Positions 1 through 64,000 of a stretch of DNA of 64,000 bases are shown here, one piece after another; within the stretch, counting starts at the first letter, position 1, and every line of letters begins with the position of its first letter. Origin of the DNA: Salinarchaeum laminariae. GTDB taxonomy: Archaea; Halobacteriota; Halobacteria; Halobacteriales; Salinarchaeaceae. The position numbers were made by a program, and so were the translations under genes. The DNA lies in the NCBI RefSeq assembly GCF_023204835.1, contig NZ_CP096270.1:2744907-2808906 (forward strand). The letters are read 5' to 3'. Under the pieces are notes generated by a model. The model was given only the letters and a program-made list of their open reading frames with translations, had not been told where the DNA came from and did not search any database.

Positions 1-364
1 GGTTTGCAGTTGTAGGTGGGTTGGACGGCAAACAGCCGCGGAATCACCCTCTCGTTCGACGATCCTGCCTCGCTGTGCTCCTCGGCTCGCATACCCTCGC
101 CTGCGGTGACCGGAGGTCTCCTCAGGCACTTGACGAGCTCCGCTCGTCATCGGTTGCTTCGTCGGGGCGGACCGAGCGCTTGGAGGCTTGTGGACATCAC
201 AGAACCGGAACATCCCTTCCACCTTCAACTGCATTCACAGGTAGTCAATTCCCGCAAAAACACGCGCCAATCCATAACCGATACGCTCCAGTAATCGAAG
301 TCAAGCAGACCATGTTTTATGATTATGGGTAATTATTTGAGTGTTTGAGGCGTACCTGTACTCG
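1..364. other. gene-free stretch at the window start
   Basis: I see no convincing gene here. The open frames are arginine-rich and lack the acidic bias of this genome. A 6-bp inverted repeat (GTTTGC at 3-8, GCAAAC at 28-33) lies at the start. The stretch from about 22 to 190 weakly resembles a minus-strand copy of the repeat family at 2113 and 52746 (GGACxGCAAACA, CTCG-rich arms), but it is too diverged to call. The last 50 bases are AT-rich and form the promoter of the small gene at 365. Confidence 0.5.
330..340 (+). promoter_or_regulatory. TATA-like box for the small gene at 365
   Basis: TAATTATTTGA lies 25-35 nt upstream of the ATG at 365, the spacing expected of a leaderless haloarchaeal transcript. 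A second AT-rich block (TTTTATGATTATG) sits just upstream. Confidence 0.45.
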
Positions 365-487
365 ATGGCAGCAAAAGAGCGGTCCCCCGACGCGCCCGGG
401 ATGGCCCACCCGACGGTCGTGCCAACGAACGCCGAGCACGGCGAGGAGTGCCCCGAGTGTGGCACACCGGTGGGCGACGCGGAGTAA
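365..487 (+). CDS. 40-residue small protein with a CPECG motif
   Basis: This short frame encodes 40 residues and ends GEECPECGTPVGDAE. The single CPxCG knuckle is the signature of the small zinc-finger proteins common in haloarchaea, although most of those carry two such knuckles. With only two cysteines it would need a partner, dimerisation or other ligands to bind zinc. An AT-rich box sits at the right distance for leaderless expression, and the protein is acidic at its C-terminus like real genes here. No function can be assigned. It could be a chance frame, but promoter placement and motif together favour a gene. Confidence 0.55.
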   Translation: MAAKERSPDAPGMAHPTVVPTNAEHGEECPECGTPVGDAE

Positions 488-678
488 TCCGGACAGTTAC
501 CGCAAGATGATTCTCGAACCGCGGCTCTGAGAGTGGACGATATCTGCGTAGCGACGGCGTCGGCAGTGATCTCACAGACGATCGACCTGGCTCCGGCAAA
601 GTCGGCCGGAGTCGGTGACGGCTGGCAGTCGCGGCGCGAAACCAAGCGTTTTGTACCAGCTACCTGTAGGCCGCCAAC

Positions 679-2022
679 ATGGGGCTGTTCGACCGGCTCG
701 GCGGCGACGACGCACCGCGAGTCGCATTTATCGGTATCGACGGCGTTCCCTGGAGCTTGATCGCCGACAACCCCGGCGATTTCCCGAATCTCACCGCCCT
801 CGCCGAGGAAGGTGCCGGCGGCGCGATGGAGAGCATCGTGCCCCCGGAGTCCAGCGCGTGCTGGCCCTCCCTCACGACCGGCGTGAACCCCGGTGAGACC
901 GGGGTCTATGGGTTCCAGGACCGCGAAATCGACTCCTACGACACCTACGTCCCGATGGGCAACGACGTCCAGGCGACGCGTGTCTGGGACCGAGTCACCG
1001 AGGACGACCGCAAGGCGACCGTGCTCAACGTCCCCGTGACCTTCCCGCCACAGCGCAACGTCCAGCGGATGGTGTCTGGATTCCTCTCCCCTGGCGTGGA
1101 CAAGGCCGCGTTCCCGGACGAGCTCCGGGAGTATCTCGAGTCGATCGGCTACAAGATCGACGTCAACGCCAAGCTTGGTCACCAGGACGACCGAACGGAG
1201 TTCGTCGAGGACGCACACGAGACGCTCGACAAACGGTTCGAGGCGTTCCAGCACTACCTCGACGCAGACGACTGGGACCTCTTCTTCGGCGTCTTCATGA
1301 CGACCGATCGGGTCAACCACTTCCTGTTCAAGGACTACGTCGAGGACGGCGAGTTCGCCGACGAGTTCATCGAGTTCTATCGGACGCTCGACGACTACCT
1401 CGGACAGCTTCGCAACCAGCTTCCCGACGACGTCACGCTCGTCATCGCCAGCGACCACGGCTTTACCGAACTGAACTGGGAGGTCAACTGCAACCAGTGG
1501 CTTCAGGAGGAAGGCTGGCTCTCCTTCGACGGTGACGACCACGAGAACCTCGCCGACATCGACGACGAGACGCGCGCTTACTCGCTAATTCCTGGTCGCT
1601 TCTACCTCAATCTCGAGGGGCGCGAGCCGAGAGGGACCGTCCCCGAGGAGGAGTACGACGCGGTCCGGAACGAGCTCAAGGCCGAGCTCGAGGCGCTCGA
1701 AGGACCGGACGGCACTCCGGTCGCCGAGCGCGTCGTCGAAGGCGAGGATGCGTTCGAGGGCGCCCACGACGAGATCGCACCCGACCTCGTCGTCATCCCG
1801 AACACCGGCTTCGACCTCAAATCCGGTTTCAAGGGCGGCAAGGACGTGTTCACGACGGGCCCACGCAACGGCATGCACAACTTCCACGACGCGACGCTGT
1901 TCGTCGACGATCCCGAAGCCACGATCGCGGACGCGAACCTCTTCGACGTCGCACCGACCATCCTCGATCTGATGGAAGTCGACTACGAGCAAAGCGAGTT
2001 CGACGGCGCGTCGCTGATCTGA
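679..2022 (+). CDS. alkaline-phosphatase-superfamily phosphodiesterase/nucleotide pyrophosphatase-like protein
   Basis: A 447-residue cytoplasmic hydrolase of the alkaline phosphatase fold, type I phosphodiesterase/nucleotide pyrophosphatase branch. Metal-site motifs appear in order: GIDG (Asp21), the nucleophile segment PPESSACWPSLTTG (residues 55-68, probably Ser58 or Ser59), TTDRVNH (about 207-213), ASDHGF (about 256) and GMHNFH (about 397). All ligands needed for a two-metal phosphoester hydrolase therefore seem present. Substrate is unknown; relatives act on nucleotide sugars, phospholipids or phosphonates. No signal peptide or membrane segment is visible. It stands alone and is followed by a T-run terminator. 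Confidence 0.85.
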   Translation: MGLFDRLGGDDAPRVAFIGIDGVPWSLIADNPGDFPNLTALAEEGAGGAMESIVPPESSACWPSLTTGVNPGETGVYGFQDREIDSYDTYVPMGNDVQATRVWDRVTEDDRKATVLNVPVTFPPQRNVQRMVSGFLSPGVDKAAFPDELREYLESIGYKIDVNAKLGHQDDRTEFVEDAHETLDKRFEAFQHYLDADDWDLFFGVFMTTDRVNHFLFKDYVEDGEFADEFIEFYRTLDDYLGQLRNQLPDDVTLVIASDHGFTELNWEVNCNQWLQEEGWLSFDGDDHENLADIDDETRAYSLIPGRFYLNLEGREPRGTVPEEEYDAVRNELKAELEALEGPDGTPVAERVVEGEDAFEGAHDEIAPDLVVIPNTGFDLKSGFKGGKDVFTTGPRNGMHNFHDATLFVDDPEATIADANLFDVAPTILDLMEVDYEQSEFDGASLI

Positions 2023-2033
2023 GGCACCACCGA

Positions 2034-2039
2034 TTTTTT
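2034..2039 (+). terminator. oligo-T terminator
   Basis: Six T residues lie 12 nt after the stop of the phosphodiesterase gene. A T-run is the usual archaeal intrinsic terminator; no hairpin is needed. Confidence 0.5.
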
Positions 2040-2112
2040 ACTGGGCGATCCGACAACCGCTCAGCGCTCGGTGAACCGTTCCACCGGGGTTTCGCGAGGG
2101 GAAAATCCGTCG

Positions 2113-2240
2113 GGTGGGAATGGAAGGGGCCGACCGCTCGAGCTGCCTCACGACGAAAGCACTGGACCGAGCGAAGCGAGGGAAGCGCGCAGCAAGTGAG
2201 GTCGCGCGAGCGGGAGGGGGCTTCCGGGCTGTTTGCGGTC
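2113..2240 (+). repeat. dispersed repeat family, copy A
   Basis: A 128-nt noncoding block whose ends match those of the blocks at 52746 and 52996. It starts GGTGGGAATGGAAGGGGCC, continues with GACCGCTCG, has ACGAAAGCACTGG in the middle, and ends with CGAGCGGGAGGGGGCTTCC followed by a GTTTGC-type tail. The outer GGAAG/CTTCC and inner CCGCTCG/CGAGCGG arms are inverted, so the block can fold into one long hairpin. It fills most of the gap between two plus-strand genes. Confidence 0.75.
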
Positions 2241-2316
2241 ACGTACGGTTAGCCGCCACTGACACCCGAATTCGATCGCCACACTTCTCTCCCCGCCGCA
2301 CACAGTCTACTCCAAG

Positions 2317-2994
2317 ATGGTACCCCCGCTCGCGCTGGACATCGACGGGACGCTCACCGACCCCGACCGCGACAGGATCGACCCGCGGATCTTCGACGCT
2401 CTCTACGACTGGCCGGCGCCGATCGTGATCGCGACGGGGAAGGCGTTTCCCTACCCGGTCGCACTCTGTCACTTCCTCGGAATTCCGCTCCGCGTCGTCG
2501 CGGAGAACGGCGGCGTCGCGTTCACGGAGGACCATCTCGAAATTCTGGGCGACGACGCCGCGTCGCGAGCAGTCGCCGACGCCTATCTGGATGCCGGCTA
2601 CGATCTCGGCTGGGGCGACAGCGATCCGTTGAATCGCTGGCGGGAGACGGAGGTCGCCGTCCAGATCGACCAGCCCGAAGCACCGCTGCGGGAGCTCGCC
2701 GGCGAGCACGGACTCGAGGTCGTCGACTCCGGCTACGCGTTCCACGTCAAATCGCCCGAAGTGGACAAGGGGAAAGGGCTCGCAATCGTGGCTGCTTCGA
2801 TCGGCGTCGATCCGGAAGCCTTCGTCGCGATCGGCGATTCGGAGAACGACGTCGAGACGTTCGAGCGGGTCGGCCGAAGCTACGCCGTCGCGAACGCCGA
2901 CGATGCCGCGCAGGCCGCAGCCGACGAGGTCGTCCAGGGTGCCCACGCGGACGGCACGCTCTCGATTCTCGACCGACTGCGGGAAGCAGAGTAG
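2317..2994 (+). CDS. pgp: phosphoglycolate phosphatase, archaeal HAD type
   Basis: A 225-residue HAD-superfamily hydrolase of the length usual for archaeal phosphoglycolate phosphatase (2-phosphoglycolate to glycolate). Motif I is DIDGTLTDP at residues 7-15, with the nucleophile and acid Asp. Motif II is IVIATGK around residue 40. The conserved lysine is in KGKGLAIV and motif III is IGDSENDVETF near residue 175. The compact C2-type cap between motifs II and III fits the Cof/phosphoglycolate/sucrose-phosphatase branch. A sugar-phosphate phosphatase role is the main alternative. Confidence 0.85.
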   Translation: MVPPLALDIDGTLTDPDRDRIDPRIFDALYDWPAPIVIATGKAFPYPVALCHFLGIPLRVVAENGGVAFTEDHLEILGDDAASRAVADAYLDAGYDLGWGDSDPLNRWRETEVAVQIDQPEAPLRELAGEHGLEVVDSGYAFHVKSPEVDKGKGLAIVAASIGVDPEAFVAIGDSENDVETFERVGRSYAVANADDAAQAAADEVVQGAHADGTLSILDRLREAE

Positions 2995-3055
2995 AGAGAA
3001 AGCGACAGAAGGACAGAGAGACAGGTGGCCGGAACACCGCGATCGAAACGCTCGC

Positions 3056-3253
3056 TCAGGGAATCGTCACTCCGTTGCGCGCGAGGAAGTCGCTGGCCTT
3101 CTTGATCTCGACTGGACTCCCCACGATCCGACAGGGGCCGTCGTCGACGATCGTGACGGTGAACTTCGACTCGATCTCCGCACAGAAGCCCTCCAGCGTC
3201 TCGACTGGGAGTACGATTTGCGTGCTGTCTCGAAAGGTGGAGGGGGCAGACAT
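3056..3253 (-). CDS. conserved small protein, 65 residues, function unknown
   Basis: A compact 65-residue protein (begins MSAPSTFRDSTQIVLPVETL) with no cysteines, membrane segment or known catalytic motif. The alternating pattern suggests a small alpha/beta fold, and I recall similar short proteins in other haloarchaea. Its start is well placed: a CTATAGG box lies about 28-36 nt upstream, and two overlapping 10-bp palindromes lie immediately before the ATG. That promoter layout suggests a tightly regulated leaderless gene. It is convergent with the phosphatase gene. Confidence 0.7.
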   Translation of the reverse strand: MSAPSTFRDSTQIVLPVETLEGFCAEIESKFTVTIVDDGPCRIVGSPVEIKKASDFLARNGVTIP

Positions 3254-3255
3254 GA

Positions 3256-3270
3256 CTACCGGTAGCTACC
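3256..3270. promoter_or_regulatory. two overlapping palindromes, candidate operator
   Basis: CTACCGGTAG (3256-3265) and GGTAGCTACC (3261-3270) are both perfect 10-bp palindromes sharing five bases. They lie between the minus-strand TATA-like box (3281-3288) and the start codon at 3253, so a bound dimer would cover the transcription start of the small gene. Confidence 0.45.
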
Positions 3271-3430
3271 GTCGGCATCGCCTATAGGATGTCGGATTTC
3301 GCTCCTTGGCGTCGCGTGTTGACAATGCTCGCACAGCAGCATCACCACTCTACCGACCCCGCCACCGAGAGGACGCCGACCGCCTGTGATGGGAAGCGTT
3401 TTCGGGGCGGTCGCGTAAGCACCTCCGAAG

Positions 3431-4537
3431 ATGGGGCTCGAGGAGGAGATCGAGGAGCTCCGCGAGGAGATCAGCGAGACGCCGTACAACAAGTCGACGG
3501 AGGCCCACATCGGCCGGTTGAAGTCGAAGCTCGCTGAGAAGAAAGAGGAGTACGCGAAGCGACAGCAATCCTCTGGCGGTGGCGGTGGCTACCACGTCGA
3601 ACAGCAGGGCGATGCTACCGTCGCGCTCGTGGGCTTTCCCAGCGTCGGCAAGTCGACGCTGCTCAACGCGCTGACGAACGCCGAGAGCGAGGTCGGTTCC
3701 TACGAGTTCACGACGCTCGACGTCAACCCCGGTATGCTGGACTACCGCGGCGCCTCGATCCAGCTACTGGACGTTCCGGGGCTCATCGAGGGCGCAGCTG
3801 GCGGCCGCGGTGGCGGGCAGGAAGTCCTCTCCGTCGTCCGCTCCGCCGATCTCATCGTCTACGTCCTCTCGCCGTTCGAACTCCAGCAGTACGATCTCCT
3901 CGCCGACGAGCTCTACAACAACAAGATCCGCGTCGACCAGGAGCCCCCACGGGTGTCGGTCACCGGGAAGGGTAAGGGAAGCATCGACATCACCGCAAGT
4001 GTCGATCTCGATCTCGACGAGGAGACGGTCGTCGACGTCGTTCGAGAACACGGCTACGTCAACGCGGACGTCGTCATCAACGAACAGGTCGGGATCGACC
4101 GGCTGATCGACGGCGTGATGGAGAACCGGGAGTACGTCGACTCGCTCACCGTCGTCAACAAGGCGGATCTGATCGATCCGAGCTACGTCGACACGGTCAA
4201 AGAGGGGCTTCGCGAACGCGACATCGATCCAGAGGCGGCGATCTTCATCAGCGCGGAGGAGGACAAGGGGCTCGACTCGTTCAAGGAGCGTCTCTGGGAG
4301 GAGCTCGGACTCATCCGCGTCTACATGGACAAACCCGGACGGGGCGTCGACTACGACGAGCCGCTGGTCCTCCGGGAAGGCCAGACCGTCGAGGACGCCG
4401 TCGAAAAGCTGGGCTTCGACGACCGCTACCGGATGAGTCGCGTGACTGGACCCAGCGCGCAACACGACGAGCAACAGGTCGGCCTGACCCACGAACTCCA
4501 GGACGAGGACGTGCTGCGGCTCGTGTTGCGGAAGTAG
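3431..4537 (+). CDS. drg: DRG-family GTPase (Obg/DRG superfamily)
   Basis: A 368-residue developmentally regulated GTP-binding protein, the archaeal relative of eukaryotic DRG1/DRG2. An N-terminal charged helix (residues 1-50, EELREEIS...) precedes the G domain. G1 is GFPSVGKST (about 70-78), G3 is DVPGLIEGAAGG (about 115-126) and G4 is NKAD (about 241). A C-terminal TGS domain spans roughly 295-368. These proteins bind ribosomes and are thought to act in translation. Length and domain order are full for the family. Confidence 0.93.
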   Translation: MGLEEEIEELREEISETPYNKSTEAHIGRLKSKLAEKKEEYAKRQQSSGGGGGYHVEQQGDATVALVGFPSVGKSTLLNALTNAESEVGSYEFTTLDVNPGMLDYRGASIQLLDVPGLIEGAAGGRGGGQEVLSVVRSADLIVYVLSPFELQQYDLLADELYNNKIRVDQEPPRVSVTGKGKGSIDITASVDLDLDEETVVDVVREHGYVNADVVINEQVGIDRLIDGVMENREYVDSLTVVNKADLIDPSYVDTVKEGLRERDIDPEAAIFISAEEDKGLDSFKERLWEELGLIRVYMDKPGRGVDYDEPLVLREGQTVEDAVEKLGFDDRYRMSRVTGPSAQHDEQQVGLTHELQDEDVLRLVLRK

Positions 4538-4578
4538 CGGGAGAAAGTATATCAACGGAACGGCAGACCGTTGACGCC

Positions 4579-5256
4579 ATGCGGAGCGCGCAGGTAACGT
4601 TCGATCTGGCGGATCGTGCAGCCGAAGAAACGTTCCTTCAGTCGTACATGGTCGACGCGTGGGATCGCTATCAGTCTCACGACGCCTTCGACCGCGCCTG
4701 GTTCTGGCGATTCGGGAACACCAGCGACCACGGACCGCTCGAACTGGAAGGTGGAAACACGCTCGAGGGCGGCGGCGTGGTGCTCGTCCTCAACGGCGAA
4801 CCAGCGATTGAGCAGCTCCTCGAGGATGAACAGGATCGCTGGGACGCCCTCGACCTCAGTGGCTTCCTCGATTACGACGTGACCTGGTTCCATCCGGAGT
4901 ACGAGAACGCCCGACAGAAGGCGATCGAGAACTTCGGCAAGCGAGGCGGGGATCGCGCCTATCGACTCCGCCCGCTGGCGTCGCGCATGACGCTCAACGT
5001 GCTGGAAGAGTTCGACGGCCGCCTTCCTGCCGTCGGCGAAACCTCCGAGGAAGATCCACTCCCCGTTGGCTACTGGACCACGATCCACTTCTTGATGAAG
5101 CAGTCCGGATTCGACTGGTTCGACGAAATCGACGCATGTACGCGGGCGATCAAAAATCGGCTCGACTCGCTTGCGGGATTCCACGGTAAGGCAGCAGCGC
5201 GCGACGCGCAGATGGACGCGCTCGACGACCTCCGGGGCTACAACGTGAACGTGTAA
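4579..5256 (+). CDS. uncharacterised protein, 225 residues
   Basis: An acidic soluble protein that I do not recognise. It is rich in Trp, Tyr and Phe (WDRYQSHDAFDRAWFWRFGN near the start) and contains DYDVTWFHPEYENARQKAIENFGKRGG in the middle, with no obvious catalytic motif. The composition fits an all-alpha or alpha/beta domain. It follows the DRG gene on the same strand by 41 nt and may be co-transcribed. The acidic bias and codon use match neighbouring genes, so the gene is real even though its role is not known. Confidence 0.75.
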   Translation: MRSAQVTFDLADRAAEETFLQSYMVDAWDRYQSHDAFDRAWFWRFGNTSDHGPLELEGGNTLEGGGVVLVLNGEPAIEQLLEDEQDRWDALDLSGFLDYDVTWFHPEYENARQKAIENFGKRGGDRAYRLRPLASRMTLNVLEEFDGRLPAVGETSEEDPLPVGYWTTIHFLMKQSGFDWFDEIDACTRAIKNRLDSLAGFHGKAAARDAQMDALDDLRGYNVNV

Positions 5257-5362
5257 CTGCGTACGACCCGGAACCGCTCCATCGCGTTTCGAACGTACTC
5301 ACGAACCCCGCACGCGCCGCCGCTGGCGACACCGTTTCCTGCCGCGAGGGCGGAGTGACCCC

Positions 5363-6118
5363 ATGGTCGGAGTACTCGATCACGTTATGTGCCGCGTCGA
5401 GGACCTCGAGGAATCGATGGCGTTCTATCAGGATCACTTCGGCTACGAGGAAGTGGGCCGCTGGGACGCCGAGACGTTCACCAACGTTCACCTCGCCCCG
5501 GAGGGCGCAAGCGACGACGACGCAACACTGGAACTCACGTACAACCACGACGGCCGGAGCTACACGATGGGCGACGCCTGGGGACATATCGCCGTCCGCG
5601 TCGACGACGTGTACGAGGCCTACGACGAGCTGATGGAGGCCGGCGTCGACGACTACCGCGATCCCGAAAGTTGCGGTGGCCAGTACGCCTTCGTGAAAGA
5701 TCCGGACGGCCACGAGATCGAAATCGTCGAGCGCGACTACGGTGCGCGCTGGTCGCTCGATCACACGATGATTCGAGTCGAGAACGCCGAGGAAGCGATC
5801 GGCTGGTACCAGCGAGCGCTCGACTACGAGCTCGTCCGTCGCTCCGAGCACGACTCGTTCGCGCTGTACTTCATGGCACCGAGCGACGCTCCCGAGGAGG
5901 CGATGACCGTCGAGCTGACGTACAACTACGACGGCGATGGATACGAGATGGGCGATTCGTGGGGCCACCTCGCCGCGCGGGTCGACGACCTCGAAGCGGA
6001 CTGGGAGACGCTCATGCGTCGGGACGCGGACGACTACCGCGATCCGGAGTCCTGTGACTACAACTACGCGTTCACGAAAGACTGCGACGGCCACGAGATC
6101 GAACTGGTCGAGCGATAG
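5363..6118 (+). CDS. tandem glyoxalase/VOC-fold protein
   Basis: A 251-residue protein made of two vicinal-oxygen-chelate modules (residues about 4-123 and 132-251). Both resemble glyoxalase I (lactoylglutathione lyase). Each half keeps the four expected metal ligands: His in LDHVMCRV and LDHTMIRV, Glu in LELTYN and VELTYN, His in GHIAVRV and GHLAARV, and Glu in EIVER and ELVER. The halves are clearly internal duplicates. Haloarchaea generally use gamma-glutamylcysteine rather than glutathione, so the cofactor thiol may differ (inference). Methylglyoxal detoxification is the likely role. Confidence 0.85.
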   Translation: MVGVLDHVMCRVEDLEESMAFYQDHFGYEEVGRWDAETFTNVHLAPEGASDDDATLELTYNHDGRSYTMGDAWGHIAVRVDDVYEAYDELMEAGVDDYRDPESCGGQYAFVKDPDGHEIEIVERDYGARWSLDHTMIRVENAEEAIGWYQRALDYELVRRSEHDSFALYFMAPSDAPEEAMTVELTYNYDGDGYEMGDSWGHLAARVDDLEADWETLMRRDADDYRDPESCDYNYAFTKDCDGHEIELVER

Positions 6119-6349
6119 TACACGTTCCCCCAGTTTTGATCGTGCGCTGACGGCGTAAACACAGATTTGAGAGGGTCGGGATAACAGCAGAGAAAAGCGA
6201 GGAACCAGCAAAAAGAGAGAGAGGAGAGTGGCCCAGACGAGAAGGAGATGGGGCGAAACGACAGCAGAGGCAGGACGCCGGCAAGACACCCCGGGGACGC
6301 CCCAGGTGTGCAGAAGGATTTTCACGAAGCGGACCTCCGACTCGAACGA

Positions 6350-7087
6350 ATGCAACGCTCACTCGGGGTCGTCTTACCTGCCTACGATCCCGACGTCGAG
6401 CAGCTGGCCGCATACGTGGACTCGCTCGCGTCGCTCGATCCCGCCACGATCCGGATCGAGCTCGACGATCCGAGCGGAACGGTCCGCGACGAAGTCAGTG
6501 CGCTTCCCGCGACCGTCTCAGTGTCGGATCACCGACGAGGGAAGGGAGCAGCCATCACGGCAGGGTTCGAAGCGCTCGGTACGGACGACTACTGCTTTCT
6601 GGACGCCGACGGCAGTACGGACGTCGAGAGCGTCGGGCGCGTCGTCGAAGCGCTTCGGTCCGGGGGCGCAGATCTCGCGGTCGGATCCAGACGCCATCCG
6701 GAGGCAACCGTCTCGAACACGCAGTCGAGACTCCGCGGGACTCTGGGGGACGGATTCGCCTGGCTCGGCCGGCGACTGCTATCTGTCCCGCTTTTCGACT
6801 ACCAGTGTGGAGCGAAGGCCATCGACGCGGAGAGCTGGGCGCTCGTCCGTGGCGACCTCTACGAGCCCGGGTTCGGCTGGGACGTCAATCTGATAGCTGC
6901 AGCGGGACAGCACAATCTCCGGGTGGTGGAGGTGCCGGTGTCGTGGGCGGATCGGCCCGGATCCACGGTCGGCCCGATTTCGACGACAGCGGCCCTGGGC
7001 GCGGCGCTCCTTCGTGCGCAGCGACGGACGATGCTCGGTAGTACAGGAAAACGACCGCTCCTCGATCGACTGGCAGACGGGAAGTGA
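6350..7087 (+). CDS. family 2 glycosyltransferase (dolichol-phosphate sugar synthase-like)
   Basis: A 245-residue GT-A fold glycosyltransferase. It opens SLGVVLPAYDPDVEQL, has the sugar-binding acidic segment CFLDADGSTDVES (about residues 82-94) and GSRRHPEA, and ends with the FDYQCGAKAID and GFGWDVNLIAAA blocks seen in GT2 enzymes that transfer sugar to polyprenyl phosphate. I chose ATG 6350 because the family's start begins there; upstream in-frame residues are not family-like. A GtrA protein follows 6 nt later, so the pair probably makes and flips a lipid-linked sugar for glycosylation of surface proteins or lipids. Confidence 0.85.
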   Translation: MQRSLGVVLPAYDPDVEQLAAYVDSLASLDPATIRIELDDPSGTVRDEVSALPATVSVSDHRRGKGAAITAGFEALGTDDYCFLDADGSTDVESVGRVVEALRSGGADLAVGSRRHPEATVSNTQSRLRGTLGDGFAWLGRRLLSVPLFDYQCGAKAIDAESWALVRGDLYEPGFGWDVNLIAAAGQHNLRVVEVPVSWADRPGSTVGPISTTAALGAALLRAQRRTMLGSTGKRPLLDRLADGK

Positions 7088-7093
7088 GATAGC

Positions 7094-7522
7094 ATGGTAG
7101 AACTCTCCAGCGCACTCCGGGAGACACTAAAGTTCAACCGGCTCTGGCAGTTCATGGCTGTCGGTGCCGTCGGCACCGCCTGTGACTTCGCCGTGTTGAT
7201 CGGGCTCGTCGAGCTGTTTTCCACCTCACCGGTCGTCGCCAAGATCGTCAGCGCGGAGACCGCGATCGTGGTGATGTTCGTCATCAACGAGCGGTGGACG
7301 TTCGCTTCGTGGGGCGCGAACGATCTCGTCGCGGTCTTTCGGCGACTCCTCACCTCGAACGTCGTTCGCCTCGGTGGGCTGGCCGTCGCGACCGTGGTTC
7401 TCGCCGTGTTGACAGTCCAGTACGACGTCTCCTACGTCCTCGCGAACGGTGCCGGTATCGCGACTGGGTTCATTGTCAACTATACGATGGAAAACCTGTT
7501 CACGTGGCGAACACACCGATAG
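7094..7522 (+). CDS. GtrA family membrane protein
   Basis: A 142-residue protein with four predicted membrane helices (roughly residues 18-38, 48-68, 88-108 and 114-134) and the GtrA pattern LWQFMAVGAVGTACDFAVL near the start. GtrA proteins are thought to move polyprenyl-linked sugars across the membrane. The gene begins 6 nt after the glycosyltransferase, in the common GT2-GtrA pair arrangement, so a joint role in surface glycosylation is likely. Confidence 0.85.
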   Translation: MVELSSALRETLKFNRLWQFMAVGAVGTACDFAVLIGLVELFSTSPVVAKIVSAETAIVVMFVINERWTFASWGANDLVAVFRRLLTSNVVRLGGLAVATVVLAVLTVQYDVSYVLANGAGIATGFIVNYTMENLFTWRTHR

Positions 7523-7552
7523 CGATTCGCACGCCGTCTGGGAATCACAACC

Positions 7553-7558
7553 CTTAAT
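7553..7558 (+). promoter_or_regulatory. TATA-like box for initiator tRNA
   Basis: CTTAATGG lies 25-30 nt before the first base of the tRNA, the normal box A position. Confidence 0.5.
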
Positions 7559-7582
7559 GGGCAAACAGCGATACTGATCGGT

Positions 7583-7657
7583 AGCGGGATGGGATAGCCA
7601 GGAGATTCCGCCGGGCTCATAACCCGGAGATCGGTAGTTCAAATCTACCTCCCGCTA
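7583..7657 (+). tRNA. initiator tRNA-Met (CAT)
   Basis: A 75-nt tRNA with acceptor AGCGGGA/TCCCGCT and discriminator A. The anticodon stem-loop is CCGGG-CTCATAA-CCCGG. The A1-T72 end pair and the three consecutive G-C pairs next to the anticodon loop identify the initiator rather than the elongator species. CCA is not encoded. The trailer immediately begins a perfect 15-bp inverted repeat that includes the last three tRNA bases. Confidence 0.95.
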
Positions 7658-8022
7658 TTTTCAGCGAACAACGCGAACGACGAGCGTAGCGAGGAGCGAG
7701 CCGTTCGCTGAAAATAGATCCCGTAGATTTGATCCCTGGCAGTCGCAGCCGGCGAGCGACCGACGGGAGTGAGTCGGATCGTCTGCCTCAGGTTCAAATC
7801 TACCTCCCGCTATTTCTCGGCGATCACAGCGAACGAGAAGCGAAGCGAGGAGTGAGCCGATCGCCGAGAAATAGTTCGGATTTGATTTGAGCCAGACGAG
7901 TCGCAGCGCCGAGCATAGCGAGGCGACCGTCTCGGCGAGGTTCAAATCTACCTCCCGCTATTTTTCGACGATCGCTCGGAACGAGATGCAAAGCTGCGTG
8001 TGGGCCGAACGGCGAGAAATAG
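7637..8022 (+). repeat. three tandem tRNA-3'-end/hairpin units
   Basis: The segment TTCAAATCTACCTCCCGC plus TATTT, the T-arm and acceptor 3' strand of the initiator tRNA, occurs three times (from 7638, 7793 and 7941). Each copy is followed by an inverted repeat starting at CTATTT. Unit 1 arms are 7655-7669/7703-7717 (15 bp perfect), unit 2 arms are 7810-7825/7859-7874 (16 bp perfect), and unit 3 is imperfect (7958 to 8022). The stems of units 1 and 2 differ in sequence but both pair perfectly. Loops contain GCGAACGA and GCGAGGAG-type purine repeats. No gene lies in this gap. Confidence 0.85.
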
Positions 8023-8068
8023 CGATCTAACGCCCGCTCTCACTTCGATTGCGGTCAGATCCGAGCGG

Positions 8069-8857
8069 TCACTCTGGCAACGGCACTGCATCCGCCCAGC
8101 ACGCCTGAAACTGCGCTTCGAGCTCCTCGACGATCTCGGCCTCGTTCACGCCGACGACGCCGAGCCGATCGGCGGGTGATCGTGGATGGAGCACGTCGAT
8201 GGTCGCGGACGCTCGATCGACGACGTCGAAGGACAGTGGAATCTCCGGACGCACTCTGACGTCGACGCTCGCCGACTGCGCCGCCAGGAGATCCGGAAAC
8301 GACTCCGGAACGAGGTCGAGCACTCGATCCGTGACGATCAGCGAGATCTCGACGTCGGTAGCCACGCCATCGAAGAAGGAATCGAACTCCTTCTGGAGGG
8401 TCTCCCACGACGCGTACTCGTAAGGAGGCCCCACGAGGGCGTGGATAGAGTCCGTCGCGGTCCGCGTGTGTTCCTCCAGCGCACTGCTCATCGCGTCACT
8501 GCCGAGGGATCCCAGCCAGACGCTGCCGTCCGCCGGTGGCTCCGGGAGGAGGTTCGAGCGAGCAGCGTCGGCCACCTCCCGGTACCGATCCCGCTCCCGA
8601 TCGAGTTCGCGAACGCGCTCGTCGAGCAGCCTGTCGACGGCGGTATCCGGCTCGACGGCGAGATAGCGCGTCGGCTCGCTGGCCTGCGATCGAACGAGCT
8701 GTCGAGATTCGAGACCGTTCAGGACGTCGTAGATGCGACCGCGAGGGACCTCGCTTGCCGCCGAGAGATCCGACGCCGTCGTCGCTCCCGTCACCAGCAA
8801 CGTACGATACACCTTCTCTTCGTAGCTCGAGAGACCGAGCTCGGAGAGCGCCGTCAT
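8069..8857 (-). CDS. TrmB-family transcriptional regulator
   Basis: A 262-residue regulator. The N-terminal winged helix (residues 1-75, LGLSSYEEKVYRTLLVTGATTASDL) is of the TrmB type, followed by a short coiled coil (about 75-100) and a C-terminal regulatory domain (about 110-262). The domain order matches the TrmB/HTH_11 regulators that sense sugars and control metabolism in haloarchaea; the ligand here cannot be read from sequence. It faces away from the SMR transporter gene, with 133 nt between starts, so it may regulate that divergent gene (inference). Confidence 0.85.
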   Translation of the reverse strand: MTALSELGLSSYEEKVYRTLLVTGATTASDLSAASEVPRGRIYDVLNGLESRQLVRSQASEPTRYLAVEPDTAVDRLLDERVRELDRERDRYREVADAARSNLLPEPPADGSVWLGSLGSDAMSSALEEHTRTATDSIHALVGPPYEYASWETLQKEFDSFFDGVATDVEISLIVTDRVLDLVPESFPDLLAAQSASVDVRVRPEIPLSFDVVDRASATIDVLHPRSPADRLGVVGVNEAEIVEELEAQFQACWADAVPLPE

Positions 8858-8990
8858 ATCTCGTCGTTTCCGGCCAGTTGCCTAAAGTTCGTGCCGCTTT
8901 CGCGAGTCCTGCGACTGTGCGGACTGCAACGGATCGGAAGTTGGGGCCGATTGCAGAAACGTCAGTATCACCGGCAGTGCATCAGGTAGT

Positions 8991-9323
8991 ATGCATCCCT
9001 ATGCGCTGCTCGCCGGTGCAATCTGCTCGGAGCTGGTTGGAACGACCGCCCTCAAACTCTCGGATGGGTTCTCGAACCCGCTTCCCAGTCTGGCGGTCGT
9101 CCTCGGCTACGGTCTGGCATTCTATCTCCTCTCGCTGACGCTCGAAGAACTCCCCGTGGGCGCGGTGTACGCGACGTGGGCCGCGCTGGGCATCGTCGGT
9201 ATCGCCGCGATCGGGGTCGTCGTCTTCGACGAGACGATCGATCCCGCGGGCGTGCTCGGTATCGGACTGATCCTCGGCGGCGTTTACGTCCTCAACGTCG
9301 TCTCCGAGGTTTCCGCACACTGA
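8991..9323 (+). CDS. small multidrug resistance (SMR) family transporter
   Basis: A 110-residue protein with four membrane helices covering almost its full length, the standard SMR/EmrE size. The essential membrane-embedded glutamate lies in helix 1 (LLAGAICSELVGTTALKLSDGF, Glu14), and helix 3 carries AVYATWAALGIVGIAAIGVVVF. It should act as an antiparallel dimer that exports cationic or guanidinium compounds in exchange for protons; the substrate is unknown. It is divergent from a TrmB-type regulator. Confidence 0.9.
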   Translation: MHPYALLAGAICSELVGTTALKLSDGFSNPLPSLAVVLGYGLAFYLLSLTLEELPVGAVYATWAALGIVGIAAIGVVVFDETIDPAGVLGIGLILGGVYVLNVVSEVSAH

Positions 9324-9367
9324 GATCGTCCACTCTCATAGAGCATCCCGAGGCTGACTTCTCAGTG

Positions 9368-9474
9368 GTGGACTCGGCGGGACTGAGCAAACGCGAAGCG
9401 TTTGCGAGGTACGCCGAGTCTACGAGTGACTGAGCGAACGGAGTGAGCGAAGGAAACGAGTGGACTCGGCGGGA
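9368..9474 (-). repeat. tRNA-Ala trailer with partial 3'-end copy and hairpins
   Basis: GTGGACTCGGCGGGA, the complement of the tRNA-Ala 3' end, is present at 9460-9474 (in the tRNA) and again at 9368-9382. Between them lie a perfect 8-bp hairpin (9387-9394/9398-9405) and CGCCGAGTC (9412-9420), which is complementary both to the second copy (9371-9379) and to the tRNA's own 3' strand (9463-9471). The trailer could therefore pair with the mature tRNA end. Confidence 0.75.
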
Positions 9475-9532
9475 TTTGAACCCGCGGCCTCCCCCGTGCC
9501 AGGGGGGTGATCTACCACTGATCTACGAGCCC
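9461..9532 (-). tRNA. tRNA-Ala (GGC)
   Basis: A 72-nt tRNA on the minus strand with acceptor GGGCTCG/CGAGTCC and discriminator A. The G3-T70 wobble is the alanine identity element. The anticodon loop CTGGCAC gives GGC, and the anticodon stem is five G-C pairs. CCA is not encoded. Confidence 0.95.
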
Positions 9533-9875
9533 GCATTCGAATTATACCGCCGGAGTCGTTGATAAACCCCTCGAAAACGATCCCGAGTGTCGGCCGTTGT
9601 CGTGGACCGTGACCGGCCGGATCGGACCGACGAAGGGCAGTCTGCCCGCTACGGCCGAGTAGAAACCCTTTAGGACGGTCCAGAGGTACTGACTACTGGG
9701 AACAGCACGGCCGCAAATCCGACTCGCCGCCGCGTGTCTTCGCGGAGCGTCTTTCCGCCACGCACGGCTTGGGATTGCGGAAGTGCACCCGGACAGCGTT
9801 TCGAGACCCACGAGTTCTGTGGGACTTGGTTTCGCCGTCGGGGCTTTCGTGCGGTTGTGCCGTTCCTATCAATCT
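9533..9875. other. intergenic stretch, possible S15 leader
   Basis: No gene seen. It holds the tRNA-Ala promoter and then about 190 nt of GC-rich sequence before rps15, downstream of a CCCTTTAGG box near 9668. A short hairpin (CCCAC/GTGGG at 9808-9823) lies in the putative leader. A structured leader for the ribosomal protein operon is possible but not shown. Confidence 0.3.
9561..9570 (-). promoter_or_regulatory. TATA-like box for tRNA-Ala
   Basis: On the minus strand the sequence reads GGGGTTTATC, 29-38 nt before the tRNA 5' end. Confidence 0.5.
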
Positions 9876-10340
9876 ATGGCACGAATGCACTCACGACGCC
9901 GCGGATCGTCCGGTTCAGACCGGCCCGCGGACGACGACCCGCCCGAGTGGAGTGACGTGGACGCCGACGACGTCGAGGATCGCGTCGTGGAGCTGGCCGA
10001 GCAGGGGCACGACCCCTCCCAGATCGGTCTGAAGCTCCGCGACGAGGGCGTGAAGGGCACGCCGATCCCAGACGTGAAGGCGGCAACTGGCTCCAAGGTC
10101 ACCGAGATCATGGAGAACAACCACGTCGAGAACGACATTCCGGAGGACCTCCGAAACCTCCTCGCACAGGCAGTTCGCCTGAACGAGCACATGGAGGAGA
10201 ACGGCCAGGACCACCAGAACCGCCGAGCACTCCAGAATACGGAGTCGAAGGTCCGCCGGCTCGTCGACTACTACCGCGGTGACAAGATCGACGAGGAGTT
10301 CACCTACACCTACGAGAACGCTGCGGAACTCCTCGAGTAA
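9876..10340 (+). CDS. rps15: 30S ribosomal protein S15
   Basis: A 154-residue protein that starts MARMHSRRRGSSGSDRP, the characteristic haloarchaeal S15 N-terminus. It continues through GHDPSQIGLKLRDEG and ALQNTESKVRRLVDYYRGD, which bind 16S rRNA in the central domain. I set the start at 9876 because this conserved N-terminus begins there, although the frame stays open upstream. It heads a coupled cluster with a RecJ-like gene, pcc1 and rps3ae. Confidence 0.97.
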   Translation: MARMHSRRRGSSGSDRPADDDPPEWSDVDADDVEDRVVELAEQGHDPSQIGLKLRDEGVKGTPIPDVKAATGSKVTEIMENNHVENDIPEDLRNLLAQAVRLNEHMEENGQDHQNRRALQNTESKVRRLVDYYRGDKIDEEFTYTYENAAELLE

Positions 10341-10342
10341 CG

Positions 10343-11521
10343 ATGCCTGCCGCCAGCCACACCGTAGGGACCGCCCCCGCCGCGAGCGACGCAGCCGCGT
10401 CGCTCCGGGAGGCGCCCCTGGTGCGGCTGGTGATCCGACGCGACGGGGACGCCGTCGCTGCGGCAGGCGTCCTCGCGCGAGCGCTCCGATCGATCGACGT
10501 CCCGATCCAGGTCTCGCCCACGGCGACGGCCGACCGGCGAACGGAACGGGTCGACGCGGGCGATCCCGACGCAGTGACGGTTGCGATCGGCCCAGTTCCT
10601 GGCGCGGCACTTACGCTCGACAGTGCAGAGCGACCCGCAGCGGTCGCTGCCGTCGAAATCGCGACCGAGCTCGGCGTCGATCCAGATCCGACACTCGGCC
10701 TCGCCGGCGTCGTCGCGGCTGGGGAACTCCCAGCCGACGCCGCGCCGGCACTGCTCGAACGCGCCGAGTCCGATGGACTCGAGCGCAAGGACGGCGTGGG
10801 GTTGGCCACCGACGACCTCGTCGACGGGCTCACCCACTCGACGTCGATGCACGCCGAGTTCTCTGGCGACATGGCTGCAACTGCGGACGTACTCGCGGAG
10901 GTCGGCCTCGACGCCGACGACCGCGAGCGTGCGAGCGATCTCACCGACGAGCAGCGTCGAGCGGTCGCGTCCCTCGTCGCCGTCACGGCCACCGAGGGGC
11001 CAGTACCGCAGATCACCGCCGAAGCCGTCGAGCGCGTGCTCCGGCCCCACCACGTGGCGGATCCGGTACCGACGCTCGAGGGGTACGCGGATCTGCTCTC
11101 GGCCACCGCGGTCGTCTCGCCCGGTATCGCCGCCGCACACGCCGTCGGCGACGTCGGAATCGACGCGGTGCGATCCGCGTGGCGCGAGGCGAGCACGGCG
11201 ACCCACGCAGCGCTTGCCGATGCCGATCCCACGCGTTACGACGGCGTCGCAGTCTACGAGGCAGGCGACGCACCACCGGAGATCGTGGCAGCACTCGCGC
11301 GCGACGCGCGATCGCCCGAACCGGTCGCGCTCGCGATCGGCGACGACGCGATCGCCGTTGGGACCCGGGACGACGACGCGACGGCTGCGATCGAGGCCGT
11401 TGCAGCGACCGCTGGCGGCGACGTCGACGTCACTGCCCGCTACGCAGTCGTTCGCGACCCGACAGAACTCGAGACCACGACCGAGACGGCCATCGTCGAG
11501 GCCGTCAGGGAGGAACGATGA
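10343..11521 (+). CDS. RecJ-like (DHH superfamily) protein, divergent
   Basis: A 392-residue alanine- and aspartate-rich protein starting 2 nt after the S15 stop and overlapping pcc1 by 4 nt. In haloarchaea this position, between rps15 and pcc1, is held by genes annotated as RecJ-like exonucleases of the DHH superfamily. Motif I appears as RRDGDAVAA (Asp34 and Asp36 kept, the following Gly replaced). I could not find the DHH triad or a DHHA1-type GGxxxAAG motif, so the nuclease is either very divergent or inactive. RecJ relatives bind GINS and act at replication forks; a structural role remains possible. Confidence 0.6.
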   Translation: MPAASHTVGTAPAASDAAASLREAPLVRLVIRRDGDAVAAAGVLARALRSIDVPIQVSPTATADRRTERVDAGDPDAVTVAIGPVPGAALTLDSAERPAAVAAVEIATELGVDPDPTLGLAGVVAAGELPADAAPALLERAESDGLERKDGVGLATDDLVDGLTHSTSMHAEFSGDMAATADVLAEVGLDADDRERASDLTDEQRRAVASLVAVTATEGPVPQITAEAVERVLRPHHVADPVPTLEGYADLLSATAVVSPGIAAAHAVGDVGIDAVRSAWREASTATHAALADADPTRYDGVAVYEAGDAPPEIVAALARDARSPEPVALAIGDDAIAVGTRDDDATAAIEAVAATAGGDVDVTARYAVVRDPTELETTTETAIVEAVREER

Positions 11522-11889
11522 CCGACCGTAATCGTGTTTCGGCGACCGACGCCGACACCTCGTCGCTGCTCAACGCGCGCCGAGCGACGATCACCAGCGA
11601 GGTCGATTCGCCGGAGACCGTCGCCGCGGCGATCGCGCCTGACGACACCGACGAAATCGACACGCGCGTCGAAGACGGGCGCGTCGTCACCACGATCGAG
11701 CGGGAGACGACCGGCGGTCTCGAGGCGACCATCGACGATTACGTCGTCGCACTCGACGTGGCGACCACGACGGTCGACAACGCGAGCAGAGACGACTCGA
11801 CGCCACCGAGCACACCGGAGCGACCGAACGGACAGGCATCCGTCACCGACGAACAGCACGCCAACCGAACGAACACAGATACACAATGA
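11518..11889 (+). CDS. pcc1: KEOPS complex subunit Pcc1
   Basis: A 123-residue protein. The core at about residues 20-85 (RRATITSEVDSPETVAAAIAPDDTDEI, then VVTTIERETTGGLEATIDDYV) is the Pcc1/CTAG fold. The C-terminal 40 residues are polar and disordered. Pcc1 is the dimerisation subunit of KEOPS, which makes the universal t6A37 modification of ANN-decoding tRNAs. The start codon overlaps the upstream stop (ATGA), and its own stop overlaps the rps3ae start, so translation is coupled. The other KEOPS genes are not in the window. Confidence 0.85.
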   Translation: MTDRNRVSATDADTSSLLNARRATITSEVDSPETVAAAIAPDDTDEIDTRVEDGRVVTTIERETTGGLEATIDDYVVALDVATTTVDNASRDDSTPPSTPERPNGQASVTDEQHANRTNTDTQ

Positions 11890-12521
11890 GCGAGCGATCA
11901 GTCTCACGACAACGACAGGAAAAGCGGTGGTACACCGTGCACGCCCCGGAGCAGTTCGACCGGGCGGAGCTCGGCGAAACCCCCGCTGACGAATCGGACC
12001 AGGTCCTCGGACGGACCGTGGAAACCACGCTCGGCGATCTGCAGGACGACGCCGGCGAGAACAACACCAAGCTGACGTTCAAGATCAACGACGTCGGCAG
12101 CGACGCGGCCTACACGGAGTTCATCAGCCACGAGCTCACGCGGGACTACCTGCGCAGCCTCGTGCGCCGCGGTGCCTCGAAGGTCGAGGCGTACGTCACC
12201 GTCCTTACGACGGACGACTACCGCGTGCAGATCCAGCCCGTCGCGTTCACGACGAAAAAGGCGGACGCAAGCCAGGAGAAGGCGATCCGACGCGTCATGA
12301 TCGACATGATCGAGGAGGCCGGCGAGGAGCGAACCTTCGAAGCGCTCATCGACTCCGTCGTGGAGGGCCGCCTCTCCAGTGCGATCTACGGCGAGGCGAA
12401 GACGATCTACCCGCTCCGGCGGGTCGAGATTCAGAAGGCCACGCTCGAGGCACGACCCGAAGAGGTCGCAGCAGAGGAAGAGGCCGCCGTCGACGTCGAG
12501 GACGAAGACGTCGAAATCTGA
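11886..12521 (+). CDS. rps3ae: 30S ribosomal protein S3Ae
   Basis: A 211-residue ribosomal protein S3Ae (eukaryotic eS1). It begins with a basic rRNA-binding stretch (SVSRQRQEKRWYTVHAPEQFD), carries the conserved core (FISHELTRDYLRSLVRRGASKVEAYV), and has the acidic C-terminal tail typical of haloarchaeal r-proteins. The ATG overlaps the pcc1 stop by 4 nt. S3Ae sits on the small-subunit platform near the mRNA exit. Pairing with pcc1 couples tRNA modification and ribosome synthesis. Confidence 0.97.
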   Translation: MSERSVSRQRQEKRWYTVHAPEQFDRAELGETPADESDQVLGRTVETTLGDLQDDAGENNTKLTFKINDVGSDAAYTEFISHELTRDYLRSLVRRGASKVEAYVTVLTTDDYRVQIQPVAFTTKKADASQEKAIRRVMIDMIEEAGEERTFEALIDSVVEGRLSSAIYGEAKTIYPLRRVEIQKATLEARPEEVAAEEEAAVDVEDEDVEI

Positions 12522-12530
12522 CGGGCCCGA

Positions 12531-12540
12531 CTTCTTTCTT
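12531..12540 (+). terminator. pyrimidine/T-rich terminator after rps3ae
   Basis: CTTCTTTCTT lies 10 nt past the stop codon and is a plausible T-rich archaeal terminator for the rps15 cluster. Confidence 0.35.
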
Positions 12541-12675
12541 CATTCGTACGCACGAGGCAGAGAGATGTCTCTAGCTCATCCACTGTCTGCACCTTCCTCA
12601 CCCCTCGCCCACCCCATTCACTGTCAGCTCGGTGTCCACAGCTTCAAGTCAGATACCGAGGCGACCCATCGGTGC

Positions 12676-13101
12676 ATGTCCACAGGGAGACGCAGTTCGC
12701 GGAACCGAACCGAAACACCACAGAAGACCAAACTCGTCGGCGGCCTCTTCGCGGTCGGTGGCGTGCTCTCCGTACTGAGTGGCCTGTCGCTATTCGTGGC
12801 GTCCTCACAGCTCGGCGACATTGGTATGGGCGGGCTGGCCGGACTCGGCGCGATACTCGGTACCGTCTTCCTCGCGATCGCAGGTGCTTCGATCGCGATC
12901 GCCTACGGACTCTGGAACGTGAAGAGCTGGGGCTGGTACGGCGCAGTCGGACTCCTCGGATTCGAAGCAGTCACCGGCATCTGGGCGCTTCTCTCCGGCG
13001 TCGGCGTTCTCTCCATCACGCTCGTGGTCGCGGTCGTTGCGCTCTGGGCACTGTGGGACGAGCAATCTGCGTTCGGTCTCGACCACGAACTGCCGATCTG
13101 A
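12676..13101 (+). CDS. four-helix membrane protein, function unknown
   Basis: A 141-residue protein with a short basic, hydrophilic N-terminus (residues 1-18) and four predicted membrane helices (about 19-42, 52-75, 83-102 and 106-126), ending in a polar tail. I recognise no family beyond small haloarchaeal membrane proteins. ATG 12676 is preferred because the residues upstream look unstructured, but an in-frame ATG at 12565 would add 37 residues. It is convergent with the halocyanin-like gene. Confidence 0.65.
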   Translation: MSTGRRSSRNRTETPQKTKLVGGLFAVGGVLSVLSGLSLFVASSQLGDIGMGGLAGLGAILGTVFLAIAGASIAIAYGLWNVKSWGWYGAVGLLGFEAVTGIWALLSGVGVLSITLVVAVVALWALWDEQSAFGLDHELPI

Positions 13102-13169
13102 TTCGAACGGCCGGCCCGGGAGGAAAGACCCCGGGGTGTGAGTGCGAATCGTGGCGCGAGCAGTGACCG

Positions 13170-13580
13170 CTACTCCTCCACGACGACCGAGCCGAACATC
13201 TTCTCGGACTCGTGTGGAATACAGAAGTACTCGTACCGGCCGGGGATCTCGAAGGTGTACGAAAACGTCTGGCCGGGGCCGATGATGCCGTCCTCGCCGA
13301 GCGTGTTCCAGGCGTCCCGTGCAGCGGCCTGGGACTCGAAACCGCCCGTCGCGAAATAGGCCGCATCCGCTGGGATGGCATTCTCGTAGGCCGTCACCGT
13401 GTGGCCACGCGAACTCGTGTTCTTCCAGACGACCTCGGTACCGGCCTCGACGGTGAGCGTCTGGGGCTCGAAATCCGTCGGCGACATTCCGACGTCGTAG
13501 TCACCCTCGAAGAGACCGAAACACCCACTCGTCGCCGCTATGGCGCCACCGACGCTCGCGAGATACGCCCGACGGTGCAT
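13170..13580 (-). CDS. halocyanin-like cupredoxin lipoprotein
   Basis: A 136-residue exported blue-copper protein. It starts MHRRAYLASVGGAIAATSGCFG, a Tat-type RR leader followed by a lipobox Cys, so it should be anchored on the outer face of the membrane. The cupredoxin domain carries all type 1 copper ligands: His in GHTVTAYEN (about residue 57), then Cys, His and Met in FCIPHESEKMFG near the C-terminus. Such proteins shuttle electrons in the respiratory chain. The start was chosen at the RR leader; the frame is open further upstream without leader features. Confidence 0.88.
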   Translation of the reverse strand: MHRRAYLASVGGAIAATSGCFGLFEGDYDVGMSPTDFEPQTLTVEAGTEVVWKNTSSRGHTVTAYENAIPADAAYFATGGFESQAAARDAWNTLGEDGIIGPGQTFSYTFEIPGRYEYFCIPHESEKMFGSVVVEE

Positions 13581-13771
13581 TGAGAGAGGGTTCGAAGTGG
13601 ACGACCAAATGGGGCCCGATCCGAGATTGCGGCGGGCCGCAGTATCACGGGACGGCGACGATGGCCCGTGCAACACCGATCGACTCGCGTGGACAGGCCG
13701 CTGTCGACGGCAGGACAAGTCCCGCTCGTCAAACGGAAAGGGGTAAGGCGACCCCATGATACCGATTCGAT

Positions 13772-14488
13772 ATGCTCCCGCGGTTCGTTGGCAGGACGGG
13801 ACTCGCCGATGCGGTTACCGTCGCCAACGCATTGCTGGGATTTCTGGCGATCCTCGTCGCGACGACGGACGCCTGGGCAGCCGCGAGGCTACTGCTGCTC
13901 GCGGCGATTCTCGACGGGCTCGACGGCGTCGTCGCGCGCTGGCGCGGGGGAACAAAAGTTGGCCCGTATCTCGATTCACTGGCTGACGTCGTGTCCTTCG
14001 CAATCGCACCAGCAGTACTGGTGTACGCTGTCGCCGCCCGCGAGTGGGGGATCGTTCCGCTGGAGTCCACCGAGCCTCGAGCGATCGTCGCGTTCGTCCT
14101 CCCCGCACTGTTCGTCGGCGCCGCAATCACACGACTCGCGCTCTACACGGCCTACGACACCGAGGACGACTACACCGAGGGCGTCCAGACTACTCTCGCA
14201 GCGACGCTCATCGGCGCCGCAATCCTGACGGGGATCACCCGACCCGACATCCTGCTCGTCATCACCGCAGCGTTCGTCTACTTGATGCTCTCCCCGCTAC
14301 GGTACCCCGATCTCCTCGCACGCGACGCGCTCGTGATGGGCGTCGTACACGCAATGGCCGTAATTGCCCCACTGCTTGCCAAGCGAACGTTCCCCTGGGC
14401 ACTCCTGTTTCTCGGATTGGCCTATCTCGTATTCGGCCCGTGGCTCTACTGGCGCGAGCAGTTCCCGATCCCCCATCTCGTCGAGTAG
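13772..14488 (+). CDS. pssA: archaetidylserine synthase (CDP-alcohol phosphatidyltransferase)
   Basis: A 238-residue integral membrane enzyme. The CDP-alcohol phosphotransferase signature is complete: DGLDGVVAR, seven residues, then GPYLDSLAD (about residues 48-72), giving the four metal-binding aspartates. About seven membrane helices follow. The protein length and the ADAVTVANALLGF start match archaetidylserine synthases, which attach serine to CDP-archaeol in polar lipid synthesis. Archaetidylinositol-phosphate or glycerol-phosphate synthases are the alternatives within the same family. Confidence 0.85.
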   Translation: MLPRFVGRTGLADAVTVANALLGFLAILVATTDAWAAARLLLLAAILDGLDGVVARWRGGTKVGPYLDSLADVVSFAIAPAVLVYAVAAREWGIVPLESTEPRAIVAFVLPALFVGAAITRLALYTAYDTEDDYTEGVQTTLAATLIGAAILTGITRPDILLVITAAFVYLMLSPLRYPDLLARDALVMGVVHAMAVIAPLLAKRTFPWALLFLGLAYLVFGPWLYWREQFPIPHLVE

Positions 14489-14576
14489 CACCAACGCCAC
14501 GAACGCCTCGCCACCGGAGGCAGTGGAAACCCTCCGAACGAAACGCTTAGAAGGAATCCGGCGAGATGTGTATCCA

Positions 14577-15788
14577 ATGAGCGACGAGGAGCCAACCGTG
14601 GAGTCGTTGCGCGAGCGACTCGAAGCCATCGAGGAGCAACTCGAGGCCGCCGAAACCGAGGCCGATCTCGACGACGTCGCCGATGAGATCGACGCTCTCG
14701 AGGCCGACGTCGAAGCAGCTGACCTCCCCGAGCCCGACGACGAAGACGAGACGCCGGCGGCGGAGGAGCTGGCCGACGAGATCGAATCGGTGACAGGGGA
14801 CCTCGAAGACGCCCGTGGACCCTACGCCGAAGACATCGTCACCTCGATCGAGGACGCAGTCGACGCGATCGAATCCGGTGAGTGGACCGACACTGGTGAG
14901 GAGCAGGTCCACGAAGCCGTGGAGTCGTACCTCGACGCCGGTGACGAGTACGTCGACGCACCGTCCTCGAGCGGCGACGATCTGGACTCCGCCGCCGAGG
15001 CTCTGGACGACGTCGCCGCTGGCGTGGAGAAGGCCGATCTCGATCCCGACGAGGACGCCGACGCGATCGCGGCCCTCGTCGAAGCGACGGACGCCCTCGA
15101 TGAGGATCTCGATGCCGCCGAGGAGTGGGACGACCTCAGCGTCCGCCAGCAGCTCGACTCGCAGGGCTACTACGACGTCCTCGAACACCGCAAGGATTTC
15201 CCGCCGGAGTGGGGCGCTCTCAAGGTCTACGAAAAGCGCGGCGAGGCCGAGCCAATTCTGCTGGCCCTGGATACGTTCGATTCGGACTTCATGGAAGAGC
15301 ACGCGATGGACGCTCTCGAACGAATGGGGCCCGAGGAGGCCCTCGACGAGATGCTCGCCCGCGCCGAGAAGCGCGACAAGCACGCGATCCGCGTTCTTGG
15401 GACGATCGGCAGCGAGGAACCGGTCGATACGCTGCTCGAGTACGTCGACGCCGACGTCGGCCTACAGAAGGTTACGTTCCAGGCGCTCGGGAAGATCGGG
15501 AGCGAGGACGCGGTCCAGCCCCTCGCCGACCAGCTCGTCGCCGACGACGCCGAGGTACGCTCCGCTGCGGCCCGCGCACTCGGACTGATCGGCGACACGA
15601 GGGCGATCGACCCACTCGCCAAAGTGCTGGACGACGACGAATCCGGTTCCGTTCGCGCGTCCGCTGCCTGGGCGCTCGTACAGATCGGGACGGACGACGC
15701 GCTCGCGGAAGCGAGCGAGTACGCCGACGACCGCGAGTATCTCGTGCAGGCCGAAGCGGAGAAGGCACGGGACGAGACGACGGCCTGA
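14577..15788 (+). CDS. acidic coiled-coil plus HEAT-repeat protein
   Basis: A 403-residue cytoplasmic protein in two parts. Residues 1-185 are very acidic and helical with heptad character (ESLRERLEAIEEQLEAAE). Residues about 215-403 form HEAT/PBS-lyase repeats of about 31 residues (for example AIRVLGTIGSEEPVDTLLEY, AARALGLIGDTRAIDPLAKV and ASAAWALVQIGTDDALAEA). HEAT repeats usually make a protein-binding scaffold. ATG 14577 is chosen because acidic coding composition begins there. Partner and process are unknown. Confidence 0.8.
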   Translation: MSDEEPTVESLRERLEAIEEQLEAAETEADLDDVADEIDALEADVEAADLPEPDDEDETPAAEELADEIESVTGDLEDARGPYAEDIVTSIEDAVDAIESGEWTDTGEEQVHEAVESYLDAGDEYVDAPSSSGDDLDSAAEALDDVAAGVEKADLDPDEDADAIAALVEATDALDEDLDAAEEWDDLSVRQQLDSQGYYDVLEHRKDFPPEWGALKVYEKRGEAEPILLALDTFDSDFMEEHAMDALERMGPEEALDEMLARAEKRDKHAIRVLGTIGSEEPVDTLLEYVDADVGLQKVTFQALGKIGSEDAVQPLADQLVADDAEVRSAAARALGLIGDTRAIDPLAKVLDDDESGSVRASAAWALVQIGTDDALAEASEYADDREYLVQAEAEKARDETTA

Positions 15789-15867
15789 GGACGGACGACT
15801 ACTCCTGCGGTTTCGTTCGTAGCGCTATATCTGATTTCCGAAACCGCTGAAAAGAGGTGCCAGCGCT

Positions 15868-16587
15868 CTAGACGCCAGCGAACTCGAGGTCGATCGGAAC
15901 GTGACGGACGGACACGTCGTTGACCGTACAGGTCGCCTTTTCGTCAGTTACAGTATCCCATCCCTGATCGTCGAAGTACCGCTGCCAGGCGTCATCGTAC
16001 GGGGTGCCATCGTACTCGACGCTGACCTTTGACGCACTGTCCGTCGCAGTGAGCAGTGTTTCATCACCAGGAAGTGGCCCGTCGGCGCGGATCTCGATGG
16101 ACCCGTCACTCGACACTGCACCAGAGGGGCCATCGATCGACACGATCGACACCACTGCGTGGCCGTCCCTGCACGTGAACTCCGGCCCACGAATCACGGT
16201 CTGGGAGTCCGGTCCGTCGCTGCGGATCACCGCTCCAGACTGATAGACGATCTTCGTGTCCGCCCCCAGACCGTAGACGATACCGCCTGTAGCGGACGCC
16301 TCGTACGAACCGTCGACGTAGACGGAGAGATTCAAGGATTCGTTGACCGCCATGGTCCGCCCGGAGAGTTCGACGTCGAACGCCCGGTGTTCACCCTGTC
16401 CGCGCTGGATATCCTGCAGCGCGACCGCAGACGCGCTAAACGCCCGCTGTGCACTCCGATCGGTTTCGTCCTCCTGTATCTGATCGATGCTACCGAACCC
16501 GGCCGTGTAGAGCAGCCCCACGGACGTAATCACGATCGAGAAGATGAGAACGAACGCGATCACCTCGCTGACGGCGCGATCGTTCAT
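15868..16587 (-). CDS. pilin-like protein (DUF7289-type), last gene of pil operon
   Basis: A 239-residue secreted protein. The N-terminus MNDR-AVSEVIAFVLIF is a short charged leader ending in Arg before a hydrophobic helix of about 22 residues, like class III (PibD-processed) prepilins. The rest is a beta-rich extracellular domain with several Asn/Ser/Thr sequons. I recall this family as DUF7289. Its start overlaps the preceding stop by 4 nt. It is probably a minor pilin or pilus-assembly component. Confidence 0.75.
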   Translation of the reverse strand: MNDRAVSEVIAFVLIFSIVITSVGLLYTAGFGSIDQIQEDETDRSAQRAFSASAVALQDIQRGQGEHRAFDVELSGRTMAVNESLNLSVYVDGSYEASATGGIVYGLGADTKIVYQSGAVIRSDGPDSQTVIRGPEFTCRDGHAVVSIVSIDGPSGAVSSDGSIEIRADGPLPGDETLLTATDSASKVSVEYDGTPYDDAWQRYFDDQGWDTVTDEKATCTVNDVSVRHVPIDLEFAGV

Positions 16588-17060
16588 GTGCCGTCACCTC
16601 GGATCGTCACCGTATAATCGGAGTGGTTGTACACCGAGACGATGCGGCCACCTTGCGCGGATCCACCTTCGACAGAGACGCCATCGGGGAGGCTCACCGG
16701 TACCTCGACGTCGATATTCTCTGCGAAGGCGTTCAGTTCGAGGCAACCGTCGTAGCCCGATCCCTGGTAGCAATCGGTGCTGTCAGTGAGTGTGACGCGA
16801 TAGCTGCCACCGACGGACGAACCAGGCTGACTCGATCGAACCAGGACCGTGGCGCTCGTTCGGTTACCACGGTCCGCGGCGGTCACCAGCTCCGTGGCAA
16901 CCCGGTCGCCGATCGTCCGAAGCTCCTGATCGCCGGTGTTCCGCCGCTGGTCCTCGAGCATGTTGCCGGCGCCGAGCAGGAGACCGGCGATCAGAATCGT
17001 CGTGATCCCGATGGTCATCACGTGCGTGACCGTAATCGAGACGCCACGTTCGTCAGTCAT
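16584..17060 (-). CDS. pilin-like protein (DUF7266-type)
   Basis: A 158-residue protein with leader MTDER, then GVSITVTHVMTIGITTIL and a hydrophobic helix to about residue 32. The ectodomain is beta-rich, with two cysteines (CYQGSGYDGC) likely to form a disulfide and several N-glycosylation sequons. I recall the family as DUF7266, always found near pilB/pilC in haloarchaea. It overlaps both neighbours (8 nt upstream, 4 nt downstream), so it is translated as part of the pilus operon. Confidence 0.72.
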   Translation of the reverse strand: MTDERGVSITVTHVMTIGITTILIAGLLLGAGNMLEDQRRNTGDQELRTIGDRVATELVTAADRGNRTSATVLVRSSQPGSSVGGSYRVTLTDSTDCYQGSGYDGCLELNAFAENIDVEVPVSLPDGVSVEGGSAQGGRIVSVYNHSDYTVTIRGDGT

Positions 17061-17925
17061 AGACGTCGATCACCCTACCCTCGCTCTCGACAGTGGCGTC
17101 CTGCGAGTCGTACGTGAACGCGTACTCGAAAGACCAGATCGCATCCGAAACGGATGGATCGCTGCCATCGTCGTATCGAGAATCCTCTGGCACTGTGGAA
17201 TTGGTGACGATCGAATACGTCCCTTCGACGTCAGTTAGATCCCCCGAATACTCGACTGAATAGGGACTGTCACCGCCAAGTGCGTCGAACCGGCACGAGT
17301 TATCTTCGTAAACGGTCCCATGACGGACGTCGATTCGAACGGTGTTTCCTGTCGCCTGAATATCGGTACACTGGGTGCTCCCGTCGTCGATCGTTACCTC
17401 GTCGGTGCCCGCATCGACAGTTACGTCGAGATTGCTGCTTCCGGCAATATCGATCTCTAGAGTACCGCTACTGCTGCTATCCGTATCGATTGTCACGAGG
17501 AATTTCCCGATATCACCCGACTTGGACGAACGGATGAGATCCCAGGAACCGGAACCATTGTTGTTCGTGAAATTGCCCGTCGTATCCTGCTCAATTATCG
17601 AGCCGTTTTCGACCGAGTCGATATACTCCAGCGAAACGAAGGCACCGCTTCCCTCGAGGGTCCGATTTGCCAAAGCGCGGTTCAGTTCGTCGAATTCACT
17701 GTCTGCCATCGATGAGGTCGGATTCTCCTCGGCGATAACTGCCCCCATCGCGTTACCGACTTCCTGCCCGGTTACGCCACCTTCCTTCGCCGACTCTACC
17801 GTCCCCTCCGAGCCGACGACCTGCGTGAACAGTGCGGTGTTGACTATCAGCACGAGTCCAAGAACCACCAGTGCGATCGCGATGGCACCCACCAGGATGA
17901 GCTGGCCGCGATCGTCGCTCACCAT
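17053..17925 (-). CDS. pilin-like protein (DUF7261-type)
   Basis: A 290-residue protein. The leader MVSDDR precedes GQLILVGAIAIALVVLGLVL, a prepilin-like helix. The helix is followed by a polar stalk (about 35-90) and a beta-rich, Ser/Thr/Asn/Asp-rich ectodomain with many potential N-glycosylation sites and a cysteine pair. It is the largest of the five pilin-like products and could be the tip or a cell-surface element. It overlaps the upstream stop by 7 nt. I recall the family as DUF7261. Confidence 0.72.
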   Translation of the reverse strand: MVSDDRGQLILVGAIAIALVVLGLVLIVNTALFTQVVGSEGTVESAKEGGVTGQEVGNAMGAVIAEENPTSSMADSEFDELNRALANRTLEGSGAFVSLEYIDSVENGSIIEQDTTGNFTNNNGSGSWDLIRSSKSGDIGKFLVTIDTDSSSSGTLEIDIAGSSNLDVTVDAGTDEVTIDDGSTQCTDIQATGNTVRIDVRHGTVYEDNSCRFDALGGDSPYSVEYSGDLTDVEGTYSIVTNSTVPEDSRYDDGSDPSVSDAIWSFEYAFTYDSQDATVESEGRVIDVYD

Positions 17926-18527
17926 AGCACCACCCTGATCTCGACGACATTGTAGACCTCGCCGTGCTCGTCCGGGATCGGTGGGGAATCGCTATCTGCA
18001 CAATCACCGATCGTTTCGCTACCCGAATTCGGACCGGTCACCAGCTGGCCATCGGTCAGCGCTATCGTATGTGATGCTGTGACGACGTCGGATCCTGGCG
18101 TCCCCTGGTAGACGATTCGAGACACGTTCTGCTCGTCCCCGCTGGCGTACACGAGCTCTACGTTGTATCGCGTCCCCGCGTCGAACGTCTGATTTATCGC
18201 CGATCCGAAATCGTCGATCGGAACCTCATCAGATGGATATCCATCCCGTGGGACCCAGGTGTCAGTTCTGCCGGCATCAGCGAATCCACCGTCGGAGCAG
18301 TCCCAGTATCGAGCGAGTCGCGAGAGCTCACCGTCGTTCGCGGCAGTGGTGAGCAGGTCACTGGCCACCTGATGGCGCTGGGACTGCACGTCACGGTCCT
18401 GCGCTCCCGCACTCGTGGGCGTAATGACGACCGCCTGGAGAGCGAACAGCACCGCTGTCACCAACAGTAGTGCAGCGACCAGGGATTCGAGGGTGTACGC
18501 CTGACCCCGATCGGATGAGCCCGTCAT
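17919..18527 (-). CDS. pilin-like protein (DUF7288-type)
   Basis: A 202-residue protein. The start at 18527 gives leader MTGSSDR followed by GQAYTLESLVAALLLVTAVLFALQ, a prepilin-like helix with the Glu expected at about position 5 of processed type IV pilins (GQAYTLE). The ectodomain carries two cysteines (YWDCSDGG and GDCADSD). Upstream in-frame codons (MSWSYGCGE) lie inside the previous gene's tail and were rejected. I recall the family as DUF7288. Confidence 0.72.
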   Translation of the reverse strand: MTGSSDRGQAYTLESLVAALLLVTAVLFALQAVVITPTSAGAQDRDVQSQRHQVASDLLTTAANDGELSRLARYWDCSDGGFADAGRTDTWVPRDGYPSDEVPIDDFGSAINQTFDAGTRYNVELVYASGDEQNVSRIVYQGTPGSDVVTASHTIALTDGQLVTGPNSGSETIGDCADSDSPPIPDEHGEVYNVVEIRVVLW

Positions 18528-18528
18528 C

Positions 18529-19005
18529 TCACCACACCCGTACGACCAGCTCACAGGCTGGCTCGCACGTACTGGGATCGTTAGTTCGAACGATACGCGT
18601 CGCAGTGGCTGCCTCCCGACCCTCTCTGTGGAGGGCCCCGCCGGACCAGACGGGATCGTCCGTCGTCACGTTGGTGACGGTCACGTTGATCCGCGAGGAG
18701 AAGGGAAGCCCCGTTCGGTTCTGGAGCGTGGAAACGTCCAGAGCCGCGAAGTACCCCGACGTCGATGCGTTGCTGATCTCGTTAGGCCGCTCCTCGACCG
18801 AGAGATTGCCGACGATGAGAGTTGCTGCGCGGTCCGCCTGGGCCGATTCGCTCGGACCCACCCCGACGTCGTAGGGGGCGACGACCTGTGGAACGAATGC
18901 GAAGACGAAGGCGACAGCTAGCAGGAACAGGCCGATTCCGACGGCGAAGTCCTGCGCGGTCTGGCCACGGTTGCGATCGCCGCGAGAGTGATTGTCCGAG
19001 TTCAT
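18529..19005 (-). CDS. pilin-like protein (DUF7287-type)
   Basis: A 158-residue protein. It has a 13-residue hydrophilic leader ending in RNR, then GQTAQDFAVGIGLFLLAVAFVFAFVP, a prepilin-like helix. The ectodomain (about 45-158) has several Asn-x-Ser/Thr sites and ends STCEPACELVVRVW with a close cysteine pair. It starts 1 nt after pilC ends. I recall the family as DUF7287. The run of five such small genes after pilC suggests a set of major and minor pilins. Confidence 0.72.
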   Translation of the reverse strand: MNSDNHSRGDRNRGQTAQDFAVGIGLFLLAVAFVFAFVPQVVAPYDVGVGPSESAQADRAATLIVGNLSVEERPNEISNASTSGYFAALDVSTLQNRTGLPFSSRINVTVTNVTTDDPVWSGGALHREGREAATATRIVRTNDPSTCEPACELVVRVW

Positions 19006-19006
19006 G

Positions 19007-21052
19007 CTATCCGACGAACATCCATACAGACAGCGCGATGGTCAGGAGAACGACCACGTATTTGACGCCACTCAGGATGTCCGCGTCGCGCATGTAGCCG
19101 CTGATGAACCCCGAGAGGATCGCCTGCATCGTGACCGCGTGGAAGAACAACAGCGAGAGCTCGGATGGGTCGATCGCTCCGAGATTGAAACTTCCACCTG
19201 CCTGTTCGAGCGAGTCCTGGTCGGTCCCCGAAGTCAGTTCGGCCATCGTTTCGAGGAACTGCGTCTGTAGAATGGCCATGACCGCCAGCAGCGTGAGGAA
19301 CGTCATCATGATGATGACGACCTGCATACGCGTCCTGGATTTCCGCTCACGGTTGATGTCGTCTTGATTCTCACTGGCAGTCGCTGCGGTACGGAGAACG
19401 TCGGTAATCTGGCTGGACGCCTCCTGGGCCTTGCTGATGAGTTTGACTGTGCGTGCGAGACGCGGAATATGGTACTTGTTGTTGAACTCGACGAGTGCCT
19501 CGCGGAGGCTCATTCCGTAGTTGACCTTCGCGTGCATCGTCTGGAACTCAGTTGCGAGCTTCCCGGAGGTGGTGTCCGCGACGGTGTAGAACGACTCCAA
19601 GAGCGTCAGCCCGGTGTCGTTCGCACTAGAGAGCTTCCGAAGGTTGTCGGAGAGATTGTTGGTGACCCCGTACCGCGAGCGAACGTTCCACTCGTAGAAG
19701 ACCGTCAGTGGGACGAGCACCATGTAGGCGGGAAGGTAGACGAAGAGGAAGGTCCCCCAGACTGGCGCGTCGATCATTCCCTGCCAGGTCGTCGGCGCGG
19801 ACCCGGTTCCGATCGCAGTCCCGACGACTACCAGCGCGAGAGGGACCGTAATCGCCAGCGTGTAGAGCGGACTCTCCCGGAAGAACAGATGCGGCTTCTT
19901 GATGATCTGCGTGGCCTCGTAGCTTCCTTCGCGATTCTTGATCCGATCGAAGACGCTGTACTCACCCGTGAACGTCTCGACGAGGCCGAGATTGAGCAGC
20001 CCGCTCCGCTGTTGCTGACGGAGGCGTTCGCTACCGCTCCCCGGCATCAGGAAGCCGTCACCAACCTCGTCCTGTTTGACCGTCGAAACTAGAACCAGAA
20101 AGCCGAGCCCGGTCAGTGGCACGAGCGCGTAGACCGTTGCGTAGATCATCATCGACTGGGCCTCGCCGATCATCATCATGATGACGAGAATGATGATGAG
20201 GAGAAGCGGGAACAGGGAGAGCGTCATGTACATCTCCCCGAACAGCTCCAGGGTCTCTAGGGTCATCTCCTGTTGCTGCTTGGCGGTGCGCATGTGCTTG
20301 TCCTTCTTGTCGTCGAGGAACGCCTGCATGTTCCCACCGCTGGAGACGATCGAAAGCATGTCCGTCAGGAACTGCGCAAGTTCGTCACTGGGAGTCGACA
20401 GCGCCTGATTTCGGATCGCTGTCCGATAGTCCGTGTCGAAGTACTGCGTTTCCTGAACGATGGATTTGAACTCGCGGGACACCTCACCGTATGTGTCGTC
20501 GGCCTCCGCCATCGCCTGGAGGATTTCGAGTTGATTCAGTCCGCCGACCGACAGGGCGTACATGAACGCAACTGCGTCGGGCAGGAGCATGTTGATCTCC
20601 CGCTTGCGGGTCGAGGCCCGCGAGTAGGGAACGGCGATGAGCACGCCGAACCCCATCACGAATCCTAAAGATCCGAACACCAGTCCCGTCACCAGAACGA
20701 GCAACGGCACCCGGAGCAGTTTCAGTACGTCGGCGACGCCGGAAGAGACGTTCTGAACGATGACTGCGGAGCCGAGATCGATCATACCGGTCGCGAACAG
20801 CAGGTAGCCGAGCAGCGTACCGACGATCCACAGCGAGACACCGGTGATCGTTCCGATCGCCAGCGCTCGCGATATGTACAGTTCGACGGTGTCGGCCATT
20901 CGGGCCTGTGCGAGCTTCGTCTCCAGATCGCCGACGAACTCGCTGTCCTCTGAAAACAGACGTTCGTAGAGTGGGTAGAAGGCGTCTCCCAGCGAATCGG
21001 CTCCCGATACGGTGGTCCCCTGTCCAGACTCGCCGAGGGTATCCAGGCTCAT
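19007..21052 (-). CDS. pilC: type IV pilus membrane platform protein PilC (T2SSF family)
   Basis: A 681-residue inner-membrane protein with two GspF/TadC-type domains. The first spans about residues 130-310 (INMLLPDAVAFMYALSVGGLNQLEIL), the second about 440-600 (NLSDNLRKLSSANDTGLTLLESFYTV). About nine membrane helices lie between and after them. It is the platform on which the PilB ATPase acts during pilus assembly. Its start overlaps the pilB stop by 4 nt. Length and twin-domain layout match haloarchaeal PilC. Confidence 0.92.
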   Translation of the reverse strand: MSLDTLGESGQGTTVSGADSLGDAFYPLYERLFSEDSEFVGDLETKLAQARMADTVELYISRALAIGTITGVSLWIVGTLLGYLLFATGMIDLGSAVIVQNVSSGVADVLKLLRVPLLVLVTGLVFGSLGFVMGFGVLIAVPYSRASTRKREINMLLPDAVAFMYALSVGGLNQLEILQAMAEADDTYGEVSREFKSIVQETQYFDTDYRTAIRNQALSTPSDELAQFLTDMLSIVSSGGNMQAFLDDKKDKHMRTAKQQQEMTLETLELFGEMYMTLSLFPLLLIIILVIMMMIGEAQSMMIYATVYALVPLTGLGFLVLVSTVKQDEVGDGFLMPGSGSERLRQQQRSGLLNLGLVETFTGEYSVFDRIKNREGSYEATQIIKKPHLFFRESPLYTLAITVPLALVVVGTAIGTGSAPTTWQGMIDAPVWGTFLFVYLPAYMVLVPLTVFYEWNVRSRYGVTNNLSDNLRKLSSANDTGLTLLESFYTVADTTSGKLATEFQTMHAKVNYGMSLREALVEFNNKYHIPRLARTVKLISKAQEASSQITDVLRTAATASENQDDINRERKSRTRMQVVIIMMTFLTLLAVMAILQTQFLETMAELTSGTDQDSLEQAGGSFNLGAIDPSELSLLFFHAVTMQAILSGFISGYMRDADILSGVKYVVVLLTIALSVWMFVG

Positions 21053-24000
21053 TCGTCCTCGTCTCCGTCGGCGTCGTCGGTCTCACTACCCCCGAACGGA
21101 CCGTCGTTGCTGAACGGATCGTCGTCGAACGGATCCGACGGCGAATCGGAGTTTGACGTGGTCTCGCTCTCCTCGTCGTCTGGTTGATCGGCGAAGGGGC
21201 CGCCACCGGTGCCGCCGAAGGGATCCTCGTCGGTGTCCTCGAAAGGTGAATCGGCGTCGGAATCCGAGCCGAACGGACCGGACGCTTCGGAATCCGAACC
21301 TGCCTCGTCCGTCGATTCCGCCGAGAGATCGTCGTCAACGTTGTCCGATCCGGACTCTTCGAGCACGCGGTCGAACGGATCCTCGTCAGGATCGGTGTCC
21401 ACAGCGTCCTGGGACGCATCGGTATCATCCTGAACAACTGATTCGGCCTGACCAGCGGACTCGTCCTGGGCCACGTATTCGTTTTCGTCAGCGGGTGCGT
21501 CGACACCCTCCGCGGGGTCGGCGGTGTCCGTCGCAGCAGCGGCGGCGTCACCATCGTCCGTTTCTGTCGATGGTTCGTCGGCAGAGTCTGGGGGCCCGTC
21601 CTGGACGTCCGACGGTTGCTCCTCCGCTGCGTCTGTGGAGCCGGCATCTGTTGACTGGCCGTCCGCCCGATCACTCCCTGTCGTCGATTCGTCACCCGTT
21701 CCCGGATCCGCGACAGGTGCATCCGCGTCCTCGACCTCGTCGGTGGAGTCGTCAGCATCGTCGATCGCACTCGCTTCGGCTTCGGCGTCTGGCTGAGTGT
21801 CGTCGCCCTCGTCGAGTTCTGGTGGGGACGGGTCCTCGTCGTCCGTCGCTTCGGTCGAGGATTGGTCATCGGGGAGCGCAGATGGCGAGGGTGACTCATC
21901 GCTCTCCAGTTCGGCGCCTTCAGACGCTGCGGCGTCGAGCGATGGATCTTCGTCGGCAGCCTCATCCCCACTCTCGAGTTCGGCCTCCGCAGTCGGTCTA
22001 TCGGTGGTACCGTCCGCCGTTTCATCTGTCGATTCGGTGGCGTCAGGCGCCTCGCTTTCGTCGGGCTCGGCACCTCCTTCGAGTGCTTCCCGCGCGTCCG
22101 CCCAGATGTCCTCGGTCTCGTCGTCACCGCCTAACCAGTCGGGACCACCGGAGAAGGGATCGTCCTCGTCGTCCGCCGAGGCGGCCGCCTCCGGTTCGGC
22201 CGAATCGGCACCGGCTTCGGCGACGTCGTCTCCGCCGAACGGTGCAGAATCGTCGCCGAAGGTGAACTCGCTCTCGAAGCCGTCGGCAACCTCGCCTTCG
22301 AAGCTGATCTCCTCCTCTTCGGGCTCGGGAATCGCATCCTCGCCTGCTGAAACGCCGTCGAGGGCGGTCTCGAGGCCTTCGACCGATTTCCCACGGTACT
22401 CGTCGAAGAGCGACTCTTCGGCGTCCTCGATGATACTCATCGCGAGGTTGTACCCCTCGTCGTCGGGGTCGGGTCGTGGAACGAGTTCCTCCTTCGCTGG
22501 ATCGACGTCGATCAGGACGCTCTCCATCTCGCGGAGGTCCTCGAGGCTGTCTTCGAGCTGACCGTTGGCGATCAACGTGAGAATCGTGTCGGGATCGTTG
22601 ATGAAGGCCTGGACCGTCGCCGCAACCTCTCGGTACTCGTTCAGGCCGTTTTTGATCAGATACGCGAGGATGATCTCCCGCTTGAACAGCTCCTCCTGAA
22701 GGCGCTGATCGTTCCACCCGCGATCGAACTTGATCTCTTCGAGCGTGTTCGAATCTCCCAGCTTGAGGAACTCGTCAGTCTCTGCCTGCCACTGGTAGAC
22801 GTCCTGAACGTTGATCTCGTCGTTTTCGGCGTCGTAGTGGTTGACTTCAGTTAGCGTCTTGTTCCGGCGAACCTTGTGTCCGTGGACCCTGGTCTGAGTC
22901 TGAATCGAGACGAGGTCCAGCGCGGTGAACATCGTCTTCGAGACGTTGATCGGCTCGGTGGTGAACCGCTTGAGGACCTCGCCGACGGAGTCCGCGTGGA
23001 ACGTCGTATAGGTCGTGTGCCCGGTCGACATGACCTGGAACAGCGTCCGGCCCTCCTCACCACGGATCTCGCCCATCACGATGTAATCCGGTCGCTGGCG
23101 CAGTGCGGCCTCCAGCAGATCGAACTCGTCGACGTCACCCTGGGCATCGTCGGAGAACGACGGCCGGGTGACGCTCGCGATCCAGTTTCGCTGTGGCAGT
23201 TCGACCTCCCGCGTGTCCTCGATGGAGACGATTTTCGTGTTCGACGGGATGAACAGCGAAACGGCGTTCAGGCTCGTCGTCTTCCCCGACGCAGTACCGC
23301 CGGCGAAGATCAGGCTCTTGTGATTCTCGATGCAGAGCCAGAGGAATGCCATCTCCTCGAGTGAGAACGTGTTCCAGTTGATCAGGTCGATCGGCGTGAA
23401 CGGGACGTCTTTGAACTGCCGGATGGTGTAGTTCGTCCCGTGGTCGGAAACCTCGCGTCCGAGCGTGAGCTGGGCACGCGAGCCGTCGGGCAGGGTCGCG
23501 TCGACCTGCGGCCGTCGCTTCGAGATACCTTTTCCGGACCGCTGGGCGAGTTTCACGACGAAGTCGTCCAGTTCGGCCCTGCCGTGGTAGATGTTCGAAA
23601 TGATCTGCTCGTAGTCGGTGTGATAGACGAAGACGGGGGAGTTGTACCCGTCACAGGAGATGTCCTCGACGTTGATGTCGTGTTTGATCGGGTCGATCCG
23701 CTCGTATCCGATGAAGTCCCGTTTCAGCAAGTAGAGTAGCTTCTCAATCTGGTACTCTGAGAGCGTCTCGGCGTCGTCCTCGAGCACTGCGGGCTCCGGC
23801 CGGACGCTGATGCCTGCGAGCTGATCGGGTGCCGAGTCCTCCTCGTTTTCGTCGACCTCTCCCCCGTCGTTGAACATCGCCATCAGGCCGGAGAGGATCC
23901 CCTCATCACCGCTCGCACCGCCGCCGGTGACGTCCTCGACCGAGCCATCGAATAGATCGTACCGGTCGAGCAGTCGCTTCGTCTCACGCTCGATCACTGC

Positions 24001-24960
24001 ACGCCGTTCCGCTTCAGTGCTGTCCGCACCGGCGGCAACCTCCTCGTCGGCGTACTTGATCGCAGTGCGGAGTTTGCCGATCAGGAACTCGCGGAGGTCG
24101 TCTTCGATCTCGTTGAGGTACGGCTCGATGGCGTAGTACTTCTTCTCGTTTTCCTTCCGGGAGTGGAACAAAACGACGAACGCGTACGGTTTGTTTACCC
24201 AGTAGCGGTCCTCCTCGACGAAATGTTCCTTCTTCTCCATCGGCACGGCCTTCTCGAGGTCGTACCGGTTCGTGACGGTCGAGTTTCCGTGCTCGTCCGA
24301 GAAAAACTCGTCCTCGTCGACTTCTGGTTCGACGTCGACCGTCCGCTTCTCGACGAGTTCGTCGAGTTCTCTGGCGATCGAGCCGGCTCGAGCGAGTTCC
24401 TCCTCAGTATCGTCTGCGTCGAAAGACAGGTAGTCAGTGGAGTCGAACTGATCGACCGATCCGTCGGAGTCGCGAGGGCGGGAGCCGTCGTCCTCGTAGT
24501 AGTACTCTCGTTTGAAATGCTCCCACATCCACTCGTCCTTGACGACGGGCGTCGTCGTCGGATCGGCGAACTCCTCGAATTCGGAGCTGAGCCACTTGCC
24601 GTTCGGACCTGCGGTTTCGACGATCCGCTCTCTGAGGTCGTCCGGGTGAAAGCCGAGATACTCCGCCGGATCGAACGACACGCGGTTCCAGTCCGTGCCA
24701 GTGGGGACCTGGCGTTCGACGTCGTCACCGCTGCTCAGACCGACGTCGGCAGCCGCCTGTGACTGGGGCCGCCCGTGCGGGTACAGATCACTTACCTCGT
24801 CGTCGAGACCGTGATCCTCCATGAAATCTGCCCACGAGTACCGCCCGACTGCGACGGGATCCGGTCCGGAATTACCCGGAGCCGAGTCGCCCGTGGACTC
24901 CGAATCGTCGGACTCCCCAAGCTGTCCGGATTCGGCATTATCAGCCTCGTCAATAGCCAT
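21049..24960 (-). CDS. pilB: type IV pilus assembly ATPase PilB with long acidic C-terminal tail
   Basis: A 1303-residue secretion ATPase of the GspE/VirB11 family that powers pilus extension. The catalytic core spans about residues 330-750, with Walker A GGTASGKTT (Lys560), the Asp box around TREVELPQRN, Walker B IVMGEIRGEE (about 628-637) and the His box with GHTTYTTFHAD. Typical haloarchaeal PilB proteins are shorter. Here roughly residues 860-1303 form a low-complexity Asp/Glu/Ser tail with at least nine [DGS]PF motifs and no predicted fold. The start fits a TATA-like box about 41-47 nt upstream and a short GGTGTGAG leader. Confidence 0.92.
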   Translation of the reverse strand: MAIDEADNAESGQLGESDDSESTGDSAPGNSGPDPVAVGRYSWADFMEDHGLDDEVSDLYPHGRPQSQAAADVGLSSGDDVERQVPTGTDWNRVSFDPAEYLGFHPDDLRERIVETAGPNGKWLSSEFEEFADPTTTPVVKDEWMWEHFKREYYYEDDGSRPRDSDGSVDQFDSTDYLSFDADDTEEELARAGSIARELDELVEKRTVDVEPEVDEDEFFSDEHGNSTVTNRYDLEKAVPMEKKEHFVEEDRYWVNKPYAFVVLFHSRKENEKKYYAIEPYLNEIEDDLREFLIGKLRTAIKYADEEVAAGADSTEAERRAVIERETKRLLDRYDLFDGSVEDVTGGGASGDEGILSGLMAMFNDGGEVDENEEDSAPDQLAGISVRPEPAVLEDDAETLSEYQIEKLLYLLKRDFIGYERIDPIKHDINVEDISCDGYNSPVFVYHTDYEQIISNIYHGRAELDDFVVKLAQRSGKGISKRRPQVDATLPDGSRAQLTLGREVSDHGTNYTIRQFKDVPFTPIDLINWNTFSLEEMAFLWLCIENHKSLIFAGGTASGKTTSLNAVSLFIPSNTKIVSIEDTREVELPQRNWIASVTRPSFSDDAQGDVDEFDLLEAALRQRPDYIVMGEIRGEEGRTLFQVMSTGHTTYTTFHADSVGEVLKRFTTEPINVSKTMFTALDLVSIQTQTRVHGHKVRRNKTLTEVNHYDAENDEINVQDVYQWQAETDEFLKLGDSNTLEEIKFDRGWNDQRLQEELFKREIILAYLIKNGLNEYREVAATVQAFINDPDTILTLIANGQLEDSLEDLREMESVLIDVDPAKEELVPRPDPDDEGYNLAMSIIEDAEESLFDEYRGKSVEGLETALDGVSAGEDAIPEPEEEEISFEGEVADGFESEFTFGDDSAPFGGDDVAEAGADSAEPEAAASADDEDDPFSGGPDWLGGDDETEDIWADAREALEGGAEPDESEAPDATESTDETADGTTDRPTAEAELESGDEAADEDPSLDAAASEGAELESDESPSPSALPDDQSSTEATDDEDPSPPELDEGDDTQPDAEAEASAIDDADDSTDEVEDADAPVADPGTGDESTTGSDRADGQSTDAGSTDAAEEQPSDVQDGPPDSADEPSTETDDGDAAAAATDTADPAEGVDAPADENEYVAQDESAGQAESVVQDDTDASQDAVDTDPDEDPFDRVLEESGSDNVDDDLSAESTDEAGSDSEASGPFGSDSDADSPFEDTDEDPFGGTGGGPFADQPDDEESETTSNSDSPSDPFDDDPFSNDGPFGGSETDDADGDEDE

Positions 24961-25000
24961 TGCTCACACCGTTCTGCTGGTCAAGCAAAAAACCTTTTGT

Positions 25001-25007
25001 TAATAAA
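25001..25007 (-). promoter_or_regulatory. TATA-like box for the pil operon
   Basis: TTTATTA on the minus strand lies 41-47 nt before the pilB ATG, inside the longest AT-rich tract of the gap. It predicts a leader of about 15-20 nt containing GGTGTGAG, a weak Shine-Dalgarno match. Confidence 0.45.
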
Positions 25008-25126
25008 TGTTAGTTGATAATATCGCAGTAGCTCACAGCAGAGACGAGTAAGGCCGGGCTTACCCGGTCACCGTCGGCGATTTACTGACACGAGACGCGA
25101 ACAGTTTGTGGGTTTATTGTAATTTC

Positions 25127-25142
25127 AAACCCATAAATATAA
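25127..25142 (+). promoter_or_regulatory. AT-rich box with no clear gene downstream
   Basis: ACCCATAAATATAACT is a good TATA-like sequence on the plus strand. An ATG lies at 25173, but the frame after it is arginine-rich and not haloarchaeal in composition. A noncoding transcript through the twin-hairpin element at 25376, antisense to the tRNA-Arg trailer, is possible. Confidence 0.3.
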
Positions 25143-25375
25143 CTGCCAGGGTGGAAGGAGAGTATCGGGTTTATGTCCCCGGCACCGCTGCGGCGTGTGT
25201 TCCACTCACACTCAAGCAATGGAGATACTTCCGTGCTTCGGCCACGGAACTATCCGAGAATCCGTAGGATCGGCACGTGTGGTTCTCGACGTGTGTCGAA
25301 GAGACTGGATTATCCACTCCACGTCGCCGAGGAACAGGTCCCGCGTGTCGGTTCGCTCCTTTTGGCGCTGTCGTC

Positions 25376-25432
25376 CGAAAATCGGAGATTTTCGTGATGA
25401 CGAACGGGCGCGTCGGCGTCCGTTCGAACCAC
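25376..25432 (+). repeat. twin-hairpin TGATGA element
   Basis: Order on the plus strand: CGAAAATC (25376-25383), a 3-nt loop, GATTTTCG (25387-25394); TGATGA (25395-25400); CGAACGG (25401-25407), an 12-nt loop, CCGTTCG (25420-25426); then AACCAC. Both stems are perfect. The same order with quite different stems occurs at 53081-53136. Confidence 0.7.
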
Positions 25433-25438
25433 CCGAGT

Positions 25439-25521
25439 GCGGCGGGACTGAGCAAATCCAGCGAATATGCGAAGGTCGCCGCGCCCGTCGACGACCGAGT
25501 AAAGAGACGGGCGCGGCGGGA
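25439..25521 (-). repeat. tRNA-Arg trailer with partial 3'-end copies
   Basis: GCGGCGGGA of the tRNA 3' part (25513-25521) recurs at 25439-25447. CGCCGCGCCCG (25477-25487) is an exact 11-nt complement of the tRNA 3' end (25508-25518) and could pair with it in the primary transcript. The copy is followed by CTGAGCAAA, as in the tRNA-Ala trailer. A further degraded copy (GGTTCGAA...CGCGCCCG on the minus strand) overlaps the twin-hairpin element. Confidence 0.7.
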
Positions 25522-25580
25522 TTCGAACCCGCGATCCAGGAGTTAGGAACCCCTTGCCCTGTCCACTAGGCCACGCGCCC
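25508..25580 (-). tRNA. tRNA-Arg (CCT)
   Basis: A 73-nt tRNA on the minus strand with acceptor GGGCGCG/CGCGCCC and discriminator G. The anticodon stem-loop is AGGGG-TTCCTAA-CTCCT, so the anticodon is CCT, reading AGG. CCA is not encoded. The 5' end is 20 nt after the tatA stop, so the two may be co-transcribed. Confidence 0.93.
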
Positions 25581-25599
25581 CGAGAAAAGAAATACCGCG

Positions 25600-25881
25600 T
25601 TACTCGCTGGAGCTGCGGTCGTCGGCTCCGGAGCTGGACGTCTCCGTCGTCTCGGAGGTCTCAGCGTCGCCGTCGACCTGCGTCACGTCGGAGTCCCCAC
25701 TACGGATGTCCTCGAGTTCCTTCTCCGCCTGCGTCTTTCCTTTCTCGAACTCACCGATCGCCTGACCGGTCGAGCGGGCAAGCTTGGGAATCTTGTTCGC
25801 ACCGAACAGCAGGATTGCGATGAGCAGGATGACGATGACCTCCGGACCCATCGGAATCCCGAACAGGGGTGTAGCTACCAT
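25600..25881 (-). CDS. tatA: twin-arginine translocase subunit TatA
   Basis: A 93-residue protein. One membrane helix (about residues 10-27, PEVIVILLIAILLFGANKIPK) ends in the conserved FG hinge, followed by an amphipathic helix (LARSTGQAIGEFEKGK) and an acidic disordered tail. This is the standard TatA layout. TatA forms the pore for folded, RR-signal proteins, the dominant export route in haloarchaea. A TATA-like box lies 27-34 nt upstream. TatC is not in the window. Confidence 0.93.
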   Translation of the reverse strand: MVATPLFGIPMGPEVIVILLIAILLFGANKIPKLARSTGQAIGEFEKGKTQAEKELEDIRSGDSDVTQVDGDAETSETTETSSSGADDRSSSE

Positions 25882-25906
25882 GTCTACCTCAGCGTAACCG
25901 AGGATC

Positions 25907-25914
25907 GATTATAG
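25907..25914 (-). promoter_or_regulatory. TATA-like box for tatA
   Basis: CTATAATC on the minus strand sits 26-33 nt before the tatA ATG, consistent with a leaderless transcript. Confidence 0.5.
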
Positions 25915-25958
25915 GCCTTTTGCTCGGTCAGGGGCCGAACAGCCCCACAAAGCGGTAG

Positions 25959-26204
25959 CTAATGGGTTAGTACCAACACGCTGTCCTCGGTCCTGGCGAG
26001 ACAGATCGGGCCGTTTGGGGCACTCGAGAACGTCACCGTCGAATCGTCCGTCACGAACAGACGGTCGAACGGCCGACCGCAGGCGGGACAACCGAGATCG
26101 TCGCGGTTCGCGAGTGTCATCGAATCGTCGTCCTGTCGCAACAGCTTCAGCGAAGAGCGATACTCGTGGACGTCGAAATCGTCCTCGACGTCGAGCGTTG
26201 CCAT
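25959..26204 (-). CDS. small CPxC protein, flagella-cluster/DUF7385-like
   Basis: An 81-residue protein. It begins MATLDVEDDFDVHEYRSSLKLL, has a CPACGRPFDRLFV knuckle at about residues 40-52 and one further cysteine (PICLARTEDS, about 68). I recall close relatives annotated as flagella cluster protein or DUF7385 in haloarchaea, but that name comes from gene neighbourhood, not from a known activity. No archaellum genes lie nearby here. A metal-binding regulator or adaptor is possible. Confidence 0.65.
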   Translation of the reverse strand: MATLDVEDDFDVHEYRSSLKLLRQDDDSMTLANRDDLGCPACGRPFDRLFVTDDSTVTFSSAPNGPICLARTEDSVLVLTH

Positions 26205-26324
26205 AGGAACAGTTCGTCCCGTGGCACCCTATGGGTACTGGTCGCACCTCCTCGGAACAAATCCGAGGAGCGGACCACCTGAGCGCATGTCTCGATAGCT
26301 CACCAGAGTGTTCGTTCGCAGGGC

Positions 26325-26957
26325 CTAGATCGGGAACCCGATCGTCAACAGCACGCCAGCGACCAACCCAACGCTCGCCACGAAGGCCCCTGCAAAGACG
26401 GCAGGGTGCCACTCGTAGACCGTCCGCCCGTCGAGAGGCCCGAACGGCAGCAGGTTGAACGCCGCCAAAAACGCGTTGACGAAGACGCCGAACGCACCGA
26501 TGCGCCAGACGATACCCTCGAAGACCAAGAGGGGAAGGAACACGGCCACGAGCGCGAGATTCGCCACCGGGCCGGCGAGAGCGATCAATCCATTTTCGCG
26601 GTTCGTGATTCGCCCAACGTGGTGGACGGCCCCCGGCGCAGCGAAGATGAATCCGGCGAGTGACCCGAGGACGGCGAGCCCGAGCATGTTGTAGTCCGCC
26701 CGGAACTCGGCGAGCTGGCCGAAGTGGACGGCGGTCACCTTGTGTGCAAGCTCGTGGAGCATGAAGGCGACGCCGACCGAGAGCAGGCACACTAACAGCA
26801 GTTGGACCGCCCAACCAGGGTGATTCGCGAGCGGGGCCGGACGCCCGACGAAGATCGTGAATGCGATGGAAAGGACGATCCACGCGGCGCCGAGGTCGCG
26901 GATCTCACGGCGCGAGAAGGCGAGTGACCTGTCCTCCCGACGGTTCTGAACACTCAT
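26325..26957 (-). CDS. M50-type (site-2 protease-like) membrane metalloprotease
   Basis: A 210-residue polytopic membrane protein. The zinc motif HELAH (residues 68-72) sits in a membrane helix, and FNLLPFGPLDGRTV near residue 170 supplies the third ligand Asp, as in site-2 proteases. About five membrane helices are predicted. No PDZ or CBS domain is attached. Such proteases cut membrane-bound regulators within the bilayer. I chose the ATG at 26957; one codon set upstream (MSPIGGCPQ) is also open. Confidence 0.85.
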   Translation of the reverse strand: MSVQNRREDRSLAFSRREIRDLGAAWIVLSIAFTIFVGRPAPLANHPGWAVQLLLVCLLSVGVAFMLHELAHKVTAVHFGQLAEFRADYNMLGLAVLGSLAGFIFAAPGAVHHVGRITNRENGLIALAGPVANLALVAVFLPLLVFEGIVWRIGAFGVFVNAFLAAFNLLPFGPLDGRTVYEWHPAVFAGAFVASVGLVAGVLLTIGFPI

Positions 26958-27018
26958 CTGCGGACACCCACCGATCGGGGACACGCCATCGTAGGGGCAG
27001 AGGAGTCCGTAGGCATCG

Positions 27019-28761
27019 TCAGGTCACCAGCTCGATCAACAGCTCAGCACCGTTTTTCACGCCCTCGAGCATGAGGTCACCGACCTCTCCGATACCCCCC
27101 ACGCCTTCGAAGAAGAAGGGGAGGACGACGAACGGGAAGAGAATTGAGGCGACGAAGCTGCCGACGTTCGTCATTGCGACCACAGCGATCAGCCGGAACA
27201 GCGGCACGTCCAGCATGTCACCGAGGACGTCGCCGATCGGCCGTTCCTGGTCGTCCAGCAGCTCGTTGAGCGTACCGATGTCGGCGACGTTGACCGGCCG
27301 ATGCCGAAGCTCGACGTAACCAGCGAACCAGCCCGGCGCGAGCAGCGGATTGATGCTCGTCAGCCAGGCGACGCCGCCGCCCACGGCTGCCGAGTCGAGC
27401 CGCGCACCGGCGAGCCGAGCGGCGGTGAACGCAAATGCGCCATTGAACAGGAACCAGGCCGCGAAGAGCTTCAGGAGGAAAACGTTCTGTGCGCCACCCA
27501 GGGCGAGCAGCCCGAAGAAGGCGATAAAGCCCACCAGCATCAGGTAACCGAATGCCTTCCCCCAGGAGAACCGTCCGGTGGACTCCGTCCCGGTGATCGA
27601 CTCCATCGACGGCAACGTCTCCGGTGCCGCGAGATACGACTCGATGCCCTCGCGGTGGCCAGCACCGACGATCGCGACGACGTCGTAGCCATCCTCTCGG
27701 AGAGCGACCAGTTTGTGGCCGATGTAGGCGTCGCGCTCGTCGATCAAGGCTTCGGCTCCACCGGGAGAGAACTGCCGGAACTCCTCCATCATAGCAGTGA
27801 CGACGTCGGCGTCGGTGAGCGACTCGATATCGAACTCGTCGAGTTCCTCACCGGCGTCCCCACTCGGCCCGAAGGCCGTCCCCAGCGCCACACCGACTGC
27901 GCCGCCGATAGCGCTCCCAGTGAGCGCACCCACGAGCCCCCGCAGCACGGTTCCTCCCATGGCGGTGAAGTCGGGCGGTCCGACCAGTGGGATGGCCGCC
28001 CCCGTTGCTGCCAGTGCGCCGCCGGCGACGACCCCACCGAGCAGCCCGAGAGCGGACCGTTCGATTGCGCCGAGATACCCGAGGCCAGGGACGGAGATCG
28101 GGGGTACGATCCCCACGCCGACGACCAGCCCGAGAAGGGCACCGACGACGACGCCACCGACAATTCCGGCGGCAATCGTCCCACCGAGCCCGAGGGCGAA
28201 CACGCCGCCGAGGCCCATCATCGGGGCGATAGCGAGGCCGCCGACGATGCCGAACAGGAGCCCGAGCGCGGCACCCATCGACAGGCCGATCATCGGTCCG
28301 TCCGCTGCTCCAACGGCGAGACCGCCGACGAGACCGAGTTTCTCCCGTATCGTCAGCCGTGCCCAGAACCGCTGGACGGTCTGCTGGATGTCGCGATCCA
28401 CGAGCGCGAGCCCGCGGCCCTGCTCTTCTGCGGTTTCGACGCCCGCGCGCATGTCCGCACCTGGCTCGATGTCGAAGCGATCGCCCAGCCGGTTCTGGAC
28501 GTAGGAGAGCATCCAGTACGCGAGGAACTGAAAGACGGTGTTGCCCGAGAGCAGATCCGCAGGCTCGAGGTCGTCCGGAGCCTCGTCCTCCACCATCTGG
28601 CGGTAACGCGCTTCGTCGAGCTCGACAGCGACGACGTCGGGATCGTGCTCCGTGATCTCCGACCGGACACGGTCCGCACTCTCCTCGGAGACGTGCGCGG
28701 TACCGACGACCGTGACTTCACCGGGTCCGCTGGCAGCGTCTTCGCCCGCGGCCTCCTTCAT
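27019..28761 (-). CDS. TraB/PrgY-family membrane protein
   Basis: A 580-residue protein. The N-terminal TraB domain begins VTVVGTAHVSEESADRV (about 17-33) and DVVAVELDEARYRQM (about 43-57), and resumes near residue 330 with IDERDAYIGHKLVAL and AIVGAGHREGIESYL. Between them (about 140-300) is a glycine-zipper hydrophobic insertion. At the C-terminus about four membrane helices include WLTSINPLLAPGWFAG. The GxxH/GAGH and Glu motifs suggest a metal-dependent (Tiki/GumN-like) protease fold. Bacterial PrgY limits pheromone signalling; the archaeal role is unknown. Confidence 0.85.
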   Translation of the reverse strand: MKEAAGEDAASGPGEVTVVGTAHVSEESADRVRSEITEHDPDVVAVELDEARYRQMVEDEAPDDLEPADLLSGNTVFQFLAYWMLSYVQNRLGDRFDIEPGADMRAGVETAEEQGRGLALVDRDIQQTVQRFWARLTIREKLGLVGGLAVGAADGPMIGLSMGAALGLLFGIVGGLAIAPMMGLGGVFALGLGGTIAAGIVGGVVVGALLGLVVGVGIVPPISVPGLGYLGAIERSALGLLGGVVAGGALAATGAAIPLVGPPDFTAMGGTVLRGLVGALTGSAIGGAVGVALGTAFGPSGDAGEELDEFDIESLTDADVVTAMMEEFRQFSPGGAEALIDERDAYIGHKLVALREDGYDVVAIVGAGHREGIESYLAAPETLPSMESITGTESTGRFSWGKAFGYLMLVGFIAFFGLLALGGAQNVFLLKLFAAWFLFNGAFAFTAARLAGARLDSAAVGGGVAWLTSINPLLAPGWFAGYVELRHRPVNVADIGTLNELLDDQERPIGDVLGDMLDVPLFRLIAVVAMTNVGSFVASILFPFVVLPFFFEGVGGIGEVGDLMLEGVKNGAELLIELVT

Positions 28762-28827
28762 TGCGCCGGGCTATTCGGGCACGGCTCTTACCACTGTCGA
28801 CACGGTGATTCGGTCCCCATCACCGGA

Positions 28828-29463
28828 TCACGTCTCGGGATCGAACGTCACCGCCGGAGGTTCCCCACGGTTCGCCGCGAACTCCTCGGCGGAGATCGTG
28901 TACCGGTGGGCGTCGACGGCACCGCCGGTTTCGAGGTCAGCGGGCTCGAAGTTCCGAAGGAGCCCCTCGTGGCGACCGCCGAACCGGTCGACGTACGCCT
29001 CGATCGCACGACGGGATTTTTCGTTGCCGATCATGTGAGTCACCGCGACCACTTCCAGATCGAGGTGGTCGAACGCGACGGCCAGGAGTGCGCCGGCGCG
29101 CTCACCGGAGTAGCCACGGCCCCAGAACCCCTTCCGGAGCCAGAGGCCGATCGTACCGAGTCGCTTGTCCCAGTCGACGTGGAGAGCTGTCGAGCCGGCG
29201 ATCTCGCCGCCACCGTCCTCGCCATCGGCGGGCCGCACGACGTAGCCGGCTGAATCGCCGTCCTCCCACTGGTCGGCCTGACGCTTCAGAAACTCCGCGG
29301 TCTCCTTCGGCGTGTCGTGGGGGTCCCAGGGCATGTACTCCGTGACCACCTCGATCCCCTCGTCCGCTGCACAGACCTCGTACAGCACGTTTACGTCGAC
29401 CTCGTACATCGGTTCGAAGACGAGCCGCTCCGTCTCGATTCGTTCGGGGAAGAGATCATTCAC
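28828..29463 (-). CDS. GNAT N-acetyltransferase, RimJ/RimL type
   Basis: A 211-residue cytoplasmic acetyltransferase. It starts PERIETERLVFEPMYEVDV, typical of the RimJ/RimL branch. The acetyl-CoA loop is in LRKGFWGRGYSGERAGALL (about residues 110-128), and VAVTHMIGNEKSRRAIEAYV follows. Substrates in this branch are ribosomal protein N-termini, small metabolites or antibiotics, and the target here cannot be told. It lies directly after nusA on the same strand, where other haloarchaea often have rps12. Confidence 0.85.
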   Translation of the reverse strand: MNDLFPERIETERLVFEPMYEVDVNVLYEVCAADEGIEVVTEYMPWDPHDTPKETAEFLKRQADQWEDGDSAGYVVRPADGEDGGGEIAGSTALHVDWDKRLGTIGLWLRKGFWGRGYSGERAGALLAVAFDHLDLEVVAVTHMIGNEKSRRAIEAYVDRFGGRHEGLLRNFEPADLETGGAVDAHRYTISAEEFAANRGEPPAVTFDPET

Positions 29464-29576
29464 CCCACACGGTGAAGCCCAGCAGTGCCTAATGGTTCGG
29501 TTGGTGTGCGAATCAGTGACGGGAACGGAATTGGGACTCGCTCAGAGAAACAGCCATCGGCGAAACACGGAGACGG

Positions 29577-30005
29577 CTACGCCAACTCGACGTCGTCGAG
29601 ACCGAAATGGCGCCGGGCCATCGTCCGCGCCGCCTCGACGTTCCGGCCATCTTCTCCGATCGCGACGCCGACGTCGGCGTCGGCGACCTCGGCGTAGGCG
29701 ACGGTGTCGTCGTTCTCGCTGATCGTGACATTTAGCACTGCAGCGGGCGCGAGTGCGTTCGCCACGAAATCTGTCGGCGTGTCGGCATCCTCGACGAGTT
29801 TGACCGTCCGTCCGAGTTCCTCCTCTGCAGCTCGGACGTTTTCGCCACCCGGCCCGATCGCCTGGGCCATGTCGGTGGGCGAGACCAAGACGATCGCACG
29901 GTCGAACTCGTCGTCGATCACGCAGTCGATTCCGGCGACGTCGGTCAGCTCCTCGAACAGTGCAAGCGTCCGTCGAGCCTCGTCTGTGAGTGTACGCGAG
30001 GTCAT
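29577..30005 (-). CDS. nusA: NusA-like transcription factor
   Basis: A 142-residue archaeal NusA, only the two KH domains of the bacterial protein. The GxxG loops are AIGPGGENVRAAEE (about residue 50) and AIGEDGRNVEAAR (about 115). It lacks the N-terminal polymerase-binding and S1 domains, as all archaeal NusA do. It closes the RNA polymerase operon, 74 nt after rpoA2. It probably binds RNA in elongation or termination. Confidence 0.93.
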   Translation of the reverse strand: MTSRTLTDEARRTLALFEELTDVAGIDCVIDDEFDRAIVLVSPTDMAQAIGPGGENVRAAEEELGRTVKLVEDADTPTDFVANALAPAAVLNVTISENDDTVAYAEVADADVGVAIGEDGRNVEAARTMARRHFGLDDVELA

Positions 30006-30079
30006 TCGCTACGCGAGCCTCCCCGTCGACGTGACTTCGATCGTCGCGCGCATGAAATGAGAATCAGATACCGTCCCGC

Positions 30080-31279
30080 TCAGTCCGCAGAGCCGTCGGC
30101 GACGAACGACCCCATCCGGAGGTCGACGTCACCGGTGCCCAGCTTGATCGGCTTGCCGACGATGACGTTCTCGGTGACGCCGTCGAGTTCGTCGATCTCG
30201 CCGTGGATCGCCGAGGAGAGCAGGTGGTTGACCGTGACCTCGAACGCCGCACGGGCGAGCACCGAGTCCTTCGAGCCGGAGATGCCGTGCCGGCCGATGG
30301 ACTCGATCTCGCCGTTGTTGCACATGATGTCCGAGACGAGCATGAGGTGGCGAACGTTCACGTCGTCGAGACCCTGCTCCTCCAGCGTCTCCATCGTCTC
30401 GTTGATGATGGATTCGCGGGCGGCCTCGACGCCGAGGTTGCGGTAGACCTCGTGAATGTCGTTCGTCGAACACCGGGAGGCGTCGACGCCGTCGATGTCC
30501 AGCGCCGTACCGAAGTCCGATCCCTCGGTGTAGAGGACGAACTCCTCGCCGGCCTCCGTCTCCTCCTTGCGAACGACGACCCGGCTGATACCCTCGATCC
30601 CCTTGAAGGTAATCTCGCGGAGCTCCTCCACGAGCTGGAGGAGATCGCGGTAGGACGGCTCGTCGGGCCCGAACTGGATGGTGGTATCCTGCTGGATCGC
30701 TTCGACGCCGAGCGCGGACTCGATCGTGCTCGCGATCTCGGTGGCGACCTCCGTCGCGTCGTCCTCGGTCGGCCAGCGCTCGAGGAGCGTCTCCTCGTTG
30801 AGGTCGACGATGACGTTCATGTCCGCGACGTTCGTCGAGACGTCACCGAGCGCGAGGATTTTCGTCGCCTCGATCTGCCAGACGACCTCGTGAGCCTTCT
30901 CCCGGCTGTCGGCGTACTCCTCCTCGAGGAACACCGTCATCATCGGCGTGTCGGGTTCCTTCCTGGCGTCCACGAGCTCGATGAGACGCGGAAGTCCCTG
31001 GGTAACGTCGATCTCCGCGACGCCCGCGTAGTGGAACGTGTTCATCGTCATCTGCGTTCCCGGCTCCCCGATGGACTGGGCGCTCACGGTGCCGACGGGA
31101 TCGAGCGGATCGACGCGGGAGTCCATGTACTCCGCCTCGACTGCGTGCGTGATCTCCTCGACCTGCTCGACCGAGTCGACGTCACGGTCCTCGATCGCGC
31201 GGTACACTCGCTCTTTGAGGCGAAGCGGGAGCTCGGAGCCCTCCACGACCGCCTCGTGTTGGCTTGTTACGTCAGTCAT
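30080..31279 (-). CDS. rpoA2: DNA-directed RNA polymerase subunit A''
   Basis: A 399-residue C-terminal part of the largest subunit, separate from A' as in all archaea. It carries the jaw and cleft elements: [25 protein letters not shown] (about 60-85) is the trigger-loop region, and [34 protein letters not shown] lies near the end. It overlaps the A' gene by 8 nt. No intein is seen. Confidence 0.97.
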
Positions 31280-34199
31280 CGGATTCCACCCGCCAGGACT
31301 CGCCGTGTTCGGAGAGGTTCGTCTCCGGGGCCTCCGTGCCGATGAAGGCCTCTTTCTCCTGTTCGCTCTCGAACTCCTCGTCGAGAATCGCGTCGGCGAT
31401 CCCCTCGACGTCGACGTCGTGGTCCTCCGAAGAGGACACCTCGACGGGCGAGGTGCCGTCCTCGCCGAACTCGAACTGAACGATCGTGTCGGAGGTGTCG
31501 CGGACGGTGCCGTCGTACTGGGTCTCCAGCTCGGAGAGCGCGTTGATCAGCCGACGCTGGAGATAGCCGGACTTCGACGTCCGGACTGCCGTGTCGACGA
31601 GCCCCTCGCGACCACCCATCGCGTGGAAGAAGAACTCCCGCGGTTCGAGACCGTCGGTGTAGGAGTGCTCCACGAAGCCGTGGGCGTCGGCGGAGAGATC
31701 GTCTGCGCTGTAGTGACTCAGCGTACGCCCCTCGTACCCGCGGTTGATTCGTTCGCCACGAACTGCCTGCTGACCGACGCAGCCGGCCATCTGCGTGAGG
31801 TTCAGCATCGACCCACGCGCACCGGACTCGGCCATGACGACCGCCGGGTTCTCCTCGTCGAAGTTCTCCTCCGCGATGTCACCGGCGTTGTCACGCGCTT
31901 TGCCGAGCGTCTGCATGATCCGCATCTCGAGCGTCTCGTCGACCGTTCGGCCGGGCAGGGATTCGAGTTCGCCCGCACGGTAGGTCTCGATCAGCTCGTT
32001 GACGCGGTCGTAGGCGTCCTCGATCGTCTCGTCGATGCGCTCCTGGGCTGCCCCGGAGATCGTCTCGTCGTCGATCCCGATCGAGAACCCGAAGTGCATG
32101 ATCGTCCGCATCGCGAGCGCGGCGACCTCGTTGACGAACTCGCGTGCTCGCGTCTTCGAGTACTCCTTCGCGATCGTGTCGACGACCTCGCCGCCGAAGG
32201 CACCGGCGGCGTCCTCGTCGATGGTCCCCTCGATCAGGTCGCCGTCCTCGATGACGACGGTGTCGCCGGCAGAGGACGTGAACTCGAGATCGAGACCAGC
32301 AGGTAGCAGCTCCGAGAAAAGGGTGTGGCCGGACCAGAACGGTTCACCCTGCTCGTCCTGGCCGTCCGCCTCGGGCAGCTCGTCGATGCTGGTCTGTCGA
32401 AGCAGGTCGAGTGCCTGCGTCTCGTTGAAGCCGGGGTTCTGGTTCGTCAGTAGATAGAGCCCGGAGATGTGGTCCTGGATGGCGCCGATGATGTTCTCGC
32501 CGAAGCGGGGCGAGAGGATCTGCTCCTGGACCCGCATGAGCACGCGGGCCTCTGCACGCGCCTCCTCGTTCTGGAGTGCGTGCATGTTCATCTCGTCGCC
32601 GTCGAAGTCCGCGTTGTACGGCGGACAGACCGTCGTGTTCAGCCGGAACGTCTTGTACGGCATCACGACGACCTCGTGGGCCATGATGGACATCCGGTGC
32701 AGCGACGGCTGCCGGTTGAAGATCACGATGTCACCGTCGACCAGGTGTCGGTTGACCTCCCAACCGGGTTCGACCTTCTCCGCGAGCTCCTCACAGTTCT
32801 TCTCGGTCACCTTTAGTCGGCGACCGTCGGGTCGGCGAACGTAGTTCGCGCCCGGGTGGGCCTCGGGCCCGTTGGAGACGTAGCCACGGGCCTTCGGGAG
32901 GTTCCGCTCGTTGACGTTCATCGTCTGTGTCATCTCCGTCGCGACGCGGTCGGGGACACCGACCTCGTTGAGCGAGAGCGTCGGGTCCGGAGAAATGACG
33001 GTCCGTGAGGAGAAGTTCACGCGCTTCCCGGAGAGGGATCCGCGGAACCGACCCTCCTTCCCCTTGAGCCGCTGGGAGAGGGTCTTCAGGGGCCGGCCGG
33101 AGCGGTGTCGTGCCGGCGGTGTTCCCGAAATCTCGTTGTCCATGAACGTCGTAACGTGGTACTGGAGCAGCTCCCAGAGGTCCTCGATGATCAGCTGGGG
33201 TGCGCCGGCCTCACGGTTCTCCATGAACCGCTGGTTGATCCGGATGATGTCGACCAGCTTGTGGGTGAGGTCGTCCTCGGAGCGCTGCCCGTTGTCCAGC
33301 GTGATCGACGGTCGCGTGGTGACCGGCGGGACAGGGAGGACGGTGAGGATCATCCACTCGGGCCGGGATTTCTCCGCGGAGATCCCGATCGTCTCGATGT
33401 CCTCGTCCGGAATGGCCTCGAACCAGTCCCGGATGTCGCTGGGCATCAGCTTGTTCGTGTCCTCCTCGGTCAGGTCTTCGTCGAGCGCCTTCTCGAGGGC
33501 CTTGCGGTCCTCCTCTCGCGGGCGGTGCTCGCCCGACATGATCGACTGGATCCGATCGAGGGGGATCTCGGTCTCCTCTGCGAGCTCCGGGGGCGCGATG
33601 CCCTCGGAAATCTCCTCGCCGTCTTCGTCCTCCTCGGGCTGCATCGCGGCGGCGATGCGCTCGGAGTAGTCGGCGGCCAGCACGTCCTGTACCTCGTAGT
33701 ACGTGGTCGGCTTCTCGTGCTGGATGTCGTACTGAACCTCGCCACAGTGGGGACAGCGATCCTTCTTGCGGGCCTGCCGGATCGCGGCCTTCGTGACGTC
33801 GTCGACGTCTTCGGAGAGCTCGCGGGTCCGGTCGAGGTTGCCACGGAACTCCTCCTTCTCCTCCTCGGTGAGACAGAGCCGGGAGCACTCCCGACAGGTC
33901 CCACGCAGCAGGCGGCGGATGAGTTTCGTGAAACCGACGTGAATGACGGGCGCGGCGAGTTCGATGTGGCCGAAGTGGCCGTTACAGGAGCCGGATCGCT
34001 TGCCGCACGTCTTGCACTCCAGCCCGGGGTCGATCACGCCCAGTCGCGGGTCCATGAGCCCCATGTCGATGGGGAACCCGTCGTCGTCGTACGTGTCGGC
34101 CGTGATGACCTTCGTCGCGCTCATCTCGCGGTACTCCTCGGGGTTCATCAGGCCGAAGCTGAGCGACCCGATCGTCTTGGGTGTCGTTTCTCGGACCAT
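31272..34199 (-). CDS. rpoA1: DNA-directed RNA polymerase subunit A'
   Basis: A 975-residue N-terminal part of the largest subunit. The catalytic metal loop [13 protein letters not shown] is near residue 530, preceded by [14 protein letters not shown]. Zinc-binding cysteines appear in [22 protein letters not shown] (about 60-80) and in [13 protein letters not shown]. The bridge-helix region follows [14 protein letters not shown]. The residues around 175-290 include a haloarchaeal insertion rich in Asp/Glu. The gene starts 1 nt after rpoB1 ends. Confidence 0.98.
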
Positions 34200-34200
34200 G

Positions 34201-36030
34201 TTAGACTGCGTCCTCCAGTTCGAGGCGCGGAGCGATGCCGAGCGCCTTCATCTCGTCGAGCAGGAGCTTGAACGCGTAGCTCATCTCGATGTCGTGGATA
34301 TCTGTCTCCTCGTCGCAGTTCGGACAGTAAACGCGACGTTGCTCGACGTTCTCCACGGCAGCCATTCCACACTGTGCACAGATCGGGATGAACTCGCGGT
34401 CGGACTCGTCGAGCAGGCGCTCTTTCAGCGTCATGGCAGCGCCGTGCCCGATGAAGACGTCCCGTTCCATCTCCCCGATACGCAGGCCACCTTCCCGCGC
34501 TCGACCCTCGGTGGGCTGGCGGGTAAGAACCTGCACCGGCCCGCGCGAGCGGGCGTGGATCTTGTTGGAGACCATGTGGTAGAGCTTCTGGTAGAAAATA
34601 CAGCCGACGAAGATCTCCGCGTCGATCTTCTCGCCGGTGACGCCGGAGTACATGACCTCCTTGCCGGAGGATTTGAAGCCGTGATCCTCCAGCGAACCGC
34701 GCAGCTCATCTTCGTCCTCACCGAGGAACGGCGTTCCGTCGACGCGCCGGCCTTCCAGCGCACCGACCTTCCCGCCGATCATCTCGAGAATGTGGCCGAC
34801 CGTCATCCGCGAAGGGAGCGCGTGCGGGTTGACGATCAGGTCGGGGACGACGCCGTCCTCCGTGAACGGCATGTCCTCCTGCGGTGCGATGTGGCCGACG
34901 ACCCCCTTCTGGCCGTGGCGGGACGCGAACTTGTCGCCCATCTCCGGAATCCGCTCGTCACGGACGGAGACCTTCGACAGCTTCGAGCCGTCCTCGCCCT
35001 CCATCAGCGTGACCGTGTCGACGACCCCGGACTCTCCGGAGCGCATCGTCACGGAGGTTTCACGCCGCTTCTGGGGTGAGAGACCGCCCATGTCGTCGGG
35101 CTCCTCGAGGAATCGCGGCGGCGAGGTCTTCCCGAGCAGCACGTCGTTCTCGCCGACCTGAGTCTCGGGATTGACGAGGCCGTCGTCGTCGAGGTGGGTG
35201 TACGCCTCCTCCCCGCGTGCGCCGCGAACGTCCTGATCGGGGATCTCGAAGTGGTCTTCCTGTCCACCGGGGTAGCGGCGTTCCTCGCCCTCGTAGGTAC
35301 GGAAGAAATGGGAGCGAGCGAGCGCGCGGTCGACCGAGCCCTGGTTGAGGATGAGCGCGTCCTCGATGTTGAACCCCTCGTAGGACATGACCGCGACCGT
35401 GAAGTTCTGGGCCGCGGGGCGGTCGTCGTACCCGATCTGTTCGGTGGTCTGCGTTTTGACCATCGAGAGCTGCGGGTAGTGGAGGAGATGCTGGCGCGTG
35501 TCCGGTCGGATCCGGTAGTTCGCCGCCGGCAGTCCGAGCGACTGCTTGATCATCCCTGCGCCCATGGTAATGCGGGGACTCGCGTTGTGCTCGGGGTAAG
35601 GGATCATCCCCGCGCCGATACCGAACATCAGCTGCGGGTCGATCTCGAGGTGCGTGTGGTCCTCCGTCAACTCCTCCTCGTCGACGGCGACGAAGATGTC
35701 CTCCTCTTCCTCGGCGTCGATGAACTCGACGTAACCAGCCTCGACGAGATCCTCGAAGCTGATGTCACCGTCTTCGAGCGCGTCGAGCTCGTCGTCGTCG
35801 AGCAGCGGCTCGCCCTCGTCAACGACGATCAGCGGACGGCGGGCTCGGCCCGCGTCCGCGTTGATGATGACCTCCTGTGTCCGGTCCTTGACCGAGACGT
35901 TGACCATCTCCGAAACCTCGCCACGGCGGCGGGCCTCGCGTACCTGTGCTGCGAGCCGTTCGGGGTCGGGATGCGTCCCGACCAGGCTCCCGTTGACGTA
36001 TACTTTCGCCTCGCGCTGTTGGCTTGCCAT
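34201..36030 (-). CDS. rpoB1: DNA-directed RNA polymerase subunit B'
   Basis: A 609-residue C-terminal half of the second-largest subunit. Features include [43 protein letters not shown], the hybrid-binding [30 protein letters not shown], and a zinc ribbon (CAQCG..CPNC). I set the start at [14 protein letters not shown] (36030), which directly follows the rpoB2 stop; an in-frame start 19 codons earlier lies inside rpoB2. The split of B into B' and B'' is normal for haloarchaea. Confidence 0.97.
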
Positions 36031-36031
36031 G

Positions 36032-37600
36032 TCAGTCTCCCTCCGCTCGTCGCTCGACGCCCTCGATGCCGGGGATACCCTCGACACCCATCGACGCGAG
36101 CTCCCGTTTCAGTTCCCGGTCGTCCTCGATGTCCTGTGACAGCTCCATCGCCTGGGCGAAGTTCTTCACCAGCCCACAGTTCGGTCCCTCCGGCGTCTCG
36201 GAGGGGCAGACGCGGCCCCACTGCGTGGCGTGCAGGTCGCGTGCTTCGAAGTGTGGCTGCGATCGGCTCAGCGGAGAGCGCAGACGGCGAAGGTGTGAGA
36301 GAACGCCCATGTGGTCGGTGCGGTCGACGAGCTGTGAGACGCCGGAGCGACCCCCGACCCAGTTCCCGGTGGCCAGTGGGTGCTCGAGGCGCTCGGTGAG
36401 CACGTCGGAACGAACGACGGTCGATACCGAGAGATTCCGGTTACGCATGTTGGCGCGCTCGAGCTGGTACTTCACGTCGCGTGCCAGCTTGTTGAGTGCC
36501 GTCCGGAACAGGTCGGTCATCAGGTCGCCGCTGACCTTCAGCCGCTTGTTCGCGTAGTGGTCCTTGTCGTCGGATTCGCGGCGTTCGAGTGCGAGCTCGA
36601 AACAGGCCTCGGCCATCCGGCACAGGTAGAACGACTTGTTGATGCGGACCTCCTCCTCGTCGACGCCCTCCTCGTGGAGGTGCGGCAGGAGGTAGCGGTC
36701 GATGACGTAGTTGGCGCGTTTGAGCTGGTAGTTCTTGCCCTGCCCGCTGGCAACGCGCTCGCCGAGAGTCTCGATGGCCTCCTCCTCGGTCTGAACGTCC
36801 GCGGCCTCCAGATTCTCCAGCATGAACTTCACGATGTCCGGGTCGTCGGAGACGCGGTGAACGATCTCCTCGTCGGACTCGAGACCGAGCGCGCGGACGA
36901 GCGTGACGAAGTCGATGCTTCCCGAGACCGACGGGAAGGAGACCTCGAGCAGCCCCTCGCGGTTGCGCTCGACGAGCACCAGCGCGCGGTAGCCACGGCG
37001 CTGGCTGAACGTCTTGGCGACCTGAATCTCGTCGCCGTACTTGGTGTCGTACTCCGCGAGGATCTTGTTCGGTGCGAGGTCCTCGCTGGTCATCAGCACG
37101 CGCTCGGAGCCGTTGACACAGAAGTAGCCGCCGGGGTCGGCGGGGTCCTCTCCGATCTCGATGAGCTCGTCGTCGGAGAAGCCGTTGATGTTACACTTGT
37201 TCGACCCGACCATGATCGGCATCCGGCCGATCTTGGTCTCGGTCCGGTCAACGACCCGATCCTCGCCCTGCTCCTCGTCGCCCTTCACGATCGCCATCTC
37301 CATGAAGACGGGCGCGGAGTAGGTGATGTTCCGGAGGCGCGCTTCCTGCGGGTAGAGCAGCTCCTCGCTGCCGTCTGCCTCCCGTACGCGGGGGGTGACG
37401 ACCCGCACTTCGCCGAGCTCGACGTGGACGGGTTCTTCGCCCTCCTTGTCGCCGATGTCGGTGTCGATGGTCTCCTTCTCGTCCACGACCTGCTGCATGC
37501 CCCGGTCGAGGAAGTCGTTGAACGATCGGAAATGATGCTCCGCCAGTCGTTCCTGGGAGAAGTACTCCCGGGAGATCGCGCGTCGATCCTGTCGATCCAT
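36032..37600 (-). CDS. rpoB2: DNA-directed RNA polymerase subunit B''
   Basis: A 522-residue N-terminal half of the second-largest subunit, with lobe and protrusion domains. It starts [34 protein letters not shown] and ends in the fork-loop region [31 protein letters not shown]. It overlaps the rpoH stop by 1 nt (TAATG), so translation is coupled. Length and termini match other haloarchaea. Confidence 0.97.
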
Positions 37601-37827
37601 TAGTCTACCACCAGTCGGTACGTTTTGGCGCGGTCGGTCGTTCGGGAATCCCTGATGATCTCGATCACGTCGCCGACGGTCGCCTCGTCGGGGAGCGCCG
37701 GATCGGACCGTTTGATCTTGGGCAGGTCTGTGCGTTTGATGTCGTACTCGTCGAGCACCTCATCGAGGGTGGCGTCCTCGACGACCTCGTGCTCTGGAAC
37801 GAGTTCGTGCTGGCTGACGTCTACCAT
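37600..37827 (-). CDS. rpoH: DNA-directed RNA polymerase subunit H
   Basis: A 75-residue subunit equivalent to the C-terminal domain of eukaryotic Rpb5. It contains [24 protein letters not shown] and [13 protein letters not shown], the conserved polymerase-binding core. It is the first gene of the operon. A TTAAGGGG box lies about 58-65 nt upstream, giving a leader of roughly 30-40 nt. Confidence 0.96.
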
Positions 37828-38141
37828 GTGTTGACTAGGGGAGAAGCGGCTGTCACGAGATACTACAGATAGCTACGCAGCGGCAACCCCTTAACGCTTG
37901 TTACATCCGCTGGCAGAGGCTACGGCCGACCCCGCCGATCGCCGCGTTCGAGACGACGTGTAACGATGTGTACCTACGGCTTCGCCACTCGTCCTAATAG
38001 TCGTTTGGGAGATTCCAGCATACCGTAGAAGGCGCCAGCGTCGACCGGAGCGGAACGAGCCTGCGCTCGACCGACCGAGTAGTTTCTCGAGCCCGCAGGT
38101 GGGCAAGAGTGTTTATCCACCCCCCACTGCAACGATACCCC
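37828..38141. other. divergent promoter region, rpo operon and sensor kinase
   Basis: No gene seen in about 310 nt between divergent genes. It contains a minus-strand TTAAGGGG box near 37885-37892 for rpoH, and the plus-strand GTTTATCC box at 38111-38118 for the kinase. The middle part shows no repeat or strong structure. Confidence 0.5.
38111..38118 (+). promoter_or_regulatory. TATA-like box deciding the kinase start
   Basis: GTTTATCC lies 24-31 nt before the GTG at 38142. The in-frame ATG at 38109 is upstream of this box, so GTG 38142 is the better start for a leaderless mRNA. Confidence 0.5.
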
Positions 38142-39656
38142 GTGTCAGCGTGCATCGCGTACGTCTCTGGAGACGGCGACCTCTCGCACGATCTTCGGAC
38201 GCTCGATGCTGACGAGGAGTTCGACGTCGCGCATGTCTCGGCAAGCGGCGGTGGGCTCGAGCGACCGCTTCCAGACGATGCTGCCTGCGTTCTCGTCGAT
38301 CACGACCCACCGACAGTGGACGGACTCGCAGTCGCAAGCTGGGTCAACGATCGGTATCCGTCGGTTCCGATCGTGCTCTACCCGTCCCAGCCCTCGGAGG
38401 TACTGGCGGCGGCCGCTGTCAACGTCGAAATCGACGCGTACGTGCCCGTCCGCGATGGCGGCAGCGTCGATCTACTTCGCTCGCAGCTTCGGCGGCTAAC
38501 TACCCGTCCCACGCAGGCGCCGGGAAACGAAGACGAGGAGCAAGGCCGCCCGTCGACAGCGTCCACGGTGCCGGCCGAATCGATGCCGATGTTCGAGGCA
38601 CTGCTGACGAGTCTGCCGCGCTGGGCGTCGATCTACGTCAAAGACCGTCTCGGTCGACACCTCGCGGTCAGTGGCTCTGCGATCGCCTTCGACGAGGAGA
38701 GTGTCATTACGACGGCGGACGGGAAGCGCCTACACAGCCGAGAGGACCTGCTCGGGAAGACGGATTTCGACCTCTACTCCCCAGAGCTGGCCGAGGAAAC
38801 CCACCTGCAGGAACGGCGGATCATGCAAACCGAGGAGCCGATGGTCAATTTCACCGAATCCGCCGAGGATCCACTCGGCGATACCTTCCACAACTCCACG
38901 ACCAAAGCACCCTGGTACGACGCAGACGGCACCGTCGCCGGGATCGTCGGCATCACGGTCGAAATCACCGATCGAATCGAGCGCGAGCGTGCGCTCGAAC
39001 GCCAGAACGAGCGGCTCGACCGATTTGCCGGCGTGCTCTCACACGACATTCGGAACCCACTCGCCGTCGCCACCGGACAGGTCGATCTGCTCGGCGAGTA
39101 CGACCTTCCGCCGGGAGCCAGGGATCGCCTCGAGGACCTCGAGTGGTCGCTCGATCGGATCGAGGCGCTGATCGAAGACACGCTCGCCCTCGCACGCGAG
39201 GGCGCGGCCGTCGAGGATCCAGTGTCGGTCGATCTGGAAGACGTCGTCCACAGCGGATGGCGAGTCGCGGGCGACGATCGTGGTCAGCTAGCGATCGACG
39301 GTCCACTCCCGAACGTCTCCGGCGATCCCGATAGGATTCAGCGATGCTTCGAGAACCTCTTGGTGAACGCGCTCGATCACGGTAGGGCCGAAAACACGCC
39401 TGATACCTTGACCATCACCGTCGGGGCATTCGACGACGGGTTCTACGTCGCCGACGACGGCTGTGGCATCCCGGAGAACCGCCGGGAGGACGTCCTCGAA
39501 CACGGTTATTCGACGCAGGACGACGGGACGGGCTTCGGCCTCGCGATCGTCGCCGAGATCGCCGCAGCCCACGAGTGGACACTCGAAGTGGTGGCGCCGG
39601 AGGACGGCGGCGCTCGTTTCGAGTTCCACGACGTCGCACTCGTGACGGATGAGTGA
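38142..39656 (+). CDS. sensor histidine kinase with receiver-like N-terminal domain and PAS domain
   Basis: A 504-residue soluble histidine kinase (GTG start). Residues 1-125 are receiver-like (CVLVDHDPPTVDGL, with Asp53/Asp55 at the phosphoacceptor position). A PAS domain follows (about 145-270, FEALLTSLPRWASIYVKDRLG). The dimerisation/phosphoacceptor helix has His301 in LSHDIRNPLAVA, and the ATPase domain has ENLLVNALDHG, DDGCGIPENR and DGTGFGLAI. No membrane helix is present, so the signal is cytoplasmic. No response regulator gene is adjacent. Confidence 0.85.
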   Translation: MSACIAYVSGDGDLSHDLRTLDADEEFDVAHVSASGGGLERPLPDDAACVLVDHDPPTVDGLAVASWVNDRYPSVPIVLYPSQPSEVLAAAAVNVEIDAYVPVRDGGSVDLLRSQLRRLTTRPTQAPGNEDEEQGRPSTASTVPAESMPMFEALLTSLPRWASIYVKDRLGRHLAVSGSAIAFDEESVITTADGKRLHSREDLLGKTDFDLYSPELAEETHLQERRIMQTEEPMVNFTESAEDPLGDTFHNSTTKAPWYDADGTVAGIVGITVEITDRIERERALERQNERLDRFAGVLSHDIRNPLAVATGQVDLLGEYDLPPGARDRLEDLEWSLDRIEALIEDTLALAREGAAVEDPVSVDLEDVVHSGWRVAGDDRGQLAIDGPLPNVSGDPDRIQRCFENLLVNALDHGRAENTPDTLTITVGAFDDGFYVADDGCGIPENRREDVLEHGYSTQDDGTGFGLAIVAEIAAAHEWTLEVVAPEDGGARFEFHDVALVTDE

Positions 39657-39686
39657 GCCGAGCGAGCGGACGTGCCCCCTTCACAT

Positions 39687-39725
39687 ACCGGGATTCTTTG
39701 CAAAGTCTTAAGTTGTATTCCCGGT
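39687..39725 (+). terminator. hairpin between kinase gene and tRNA-Asp
   Basis: An inverted CCGGGAT/ATTCCCGG pair brackets an AT-rich loop that also contains the CTTAAG box of the tRNA-Asp promoter. It may end the kinase transcript or mark the tRNA promoter. Confidence 0.3.
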
Positions 39726-39744
39726 CTACAGTTGAGTGTAGTCA

Positions 39745-39817
39745 GCCCGGATGGTGTAGTGGCCCATCATACAACCCTGTCACGGTTGTGACGCGGGTTC
39801 AAATCCCGCTCCGGGCG
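39745..39817 (+). tRNA. tRNA-Asp (GTC)
   Basis: A 73-nt tRNA with acceptor GCCCGGA/TCCGGGC and discriminator G73, the aspartate identity base. The anticodon stem-loop is CAACC-CTGTCAC-GGTTG with anticodon GTC. CCA is not encoded. A CTTAAG box lies 33-38 nt upstream. Confidence 0.95.
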
Positions 39818-39911
39818 TATTCTGTCGCGAACCTACGAACGAAGAGCGAAGCCGGTGAGTGAGTCCGTTACGTCTACCGATACGAAGTCGTGAGGTCTCG
39901 CAGAAAATACG
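39816..39911 (+). repeat. imperfect hairpin in tRNA-Asp trailer
   Basis: CGTATTCTGTCGCGA (39816-39830) pairs imperfectly with TCTCGCAGAAAATACG (39896-39911), and the loop carries the ACGAACGAAGAGCGAAG-type purine repeat found in the other tRNA trailers. Unlike those, no second copy of the tRNA 3' end is recognisable. Confidence 0.4.
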
Positions 39912-40002
39912 TATCGGAACCGTGCTTCCCCAGCAGACAGTAAATCCCATCGGTGGACTGGCCGATACATAGAAAACCGCCTAGAGCCTCAGTACGTCAA
40001 GA

Positions 40003-41952
40003 ATGGAGGCGGCCGATTATCGTCGCGAAATACACGACACGTTCTCCGGAGGCACGGGTGACCTCGACGCGAACGTCCATCGAGCCCTGGAGATCGGTAG
40101 TGCGTATCTCGACCTGCCGATCGGCTTTCTCACGAAGATCGACGAGGGGACACAGACAATCGTCGAGGCTGTTGGCGAACACGAACTCATCCAGTCCGGG
40201 AAAAACTGTCCACTCGAAGAGGCGTACTGTCAGCGCACCGTCGAGATGGACAACGCACTTGCGATCCAGCATATCGGAAGGTCGTCGGAGATCCCCCAGA
40301 CTGCCTACGACATCTTCGGGCTGGGGGCGTACATCGGCGTACGGATCGAGGTGAACGACGACGTCTACGGAACGGTCTGTTTCGCGGACGGGGCCGAGCG
40401 CGACGAGCCCTTTTCGGACGCCGAACAGTCGTTCGTGGAGCTGCTCGCGACGCTCATCGGGCAGGCGCTCGAACACCGCGAATACAGACGGGATCTGGAG
40501 GAACGCAACGAGCGTCTCGAAGCCGAACGCGACCGAATCGAAGCCATCGCTACGAACAGCTTCGACGTGCTGTACCGCCTCGATACCGAGGGCACCTTCA
40601 CCTACGTCTCTCCGTCCGTGGAACGCATGGTGGGGTACGATGCAGACGAGCTGGAAGGAACCTCGTTCACGGAGTACCTCACCGAGGAATCGACACGGGA
40701 TGCACTCGACGCCCACGAGGCGATCCTCGACGGGGAGACGGTCCAACAGCTGGAGGTGTCGTTCGTCGACAGCGAGGGCGAGAGGGTCATCCTCGAACTC
40801 AACTCCTCGCCGATCGAAACCGACGGATCGATCGTCGGTGCCCAGGGCGTCGGCCGGGACGTCACCGAGCGGCGCGAGCGGGAGGCCGAACTCCGCATCA
40901 AAAATCGGGCGATCGACGACGCAGACGTCGGCATCTCCATCGCCGACGCCCAGAGCCCCAGGACGCCGCTGGTCTACATCAACGAAGGGTTCGAACGGAT
41001 CACCGGCTATGCAAGCACCGACGTCGTCGGGAAGAACTGTCGGTTTCTCCAAGGGCCGGCGACCGACGAAGCATCTATCGAGGCGCTCCGCTCGGCGGTC
41101 GAGACGGACACTGCGACCACGGTCGAACTGGTCAACTACCGTGCGGACGGGTCGCCGTTCTGGAATCAGGTACGGTTGAGCCCGATCGAGACCGACGGGG
41201 CCGTGACACAGTTTCTCGGCTTTCAGGACGACATCACCGAGCGAAAGCGTACCGAGCAGCTCGTCCGGTTGCTCAACCGCGTCCTCCGACACAATCTCCG
41301 CAACGACATGAACGCCATCCTCGGCTACGCCGATCTTATCGAGACTGGCGACGGGAGCAATATCGCGGAGTATAGCGGCCAGATCCAGCGTACGGCCCAG
41401 AATCTCTCGGCGCTGAGCGACGCAGCCAACGATCTGGAACGGGTGGCCTACGAGCAACGCGATCCCAAGCGAATCGATGCCGAAGATCTGCTCGAATCGG
41501 TCGCCAGCGTCCAGCGAGATCGGTGTCCAGCGGCGACCATCGACGTCACGATCAACTGTGTCAGGGATATCTGCAGCGGCGGCGAACTGGAGGACGCGCT
41601 CACGGAGCTCGTGATCAACGGCATCGAACACAGTGAATCCCCGGAGCCGTGGGTCGCACTCCGCGCCGACGGCGGAGAGGACTGGGTCGAAATTACTGTC
41701 GAGGACGACGGACCGGGAATCAGCGAGATGGAGACTGCAATCGTCGACGAGGGCCGGGAGACCCCACTCGATCACGGCTCCGGCCTCGGCCTCTGGCGCG
41801 TCAACTGGATCGTGACGCGCTACGGTGGCTCCTTCAAGATCGAAGCGGTCGAGGACGGCCACGGCTCGATCGCGACGATCAGGCTGCCGAGCATCGGCGA
41901 GGACGACACTGTCGAGGAGACCGCACGCCGACCGACGGTGTTGTTCCGATAA
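40003..41952 (+). CDS. GAF-PAS-LOV sensor histidine kinase
   Basis: A 649-residue soluble kinase. It has a GAF domain (about 15-165), a PAS domain (about 180-295), and a second PAS domain of LOV type (about 300-420) with the flavin-adduct motif GKNCRFLQGPATD (Cys346) and the NYRADGSPFWNQV flavin-contact segment. The phosphoacceptor His430 is in LNRVLRHNLRNDMNAILGY and the ATPase has ELVINGIEHSE and DDGPGIS. This is a complete set of residues for blue-light sensing. Upstream is a CATAGAAAA box about 30 nt before the ATG. No partner regulator is adjacent. Confidence 0.88.
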   Translation: MEAADYRREIHDTFSGGTGDLDANVHRALEIGSAYLDLPIGFLTKIDEGTQTIVEAVGEHELIQSGKNCPLEEAYCQRTVEMDNALAIQHIGRSSEIPQTAYDIFGLGAYIGVRIEVNDDVYGTVCFADGAERDEPFSDAEQSFVELLATLIGQALEHREYRRDLEERNERLEAERDRIEAIATNSFDVLYRLDTEGTFTYVSPSVERMVGYDADELEGTSFTEYLTEESTRDALDAHEAILDGETVQQLEVSFVDSEGERVILELNSSPIETDGSIVGAQGVGRDVTERREREAELRIKNRAIDDADVGISIADAQSPRTPLVYINEGFERITGYASTDVVGKNCRFLQGPATDEASIEALRSAVETDTATTVELVNYRADGSPFWNQVRLSPIETDGAVTQFLGFQDDITERKRTEQLVRLLNRVLRHNLRNDMNAILGYADLIETGDGSNIAEYSGQIQRTAQNLSALSDAANDLERVAYEQRDPKRIDAEDLLESVASVQRDRCPAATIDVTINCVRDICSGGELEDALTELVINGIEHSESPEPWVALRADGGEDWVEITVEDDGPGISEMETAIVDEGRETPLDHGSGLGLWRVNWIVTRYGGSFKIEAVEDGHGSIATIRLPSIGEDDTVEETARRPTVLFR

Positions 41953-42078
41953 CGCTGCGGACGAGCAGCGTCCACGACGCAACGGGGCCAAAGCGTGGTC
42001 TCCGGTGGCCCCGGACGATGGCAGTCTGACTCGCCGGCGGGCGGAACGTCCAAGTCGAACGCGATCAACCTCGCGAGT

Positions 42079-43026
42079 ATGGCCGATCTCACGACGCCGG
42101 CGACGACGGCGATCGAAGATTGTCTCGCTGTAACGAGCGGCGAATCCGTCGCCGTCGTCACTGACGACAAGCGACTGCCGATCGGTGAGGCGCTCTACGA
42201 GGTCGCAAGCGACGTCACTCCGGACGCGACGCTCGTACGATACCAGCCCGGCGACCAGCACGGAGCGGAACCACCGGAGCCGGTGGCTGGAGCGATGGCA
42301 CACAGCGACGTCTTCGTCGCACCGACGACGAAGAGCCTGAGCCACACGCGCGCCCGGACGAAAGCCTGTGACAGCGGCGCTCGCGGCGCCACCTTGCCAG
42401 GTATCACGGAAGAGGTGTTCACGACCGGGCTGGACGCTGACTACGAGTCCATCGCGCGCGAGTGCGAGGAGATGCTCGAACTCGTCAGCACCGCCGAGGA
42501 GATCCGGATTACGACGGAGCTCGGAACGGATTTCCTAGTCCGCCCGGGCGAGCGAACCTGGAACGCCGACACTGGACTCGTCCACGAGTCCGGCGACTTC
42601 TCGAATCTCCCCGCAGGAGAGGTGTTCGTCAGTCCCGAAGACGCCGAAGGGACCTACGTCGTCGACGGGACGATGATGCCCCACGGACTGCTCGACGACG
42701 ACCAGACGCTCCGCTTCGAGGTGAAAGACGGCTACGTCACCGAAATCTCCGATCCGGAGATTCGCGAGCAGGTCGAAGCGGCAGCGACCGAGGTCGGCGA
42801 CGCAGCGTACAACCTCGCCGAGCTGGGTATCGGGACGAATCTCGCGGTCGAGTCGCTGGTCGGATCGGTGCTGCTCGACGAGAAGGCCGCCGGCACGGTC
42901 CACATTGCGATCGGGGACGACGCCGGGATCGGTGGCGACACGGAAGCACCGCTGCACCTCGATGGCATCATCAGGGATCCGACGGTCGTCGTCGACGGCG
43001 ACGAGATCGAGCTGCCGTCGCCCTGA
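42079..43026 (+). CDS. M29-like aminopeptidase
   Basis: A 315-residue metallo-aminopeptidase similar to thermophilic M29 and related leucyl aminopeptidases. Visible blocks are GARGATLPGITEEVF (about 110-125), HESGDFSNLPAGEVFVSPEDAEGT (about 172-195) and AELGIGTNL (about 250). The EKAAGTVHIAIGDDAGIGG and HLDGIIRDPTVVVDGDEI blocks at the end carry the His/Asp/Glu ligands expected for two metals. It is probably a cytoplasmic peptide-degrading enzyme. The ATG at 42079 is chosen over an upstream in-frame start because the conserved part begins there. Confidence 0.78.
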   Translation: MADLTTPATTAIEDCLAVTSGESVAVVTDDKRLPIGEALYEVASDVTPDATLVRYQPGDQHGAEPPEPVAGAMAHSDVFVAPTTKSLSHTRARTKACDSGARGATLPGITEEVFTTGLDADYESIARECEEMLELVSTAEEIRITTELGTDFLVRPGERTWNADTGLVHESGDFSNLPAGEVFVSPEDAEGTYVVDGTMMPHGLLDDDQTLRFEVKDGYVTEISDPEIREQVEAAATEVGDAAYNLAELGIGTNLAVESLVGSVLLDEKAAGTVHIAIGDDAGIGGDTEAPLHLDGIIRDPTVVVDGDEIELPSP

Positions 43027-43082
43027 GAGCTGTCGCTACGGTTGAAGAGAGCCAAAAAAGATGAGCCGCGGTCGTACGTCGT

Positions 43083-43898
43083 TCAGGCCAGCAGCGACTG
43101 CGCTGCGCTGGCGAGTTCGCCGTTGTCGGCGCCCTGCAGTCGCTCGTCGCCGAGCTTGAGCCGGAGTCGCGGGCGGCCGACGTCGATCGGGACCTTCTCG
43201 GTGTCGAGCAGGCCTTTGTCCTCGAGTTTGGTCTTCGTCCGGGAGAACGTCGCCTTGCTGGCGATCCCGATGTCCTCGCCCCACTTGCTGATGTCGTAGA
43301 GCAGCGCCTCGTTCTTCGCAGCGACGAGGAGACTGATCGTCACTTCGTCGAGACCGTCGCCGTCGCCACGGGCGGTTTCGAGCGATGCCAGAATGTTGGT
43401 GAAGTCCGCCTCTGCGTCGGCGCCGATGTCCTCCGAGAGCGTCTCGCGGACGCGCTCGATCGACGGTGTCCGGAGAGAGTACTCCTCGGCGGCGGCCCAG
43501 TCGCTCTCGTATCGCTCGTTGGCGGCCGAGACGAACTCCGCCTCGTCGCTGACGAGGCCGGCGACCTGCGTCCCGGCGTCGACGATCGCGACGACACGAT
43601 CCTCGGTCACGAGGAGCGCGTTCTCGGGACCGTCCTCGACGGTACGGAACTCGAGGATGCCATCCTCGATGAGAACGGCGGCGTTACTGGCGACGATGAA
43701 GTCGTCCATCACGTCTTTGAGCGTCCGCTCTTCGACGAGTACGCGCACTGCCGGCAGGTCGTCAGTGGCTGCAGCGACGTCGATCAACGATTCGAGCCCA
43801 TCCCTCGTCGGATTGACGACGACGAGTTCTCCCCCCGCGTCGGAGAACACCGAGCGAAGAATATCGTCAAGCCGATCGCCGAGTAAATTCGATTCCAT
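43083..43898 (-). CDS. tbsP: TbsP-like transcriptional regulator (DUF5821)
   Basis: A 271-residue regulator. The N-terminus MESNLLGDRLDDILRSVFSD and the layout match what I recall as DUF5821/TbsP, which works with TrmB on glucose and gluconeogenesis genes in Haloferax. The C-terminal part (about 190-255) is a winged helix (VTISLLVAAKNEALLYDISKWGEDIGIASKATFSRTKTKLEDKGLL). The N-terminal domain resembles a ligand-sensing alpha/beta fold. The TATA-like AAATTAAGT box is about 30-37 nt upstream. The TbsP name rests on recalled similarity. Confidence 0.72.
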   Translation of the reverse strand: MESNLLGDRLDDILRSVFSDAGGELVVVNPTRDGLESLIDVAAATDDLPAVRVLVEERTLKDVMDDFIVASNAAVLIEDGILEFRTVEDGPENALLVTEDRVVAIVDAGTQVAGLVSDEAEFVSAANERYESDWAAAEEYSLRTPSIERVRETLSEDIGADAEADFTNILASLETARGDGDGLDEVTISLLVAAKNEALLYDISKWGEDIGIASKATFSRTKTKLEDKGLLDTEKVPIDVGRPRLRLKLGDERLQGADNGELASAAQSLLA

Positions 43899-44309
43899 AG
43901 ACGTGTGGGTATAAAAGAGACGTTGATACTTAATTTTATTGGCCCATCATTGGCCACATCATTCAAGACCGTGGACGAAACCCCGATGGGAATTGCCAAT
44001 CGATATTTTGTACCCGTACCTCGATTTTGGACCAAAGACTGAAGTGGATGCCAGAACGCCTCACGAACCATGTTTGGAATCGTTCTGGCGCTGGCGAAGG
44101 CAGCTGGCGGTAGCGGCTACACGGGCCCCTGAAGCTGGACCCTCGTCTCACCGCACATCGCACTCCACCGTTCGAGACCGCGGGAAGCACAGAGAGGCGT
44201 TGCTGAGCAAGCGATAACTCCAGACCCTCAATCCATCTCCATACTCTCTTGCACGCAGCACGATTAGTTGCGGGTAGAGCCACTAACGGACCGATAGCCA
44301 GGCAGACGG
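43899..44309. other. gene-free stretch with an AT-richer part
   Basis: About 410 nt without a supported gene. 43920-44050 is visibly richer in A+T than the neighbourhood, and includes the tbsP promoter. Frames on both strands are short and lack haloarchaeal composition. A decayed insertion sequence is possible, but I could not match any terminal repeat or transposase motif. Confidence 0.4.
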
Positions 44310-46511
44310 TCAATCGCCGGCGCGGATCCGATCAGCGAGCGAGGCCGACCAGTAGACGTCGCCGTCGTAAATCACCGGCAGCGCCGCTCGGTCCAGGAAG
44401 GTCGCCAACTCGGAGCGATCGAGCAGATACTCGGAGACGTTGCCACAGAGATACGCGTAGCGATCGTCACCGATGTACGGCCGGTAGAAGCTCCCCGCGT
44501 GTCGCGAACAGAACTGATCGTAGGACACGAGGAACCCCTCATCGAACTGCTCGAGTTCGACCGTCGCCGGCAGTCGGTTTTCGCTCTGGGCCAGCGCGTG
44601 GGTGCCGTCGCCGACGACGGCGTAGTCCTTACCCATCATGATCCGGCGTCTGGCGAGTTGGAGTGCGCGTTCGAAACCGAACCCGTGGACCAGCAGCTGG
44701 GCGAACGTCGAGCCGACCGCGATCGCGTGGTCGTTGAGCACCTGCGAGAAGGTAATCGCGCCGGCGACGGCACCCTTCCGAACGAGCTCCACGCCTTCGT
44801 GGTAGGAGCCACAGGCGTTGAGGAAGAACGTCTGGGCACCACACCGCGAGAGCGAAGACGCGGACAGGTGGCCATCGGGGCACCGGAGGCCGTCCGTCTC
44901 ACAGTGGCCGATGAAGTGAACGAAGCCGTTGTCGGCTTCGAACAGCGATCCGAGCTCCGCGACGGTGAGGCGTTCGCGGACGGAGACGTCGACCGAAACG
45001 TCTCCACCACGTGTCCGATAGATGTCCGCAACGTCGGCGTGTTCGGCGTCCATCTCGGCGTCGTTGCGAACGACGGTGATGTCGATCCCGTCGCTCTCGC
45101 GATCGAGCGCATCGATACGGTTCTCGTAGGCCTCTGGGAGACAGCGAAACACGTCGATCGGCGTCCCCTCTGCGAGCCAGCCGTGGATGCGACCGCCCCG
45201 CAGTTCGGGTTTGACGACGTCGACGGATGCGACCTCGCCTGCGCTCCTGACCCCTGAGGACGTCGTGCCGCCATCAGACACGAGTGAATCGATGTCGTCG
45301 GACAGCCGAGAGGAAGTAGCTGTTCCCTCTGCAGTTCGATCGTCCGTCGAAGCGTCGAGCCGGCGCGAGTAGTCCGGCGCTCGCCCGCGATAGAAGTCGT
45401 CGAGAGATCGCTCGACCAGCTCGCTGCCCTCCAGCTCGGAGGTCCGTGGCATGTAGATCAGACTCATGCGGTCGAGCAGGAACGGGATCGCTTCGATACC
45501 GTCCTCGTCGGGCTCGACGTAGGTCGAGCAGTGCCAGTCTGGGAGTCGCTGCTCGATGGCACCGTAAGGAACGTCGAGATAGGCGGCGAGGCGCTCCGGG
45601 GGCGAGGCCGCATAGAGGGCCTCGTCGTCGACGCCGAGCGCGTCGAGCAGGCTCGCCTCCGCGAGGTCGGTGTTGTAGGGGCCGGCGTTGCGAACGAGAC
45701 AGTCGAGGAAAAACACCTTCCGCAGAAGCCGGGTGGCCTCGCGCTCGAGCCCGGGCATCGCCGGGAGTTCGAGGTCGACGTCTGCCGCGGGGGCGCGGAC
45801 GATCGGTGACGCGACGTTGCCCACCTCGACGTCGGCTCCGAGATAGTAGGCGAGCGGCGCCAGGACGAGGAGCGGTTCGAGCGCGTTCGGCGCGAGCAGT
45901 TCGATGCCGGTGTCGGATCTGGCCGCGCGAATCGCCTCCGGAACTGCCGCCTGGTCGACGCCGTCGTCGACGTCGAGCAACGGCGGGTGGCCCCGGAGCG
46001 TGGGAAAGGACCGATCCACACCCGTCGTCTTGTGCGCGACCGACGCGTGGGTCAGCGCCGTCGCGATCCCCTCCGTCGTCGGCGGGATCGTCATCGCCGT
46101 CGTCGGTTTTCTGGTTCGGCCACGGAAGCCGAGCGTCAGTCGACGCCGGCCCGGCAACGAGAGCACCACGCCGTCGTAGTCGGCGGTCCGGCAGAGGGTG
46201 AACGGCCCGTTCAGGCGAATGTAGCTCTTGACTTCAGCGTCGACGTCGATCAGGTACTCGCCTTCGGGCTTCGCCATCGGCTCGGTGTCCGGGCCGAGCT
46301 CTTCGGTCTCACCGGAAGACAACGAGATCGCGTAGACCACAGCTCCAGGCAAAGTGAGCTGGTCGGTCAGGCAGTCGAGCGTGATGTCGACCGGTCTGGG
46401 TATGTCGCGGTCGGCGTCGGTGAACTCGAGCCCGGAGCCGCTGACCGAACACTCCGCGCCCGCCGAATCGTGGACGCGAAAGCTGGTCTCGGTTCCGTCC
46501 CACTCGAGCAT
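44310..46511 (-). CDS. CHAT-domain (caspase-like) protein
   Basis: A 733-residue protein. The C-terminal third (about 500-690) is a CHAT peptidase domain. The catalytic dyad is His536 in VHFIGHCETDG and Cys567 in FFLNACGSYHEG, followed by GAVAGAITFSQVLNDHAIAVGSTF. Residues 1-400 are a beta-rich then mixed module with no family I recognise (begins MLEWDGTETSFRVHDSAGAE). A disordered Ser/Thr linker (about 385-420) joins the two. CHAT proteases act in programmed death or regulated cleavage; a partner or substrate cannot be named. No TPR or NACHT module is present. It stands alone. Confidence 0.85.
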   Translation of the reverse strand: MLEWDGTETSFRVHDSAGAECSVSGSGLEFTDADRDIPRPVDITLDCLTDQLTLPGAVVYAISLSSGETEELGPDTEPMAKPEGEYLIDVDAEVKSYIRLNGPFTLCRTADYDGVVLSLPGRRRLTLGFRGRTRKPTTAMTIPPTTEGIATALTHASVAHKTTGVDRSFPTLRGHPPLLDVDDGVDQAAVPEAIRAARSDTGIELLAPNALEPLLVLAPLAYYLGADVEVGNVASPIVRAPAADVDLELPAMPGLEREATRLLRKVFFLDCLVRNAGPYNTDLAEASLLDALGVDDEALYAASPPERLAAYLDVPYGAIEQRLPDWHCSTYVEPDEDGIEAIPFLLDRMSLIYMPRTSELEGSELVERSLDDFYRGRAPDYSRRLDASTDDRTAEGTATSSRLSDDIDSLVSDGGTTSSGVRSAGEVASVDVVKPELRGGRIHGWLAEGTPIDVFRCLPEAYENRIDALDRESDGIDITVVRNDAEMDAEHADVADIYRTRGGDVSVDVSVRERLTVAELGSLFEADNGFVHFIGHCETDGLRCPDGHLSASSLSRCGAQTFFLNACGSYHEGVELVRKGAVAGAITFSQVLNDHAIAVGSTFAQLLVHGFGFERALQLARRRIMMGKDYAVVGDGTHALAQSENRLPATVELEQFDEGFLVSYDQFCSRHAGSFYRPYIGDDRYAYLCGNVSEYLLDRSELATFLDRAALPVIYDGDVYWSASLADRIRAGD

Positions 46512-46811
46512 CGTGGAGAAACCTATCGTTCGGCATCACTCAAAGAACTTTCCGTGTGGTTGCCAGTGGCAAGGGCGACCGGCGGCGGTTGCTGATAGGT
46601 AGCGACGCCAGTGTGCACGCGTCGACGGTCGCTGGCGCGTAGCGATGCGTTCTACGATGCCGGCGCCAGGCGACGACGCGGCTGCTTCCACGCGTAGATC
46701 GGACGATTGCCCCTGATTCGATTCCAATCGAACGCTCCAGCAGCCGACACGGAGCCAGCGCGAGCCAAATCGTTCCGATGGATATAGGGCGTCACCGGCG
46801 AAGAGATTCGT
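46512..46811. other. intergenic stretch before glyA
   Basis: About 300 nt between divergent genes. It holds the glyA promoter (GATATAGGGC at 46781-46790). The rest shows no gene and no clear repeat. Confidence 0.45.
46781..46790 (+). promoter_or_regulatory. TATA-like box for glyA
   Basis: GATATAGGGC lies 22-31 nt before the ATG, as expected for a leaderless transcript. Confidence 0.5.
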
Positions 46812-48068
46812 ATGCGACACGACAGCGTTCGGGAGGCCGATCCGGCCGTCGCCGACGCACTCGAGGGAGAGATCGAGCGGCAGCGATCGACCCTCCAGCT
46901 CATCGCAGCGGAGAACCACGTCAGCGAAGCGGTGCTCGACGCCCAGAGCAGCGTCCTGACGAACAAGTACGCCGAGGGATACCCCGGCGCCCGGTACTAC
47001 GGCGGCTGTGAGCACGCCGACGAGGTCGAGCAGCTCGCGATCGATCGCGCGAAGGAGCTCTACGGTGCCGAGCACGTCAACGTCCAGCCTCACTCCGGCA
47101 CCCAGGCAAACCAGGCCGTCTACTACGCGATGTTGGAGCCCGGCGACAAGATTCTCTCGCTGGATCTCGAGCACGGTGGCCACCTCTCCCATGGGCACCC
47201 GGCGAACTTCGCCGGACAGCTCTACGAGGTCGAGCAGTACGAGGTCGACCCCGAGACCGGCTACCTCGACTACGAGGGCCTCCACGCCCACGCCGAGGAG
47301 TACCAGCCCGACGTGATCGTCGCGGGCTACTCCGCGTACCCGCGCGAGGTCGAATGGGAGCGGATTCGGGCAGCCGCCGACGCCGCGGACGCACTGATGG
47401 TCGCGGACATGGCCCACATCACTGGCCTCGTCGCCGGCGGTGCGCATCCGTCGCCGGTCGGCATCGCCGACTTCGTCACCGGCTCGACGCACAAGACGAT
47501 CCGCGCCGGTCGTGGCGGGATGGTCATGTGCGACGAGGAGTACGCCGACGATCTCGATACGGCCGTCTTCCCCGGTGGTCAAGGCGGGCCCCTGATGCAC
47601 AATATTGCGGGGAAAGCGGTCGGGTTCCACGAGGCACTGCAGCCCGAGTTCGAGGAGTACGCCGAACAGACCGTCGCGAACGCGAAGGCGATGGGCGAGC
47701 ACCTCCAGGAGCACGGCTTCGAACTCGTCTCCGGCGGCACCGACAATCACCTCGTGCTCGTCGACCTCCGGCCGTCACATCCCGACACGTCCGGTGGCGA
47801 CGCCGAGGAGGCTCTCGAAGAGGCTGGGCTGGTGCTCAACGGCAACACGGTCCCCGGCGAGACGCGCTCGCCGTTCGACCCGAGCGGGATCCGCGTCGGC
47901 ACCCCTGCGATCACGACGCGCGGCTTCGGCGAGGACGAATCCCGAACGGTCGCACACCTGATCGCCCGCGTCGTCGACGCGGTCGCCGAGGGAACCGAGG
48001 ACGAGGTCGTCCCCGACGTTCGCGAGACCGTCGAGAACCTCTGTGCCGAACACCCGATCTACGAATAG
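46812..48068 (+). CDS. glyA: serine hydroxymethyltransferase
   Basis: A 418-residue PLP enzyme converting serine and tetrahydrofolate to glycine and 5,10-methylene-tetrahydrofolate. The substrate loop is YAEGYPGARYYGGCEHAD (about 55-72), and the PLP lysine lies in GSTHKTIRAGRGG (about residue 227). LVADMAHITGLVAGG supplies the PLP-ring Asp and His. Length is standard for archaeal and bacterial SHMT. It is probably cytoplasmic and tetrameric or dimeric. The promoter supports the start. Confidence 0.96.
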   Translation: MRHDSVREADPAVADALEGEIERQRSTLQLIAAENHVSEAVLDAQSSVLTNKYAEGYPGARYYGGCEHADEVEQLAIDRAKELYGAEHVNVQPHSGTQANQAVYYAMLEPGDKILSLDLEHGGHLSHGHPANFAGQLYEVEQYEVDPETGYLDYEGLHAHAEEYQPDVIVAGYSAYPREVEWERIRAAADAADALMVADMAHITGLVAGGAHPSPVGIADFVTGSTHKTIRAGRGGMVMCDEEYADDLDTAVFPGGQGGPLMHNIAGKAVGFHEALQPEFEEYAEQTVANAKAMGEHLQEHGFELVSGGTDNHLVLVDLRPSHPDTSGGDAEEALEEAGLVLNGNTVPGETRSPFDPSGIRVGTPAITTRGFGEDESRTVAHLIARVVDAVAEGTEDEVVPDVRETVENLCAEHPIYE

Positions 48069-48176
48069 TCCTCCGTAGCACTCGTTCGTGCTGCGTCGTC
48101 GACCCATCGACTGAGGAACCGCCGACGGCGGCGATGAATCGCGGCCATTTTTGCGGACGCGGCGAACCCACACGAC

Positions 48177-49025
48177 ATGTCGATTGGCCTGGAGAGCATC
48201 GGCGCAGCCCTCTCCGTCGGTGTTGCGATGACCGTCGCCGGCGCCCTGCCACTCTACCAGGGGTGGCGACGTCGGGACCGATACCACCTCGTTCGTGATA
48301 CCCCCACCGAGACCCCAGCGACGGCGACGGCAAGTGAGACGGTGCTCCTGAGGGGAACGGCAACGGCGCGTGAGCGTCCGATCGATGCGCCAATGACAGG
48401 CGACGACGCGCTGCTCGCAGCCTGGTCGATCCGCGAATGGCAAGACGAGAACATGAACATGAAACACTGGACGCCCGAGGCGAGGGGACTGCAGATGGCG
48501 GCAGTGCGGATCGAAGCCGATGGCAGCGCGATAACGGTCCCCGATCGATCACACGAAGCATCGACGGATGTGCTGACGAGTCTCGTCGGCTACGACGCGA
48601 TAACGGGCTTCGAGATCGACGACGCGCTCGTCGAGTTCGACGAGTTCGACACCGCTGAGGAGGTGCCACAGGGTATCGACCCACCCGAGCGGTTCCGAGA
48701 TCTGGAGCGGCGGGTCGGCCTCGATGCGTCCCAACCAGGCGCGACGCTCATCGATCTCGGACGGACTCACGGAACGCGAGAGTACCGTGAAGCAGTCGTC
48801 GGGAGTGGGGACACGCTGACCGTTCGCGGAACCGTACGGCAGGCCAAGGAACCTGGTGTGGGGAGAGTGCTCGAGACACCTGAGGACGGTCCAGCTATCC
48901 TCTCCGATCTCGACGCAGACGCGCTGGAGCAGCGCTATCGGCGGTCGTACCGGATCCTGTTCTACGGCATGATCTGCGTGATTCTCCTGATGATGCTAAT
49001 CGCGGGCCTCGTCGTCGCCGTCTGA
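48177..49025 (+). CDS. membrane protein with GIDE/MUL1-like domain, no RING
   Basis: A 282-residue protein. One membrane helix near the start (about 8-26) and one at the end (about 258-280) flank a soluble domain. VLLRGTATARERPIDAPMTGDDALLAAWSI and YREAVVGSGDTLTVRGTVRQ resemble the GIDE (BAM) domain of mitochondrial E3 ligase MUL1. The RING finger of the eukaryotic protein is absent. Archaeal members are uncharacterised, and a membrane-associated scaffold is possible. Confidence 0.65.
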   Translation: MSIGLESIGAALSVGVAMTVAGALPLYQGWRRRDRYHLVRDTPTETPATATASETVLLRGTATARERPIDAPMTGDDALLAAWSIREWQDENMNMKHWTPEARGLQMAAVRIEADGSAITVPDRSHEASTDVLTSLVGYDAITGFEIDDALVEFDEFDTAEEVPQGIDPPERFRDLERRVGLDASQPGATLIDLGRTHGTREYREAVVGSGDTLTVRGTVRQAKEPGVGRVLETPEDGPAILSDLDADALEQRYRRSYRILFYGMICVILLMMLIAGLVVAV

Positions 49026-49098
49026 GGAGCGAGTCGGTAGTCACCGAAAAGAATGGATCTGGATCGATTCGTTCGGACGTCGCCCCACGCGGCGGTGT

Positions 49099-50094
49099 TC
49101 AGGCCTCGAGCTCTTGCAGCTTCTCGCGACCGGGTGCGATCAGTTCGTCGAGTGCGGTCGCGAGCGTGGACTTCGCGTCGGCGGGATGGAGCTCGCCGGA
49201 ATCGAGCGCGTCGGCGAGTGCCTCGTAATCGTCGTACGTCACGTCACCGCCGTACTCGTCGGGGCGCTCGACGGTGACGGAGTCGAAGCGGGGGAACACG
49301 TGGAATTGGAAGAGCTGAAGGACGGGATGCTCGCGCTCCTCACCGTCTTCGGCGGGCTCGGGATCGCGCGTCGGCGGGCAGTAGGCTGCGTTGACTTTCT
49401 CCTCGAGGTCCTCCGGAGAGTCCTCCATCGTGATGTCGACGCCCTCGCTGGCGGACATCTTGCCGACGCCTGTCTCGAGGTCGGCGATGATCGGCGTGTG
49501 AAGGGCGGGCCGGACGTCGTAGCCAACCTCGTCCATTCCCTCGCGGTGAAGCATGTGGACCTTCCGCTGGTCGATGCCGCCGACGGCGAGGTCGAGATCG
49601 AGATACTCGATGTCCAGCGCCTGCATGATCGGGTAGACGACGTGGGCGACGCTGGCTGTGTCGCCGCTTTGAATCTCCGCCATCGCGCGCTGGGCGCGAT
49701 TGAGGGAGGTCGAGACAGAGAGTTCGTGGACGTCGAGGACGTACTCCTCGTCTAGCTGGAACTCCGAGCCGTAGACGAACTCCGTCTGATCCGGGTCGAG
49801 TCCGTAGGCCAGGAACTGCGCCTTCATCGTCTCCGCAGTGGCTTCGAGTTCGTCGAAGGTGCCCTTGCCGTTCAGGTACGCGTGAACGTCGGCGAGCAGG
49901 ACGACGACCTCCATCCCCAGCTCCTGGAGGTCGATCAGCTTGTTCGCGGTGAGCAGATGGCCCAGGTGAAGCGCTCCGGAGGGCTCGTACCCGACGTAGG
50001 CGCGCTTTCCCTCGGGATCGGCAGCGAGTTCGCGGGCCTCCTCGTCGGTCACGACCTCCACGGCATTCCGGGAGAGCAGTTCGTAGGCCTCCAT
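49099..50094 (-). CDS. tyrS: tyrosyl-tRNA synthetase
   Basis: A 331-residue class I synthetase, the compact archaeal type. The HIGH-like motif is HLGHL (about 43-47), and the KMSKS-like motif is GKMSAS (about 213). YVGYEPSGALHLGHL and QALDIEYLDLDLAVGGIDQRK match tyrosine-site and dimer residues. The ATG at 50094 (MEAYELLSRN) was chosen over an upstream in-frame start because the conserved N-terminus begins there. It is an essential cytoplasmic enzyme that charges tRNA-Tyr. Confidence 0.95.
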   Translation of the reverse strand: MEAYELLSRNAVEVVTDEEARELAADPEGKRAYVGYEPSGALHLGHLLTANKLIDLQELGMEVVVLLADVHAYLNGKGTFDELEATAETMKAQFLAYGLDPDQTEFVYGSEFQLDEEYVLDVHELSVSTSLNRAQRAMAEIQSGDTASVAHVVYPIMQALDIEYLDLDLAVGGIDQRKVHMLHREGMDEVGYDVRPALHTPIIADLETGVGKMSASEGVDITMEDSPEDLEEKVNAAYCPPTRDPEPAEDGEEREHPVLQLFQFHVFPRFDSVTVERPDEYGGDVTYDDYEALADALDSGELHPADAKSTLATALDELIAPGREKLQELEA

Positions 50095-50222
50095 ATTCTG
50101 GGGGAGGAGAGGTGTCTTCAAAGGCGTTGTGTCACGGGATAGAATCCGACGACACACGTTGCAGTCAAAACGAGAGTAAAATCGGCGACAATGCTACTCC
50201 TTCGGGCAGCACCTAGGCGGAT

Positions 50223-50816
50223 TTAGCCACTGATCGCAGTAGGTGCCTTGTTCTCTGTGAGCCACACGACGATAGCAGAGGAAATCGCAGCCGCAACGCC
50301 ACTTCCGAGGCCGCTCACGATCACATTCACGAAATTGAGGGAGACGTTGTCGTACGGAATGACCACCGTGAAGCCAGCAACGAGGTAGAGAATAGGCATC
50401 GCGACGAGTGAGACCACTGCGGCAACTTTGAACGCCGTATTCTCCGTGTTATCGACGTTCCGTGCGACGATAGCTCCGAAGAACGCCAGGGCGATGATAC
50501 CCACCATGGTCACGACCAAATAGGATACCGCTGGTGTCCCGGTCGCCCCTTGGGATACGTCGAACAGATTGTGATCCCACTGGTCCTGAATATTCGAATT
50601 GAGACCGATGGCGAGGCCGAGAACAGCGAACAGACCCCCCACGTAGATCAGCCAATCTTGGATAACCGCCTGCTCCTCTTGGCTGACGAAATCGTCGAGC
50701 GACGTCCCGCCTCCAGTCTGTTGTTGCTGCTGGGCGTTGTGATTTGGCGCCTCCTGTGATGCCCCTCCTGTCTCCTCCGTCGTGGAACCGTCCGCGTCTG
50801 AATCTGACTCCGACAT
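50223..50816 (-). CDS. four-helix membrane protein with Gln-rich N-terminus
   Basis: A 197-residue protein. Residues 1-45 are polar, with a HNAQQQQQTGGG run and acidic stretches. Four membrane helices follow (about 53-72, 98-118, 127-150 and 160-186). I recognise no family. The acidic and Gln-rich N-terminus is probably cytoplasmic and disordered. Lower G+C than its neighbours fits a more recently acquired or loosely constrained gene. Confidence 0.65.
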   Translation of the reverse strand: MSESDSDADGSTTEETGGASQEAPNHNAQQQQQTGGGTSLDDFVSQEEQAVIQDWLIYVGGLFAVLGLAIGLNSNIQDQWDHNLFDVSQGATGTPAVSYLVVTMVGIIALAFFGAIVARNVDNTENTAFKVAAVVSLVAMPILYLVAGFTVVIPYDNVSLNFVNVIVSGLGSGVAAAISSAIVVWLTENKAPTAISG

Positions 50817-51082
50817 ACAGGGCGAGACTTATCACCTTCTCCCTTAACTATTTCCCTTACTGAATAAAAGAAGTAGTCAAAAATTGCCTGCGGAAACCAA
50901 GAGTAAGACCGGACATTACCCCACGATTTCCCGATATGGCAGCAGTGACAGATCACCGATGGTAACGGGAAACTACGCATCGTTCGCCGGGGCCTGGCGC
51001 TGCTGAAATCAGGACTGCCGCCGCAGAAGAAAGTGCGTCCGTGGGTGACCACGCTCAAGTCCCCGCCGGTCGTCCAGTCGGT

Positions 51083-52039
51083 ATGACCGATACGCGCGGA
51101 TCCATCCTTGACGCGCTGGCCGAGGCGCCACGATCCGGCGAAGCGCTGGCAGCGAATCTCGACGTCTCGCGGGCCGCCGTCTGGAAACACGTCGAGGCGC
51201 TCCGGGAGCAGGGCTTCACGATCGAGAGCGGTCCGGACGGCTACGCGCTCCGCTCCGTTCCCGAGTACGGTGGCGATGCGATCCAGTTCGGTCTCGATGC
51301 ACCGTTCGAGATCGCGTTTCACGACTCGGTCGGAAGCACGAACGACGTCGCCCGGGACCTCGCCGCCGATGGCGCCGAGGACGTGGTCGTGGTCGCCGCC
51401 GAACAGACCGGCGGTCGCGGACGGCTCGATCGCGAGTGGGCGTCGCCGAGGGGTGGAATCTGGCAGAGCATCGTACTCCAACCGGATCGGCCGCCGGCGA
51501 CGATTCCGCAGTTCACGCTCGCCGCCGCGGTGGCGATCACCACGGCTGCCCGAGAGGCCGGCGTCGACGCGGGGATCAAATGGCCGAACGACGTCCTGGT
51601 GAGCGAGTCCGACGGTGGTGTCGGTGCGGATTCGGACGCCAAACTCTCCGGTGTGCTGACCGAGATGGAGGGCGAAGCCGACCGGGTCGAGTGGCTCATC
51701 GTCGGCATGGGGATCAACGCGAACCTCGACGCCGACGAGCTGCCAGAGGGTGCGACGAGTCTCCGCGAGGTACTCGGCGAGGACGTGAACCGACGACTGT
51801 TCGTCCAGCGCGTGCTGGAGACCTTCGACGACCTCCGGGCAGATCCGGACCGGATTCTCGACGCCTGGCGTGAGCGCGCACTGACGCTCGGCCGAGAGGT
51901 CCGCGTCGAAACCGCAACCGGTGACACCGTCGTCGGCACAGCTACCGACGTCGAACTGCCAGGGACGCTACTCGTCGAAACTGACGACGGCACCAAGCGC
52001 ATCCACGCTGGTGACTGTGAACATCTTCGCCCAGCCTGA
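51083..52039 (+). CDS. birA: biotin-protein ligase with repressor domain (BirA)
   Basis: A 318-residue enzyme. The N-terminal winged helix (about 1-60, ILDALAEAPRSGEALAANLDVSRAAVWKHVEALREQGF) suggests it can repress its own or biotin genes. The ligase core has EQTGGRGRLDREW (about 107-119) and KWPNDV (about 167), the biotin- and ATP-binding motifs, and a C-terminal SH3-like domain follows. It attaches biotin to carboxylases. The start at 51083 is chosen because the domain begins there. Confidence 0.92.
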   Translation: MTDTRGSILDALAEAPRSGEALAANLDVSRAAVWKHVEALREQGFTIESGPDGYALRSVPEYGGDAIQFGLDAPFEIAFHDSVGSTNDVARDLAADGAEDVVVVAAEQTGGRGRLDREWASPRGGIWQSIVLQPDRPPATIPQFTLAAAVAITTAAREAGVDAGIKWPNDVLVSESDGGVGADSDAKLSGVLTEMEGEADRVEWLIVGMGINANLDADELPEGATSLREVLGEDVNRRLFVQRVLETFDDLRADPDRILDAWRERALTLGREVRVETATGDTVVGTATDVELPGTLLVETDDGTKRIHAGDCEHLRPA

Positions 52040-52120
52040 CCGATCGCAGCGGCTACCGGGCGATCAGGTGGACGGCTGATTCGTACAGAAAAACGGAGGA
52101 CGCTTCGTTGGATAACCAGC

Positions 52121-52636
52121 TCAGGAGGCGTCCTCGGCTGAATCCGGCGCTTCATCAGCTGATACGGCCGCCTCGCCCGTGGTCCGTTCCTCGGCGTCCG
52201 GGGGCTCTCCGACCCGAACTGTCAACACCGGAATCTCGGAACTGCGCACCACCCGCTCGGCGACGCTGCCGAGTAGAAGCCGGTCCAGACCTCCGCGCCC
52301 ATGCGTGCCCATCACGATAAGATCGCAATCTGCCTGCTCAGCGTAGTCCACGATCTGCCGACTCGGCGAGCCGTCGACGACGGCAGTCTCGACGTCCACG
52401 TCCGCCTCGGCAGCCAGTTCGATCACCCGTTCGAGCGCTGCTTGGCCCTCCTCGGAAAGCACGTCCCGGATGCCATCCCAGGAGGTCTCCATCGGAATGC
52501 CGCCGTAGCTCGCCGTGTTGACGACGTAAACGGCGTGAATCGTGGCACCGTGGGCTGCCGCGAGATCGATCGCGTGGTCGACTGCCCGTTCGACGCCAGC
52601 TGAGCCGTCCGTCGGGACGAGGATCCGCTCGTACAT
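52121..52636 (-). CDS. universal stress protein (UspA family)
   Basis: A 171-residue protein. It begins MYERILVPTDGSAGVERAVDHAI. The ATP-binding motif GTHGRGGLDRLLLGSVAERVV at about 112-132 is complete, so it is a nucleotide-binding Usp. The last 25 residues form an acidic tail (SADEAPDSAEDAS). Such proteins form dimers and respond to stress. Haloarchaea carry many paralogues. Confidence 0.93.
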   Translation of the reverse strand: MYERILVPTDGSAGVERAVDHAIDLAAAHGATIHAVYVVNTASYGGIPMETSWDGIRDVLSEEGQAALERVIELAAEADVDVETAVVDGSPSRQIVDYAEQADCDLIVMGTHGRGGLDRLLLGSVAERVVRSSEIPVLTVRVGEPPDAEERTTGEAAVSADEAPDSAEDAS

Positions 52637-52745
52637 GCTCCTTGGTACCTGCTAGCAGGGAGCCGGCAAAACTGTTCGGGAACGTAACGGTGAGTTGGGC
52701 AACATGACTACTGATGAGCTCATTCGCTGACAGCGGATTGCGCTG

Positions 52746-52872
52746 GACAGCAAACAACTTGGAAGCCCCCTCCCGCTCGTGTCCGCTCGCTCGTTGCGCG
52801 CGGCCTCGCTAACGCTCGGCCGTGCTTTCGTCGCGAGCGAACACGAGCGGTCGGCCCCTTCCAGTCCCACCC
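52746..52872 (-). repeat. dispersed repeat family, copy B
   Basis: A 127-nt block which, read on the minus strand, starts GGTGGGACTGGAAGGGGCC, has ACGAAAGCACGG near the middle and ends GGAGGGGGCTTCC then GTTTGCTGTC. It is nearly colinear with copy A at 2113. Arms CCGCTCG/CGAGCGG are inverted. Confidence 0.78.
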
Positions 52873-52922
52873 AGCGGATATCGAGTCAAGCTACGCTCAG
52901 GTGGATCGCCCAGCGGAGCGAA

Positions 52923-52990
52923 CGCCTTCGGGCGATCACCTCGTGATCAGCGCGCCCGAATCTCCGCCGCGCTTCGCTCTAGCAACCACA
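52923..52990 (+). repeat. degraded twin-hairpin element
   Basis: CGCC-TTCG-GGCG (52923-52934) overlaps GATCAC-CTC-GTGATC (52934-52948). Next come CAG, a GCGCG/CGCGC pair and then CAACCAC. The order resembles the elements at 25376 and 53081, with TGATCA in place of TGATGA. Confidence 0.4.
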
Positions 52991-52995
52991 CTCTG

Positions 52996-53192
52996 GGTGG
53001 GACTCCGGAAGGGGCCGACCGGTCGACGACGGACGGCAATGTAAGCACTGGAACGAGGCCGCAGGCCGAGTGAAGTCGTTCGAGAGAGCAAAGCTCTCTC
53101 GTGATGACGAAAGACCCTTTGCGTCTTTCGAACCACGCGCAGCGAGCCGCCCGAGTCGAGCGGGAGGAGGCTTCCGTGTCGGTCTGCTGTCC
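52996..53192 (+). repeat. dispersed repeat family, copy C (with twin-hairpin insert)
   Basis: A 197-nt block starting GGTGGGACTCCGGAAGG and ending GGAGGAGGCTTCC then a CTGCTGTCC tail, matching the ends of A and B. It is longer because the middle contains the twin-hairpin element at 53081-53136. Confidence 0.72.
53081..53136 (+). repeat. twin-hairpin TGATGA element inside copy C
   Basis: CGAGAGAGC (53081-53089), 3-nt loop, GCTCTCTCG (53093-53101); TGATGA (53102-53107); CGAAAGAC (53108-53115), 7-nt loop, GTCTTTCG (53123-53130); AACCAC. Both stems are perfect and their sequences are unrelated to those at 25376. Confidence 0.75.
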
Positions 53193-53330
53193 TGGTTCAT
53201 CCAACTAGAGTTCCCTAGTAGACCAATCGAGCAACACTGGTTCGACGAAAGCCAATGTACAGAGCGTCGAATCCACTCCCTTGTCCGCATCGACACGTTC
53301 TTTCTCCGCGACCGGCAAGGCAGAGCCAGT

Positions 53331-53891
53331 ATGCGGGTACGGGACTGGGACGATCTGGTGGCGGACGTCGTCGAGAGCGACGTCGATCCGGAGGGCTGGC
53401 GAGCCGTCAGCGGTGATCGGTCGTCGGGAGTCGGCGAGGACATGTATCTCGGCCACCGGAATGCGGGCGTCTACCAACTCAAGACGTTCGCGAAGAACCC
53501 CTTCGAGGTCCGGGGCGTGGGCGCTCACGTCGCCCGGCGGGTCGACGAGGATCTCGATCCCCTCTTCCCCGGGGAAGCTGGCCTGGAGGGAAGCGGCCAC
53601 TTCGCGGTCAACGACGGCCCGGCGGACGAGGACGAAGCCGAGACAATGGCCAGTCGAGTGGAGGAAGTCGTTCGCACGCACGCGGACGCGCCGACGACCC
53701 CCGATGCGCTGTTCGAGGACGTGATGGACGCGATGGACGCGCCAGCCTACGGCCCGATCGAGCACGATCAGTACGGCCGTCCGGACGCACTCGACGATCT
53801 GTCGAGCGAGTTCGAGGAGGCCGAAGAAGTCCTCGAGGCCGAGTTCGAGGACGTCGTCGACACGAGCGCGGTCGGCAGGGGGTTCGAGTGA
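53331..53891 (+). CDS. uncharacterised acidic protein, 186 residues
   Basis: A soluble acidic protein starting MRVRDWDDLVADVVESDVDP. It has a mixed core (about 30-100, including YQLKTFAKNPFEVRGVGAHVARRVDEDLDPLF) and a highly acidic helical C-terminus (about 140-186). I do not recognise it. ATG 53331 was chosen because composition becomes haloarchaeal there; sequence further upstream belongs to the repeat. Its stop overlaps the next gene's GTG start by 4 nt. Confidence 0.7.
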   Translation: MRVRDWDDLVADVVESDVDPEGWRAVSGDRSSGVGEDMYLGHRNAGVYQLKTFAKNPFEVRGVGAHVARRVDEDLDPLFPGEAGLEGSGHFAVNDGPADEDEAETMASRVEEVVRTHADAPTTPDALFEDVMDAMDAPAYGPIEHDQYGRPDALDDLSSEFEEAEEVLEAEFEDVVDTSAVGRGFE

Positions 53892-54127
53892 TCGAGACGC
53901 TGGCGGAGGTTGCGCTCCGACCGAACCGCTTCCAGCTCGCGATCATCTTGATCGTCGGCGGGAGCGGCGGGCTGGTGTCGGTATCCTTCGGCGCGGGCCT
54001 CCCAGCGATCGTCGTAGCGACGGTGATCGGTCTGCTGGCTGGCATCGTGCTGACGGCCTACCTCACGCACATCGCGCCGGAGTCCGGCGCATCGAACAGG
54101 CCCGGTCGAGGACGCGGACCGCGGTAG
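53888..54127 (+). CDS. small two-helix membrane protein
   Basis: A 79-residue protein (GTG start overlapping the upstream stop). Two membrane helices (about 17-35 and 38-60) are followed by a polar basic tail (RPGRGRGPR). No family is recognised. Translational coupling with the preceding acidic protein suggests a shared function, perhaps membrane anchoring. Confidence 0.55.
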   Translation: MIETLAEVALRPNRFQLAIILIVGGSGGLVSVSFGAGLPAIVVATVIGLLAGIVLTAYLTHIAPESGASNRPGRGRGPR

Positions 54128-54190
54128 GATAGGCGAACCGCGGTGCATGGGTGGACCGGACGAAGAGCTGCAAGCTGGATTCGGAGATTC

Positions 54191-55153
54191 TCAGGGATCG
54201 ATCCGCTGGAGCCACAGCGCCGGATCGTCGAGTTCCGCCTCCGTCGGGAGGTGGTCGGGCGACTCCCAGACGGCGCCCGCAGCGCCGAGCCCGCGTGCCT
54301 GGGCCACGTCGTCGAAGAACGCCTTGCCGCGCTCGTACTGCTCGCGCTTGAGACCGATGCCGAGCGCACGCCGAAGGAGACGGCCGAGCGGGCCGGCTTC
54401 CTGACGGCGGGCGTCGAGCTTCTCGCGGAGATCGTCGGACTCGTCGTCGAACGCCTCGTCCATGAGGAGTTCAGCGTACCCCTCGACGGCCGTCATCGCC
54501 GTCTGTAGTTCGGTGAACGTCTCGCGGTCGAGGGTGCCATCGGCGACGCCATCGATTCCCTCTTCCATCCGCTCGGCGAGGTGATCGGTGAGCCATGGCG
54601 CTGCACCGAACTCCGCTGCGTGGGTCACCTCGTGGAAAGCGATCCAGCGCCGGAACCGCGGGAAATCGACGTCGAGCGAGTCGGCGACGGCGACGATGTT
54701 CGGGTGGACGAAGTAGAGCCCGTGGTCGTCCTGTGGAGCGTCGGCCAGAAGCAGCGGGTCGTACTGCCCGAGGACGTTCCGCGCGAGGTAGCCCAGCATG
54801 ACGGACATGGTTCCGGTATTGGTCTTGCGTGCGAGCCCGGGAACCATCGAGTCGTCGGCCAACCCCTCGAGTGGCTCCATAACCCGCCGGAACGTGGCGA
54901 CGTTCGCGTCGATCCAGTGGTGCCGGTGCTGGATCTCCAGGGTCTCCGGTACGACGAACTCGTGAGCCGTGACCTCGCGAACGCGCTCTCTGGCGTCCCT
55001 GACGTCCGCAGCGTAGCCCTCTCGCTGAGCTGCTGTGAGCTCGAGCGATCCGGGATCGGTCGAAGCACAGGCGGCCTCCGTGACCGCGTTCCAGTCCACG
55101 AGCCCGCTGCCGGAGGCACCCGCGACCGCCCGAACACTGTGATAGATCGTCAT
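54191..55153 (-). CDS. zinc-dependent metalloprotease, DUF2342/F420-associated type
   Basis: A 320-residue protein. It carries a zincin motif HEVTHAAEFG with His174, Glu175 and His178, and WLTDHLAERMEEGIDG downstream. The layout matches DUF2342, described from actinobacteria as a coenzyme-F420-associated zinc hydrolase. No F420 synthesis gene is near, so the link is by family only. No signal peptide is present. The start MTIYHSVRAV follows a shorter alternative upstream. Confidence 0.8.
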   Translation of the reverse strand: MTIYHSVRAVAGASGSGLVDWNAVTEAACASTDPGSLELTAAQREGYAADVRDARERVREVTAHEFVVPETLEIQHRHHWIDANVATFRRVMEPLEGLADDSMVPGLARKTNTGTMSVMLGYLARNVLGQYDPLLLADAPQDDHGLYFVHPNIVAVADSLDVDFPRFRRWIAFHEVTHAAEFGAAPWLTDHLAERMEEGIDGVADGTLDRETFTELQTAMTAVEGYAELLMDEAFDDESDDLREKLDARRQEAGPLGRLLRRALGIGLKREQYERGKAFFDDVAQARGLGAAGAVWESPDHLPTEAELDDPALWLQRIDP

Positions 55154-55408
55154 GGACTTCGTTGCCGCTCGGCGGTCAAAACCCTTCTCCCCGCCGCAGT
55201 CGTGCGGATGGTACACACGTACTGGCCACTACCCCCCAGTAATCCAGAAAACAGAACGGAGACTCGGGCCCCAAGTGCGTCGAGCGAGCGGAAAAGGGAT
55301 CGGCGGGAACCGGTTTGTGAAACTATGTCGAGATTCGACGTGGGGACGGCAGAGACGGTCAGTTCAGGCCGCGGGGACCGCCGGGGCGTCACCACCAGGA
55401 GCGCCGCC

Positions 55409-55729
55409 TCAGAGGTCGTCGGACTCGGCGAGGTCGACGGAGTCGTCGCTGCCAGTCAGTTTCTTGACGACCATCGCGATGCCCGCGAGGACGACGAGTG
55501 CGATCAGGAGCGCACCGAGGCCGCCACCCCCGGATTCCTCGTCCGCTACGGGGACCTTCTCGTCCTCGTTCGTCTCGTCGGATCCCTTCCCGAACCAGGA
55601 TTTGCCCGTGGAGGCATCGTCCGAGGAGGACTCGGCGTCATCCGAACCGACGCCGGGGACGGAGGAGGGACCAAACTGCGTGTCGCCGTGCGTGTGAATC
55701 GCGAAGAGCGTGAGATTTCTATCTCCCAT
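55409..55729 (-). CDS. small acidic membrane-anchored protein
   Basis: A 106-residue protein. The N-terminal 65 residues are polar, acidic and rich in Ser/Asp/Glu. A single membrane helix (about 70-88, GGLGALLIALVVLAGIAMVV) is followed by a short acidic tail. No signal peptide or family is evident. It may be a surface or secretory accessory. Confidence 0.6.
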   Translation of the reverse strand: MGDRNLTLFAIHTHGDTQFGPSSVPGVGSDDAESSSDDASTGKSWFGKGSDETNEDEKVPVADEESGGGGLGALLIALVVLAGIAMVVKKLTGSDDSVDLAESDDL

Positions 55730-55887
55730 AGCGGCCGTGGATACGTCCGCGAGCTTCTTAGTCGTTGGCGCTGGAGCGCCGACCGATCGACGACCGGTAG
55801 CTCGACGATCGCCCGTGACCGGCTAGCGAATCCGGATCTCTGACCCGCCATCCGAGGATTCAACTCGGCCCCCGAACGAACGTCAGT

Positions 55888-56952
55888 ATGGACGACCGCA
55901 GGCGAGAGTTCCTCGACGAGTTGCTCACGACGCCGACGCCCTCTGGCTACGAGGTCGAGGGACAGCGCCGCTGGATCGAGTACGTCGAACCACACGCCGA
56001 CGAGATTCGGACGGACGACTACGGCAACGCCATCGCCGTCCTCGAGGGGGAGCCGGACGCACCGTCCGTCGCCGTCGCGGGACACGGTGACGAGATCGGG
56101 TACATCGTCCGAAAGATCGACGACGAAGGGTTCGTCCACCTCGGACGCATCGGCGGCTCCGACCGCACGGTTTCGAAGGGCCAGCACGTCGAAATTCACG
56201 GAGATGACGGTCCGGTCAACGGCGTCGTCGGACAGAACGCCATCCACCTCCGGGACGTCGGCGACGAGACGTACGACGACATCGACGAGCAGCGCGTGGA
56301 CATCGGTGCGGCGGACGGCGACGCCGCCCGTGAGCTCATCGAGGTCGGCGACCCGATCACGATCGCCTCCACGGTCCGCGATCTGCAGGGAAGCAGAATC
56401 GCCGGTCGCGGCCTCGATAACCGCGTCGGGACCTGGGTGGCAGCAGAGACGCTCCGGCGCGCAGCCGACGCCGACGTCGACGCGACCCTCTACGCAGTCT
56501 CGACCGTACAGGAGGAGGTCGGACTCCAGGGCGCGAAGATGATCGGTGACGATCTCGCTCCGGACGCGGTCGTCGCCGTCGACGTCTTCCACGCGACGGA
56601 CTATCCGGACGTCCCTGGCGACGAGACCAGCGAGGTAGCGCTCGGCGATGGGCCGGTCGTCGGCAGGGGCGCTGCGAACCACCCCGTGCTGGCTGACGCA
56701 GTGCGCGCCGCCGGCGAGGACGCGGACGTCGACGTCCAGATCGCCGCCGACGGCATCCGAACCGGCACCGACGCCGACGCGTTCTTCACGCAGGCCGGCG
56801 GCACGCCGTCGCTGAATCTCGGACTCCCGAACCGCTACATGCACACGCCGGTCGAAGTCGTCGACACCGACGATCTCGAGGCTGCCGCGGATCTGCTGGT
56901 CGCGGCGGCAGAACGTGCGCCAGATAGCGCGCCCTTCTCCGTCGACCTCTGA
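55888..56952 (+). CDS. M42-family aminopeptidase
   Basis: A 354-residue metallo-aminopeptidase. Metal ligands are visible in order: His (about 66, GHGDEIG), Asp in GLDNRVG (about 176), Glu-Glu in VQEEVGLQGA (about 210), Asp in AVDVFHA (about 232) and His in NRYMHTP (about 318). It is a dodecameric TET-type peptidase in relatives, acting after the proteasome on short peptides. Protein length and motif spacing are standard. Confidence 0.9.
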   Translation: MDDRRREFLDELLTTPTPSGYEVEGQRRWIEYVEPHADEIRTDDYGNAIAVLEGEPDAPSVAVAGHGDEIGYIVRKIDDEGFVHLGRIGGSDRTVSKGQHVEIHGDDGPVNGVVGQNAIHLRDVGDETYDDIDEQRVDIGAADGDAARELIEVGDPITIASTVRDLQGSRIAGRGLDNRVGTWVAAETLRRAADADVDATLYAVSTVQEEVGLQGAKMIGDDLAPDAVVAVDVFHATDYPDVPGDETSEVALGDGPVVGRGAANHPVLADAVRAAGEDADVDVQIAADGIRTGTDADAFFTQAGGTPSLNLGLPNRYMHTPVEVVDTDDLEAAADLLVAAAERAPDSAPFSVDL

Positions 56953-56985
56953 GTTGGGAGCAGTCGGCAGTCTCGGCGATATCGC

Positions 56986-57300
56986 TCACCGACCTGCGAG
57001 CAGCCGGAGCGTGACCAGCGTCACGGCGCCGGCGACGCCGACCACGAGAACGATCGTCAGAATCAGATTGTTTGGCGCCACCGTCGTGCCGACGATCCCA
57101 CCGGCGATTCCGGCGATAAGCCCGAGTATCCCGCTACGGAGCGGCCGCCGAGATCGCGCGGCGCCCTCGGCTGTGGTATCTTGGGCACTGCTCGTCTTTG
57201 GTCCAGAATGTGACTCCCGGGCGCCCTCTCCAGCAGTTTCGGCAACGCTGCTCTCTGGGACGTCCTCGGACCTACTCGCGGCAGTGTCCTCGCTCGTCAC
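56986..57300 (-). CDS. small membrane protein with polar N-terminus
   Basis: A 104-residue protein. The first 55 residues are polar and Ser/Thr/Glu-rich, then two membrane helices (about 57-75 and 80-99). No family is recognised. It is convergent with the M42 gene. Confidence 0.55.
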   Translation of the reverse strand: MTSEDTAASRSEDVPESSVAETAGEGARESHSGPKTSSAQDTTAEGAARSRRPLRSGILGLIAGIAGGIVGTTVAPNNLILTIVLVVGVAGAVTLVTLRLLAGR

Positions 57301-57378
57301 GGCTCACAGTCCGTGCTTGCCTGATGAATAGTCTGTGATCGTAACCACGGGTCTGGCTGGCGAGGAGCCACCTTCCAC

Positions 57379-57432
57379 CGAGTACGCATCTTGCATCGAG
57401 TACGTGTCCTGCATCGAGTACGAACCGCGTAC
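57379..57432 (+). repeat. 18-bp tandem repeats before lsm
   Basis: Units CGAGTACGCATCTTGCAT (57379-57396) and CGAGTACGTGTCCTGCAT (57397-57414) differ at three positions. A third unit (57415-57432) keeps only CGAGTACG and a final TAC. The array ends about 30 nt before the lsm TATA-like box, a position suited to regulator binding sites. Confidence 0.65.
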
Positions 57433-57462
57433 TGCGATCAGGGGAGGGCTTCCAGCCGGTAC

Positions 57463-57470
57463 GTTTATGC
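57463..57470 (+). promoter_or_regulatory. TATA-like box for lsm operon
   Basis: GTTTATGC lies 24-31 nt before the lsm ATG, consistent with leaderless transcription. Confidence 0.5.
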
Positions 57471-57493
57471 GGCCGTCGGGAGGCATCCTGAAC

Positions 57494-57727
57494 ATGAGCG
57501 GTCGACCCCTGGACGAGCTAGAAGCCGCCGTCGGCGACGACGTGGAAGTCCACCTCAAAAGCGACGACACCATCAGTGGCACCCTCGCTGGCTACGATCA
57601 ACACATGAATCTCGTCCTGGACGAGGTCGGGACGACACCGGCGTCCGCAGACGCCGACGATCCTGCCGGGAATGGGCAAGACACAACGATTATACGCGGC
57701 GACAACGTCGTTTCGATCACGCTATGA
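57494..57727 (+). CDS. lsm: Sm-like (LSm) RNA-binding protein
   Basis: A 77-residue Sm-fold protein that forms a heptameric ring and binds U-rich small RNAs. The Sm1 motif is [29 protein letters not shown], and the Sm2 part is [14 protein letters not shown]. The loop between them (about 47-61) is longer and acidic. The stop overlaps the rpl37e start by 4 nt, as in other haloarchaea. The ATG at 57494 matches the conserved start MSGRPLDE. Confidence 0.94.
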
Positions 57728-57894
57728 CAACGGGAACCTCTGCGGAAGGGAAGAAGAACAAAACGACGCACGTGACGTGTCGTCGGTGCGGTGAGGCCTC
57801 CTACCACACGGGGAAGGAGCGGTGTTCCTCCTGTGGATTCGGAACGTCCAGCAAGCGCCGAGACTACGAGTGGCAGTCGAAATCCGGCGAATAA
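57724..57894 (+). CDS. rpl37e: 50S ribosomal protein L37e
   Basis: A 56-residue protein with a C4 zinc finger, CRRC and CSSC separated by 14 residues ([16 protein letters not shown] to ERCSSCGFG). It begins [19 protein letters not shown]. The ATG overlaps the lsm stop, so expression is coupled. It is a large-subunit rRNA-binding protein. Confidence 0.95.
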
Positions 57895-57900
57895 GGCTAT

Positions 57901-59343
57901 ATGCACGAGAAGTGCGGCGTCGTCGGCGTCTCCCTCGCTGACCGTGCCGCCGCCCGTCCACTCTACTACTCACTCTACGCGCTCCAGCACCGCGGTCAGG
58001 AGTCCGCGGGGATCGTCACCCACGACGGATTCCAGCAACACAGCCAGGTCGAGATGGGGCTCGTCGGCGACGTCTTCGACGAGGACGATCTCGCGAACCT
58101 GAACGGCGAGAACGGCGTGGGCCACGTCCGCTATCCGACGGCGGGTAGCGTCGACTCCTGCTGCGCCCAGCCATTCTCGGTATCCTTCAAATCCGGTTCG
58201 CTCGCGCTCGCTCACAACGGTAACCTCGTCAACGCCGACGAGATCGGAGACGAGCTCGCGGATCTCGGCCACGCCTTCACGAGCGACGGTGACACCGAGG
58301 TCATCGCGCACGACCTCGCCCGAAACCTCCTCGAGGAGGACCTCGTCCGGGCCGTCAAGCGAACGATGGACCGGATCCACGGCTCGTACTCGCTGACGAT
58401 CATGCACGACGAGACCGTGCTGGGCGTTCGCGATCCCGAAGGCAACCGACCGCTCGTGATCGGGGAGCTCGACGACGGCTACGTGCTCGCCTCCGAATCC
58501 GCGGCGATCGATACGCTCGACGGCGAGCTCGTTCGGGACGTGAAACCCGGCGAACTCGTCGTCCTCCATCAGGACGGGTCCGGCTACGACTCCTACCAGC
58601 TCTTCGACCGCGACCGCACCGCCCACTGCTTCTTCGAGCACGTCTACTTCGCGCGACCGGACTCCGTCATCGACGACGAACTGGTCTACGAAGTCCGGCG
58701 GAATCTCGGCCGGAAGCTCTGGGAGGAACAGGGCGTCGAAACCGACGTCGTCATGCCAGTGCCCGACTCCGGGCGCGCCTTCGCCTCCGGCTACGCGGAG
58801 GCCGCTCAGGAGGACGGCGCAGACGTCGAGTTCGCGGAGGGACTGATGAAAAACCGGTACGTCGGCCGGACGTTCATCATGCCAACCCAGGACGAGCGCG
58901 AGCGCGCCGTCCGCCTCAAACTCAACCCGATCAAGAGCACCATCGAAGGCAAGACCGTCACGATCATCGACGACTCGATCGTCCGCGGCACGACCTCGAC
59001 GCAGCTCGTCGACCTCATCCGGGACGCCGGCGCCGAGGGCGTCCACGTTCGTATCGGCGCGCCCGCGATCGTCGCGCCCTGCTACATGGGGATCGACATG
59101 GCGACGCGCGAGGAGCTCATCGCGAGCGACAAATCGCCCACCGAGATCCGGGACGAGATCGGGGCGGACTCGCTGTCCTACATCTCCATCGACGCCGTCG
59201 CAGAGGCGATCGGCCGCTCGAGGGCCGATCTCTGCCTGGGCTGCGTGACGGGGGAGTACCCTTACGACATCGACGGCGAGGCGACCGACCGAGACGTGAC
59301 GCGGCCGTCGATCGGCAACGCGAGGGCGGAAGCCAACGACTGA
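57901..59343 (+). CDS. purF: amidophosphoribosyltransferase
   Basis: A 480-residue enzyme for the first step of purine synthesis (PRPP and glutamine to 5-phosphoribosylamine). The Ntn glutaminase starts with Cys5 in MHEKCGVVGV, where the four-residue leader must be removed. The PRPP loop is VTIIDDSIVRGTTSTQ (about 359-374), with the cysteines LCLGC near the end. It begins 6 nt after rpl37e, so all three genes are probably one operon. Confidence 0.96.
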   Translation: MHEKCGVVGVSLADRAAARPLYYSLYALQHRGQESAGIVTHDGFQQHSQVEMGLVGDVFDEDDLANLNGENGVGHVRYPTAGSVDSCCAQPFSVSFKSGSLALAHNGNLVNADEIGDELADLGHAFTSDGDTEVIAHDLARNLLEEDLVRAVKRTMDRIHGSYSLTIMHDETVLGVRDPEGNRPLVIGELDDGYVLASESAAIDTLDGELVRDVKPGELVVLHQDGSGYDSYQLFDRDRTAHCFFEHVYFARPDSVIDDELVYEVRRNLGRKLWEEQGVETDVVMPVPDSGRAFASGYAEAAQEDGADVEFAEGLMKNRYVGRTFIMPTQDERERAVRLKLNPIKSTIEGKTVTIIDDSIVRGTTSTQLVDLIRDAGAEGVHVRIGAPAIVAPCYMGIDMATREELIASDKSPTEIRDEIGADSLSYISIDAVAEAIGRSRADLCLGCVTGEYPYDIDGEATDRDVTRPSIGNARAEAND

Positions 59344-59364
59344 CCGAGGCGTCGTCCCAATCGC

Positions 59365-59369
59365 TTTTT
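59365..59369 (+). terminator. short T-run after purF
   Basis: Five T residues 22 nt past the stop codon; a weak terminator candidate. Confidence 0.3.
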
Positions 59370-59554
59370 CCGGAATCCCGCTCGTCGTCAGCATCGACTG
59401 AGCGACAGCAGTGCGACCGGAGAAACGCAGTTTGCGTGGTGCGTGGCCCGTAGTTGAGTGACGATGGACCTGTACTGCTGGTGTCTTCGGCCCGTTCGTT
59501 ACCTCGGCCCGCCCGTTCACTCGGTCTGCACGTGAAATCGGTTCGTTCGTTCAG

Positions 59555-59905
59555 CTACGTCGAGTCCTCGTCCGCGTTGGCATCATCGCCGTCGGAGTCG
59601 GTGCCACGCTCGTCGCTGGAGCCGCCGTTGGATTGGGGCGGTCGTTCTGCGAGCCGATCGAACCGCTCGCCCAGCTCCGATCGCCGTCGTTCGGTTTCGG
59701 CTGGTTCGAACACGAGATGGCGAAGCCCATCCTGCTCGAAGGTGGCCGTCAGCACGGCGCCGTCCTCGACGCCCGGCGGAAGCGCCTCGGCGTCGACGTG
59801 CCGTTCGTCGATGACCTCGTCGCCGCGATCGTTCTCGACCAGGAGGACGCCGGTGTCCTCCTCGATCCGATCGAGCACCGCGCGATACCGTCCGTCGAGG
59901 CTCAC
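59555..59905 (-). CDS. DUF3006-type protein
   Basis: A 116-residue protein. The first 70 residues match DUF3006 (YRAVLDRIEEDTGVLLVENDRGDEVIDERHVDAEALPPGVEDGAVL, small beta barrel), and the rest is a disordered acidic tail. DUF3006 proteins are found next to or fused to ComEC-type metallo-beta-lactamases in many prokaryotes. Its ATG overlaps the preceding MBL gene by 4 nt. Confidence 0.78.
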   Translation of the reverse strand: MSLDGRYRAVLDRIEEDTGVLLVENDRGDEVIDERHVDAEALPPGVEDGAVLTATFEQDGLRHLVFEPAETERRRSELGERFDRLAERPPQSNGGSSDERGTDSDGDDANADEDST

Positions 59906-61035
59906 GGATCGACACCTCCTGTCGCGGGGACCATCGACGATCCGGTCGATACCGGAAGGACGATCTCGGCTGACGCCGGCATGACCGCTCCAGCCGACGG
60001 AGCGCCCACCTCGTAGGTCCCTCTGACCGTGATCTCCGCGCTCGCTGAAACGTCAGCGGGCGGAGCGTCCCGCAGCTCGGTCGGATCGGTCGTCGCGTTC
60101 GCGACGGTCCGGATCGTCACAGCATCGCCGTCGGTGCCGGCGACGATCGTCCCGTGGCTCCCGGTCCAGTAGGTGTCGATGCCGCGGTCGGCGAAGCGCT
60201 GCAGTGGCTCATCGTGGGGATGGCCGTACTGGGAGTCGTAGGCCGAAGAGACGATCGCGATCTGTGGATTCACTGCGTCGAGGAACTCTCCAGATGAGCT
60301 GGTGGAACTGCCGTGATGGCCTGCCTGGTAGACGGTCGACTGGAGCTCCTCGCCCCACCGATCGACCAGTTCCGGCTCGGTCTCGCTCGTCATGTCGCCG
60401 GTGAAGAGGAAGCCGGCGTCGCCGTAGCCGATCCTGACCGCGATCGTGTTTGCGTCGAGGTCGTCGGTTTCGTGGTTCGCGGGCGGATTGAGCACGGTCG
60501 TGGTCGTCCCGTTGAGTGGGATCTCGTCGCCGGCCCGCGTCTCGTAGAGCGTCACGTCGTATTGCTCGATTGCGTCGAGGTAGTTCTCGTAGGTGGCGGA
60601 GGTCGTCGGGACGCCGGAATCGTAGACGGCACCGATCCCCTCGCCCTCCGTCTCGAAGTGGCGGATGACCGCAGCGGAGCCGCCGATGTGATCGGCGTGG
60701 GCGTGCGTGGAGACGAGGTAGTCGATGCGATCGACGTTTCGTGCTTCGAGATACTCGATAACGGTCTCGCCGTCGTCCTGCCAGTGGCCGGTGTCGATCA
60801 GCATGGTCTCGTTGCCGGGGCCGCGCACGAACGTTGCGTCGGCCTGGCCAACGTCGATGTAATGCACGGAGAGGTCGGCGTCGACCGGTTCGAGATCGGT
60901 CGAGGGGCCGAACTCACCGTTGGAGCCGGTGGGCCCCTCCTGGGCCTCGGTTTCTACCTCGACGCCGATCGCGCCGAGACAGCCTGCGCTGAGGACGAGG
61001 AGACAGAGTACGCTCGCAAGTACGAGGCGTCGCAT
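59902..61035 (-). CDS. secreted metallo-beta-lactamase-fold lipoprotein, ComEC C-terminal type
   Basis: A 377-residue protein. A signal sequence with lipobox LVLSAGC (about 14-20) predicts an extracellular lipoprotein. The MBL domain has THAHADHIGG (about 107-116), VHYIDVGQADATFV, GDAGFLFTGDMTSE and YQAGHHGSS, the pattern of the ComEC/Rec2 C-terminal nuclease-like domain. The ATG at 61035 is chosen because it starts the signal peptide. With DUF3006 it forms a coupled pair. Degradation of extracellular DNA or phosphoesters is likely. Confidence 0.87.
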   Translation of the reverse strand: MRRLVLASVLCLLVLSAGCLGAIGVEVETEAQEGPTGSNGEFGPSTDLEPVDADLSVHYIDVGQADATFVRGPGNETMLIDTGHWQDDGETVIEYLEARNVDRIDYLVSTHAHADHIGGSAAVIRHFETEGEGIGAVYDSGVPTTSATYENYLDAIEQYDVTLYETRAGDEIPLNGTTTTVLNPPANHETDDLDANTIAVRIGYGDAGFLFTGDMTSETEPELVDRWGEELQSTVYQAGHHGSSTSSSGEFLDAVNPQIAIVSSAYDSQYGHPHDEPLQRFADRGIDTYWTGSHGTIVAGTDGDAVTIRTVANATTDPTELRDAPPADVSASAEITVRGTYEVGAPSAGAVMPASAEIVLPVSTGSSMVPATGGVDP

Positions 61036-61188
61036 ACCCACGTTCCGCCACGACGGCGGGTAAGCCCTCCGGTGATTCGACCGCCGTTCCCGTGGCTGAG
61101 AGCACGACGTGCCTGGGGAGCAGTCGTCACCGCTGTCCAGCGATCGAGGCCGGAGCGTTGATACCGATCGGGTGCGCCAACGACGAAC

Positions 61189-61908
61189 GTGTATCGCGTC
61201 GTCCTCACCGACTCTGCGACGGAGAACGAGATCGCCGCCGCGCGCGGCGGCCCCGGCGCCCTTCTCGAGTACGAAGACCGCGAAGCGGCCGCCGCTGCCG
61301 CGAAACGGTACTCCGACGACGGCGAGATGGCCGTTCGGCTCCAGGCACCCTCGCCACAGGACCCACGAGACGTCGACGCGTACCTCGTGTCGAACCCCGA
61401 ACGACGCGTCCGCCAGCCGACGGGGACGCTCGACGACGGACTCTCCTTCGAGACCAGCGCCACGCAGTACGGCGCCCTCGGCGAAGCGCTGTTGACGAGT
61501 CACGCCCAGGATCCGCCGGTGCTCCTCGCCTACGCCCGGCGGACGATGGAGGGCGACGGCGAACCGGCGGTTCAGCTGGATGCGGACCCGGCACCGATCA
61601 GCTACCGGTCTCACGAGACCGACGAGACCGTCTCCTGGGTGCCCGACTGTGCCGCGACGGTGACCGTCGACGGCGCGATCGAGCGGCGGTTGCTCTGTGA
61701 GGTCAAGACCGGGAACGGCTCGACCGAACGCGATCAGCGACGAGTGATGGAGTGGGCGGCGACGGAGCGAGAGGTCCTGCTCGTCAGGCTCGACGTCGAC
61801 GATCTCCCGGACGATTACACCGCACGAATCCAGACGATCGACGCGGAGGAGCCGGGCGAGGAGTGGATCCGCGGCGATCCGGACCGAACGCTCGGTGAGT
61901 TCCAGTGA
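61189..61908 (+). CDS. PD-(D/E)xK nuclease-like protein
   Basis: A 239-residue protein of unknown family. Near the C-terminus it has a PD-(D/E)xK pattern: Asp153 in VSWVPDCAA, then after a beta strand Glu171 and Lys173 in LLCEVKTGNG, and a helix with RDQRRVMEWA. The N-terminal domain (about 1-110) is mixed alpha/beta without a recognised motif. The lone motif could also be non-catalytic. It precedes the UPF1-like helicase by 128 nt on the same strand. Confidence 0.68.
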   Translation: MYRVVLTDSATENEIAAARGGPGALLEYEDREAAAAAAKRYSDDGEMAVRLQAPSPQDPRDVDAYLVSNPERRVRQPTGTLDDGLSFETSATQYGALGEALLTSHAQDPPVLLAYARRTMEGDGEPAVQLDADPAPISYRSHETDETVSWVPDCAATVTVDGAIERRLLCEVKTGNGSTERDQRRVMEWAATEREVLLVRLDVDDLPDDYTARIQTIDAEEPGEEWIRGDPDRTLGEFQ

Positions 61909-62036
61909 GGGCGAATCGGTTCGCGGGCGCTTCGATCTGCGTGATCGAACGTCGCCGCGACCAGTTCGACAGCCGGCGGAGCGTCAGACGCTCGTCCGAC
62001 AAACGTTCATGTAGCGCGTCGGCCAACCAGTTGTAG

Positions 62037-64000
62037 ATGGAGGACGCCCTGGACGCCATCAAGCGGCAGATCGACGGGATGGAGACCAGGCCGGCCGTCT
62101 TCGACCGGGAGCTACGCCAGCGGTTCGATCGCTGGCGGCTCGTCGATCCGGTGCCGGTCGAAGAGATTATCGAGCGGTTCGCCCGGCACGGCGGTTTCGA
62201 CGGCGACGGCGCGACGGTCAGGATTCCGCTCCACGAGGTCGACTCCGCGGAGTTGACCGGCGAGTATCTGCTCTACCACCCCGAGCACGTCGTCGAGTGC
62301 GTGGGCTTTCACGAGTACGCACGGGGCGATCTTACCCACATTCGTCTCGACGAGTTCGCCGAGACCTACCCGGCGTGGCGGCTGCGCTTCTGGCACCCCG
62401 ACTACGACCCGATCGCACAGCCGAGCTATCTCAAGGGATCGACCGACCTCGCCGACGACAGCGCCGCACCCGGCAGCTCCGTCGCGGGTCTCCAGAGCGT
62501 CGACGGCGACGACCTCTTCGACCAGCTCACCGCGTTCGTCGAGCGCGAGAAGGAGGCCGAACGCGAGGGGACGCGCCGACATTTCGAGGACCTCTCCGCC
62601 GACCAGTTCTGCGGGGAGTTCGGCGGCGTCACCGGCGTCGTCCCCGTCGGACGCGAGGTCGGTGAGTACGGCGAGCAGATCGTGAAACTGCGCGTGCCGG
62701 CCGCCGACGAGGACGGAGACGGCAATCGAACGACGGCAGACGAAGCCGGCGCTGGAGACGACGCTGGTGGCGCGGACGCTGCGACAGCCGACGCCTCGAT
62801 GGCCGGAGCGCGCTACGACAACTGGGAGGAACTCGCCGACGCTGCGGGGATGGATCCAGACGACGCCAGTGGGTCCGGCAACGAGTCAGAGGCAACGTCG
62901 AACGGCGAGCAGGACGACGATTCGACGTCGGAGAGCGTCGAGGCGTTCGACTTCCGTGAAGCGGGCCTCTACCCCGGTAGCGAAGTGATCATCGGCCACG
63001 AGCACGGTGGCCGCGGGTTCCCCGTCGAAGCCGAGCTCTACGAGGTCGAGGGGCGAACGATGCGCCTCGGCGTCTACTGGCGCAAGACCGAAGACAAGGC
63101 CGCCGCGGAAGCGGCGTTCAAGGCAGACAGCGACGCCAGCTTCGTCGTCGGCGAGCTGCTCAACGTCGTCCCGTTCGACCGCCAGTGGGACGCCATCGAG
63201 ACGATCCAGGCCGACGACCGGAAGGCAGACGTGCTGACGGGGCGGCGCGACGTGGGGTTCCGCGACGCGACCGAGGTCGACGTCCGGACGGGCGACCTCA
63301 ACGAGTACCAGTCTCGCGCCGCCACCTCCGCGCTCCGCGCCGAAGACGTCTTCTGCATCCACGGGCCGCCCGGCACCGGCAAGACCCGGACGCTGACGAA
63401 GCTGATCCGGGAAGCCGCTCGCGACCATTTGCGCGTGCTCGCGGTCGCCCACTCAAATCAGGCCGTAGACAATCTGCTCGTCGGGTCGAGCACGACCGAG
63501 CAGGCCGATCCCCGCTCGCTGCACGCGCTGGCCCAGGACGACGAACTCTCGATCGCCCGCGTCGGATCGAACTGCGATCACCCCGTCGTCGAGGAGGAGT
63601 ACGTCGGCGAGGATCACTGGCAGGCCGACGTCGTCGGCGCCACGATGAGCGCGGCTCACCAGTTCCCCGACGACCTCTTCGACCTCGTCGTCGTCGACGA
63701 GGCGACGCAGGCGACGATACCGGCGACCCTGATCCCCTTCTCGAAGGGCGAGCGCGCAGTGCTCGCCGGCGACCACAAACAGCTCCCGCCGTACCACTCA
63801 GGCGAGTACGCCGACCGCGAGGAGATGGAGAAATCCCTCTTCGAGCACGTCCTCGAGGTCTACGGCGACGGCATCGTGACGACGCTGGGGACGCAGTACC
63901 GGATGCACGAATCGATCGCGGCGTTCCCGAACGAGGCGTTCTACGACGGGCTGCTCACGCATGCCAGCCGAAACCGAGACTGGACGATCGGAACGCTGGA
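62037..64000 (+). CDS. UPF1/DNA2-family SF1B helicase, partial at the window end
   Basis: At least 654 residues, running off the window with no stop. Residues 1-400 are an unusual N-terminal module (MEDALDAIKRQIDG... with an acidic low-complexity stretch near 225-300). The helicase core then shows Walker A GPPGTGKT (Lys449), motif II VVVDEATQ, motif III GDHKQLPP and motif IV-like QYRMHESI. This is the UPF1/DNA2/IGHMBP2 subfamily, 5'-3' on RNA or DNA. Target is unknown. The start was taken at ATG 62037, which begins acidic coding sequence. Confidence 0.9.
   Translation, partial: MEDALDAIKRQIDGMETRPAVFDRELRQRFDRWRLVDPVPVEEIIERFARHGGFDGDGATVRIPLHEVDSAELTGEYLLYHPEHVVECVGFHEYARGDLTHIRLDEFAETYPAWRLRFWHPDYDPIAQPSYLKGSTDLADDSAAPGSSVAGLQSVDGDDLFDQLTAFVEREKEAEREGTRRHFEDLSADQFCGEFGGVTGVVPVGREVGEYGEQIVKLRVPAADEDGDGNRTTADEAGAGDDAGGADAATADASMAGARYDNWEELADAAGMDPDDASGSGNESEATSNGEQDDDSTSESVEAFDFREAGLYPGSEVIIGHEHGGRGFPVEAELYEVEGRTMRLGVYWRKTEDKAAAEAAFKADSDASFVVGELLNVVPFDRQWDAIETIQADDRKADVLTGRRDVGFRDATEVDVRTGDLNEYQSRAATSALRAEDVFCIHGPPGTGKTRTLTKLIREAARDHLRVLAVAHSNQAVDNLLVGSSTTEQADPRSLHALAQDDELSIARVGSNCDHPVVEEEYVGEDHWQADVVGATMSAAHQFPDDLFDLVVVDEATQATIPATLIPFSKGERAVLAGDHKQLPPYHSGEYADREEMEKSLFEHVLEVYGDGIVTTLGTQYRMHESIAAFPNEAFYDGLLTHASRNRDWTIGTL

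Follow-up and report, generated by a model that had tools for sequence, protein, structure and literature searches.

The initiator tRNA gene of Salinarchaeum laminariae is followed by members of a family of non-coding, hairpin-forming repeats that, across the haloarchaea, sit at the 3′ ends of tRNA genes. The units follow the tRNA 3′ end exactly and contain a duplicate of it, their arms fit the local tRNA, their number varies and their fold covaries; moreover, several tRNAs can have the same core type, and a given tRNA mostly has different cores in two congeneric species. Most of the haloarchaea sampled have the family at many of their tRNA genes; the arms are copied from the host tRNA, and the cores seem to travel. 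We give about an even chance to the reading that the units are a mobile-like repeat without a transposase, which exploits tRNA 3′ ends, comes and goes through recombination between copies of the tRNA end and perhaps acts as folded single-stranded DNA. If they are mobile, the element turns highly constrained genes into a safe harbour and fits its flanks to any tRNA it meets; if they act as RNA, a structured trailer has gone unnoticed at many tRNA genes of an archaeal class.

Organization of the initiator tRNA locus

In the window, the whole stretch of 64,000 nucleotides analysed here, the initiator tRNA gene, tRNA-Met(cat), occupies 7583-7657 (ARAGORN, 7582-7658; Rfam RF00005, 60.5 bits, 7583-7657); like all features of this locus, it is on the forward strand. 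Its authentic 3′ end (S, G53 to N73) lies at 7637-7657, and repeat analysis of the window found GTTCAAATCTACCTCCCGCTATTT at 7637, 7792 and 7940, the last two belonging to the extra copies S′ (7792-7812) and S″ (7940-7960). The initial annotation had described three tandem copies of the tRNA 3′ end behind the gene; the repeats are real, but two are extra and three are reached only by counting the authentic end.

Each unit measures about 150 nt and comprises a trailer hairpin, an antisense T-arm piece (A), a core and the copied tRNA end (S′). The perfect stems announced for the first two trailer hairpins are indeed present, one of 15 bp in unit 1 (L1, 7655-7717; arms 7655-7669/7703-7717) and one of 16 bp in unit 2 (7810-7874; arms 7810-7825/7859-7874), as judged from sequence, inverted repeats and fold; a terminal trailer hairpin at 7958-8022 has an imperfect stem. 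A second hairpin per unit, in which the antisense T-arm pairs with the copied tRNA end, had been overlooked. It spans 7721-7805 in unit 1 (A at 7723-7735) and 7879-7953 in unit 2, and is matched there by R1, our covariance model of the A-core-S′ hairpin, with 70.2 bits (E = 1.1e-13, G000:C1:2752627-2752711) and 65.1 bits (E = 2.1e-12, G000:C1:2752785-2752859), respectively. In a congener (G001), the initiator locus carries a single unit, whose 16-bp trailer stem, read by eye, has a different sequence.

Between 7000 and 9700 of the window, only two tRNAs exceed the gathering score of Rfam 15, and a match to CRISPR-DR29 at 7903-7948 (25.8 bits) stays under its 39-bit cut-off. A known RNA family was therefore rejected at this locus, as no Rfam family fits. 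Among the roles suggested earlier (processing, termination or integration), integration comes closest; yet the units are a family extending over many tRNAs of the order and not a local feature.

Spread of the family and adjacency to tRNA genes

The A-core-S′ hairpin, rather than L1, is the defining part of the family. A DNA search of the S. laminariae genome revealed seven further places, six of which adjoin other tRNA genes (Arg, Val, Ser, Gly, Cys and Thr) and present the same architecture with arms resembling those tRNAs, and R1 found 33 places at E ≤ 8.2e-5 and 42 at E ≤ 1. The units follow the layout L1, A, core and S′ and are mostly 100-155 bp long; S′ reproduces the final 20-21 nt (T54 to N73) of the adjacent tRNA, whose T-loop and T-stem 3′ strand are present in inverted form in A, and S′ and A pair around the core. 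The distance from the tRNA end to the start of S′ ranges from 74 to 209 nt, with a median near 104 (106 units).

A search of relatives with R1 gave matches in 50 of 59 genomes, S. laminariae included. Matches were obtained in 43 of the 44 genomes of good quality, and among the nine genomes without match only G002 passes the quality cut. With stricter filters, a scan of the phylum matched 78 of 392 genomes, all belonging to the same order, which is represented by 81 members (those without match being G144, G012 and G335); the remaining 311 genomes, which appear from kinship-sorted rows to lie outside the order, gave no R1 match. Similarly, an exact core pattern occurs in at least 120 stretches of the GTDB contigs, and the titles are haloarchaeal for 80 of 80 among the matches listed. 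These 80 named loci, used below, were selected by an exact core pattern holding ten S′ bases, two of them degenerate, so that core conservation is built into them.

The association with tRNA genes is close. Among 30 R1 loci of S. laminariae, 26 are located directly downstream of a tRNA in the same direction and four are orphans; in relatives, 29 of 29 R1 loci lie beside a tRNA (L108 only with a shifted coordinate); and a tRNA is present within 700 nt upstream in 73 of the 80 named loci among the matches listed, six being cut by the end of the contig or locus and one being an orphan. Such an orientation along tRNA transcription would also be seen if the unit were a long transcribed tRNA trailer, a structured RNA with hairpins that take part in 3′ processing, termination or protection, or with an arm A that competes with S′ for the tRNA T-arm; we regard this explanation as rather unlikely, and the evidence on it is given below as it arises.

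Two of the four S. laminariae orphans follow a displaced tRNA end, L069 at 5.9 kb from tRNA-Arg(tct) and L073 at 29 kb from tRNA-Leu(tag). A provirus- or plasmid-like island (L152:601-6302, G000:C1:1228400-1234101), carrying a tyrosine integrase (PF00589) and a DUF1424 Rep, separates tRNA-Arg(tct) from its displaced unit. At tRNA-Leu(tag), about 29 kb (L153 and L154, G000:C1:1591570-1620700), probably an island, separate the gene from a copy of its 3′ portion, itself followed by a unit. In G001, a copy of tRNA-Glu(ttc) is found 9.3 kb downstream of the intact gene (L151, G001:C1:2859298), with which it shares 67 identical 3′ nt; it has a hairpin-rich insert near its 5′ end and is followed by units with Glu arms.

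Since archaeal tyrosine recombinases are known to use the T stem-loop and 3′ end of tRNA genes as att regions (PMC8371274), and since islands separate tRNAs from arrays both at Arg(tct), with integrase and Rep genes, and at Glu(ttc) in G001, the units could be debris of the attachment sites of tRNA-integrating viruses and plasmids. This appears quite improbable: the islands seen adjoin the units and do not contain them, the integrase island at Arg(tct) being an element separate from the units; scars are not expected to keep covarying hairpins; and neither the exact core pattern in IMG/VR viral contigs nor one 77-nt test hairpin against phage and plasmid records gave a match.

Correspondence between the arms and the local tRNA

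Copies of the 21-nt tRNA end at 18/21 identities or more were found within 500 nt downstream of 13 of 41 S. laminariae tRNAs and upstream of none of the 41, and when the end of a tRNA for another amino acid was sought in the same downstream stretch, none of 1562 swaps succeeded, which excludes chance. The corresponding figures are 15/42 in G001 (swaps 1/1626) and 18/30 in G008 (swaps 2/824; 30 of its 44 tRNAs examined); the counts for the three genomes include the second-type units described at the end. Two spurious ARAGORN predictions and one tRNA locus present in duplicate were left out. G002, a low-GC genome of the same family without R1 matches, has no tRNA-end copy at any of the 30 tRNAs examined of its 40, and the existence of a relative devoid of units argues against a structured RNA. 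In the named loci, an S copy at 18/21 or more is present in 68 of 72 cases, vs 31 of 4559 swaps.

The identity stops with the tRNA. Over 105 units, S′ is identical to its own tRNA at 0.92-1.00 from T54 to N73, then at 0.59, 0.41 and lower past the tRNA end, and A is complementary chiefly over its first ten positions; both identities are inflated, as units were left out if mismatches exceeded 5 in 20 (S′) or 3 in 10 (A), and so were tRNAs or units without recognisable T-loop, S′ or A. S′ is highly identical over 20 nt although only roughly half of it is paired, and this conservation of the unpaired acceptor part does not favour a structured RNA. A fits its own tRNA with 652 matches vs 512 (sd 9) after permutation (99 of 106 units), a figure raised somewhat because likeness to the tRNA had served to locate A. 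At 22 sites where S′ departs from the tRNA, A follows S′ at two; both arms therefore look like copies of the gene and not like long co-evolved partners. That A tracks the tRNA itself would suit a structured RNA as well. In tRNA-Arg(tcg), tRNA-Ile(gat) and tRNA-Cys(gca) of S. laminariae (L024, L027 and L045), S′ presents one and the same unusual variant, TTCACA(A/G)TCC instead of TTCAAATCC.

Distribution of the cores

The same-tRNA unit was the best core match in the other genome for 7 of 37 units between S. laminariae and G001 (1.8 expected), these coming from four tRNAs (Thr-ggt, Lys-ctt, Ser-cga and Glu-ttc), for 1 of 29 between S. laminariae and G008 (1.6 expected) and for 4 of 23 between G001 and G008 (1.3 expected). 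Judged from this core comparison, a few units are orthologous and most are not. Vertical cases include the Thr(ggt) cores, which score 0.96, and the Ser(tga) units through Halorubrum. Nearest-neighbour core scores are mostly 0.4-0.8 (49 units); a distinctive core subtype is common to the Ile(gat) and a Leu end of S. laminariae and to the Ser(tga) of G001. As cores mostly do not track tRNA identity between the two congeners, they would move or be replaced while the arms stay local, and this independence from the tRNA again weighs against a structured RNA. The vertical inheritance of some units and the 7/37, itself above chance, count against a mobile element.

The succession of S, A and S′ is the direct-inverted-direct pattern of template switching. 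Its presence, the variation in unit number and a likeness of trailer hairpins within species would agree with passive tandem repeats, in which replication slippage or template switching at hairpins would duplicate tRNA ends and gene conversion with the tRNA gene would keep the copies alike. In Halorubrum, trailer hairpins are indeed closer within species than after permutation (0.702 vs 0.621, sd 0.015, 17 loci), the best match being an own-species copy in only 5 of 17; the gene conversion raised in the initial annotation thus finds some support, as homogenisation between copies. We nevertheless hold passive repeats to be unlikely: cores alike in sequence and fold are found at various tRNAs throughout the order, which local slippage cannot explain, and the loops and tandem GA mismatches persist where stems have changed. 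Simple tandem duplication was rejected, core types being common to several tRNAs and genera.

Fold and apex of the core hairpin

In S. laminariae, compensatory changes were observed in 18 of the 26 pairs of 16 aligned hairpins, and covariation extends across genomes; the proposal that pairing is retained despite base changes was thus well founded. A covarying fold is compatible with a structured RNA. A T5 run occurs between the tRNA and S′ in only 5 of 106 units (T4 in 26), so that many units may be transcribed with the tRNA, a further point in favour of that reading.

The apex GA-NN-GNA-N′N′-GA was found in 69 of 117 units, the non-overlapping R1 matches of the named loci (25 lower-scoring overlapping matches left out), vs 0.1 in shuffles and none in reverse complement. 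The 2-bp apical stems of these 69 are AC/GT (n = 35), GC/GC (n = 29), GT/AC (n = 3) and CC/GG (n = 2), and the loops GAA (n = 34), GGA (n = 19), GCA (n = 10) and GTA (n = 6). A genome-wide sequence habit was rejected as the source of the motif, which occurs 5 times in the 64-kb window vs 4.35 expected, but in 69/117 units.

Under RNA parameters, 84 of the 117 apical loops are triloops, among them 71 GNA, and three are GNRA tetraloops, a composition that counts against RNA; DNA energy parameters do not favour the 3-nt loop either (28/117). DNA mini-hairpins with GNA or GNNA loops and at least two G-C pairs are described as extraordinarily stable, GCGAAGC melting at about 78 °C (PMC4686876). The rule applies here only in part, because about half of the apical stems have one A-T pair, and by analogy the GNA apex leans to single-stranded DNA without proving it. 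G-T pairs are scarce in core stems (11/1264 cells), but as an argument for DNA this scarcity is modest and less telling, since control tRNA acceptor stems are low as well (24/952).

Empty sites, unit number and possible recombination

Filled and empty sites were compared between S. laminariae and G001. At tRNA-Glu(ctc), S. laminariae has the tRNA followed by its trailer and G001 a 121-bp unit exactly between the two, i.e., a clean empty site; this unit ends in a copy of the tRNA end of G001, including a base that differs from S. laminariae. At tRNA-Lys(ttt), the insert in G001 measures 241 bp and consists of a first-type then a second-type unit, the S. laminariae trailer resuming after the last copy. 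Both empty sites fall at the mature tRNA 3′ end. tRNA-Leu(caa) provides a looser empty site, where homology with an offset of about 120 bp becomes clear only some 60 nt further down. The 13 pairs that looked empty/filled at first were divided into two clean, one looser and ten without match of the empty trailer (three of them island-displaced); these remaining ten are uninformative, island-displaced or contain remnants.

Among 40 orthologous tRNA pairs of S. laminariae and G001, 16 have a unit in both, 6 in S. laminariae only, 4 in G001 only and 14 in neither, the island-displaced arrays at Arg(tct), Leu(tag) and Glu(ttc) being counted as present. On this count, sharing at 16/40 exceeds the 11 expected (P = 0.002), as a functional role would also give, and in this respect a structured RNA is favoured; presence still differs at 10/40, which it does not readily accommodate.

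Unit number also varies within Halorubrum: of 29 Ser(tga) loci, 10 have no S copy, 16 have one and 3 have two. The three two-unit arrays are all of the form [type a][type b] and single units are either a or b, as if one unit had been deleted. Deletion between direct repeats of 10-19 bp has been documented in Haloquadratum (PMC3119063).

Proposed mechanism and relation to known systems

Under the preferred reading of a transposase-free, mobile-like repeat, the core hairpin would come to a tRNA gene in folded, single-stranded form, perhaps as DNA, and the near-universal T-loop sequence would be the contact point. The insertion reaction, or a later exchange with the gene, would then give hairpin arms copied from that tRNA, and units would subsequently be lost or multiplied through recombination between S copies. 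Because S′ becomes the real tRNA end in such recombination, it would be kept fit to serve as a spare. The units are too short to encode an enzyme and would be mobilised in trans; no transposition event, circle or enzyme was seen.

In integron attC arrays, the recombination sites are folded hairpins whose apical part varies, arranged in tandem at one site. Any likeness to the present units would be architectural only; these contain no genes and have arms copied from the host tRNA gene. A host-borne, integron-like system can be tentatively imagined, in which an unknown haloarchaeal enzyme would recombine the folded single-stranded A-core-S′ into the T-loop of tRNA genes, each insertion supplying or copying a whole new tRNA 3′ end and the arms being rewritten from the gene alongside; we think it rather unlikely.

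The nearest published ground is PMC3119063, which describes transposase-free repeats (SMRs, PATEs and MITEs) and partial tRNA copies at prophages; its available part contains no description of tRNA-anchored hairpin arrays, and none of this repeat family was found by title or abstract in the open-access literature. The SMR-A/B of Haloquadratum walsbyi are non-coding, about 80-110 bp long, with inverted terminal sequences and an unknown mobilisation; SMR-A strongly prefers palindromes, no target is duplicated and copies are commonly >95% alike (PMC3119063). Our units are likewise non-coding and of roughly SMR size, somewhat longer with S′, but they duplicate the tRNA end, as seen in empty and filled sites, and have host-specific arms and diverse cores (0.4-0.8). 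PATEs and IS605-type elements have near-terminal palindromes, small transposase-free derivatives and no inverted terminal repeats, and those of IS605 type use a single-stranded DNA intermediate and a 4-6 bp target that is not duplicated (PMC3119063), whereas the tRNA-anchored units present the inverted arms A/S′ and a duplicated tRNA end of 20-21 bp. Finally, integrative elements targeting tRNA genes as a rule carry an integrase gene, and after their integration the tRNA 3′ end is present twice (PMC8371274, a paper that does not use the word “hairpin”). The units resemble them in the identity block running from the tRNA loop to the tRNA 3′ end (T54 to N73), but at about 75-210 nt they are too short for an integrase, and they include an inverted tRNA piece and a folded core.

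Second-type units

A second type of hairpin occurs at tRNA ends, also at L023, L126 and L114, and consists of an acceptor antisense, C[CT]TCGC-stem-GCTC[AG]G and a copy of the acceptor. Downstream of tRNA-Ala(ggc) (9460-9532 of the window), such a unit was read by eye at 9368-9420 on the reverse strand (16/25 direct match, coordinates derived from the tRNA), with the acceptor antisense, ACCTCGC-hairpin-GCTCAG and the acceptor copy, i.e., the same principle with another core. A further one, with a degenerate hairpin, lies downstream of tRNA-Arg(cct) at 25433-25474, also on the reverse strand (pattern match G000:C1:2770339-2770380). Dispersed CTTCGC(AGGATC GAG GATCCT)GCTCAGTCCC hairpins resembling the second type are found at G000:C1:647865, 745155, 1295013 and elsewhere, and none of the 41 tRNA positions of S. 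laminariae is near these three. Of 79 genomes of the order, 14 contain the strict second-type pattern, whose matches do not all adjoin tRNAs, and two contain a backward control pattern.
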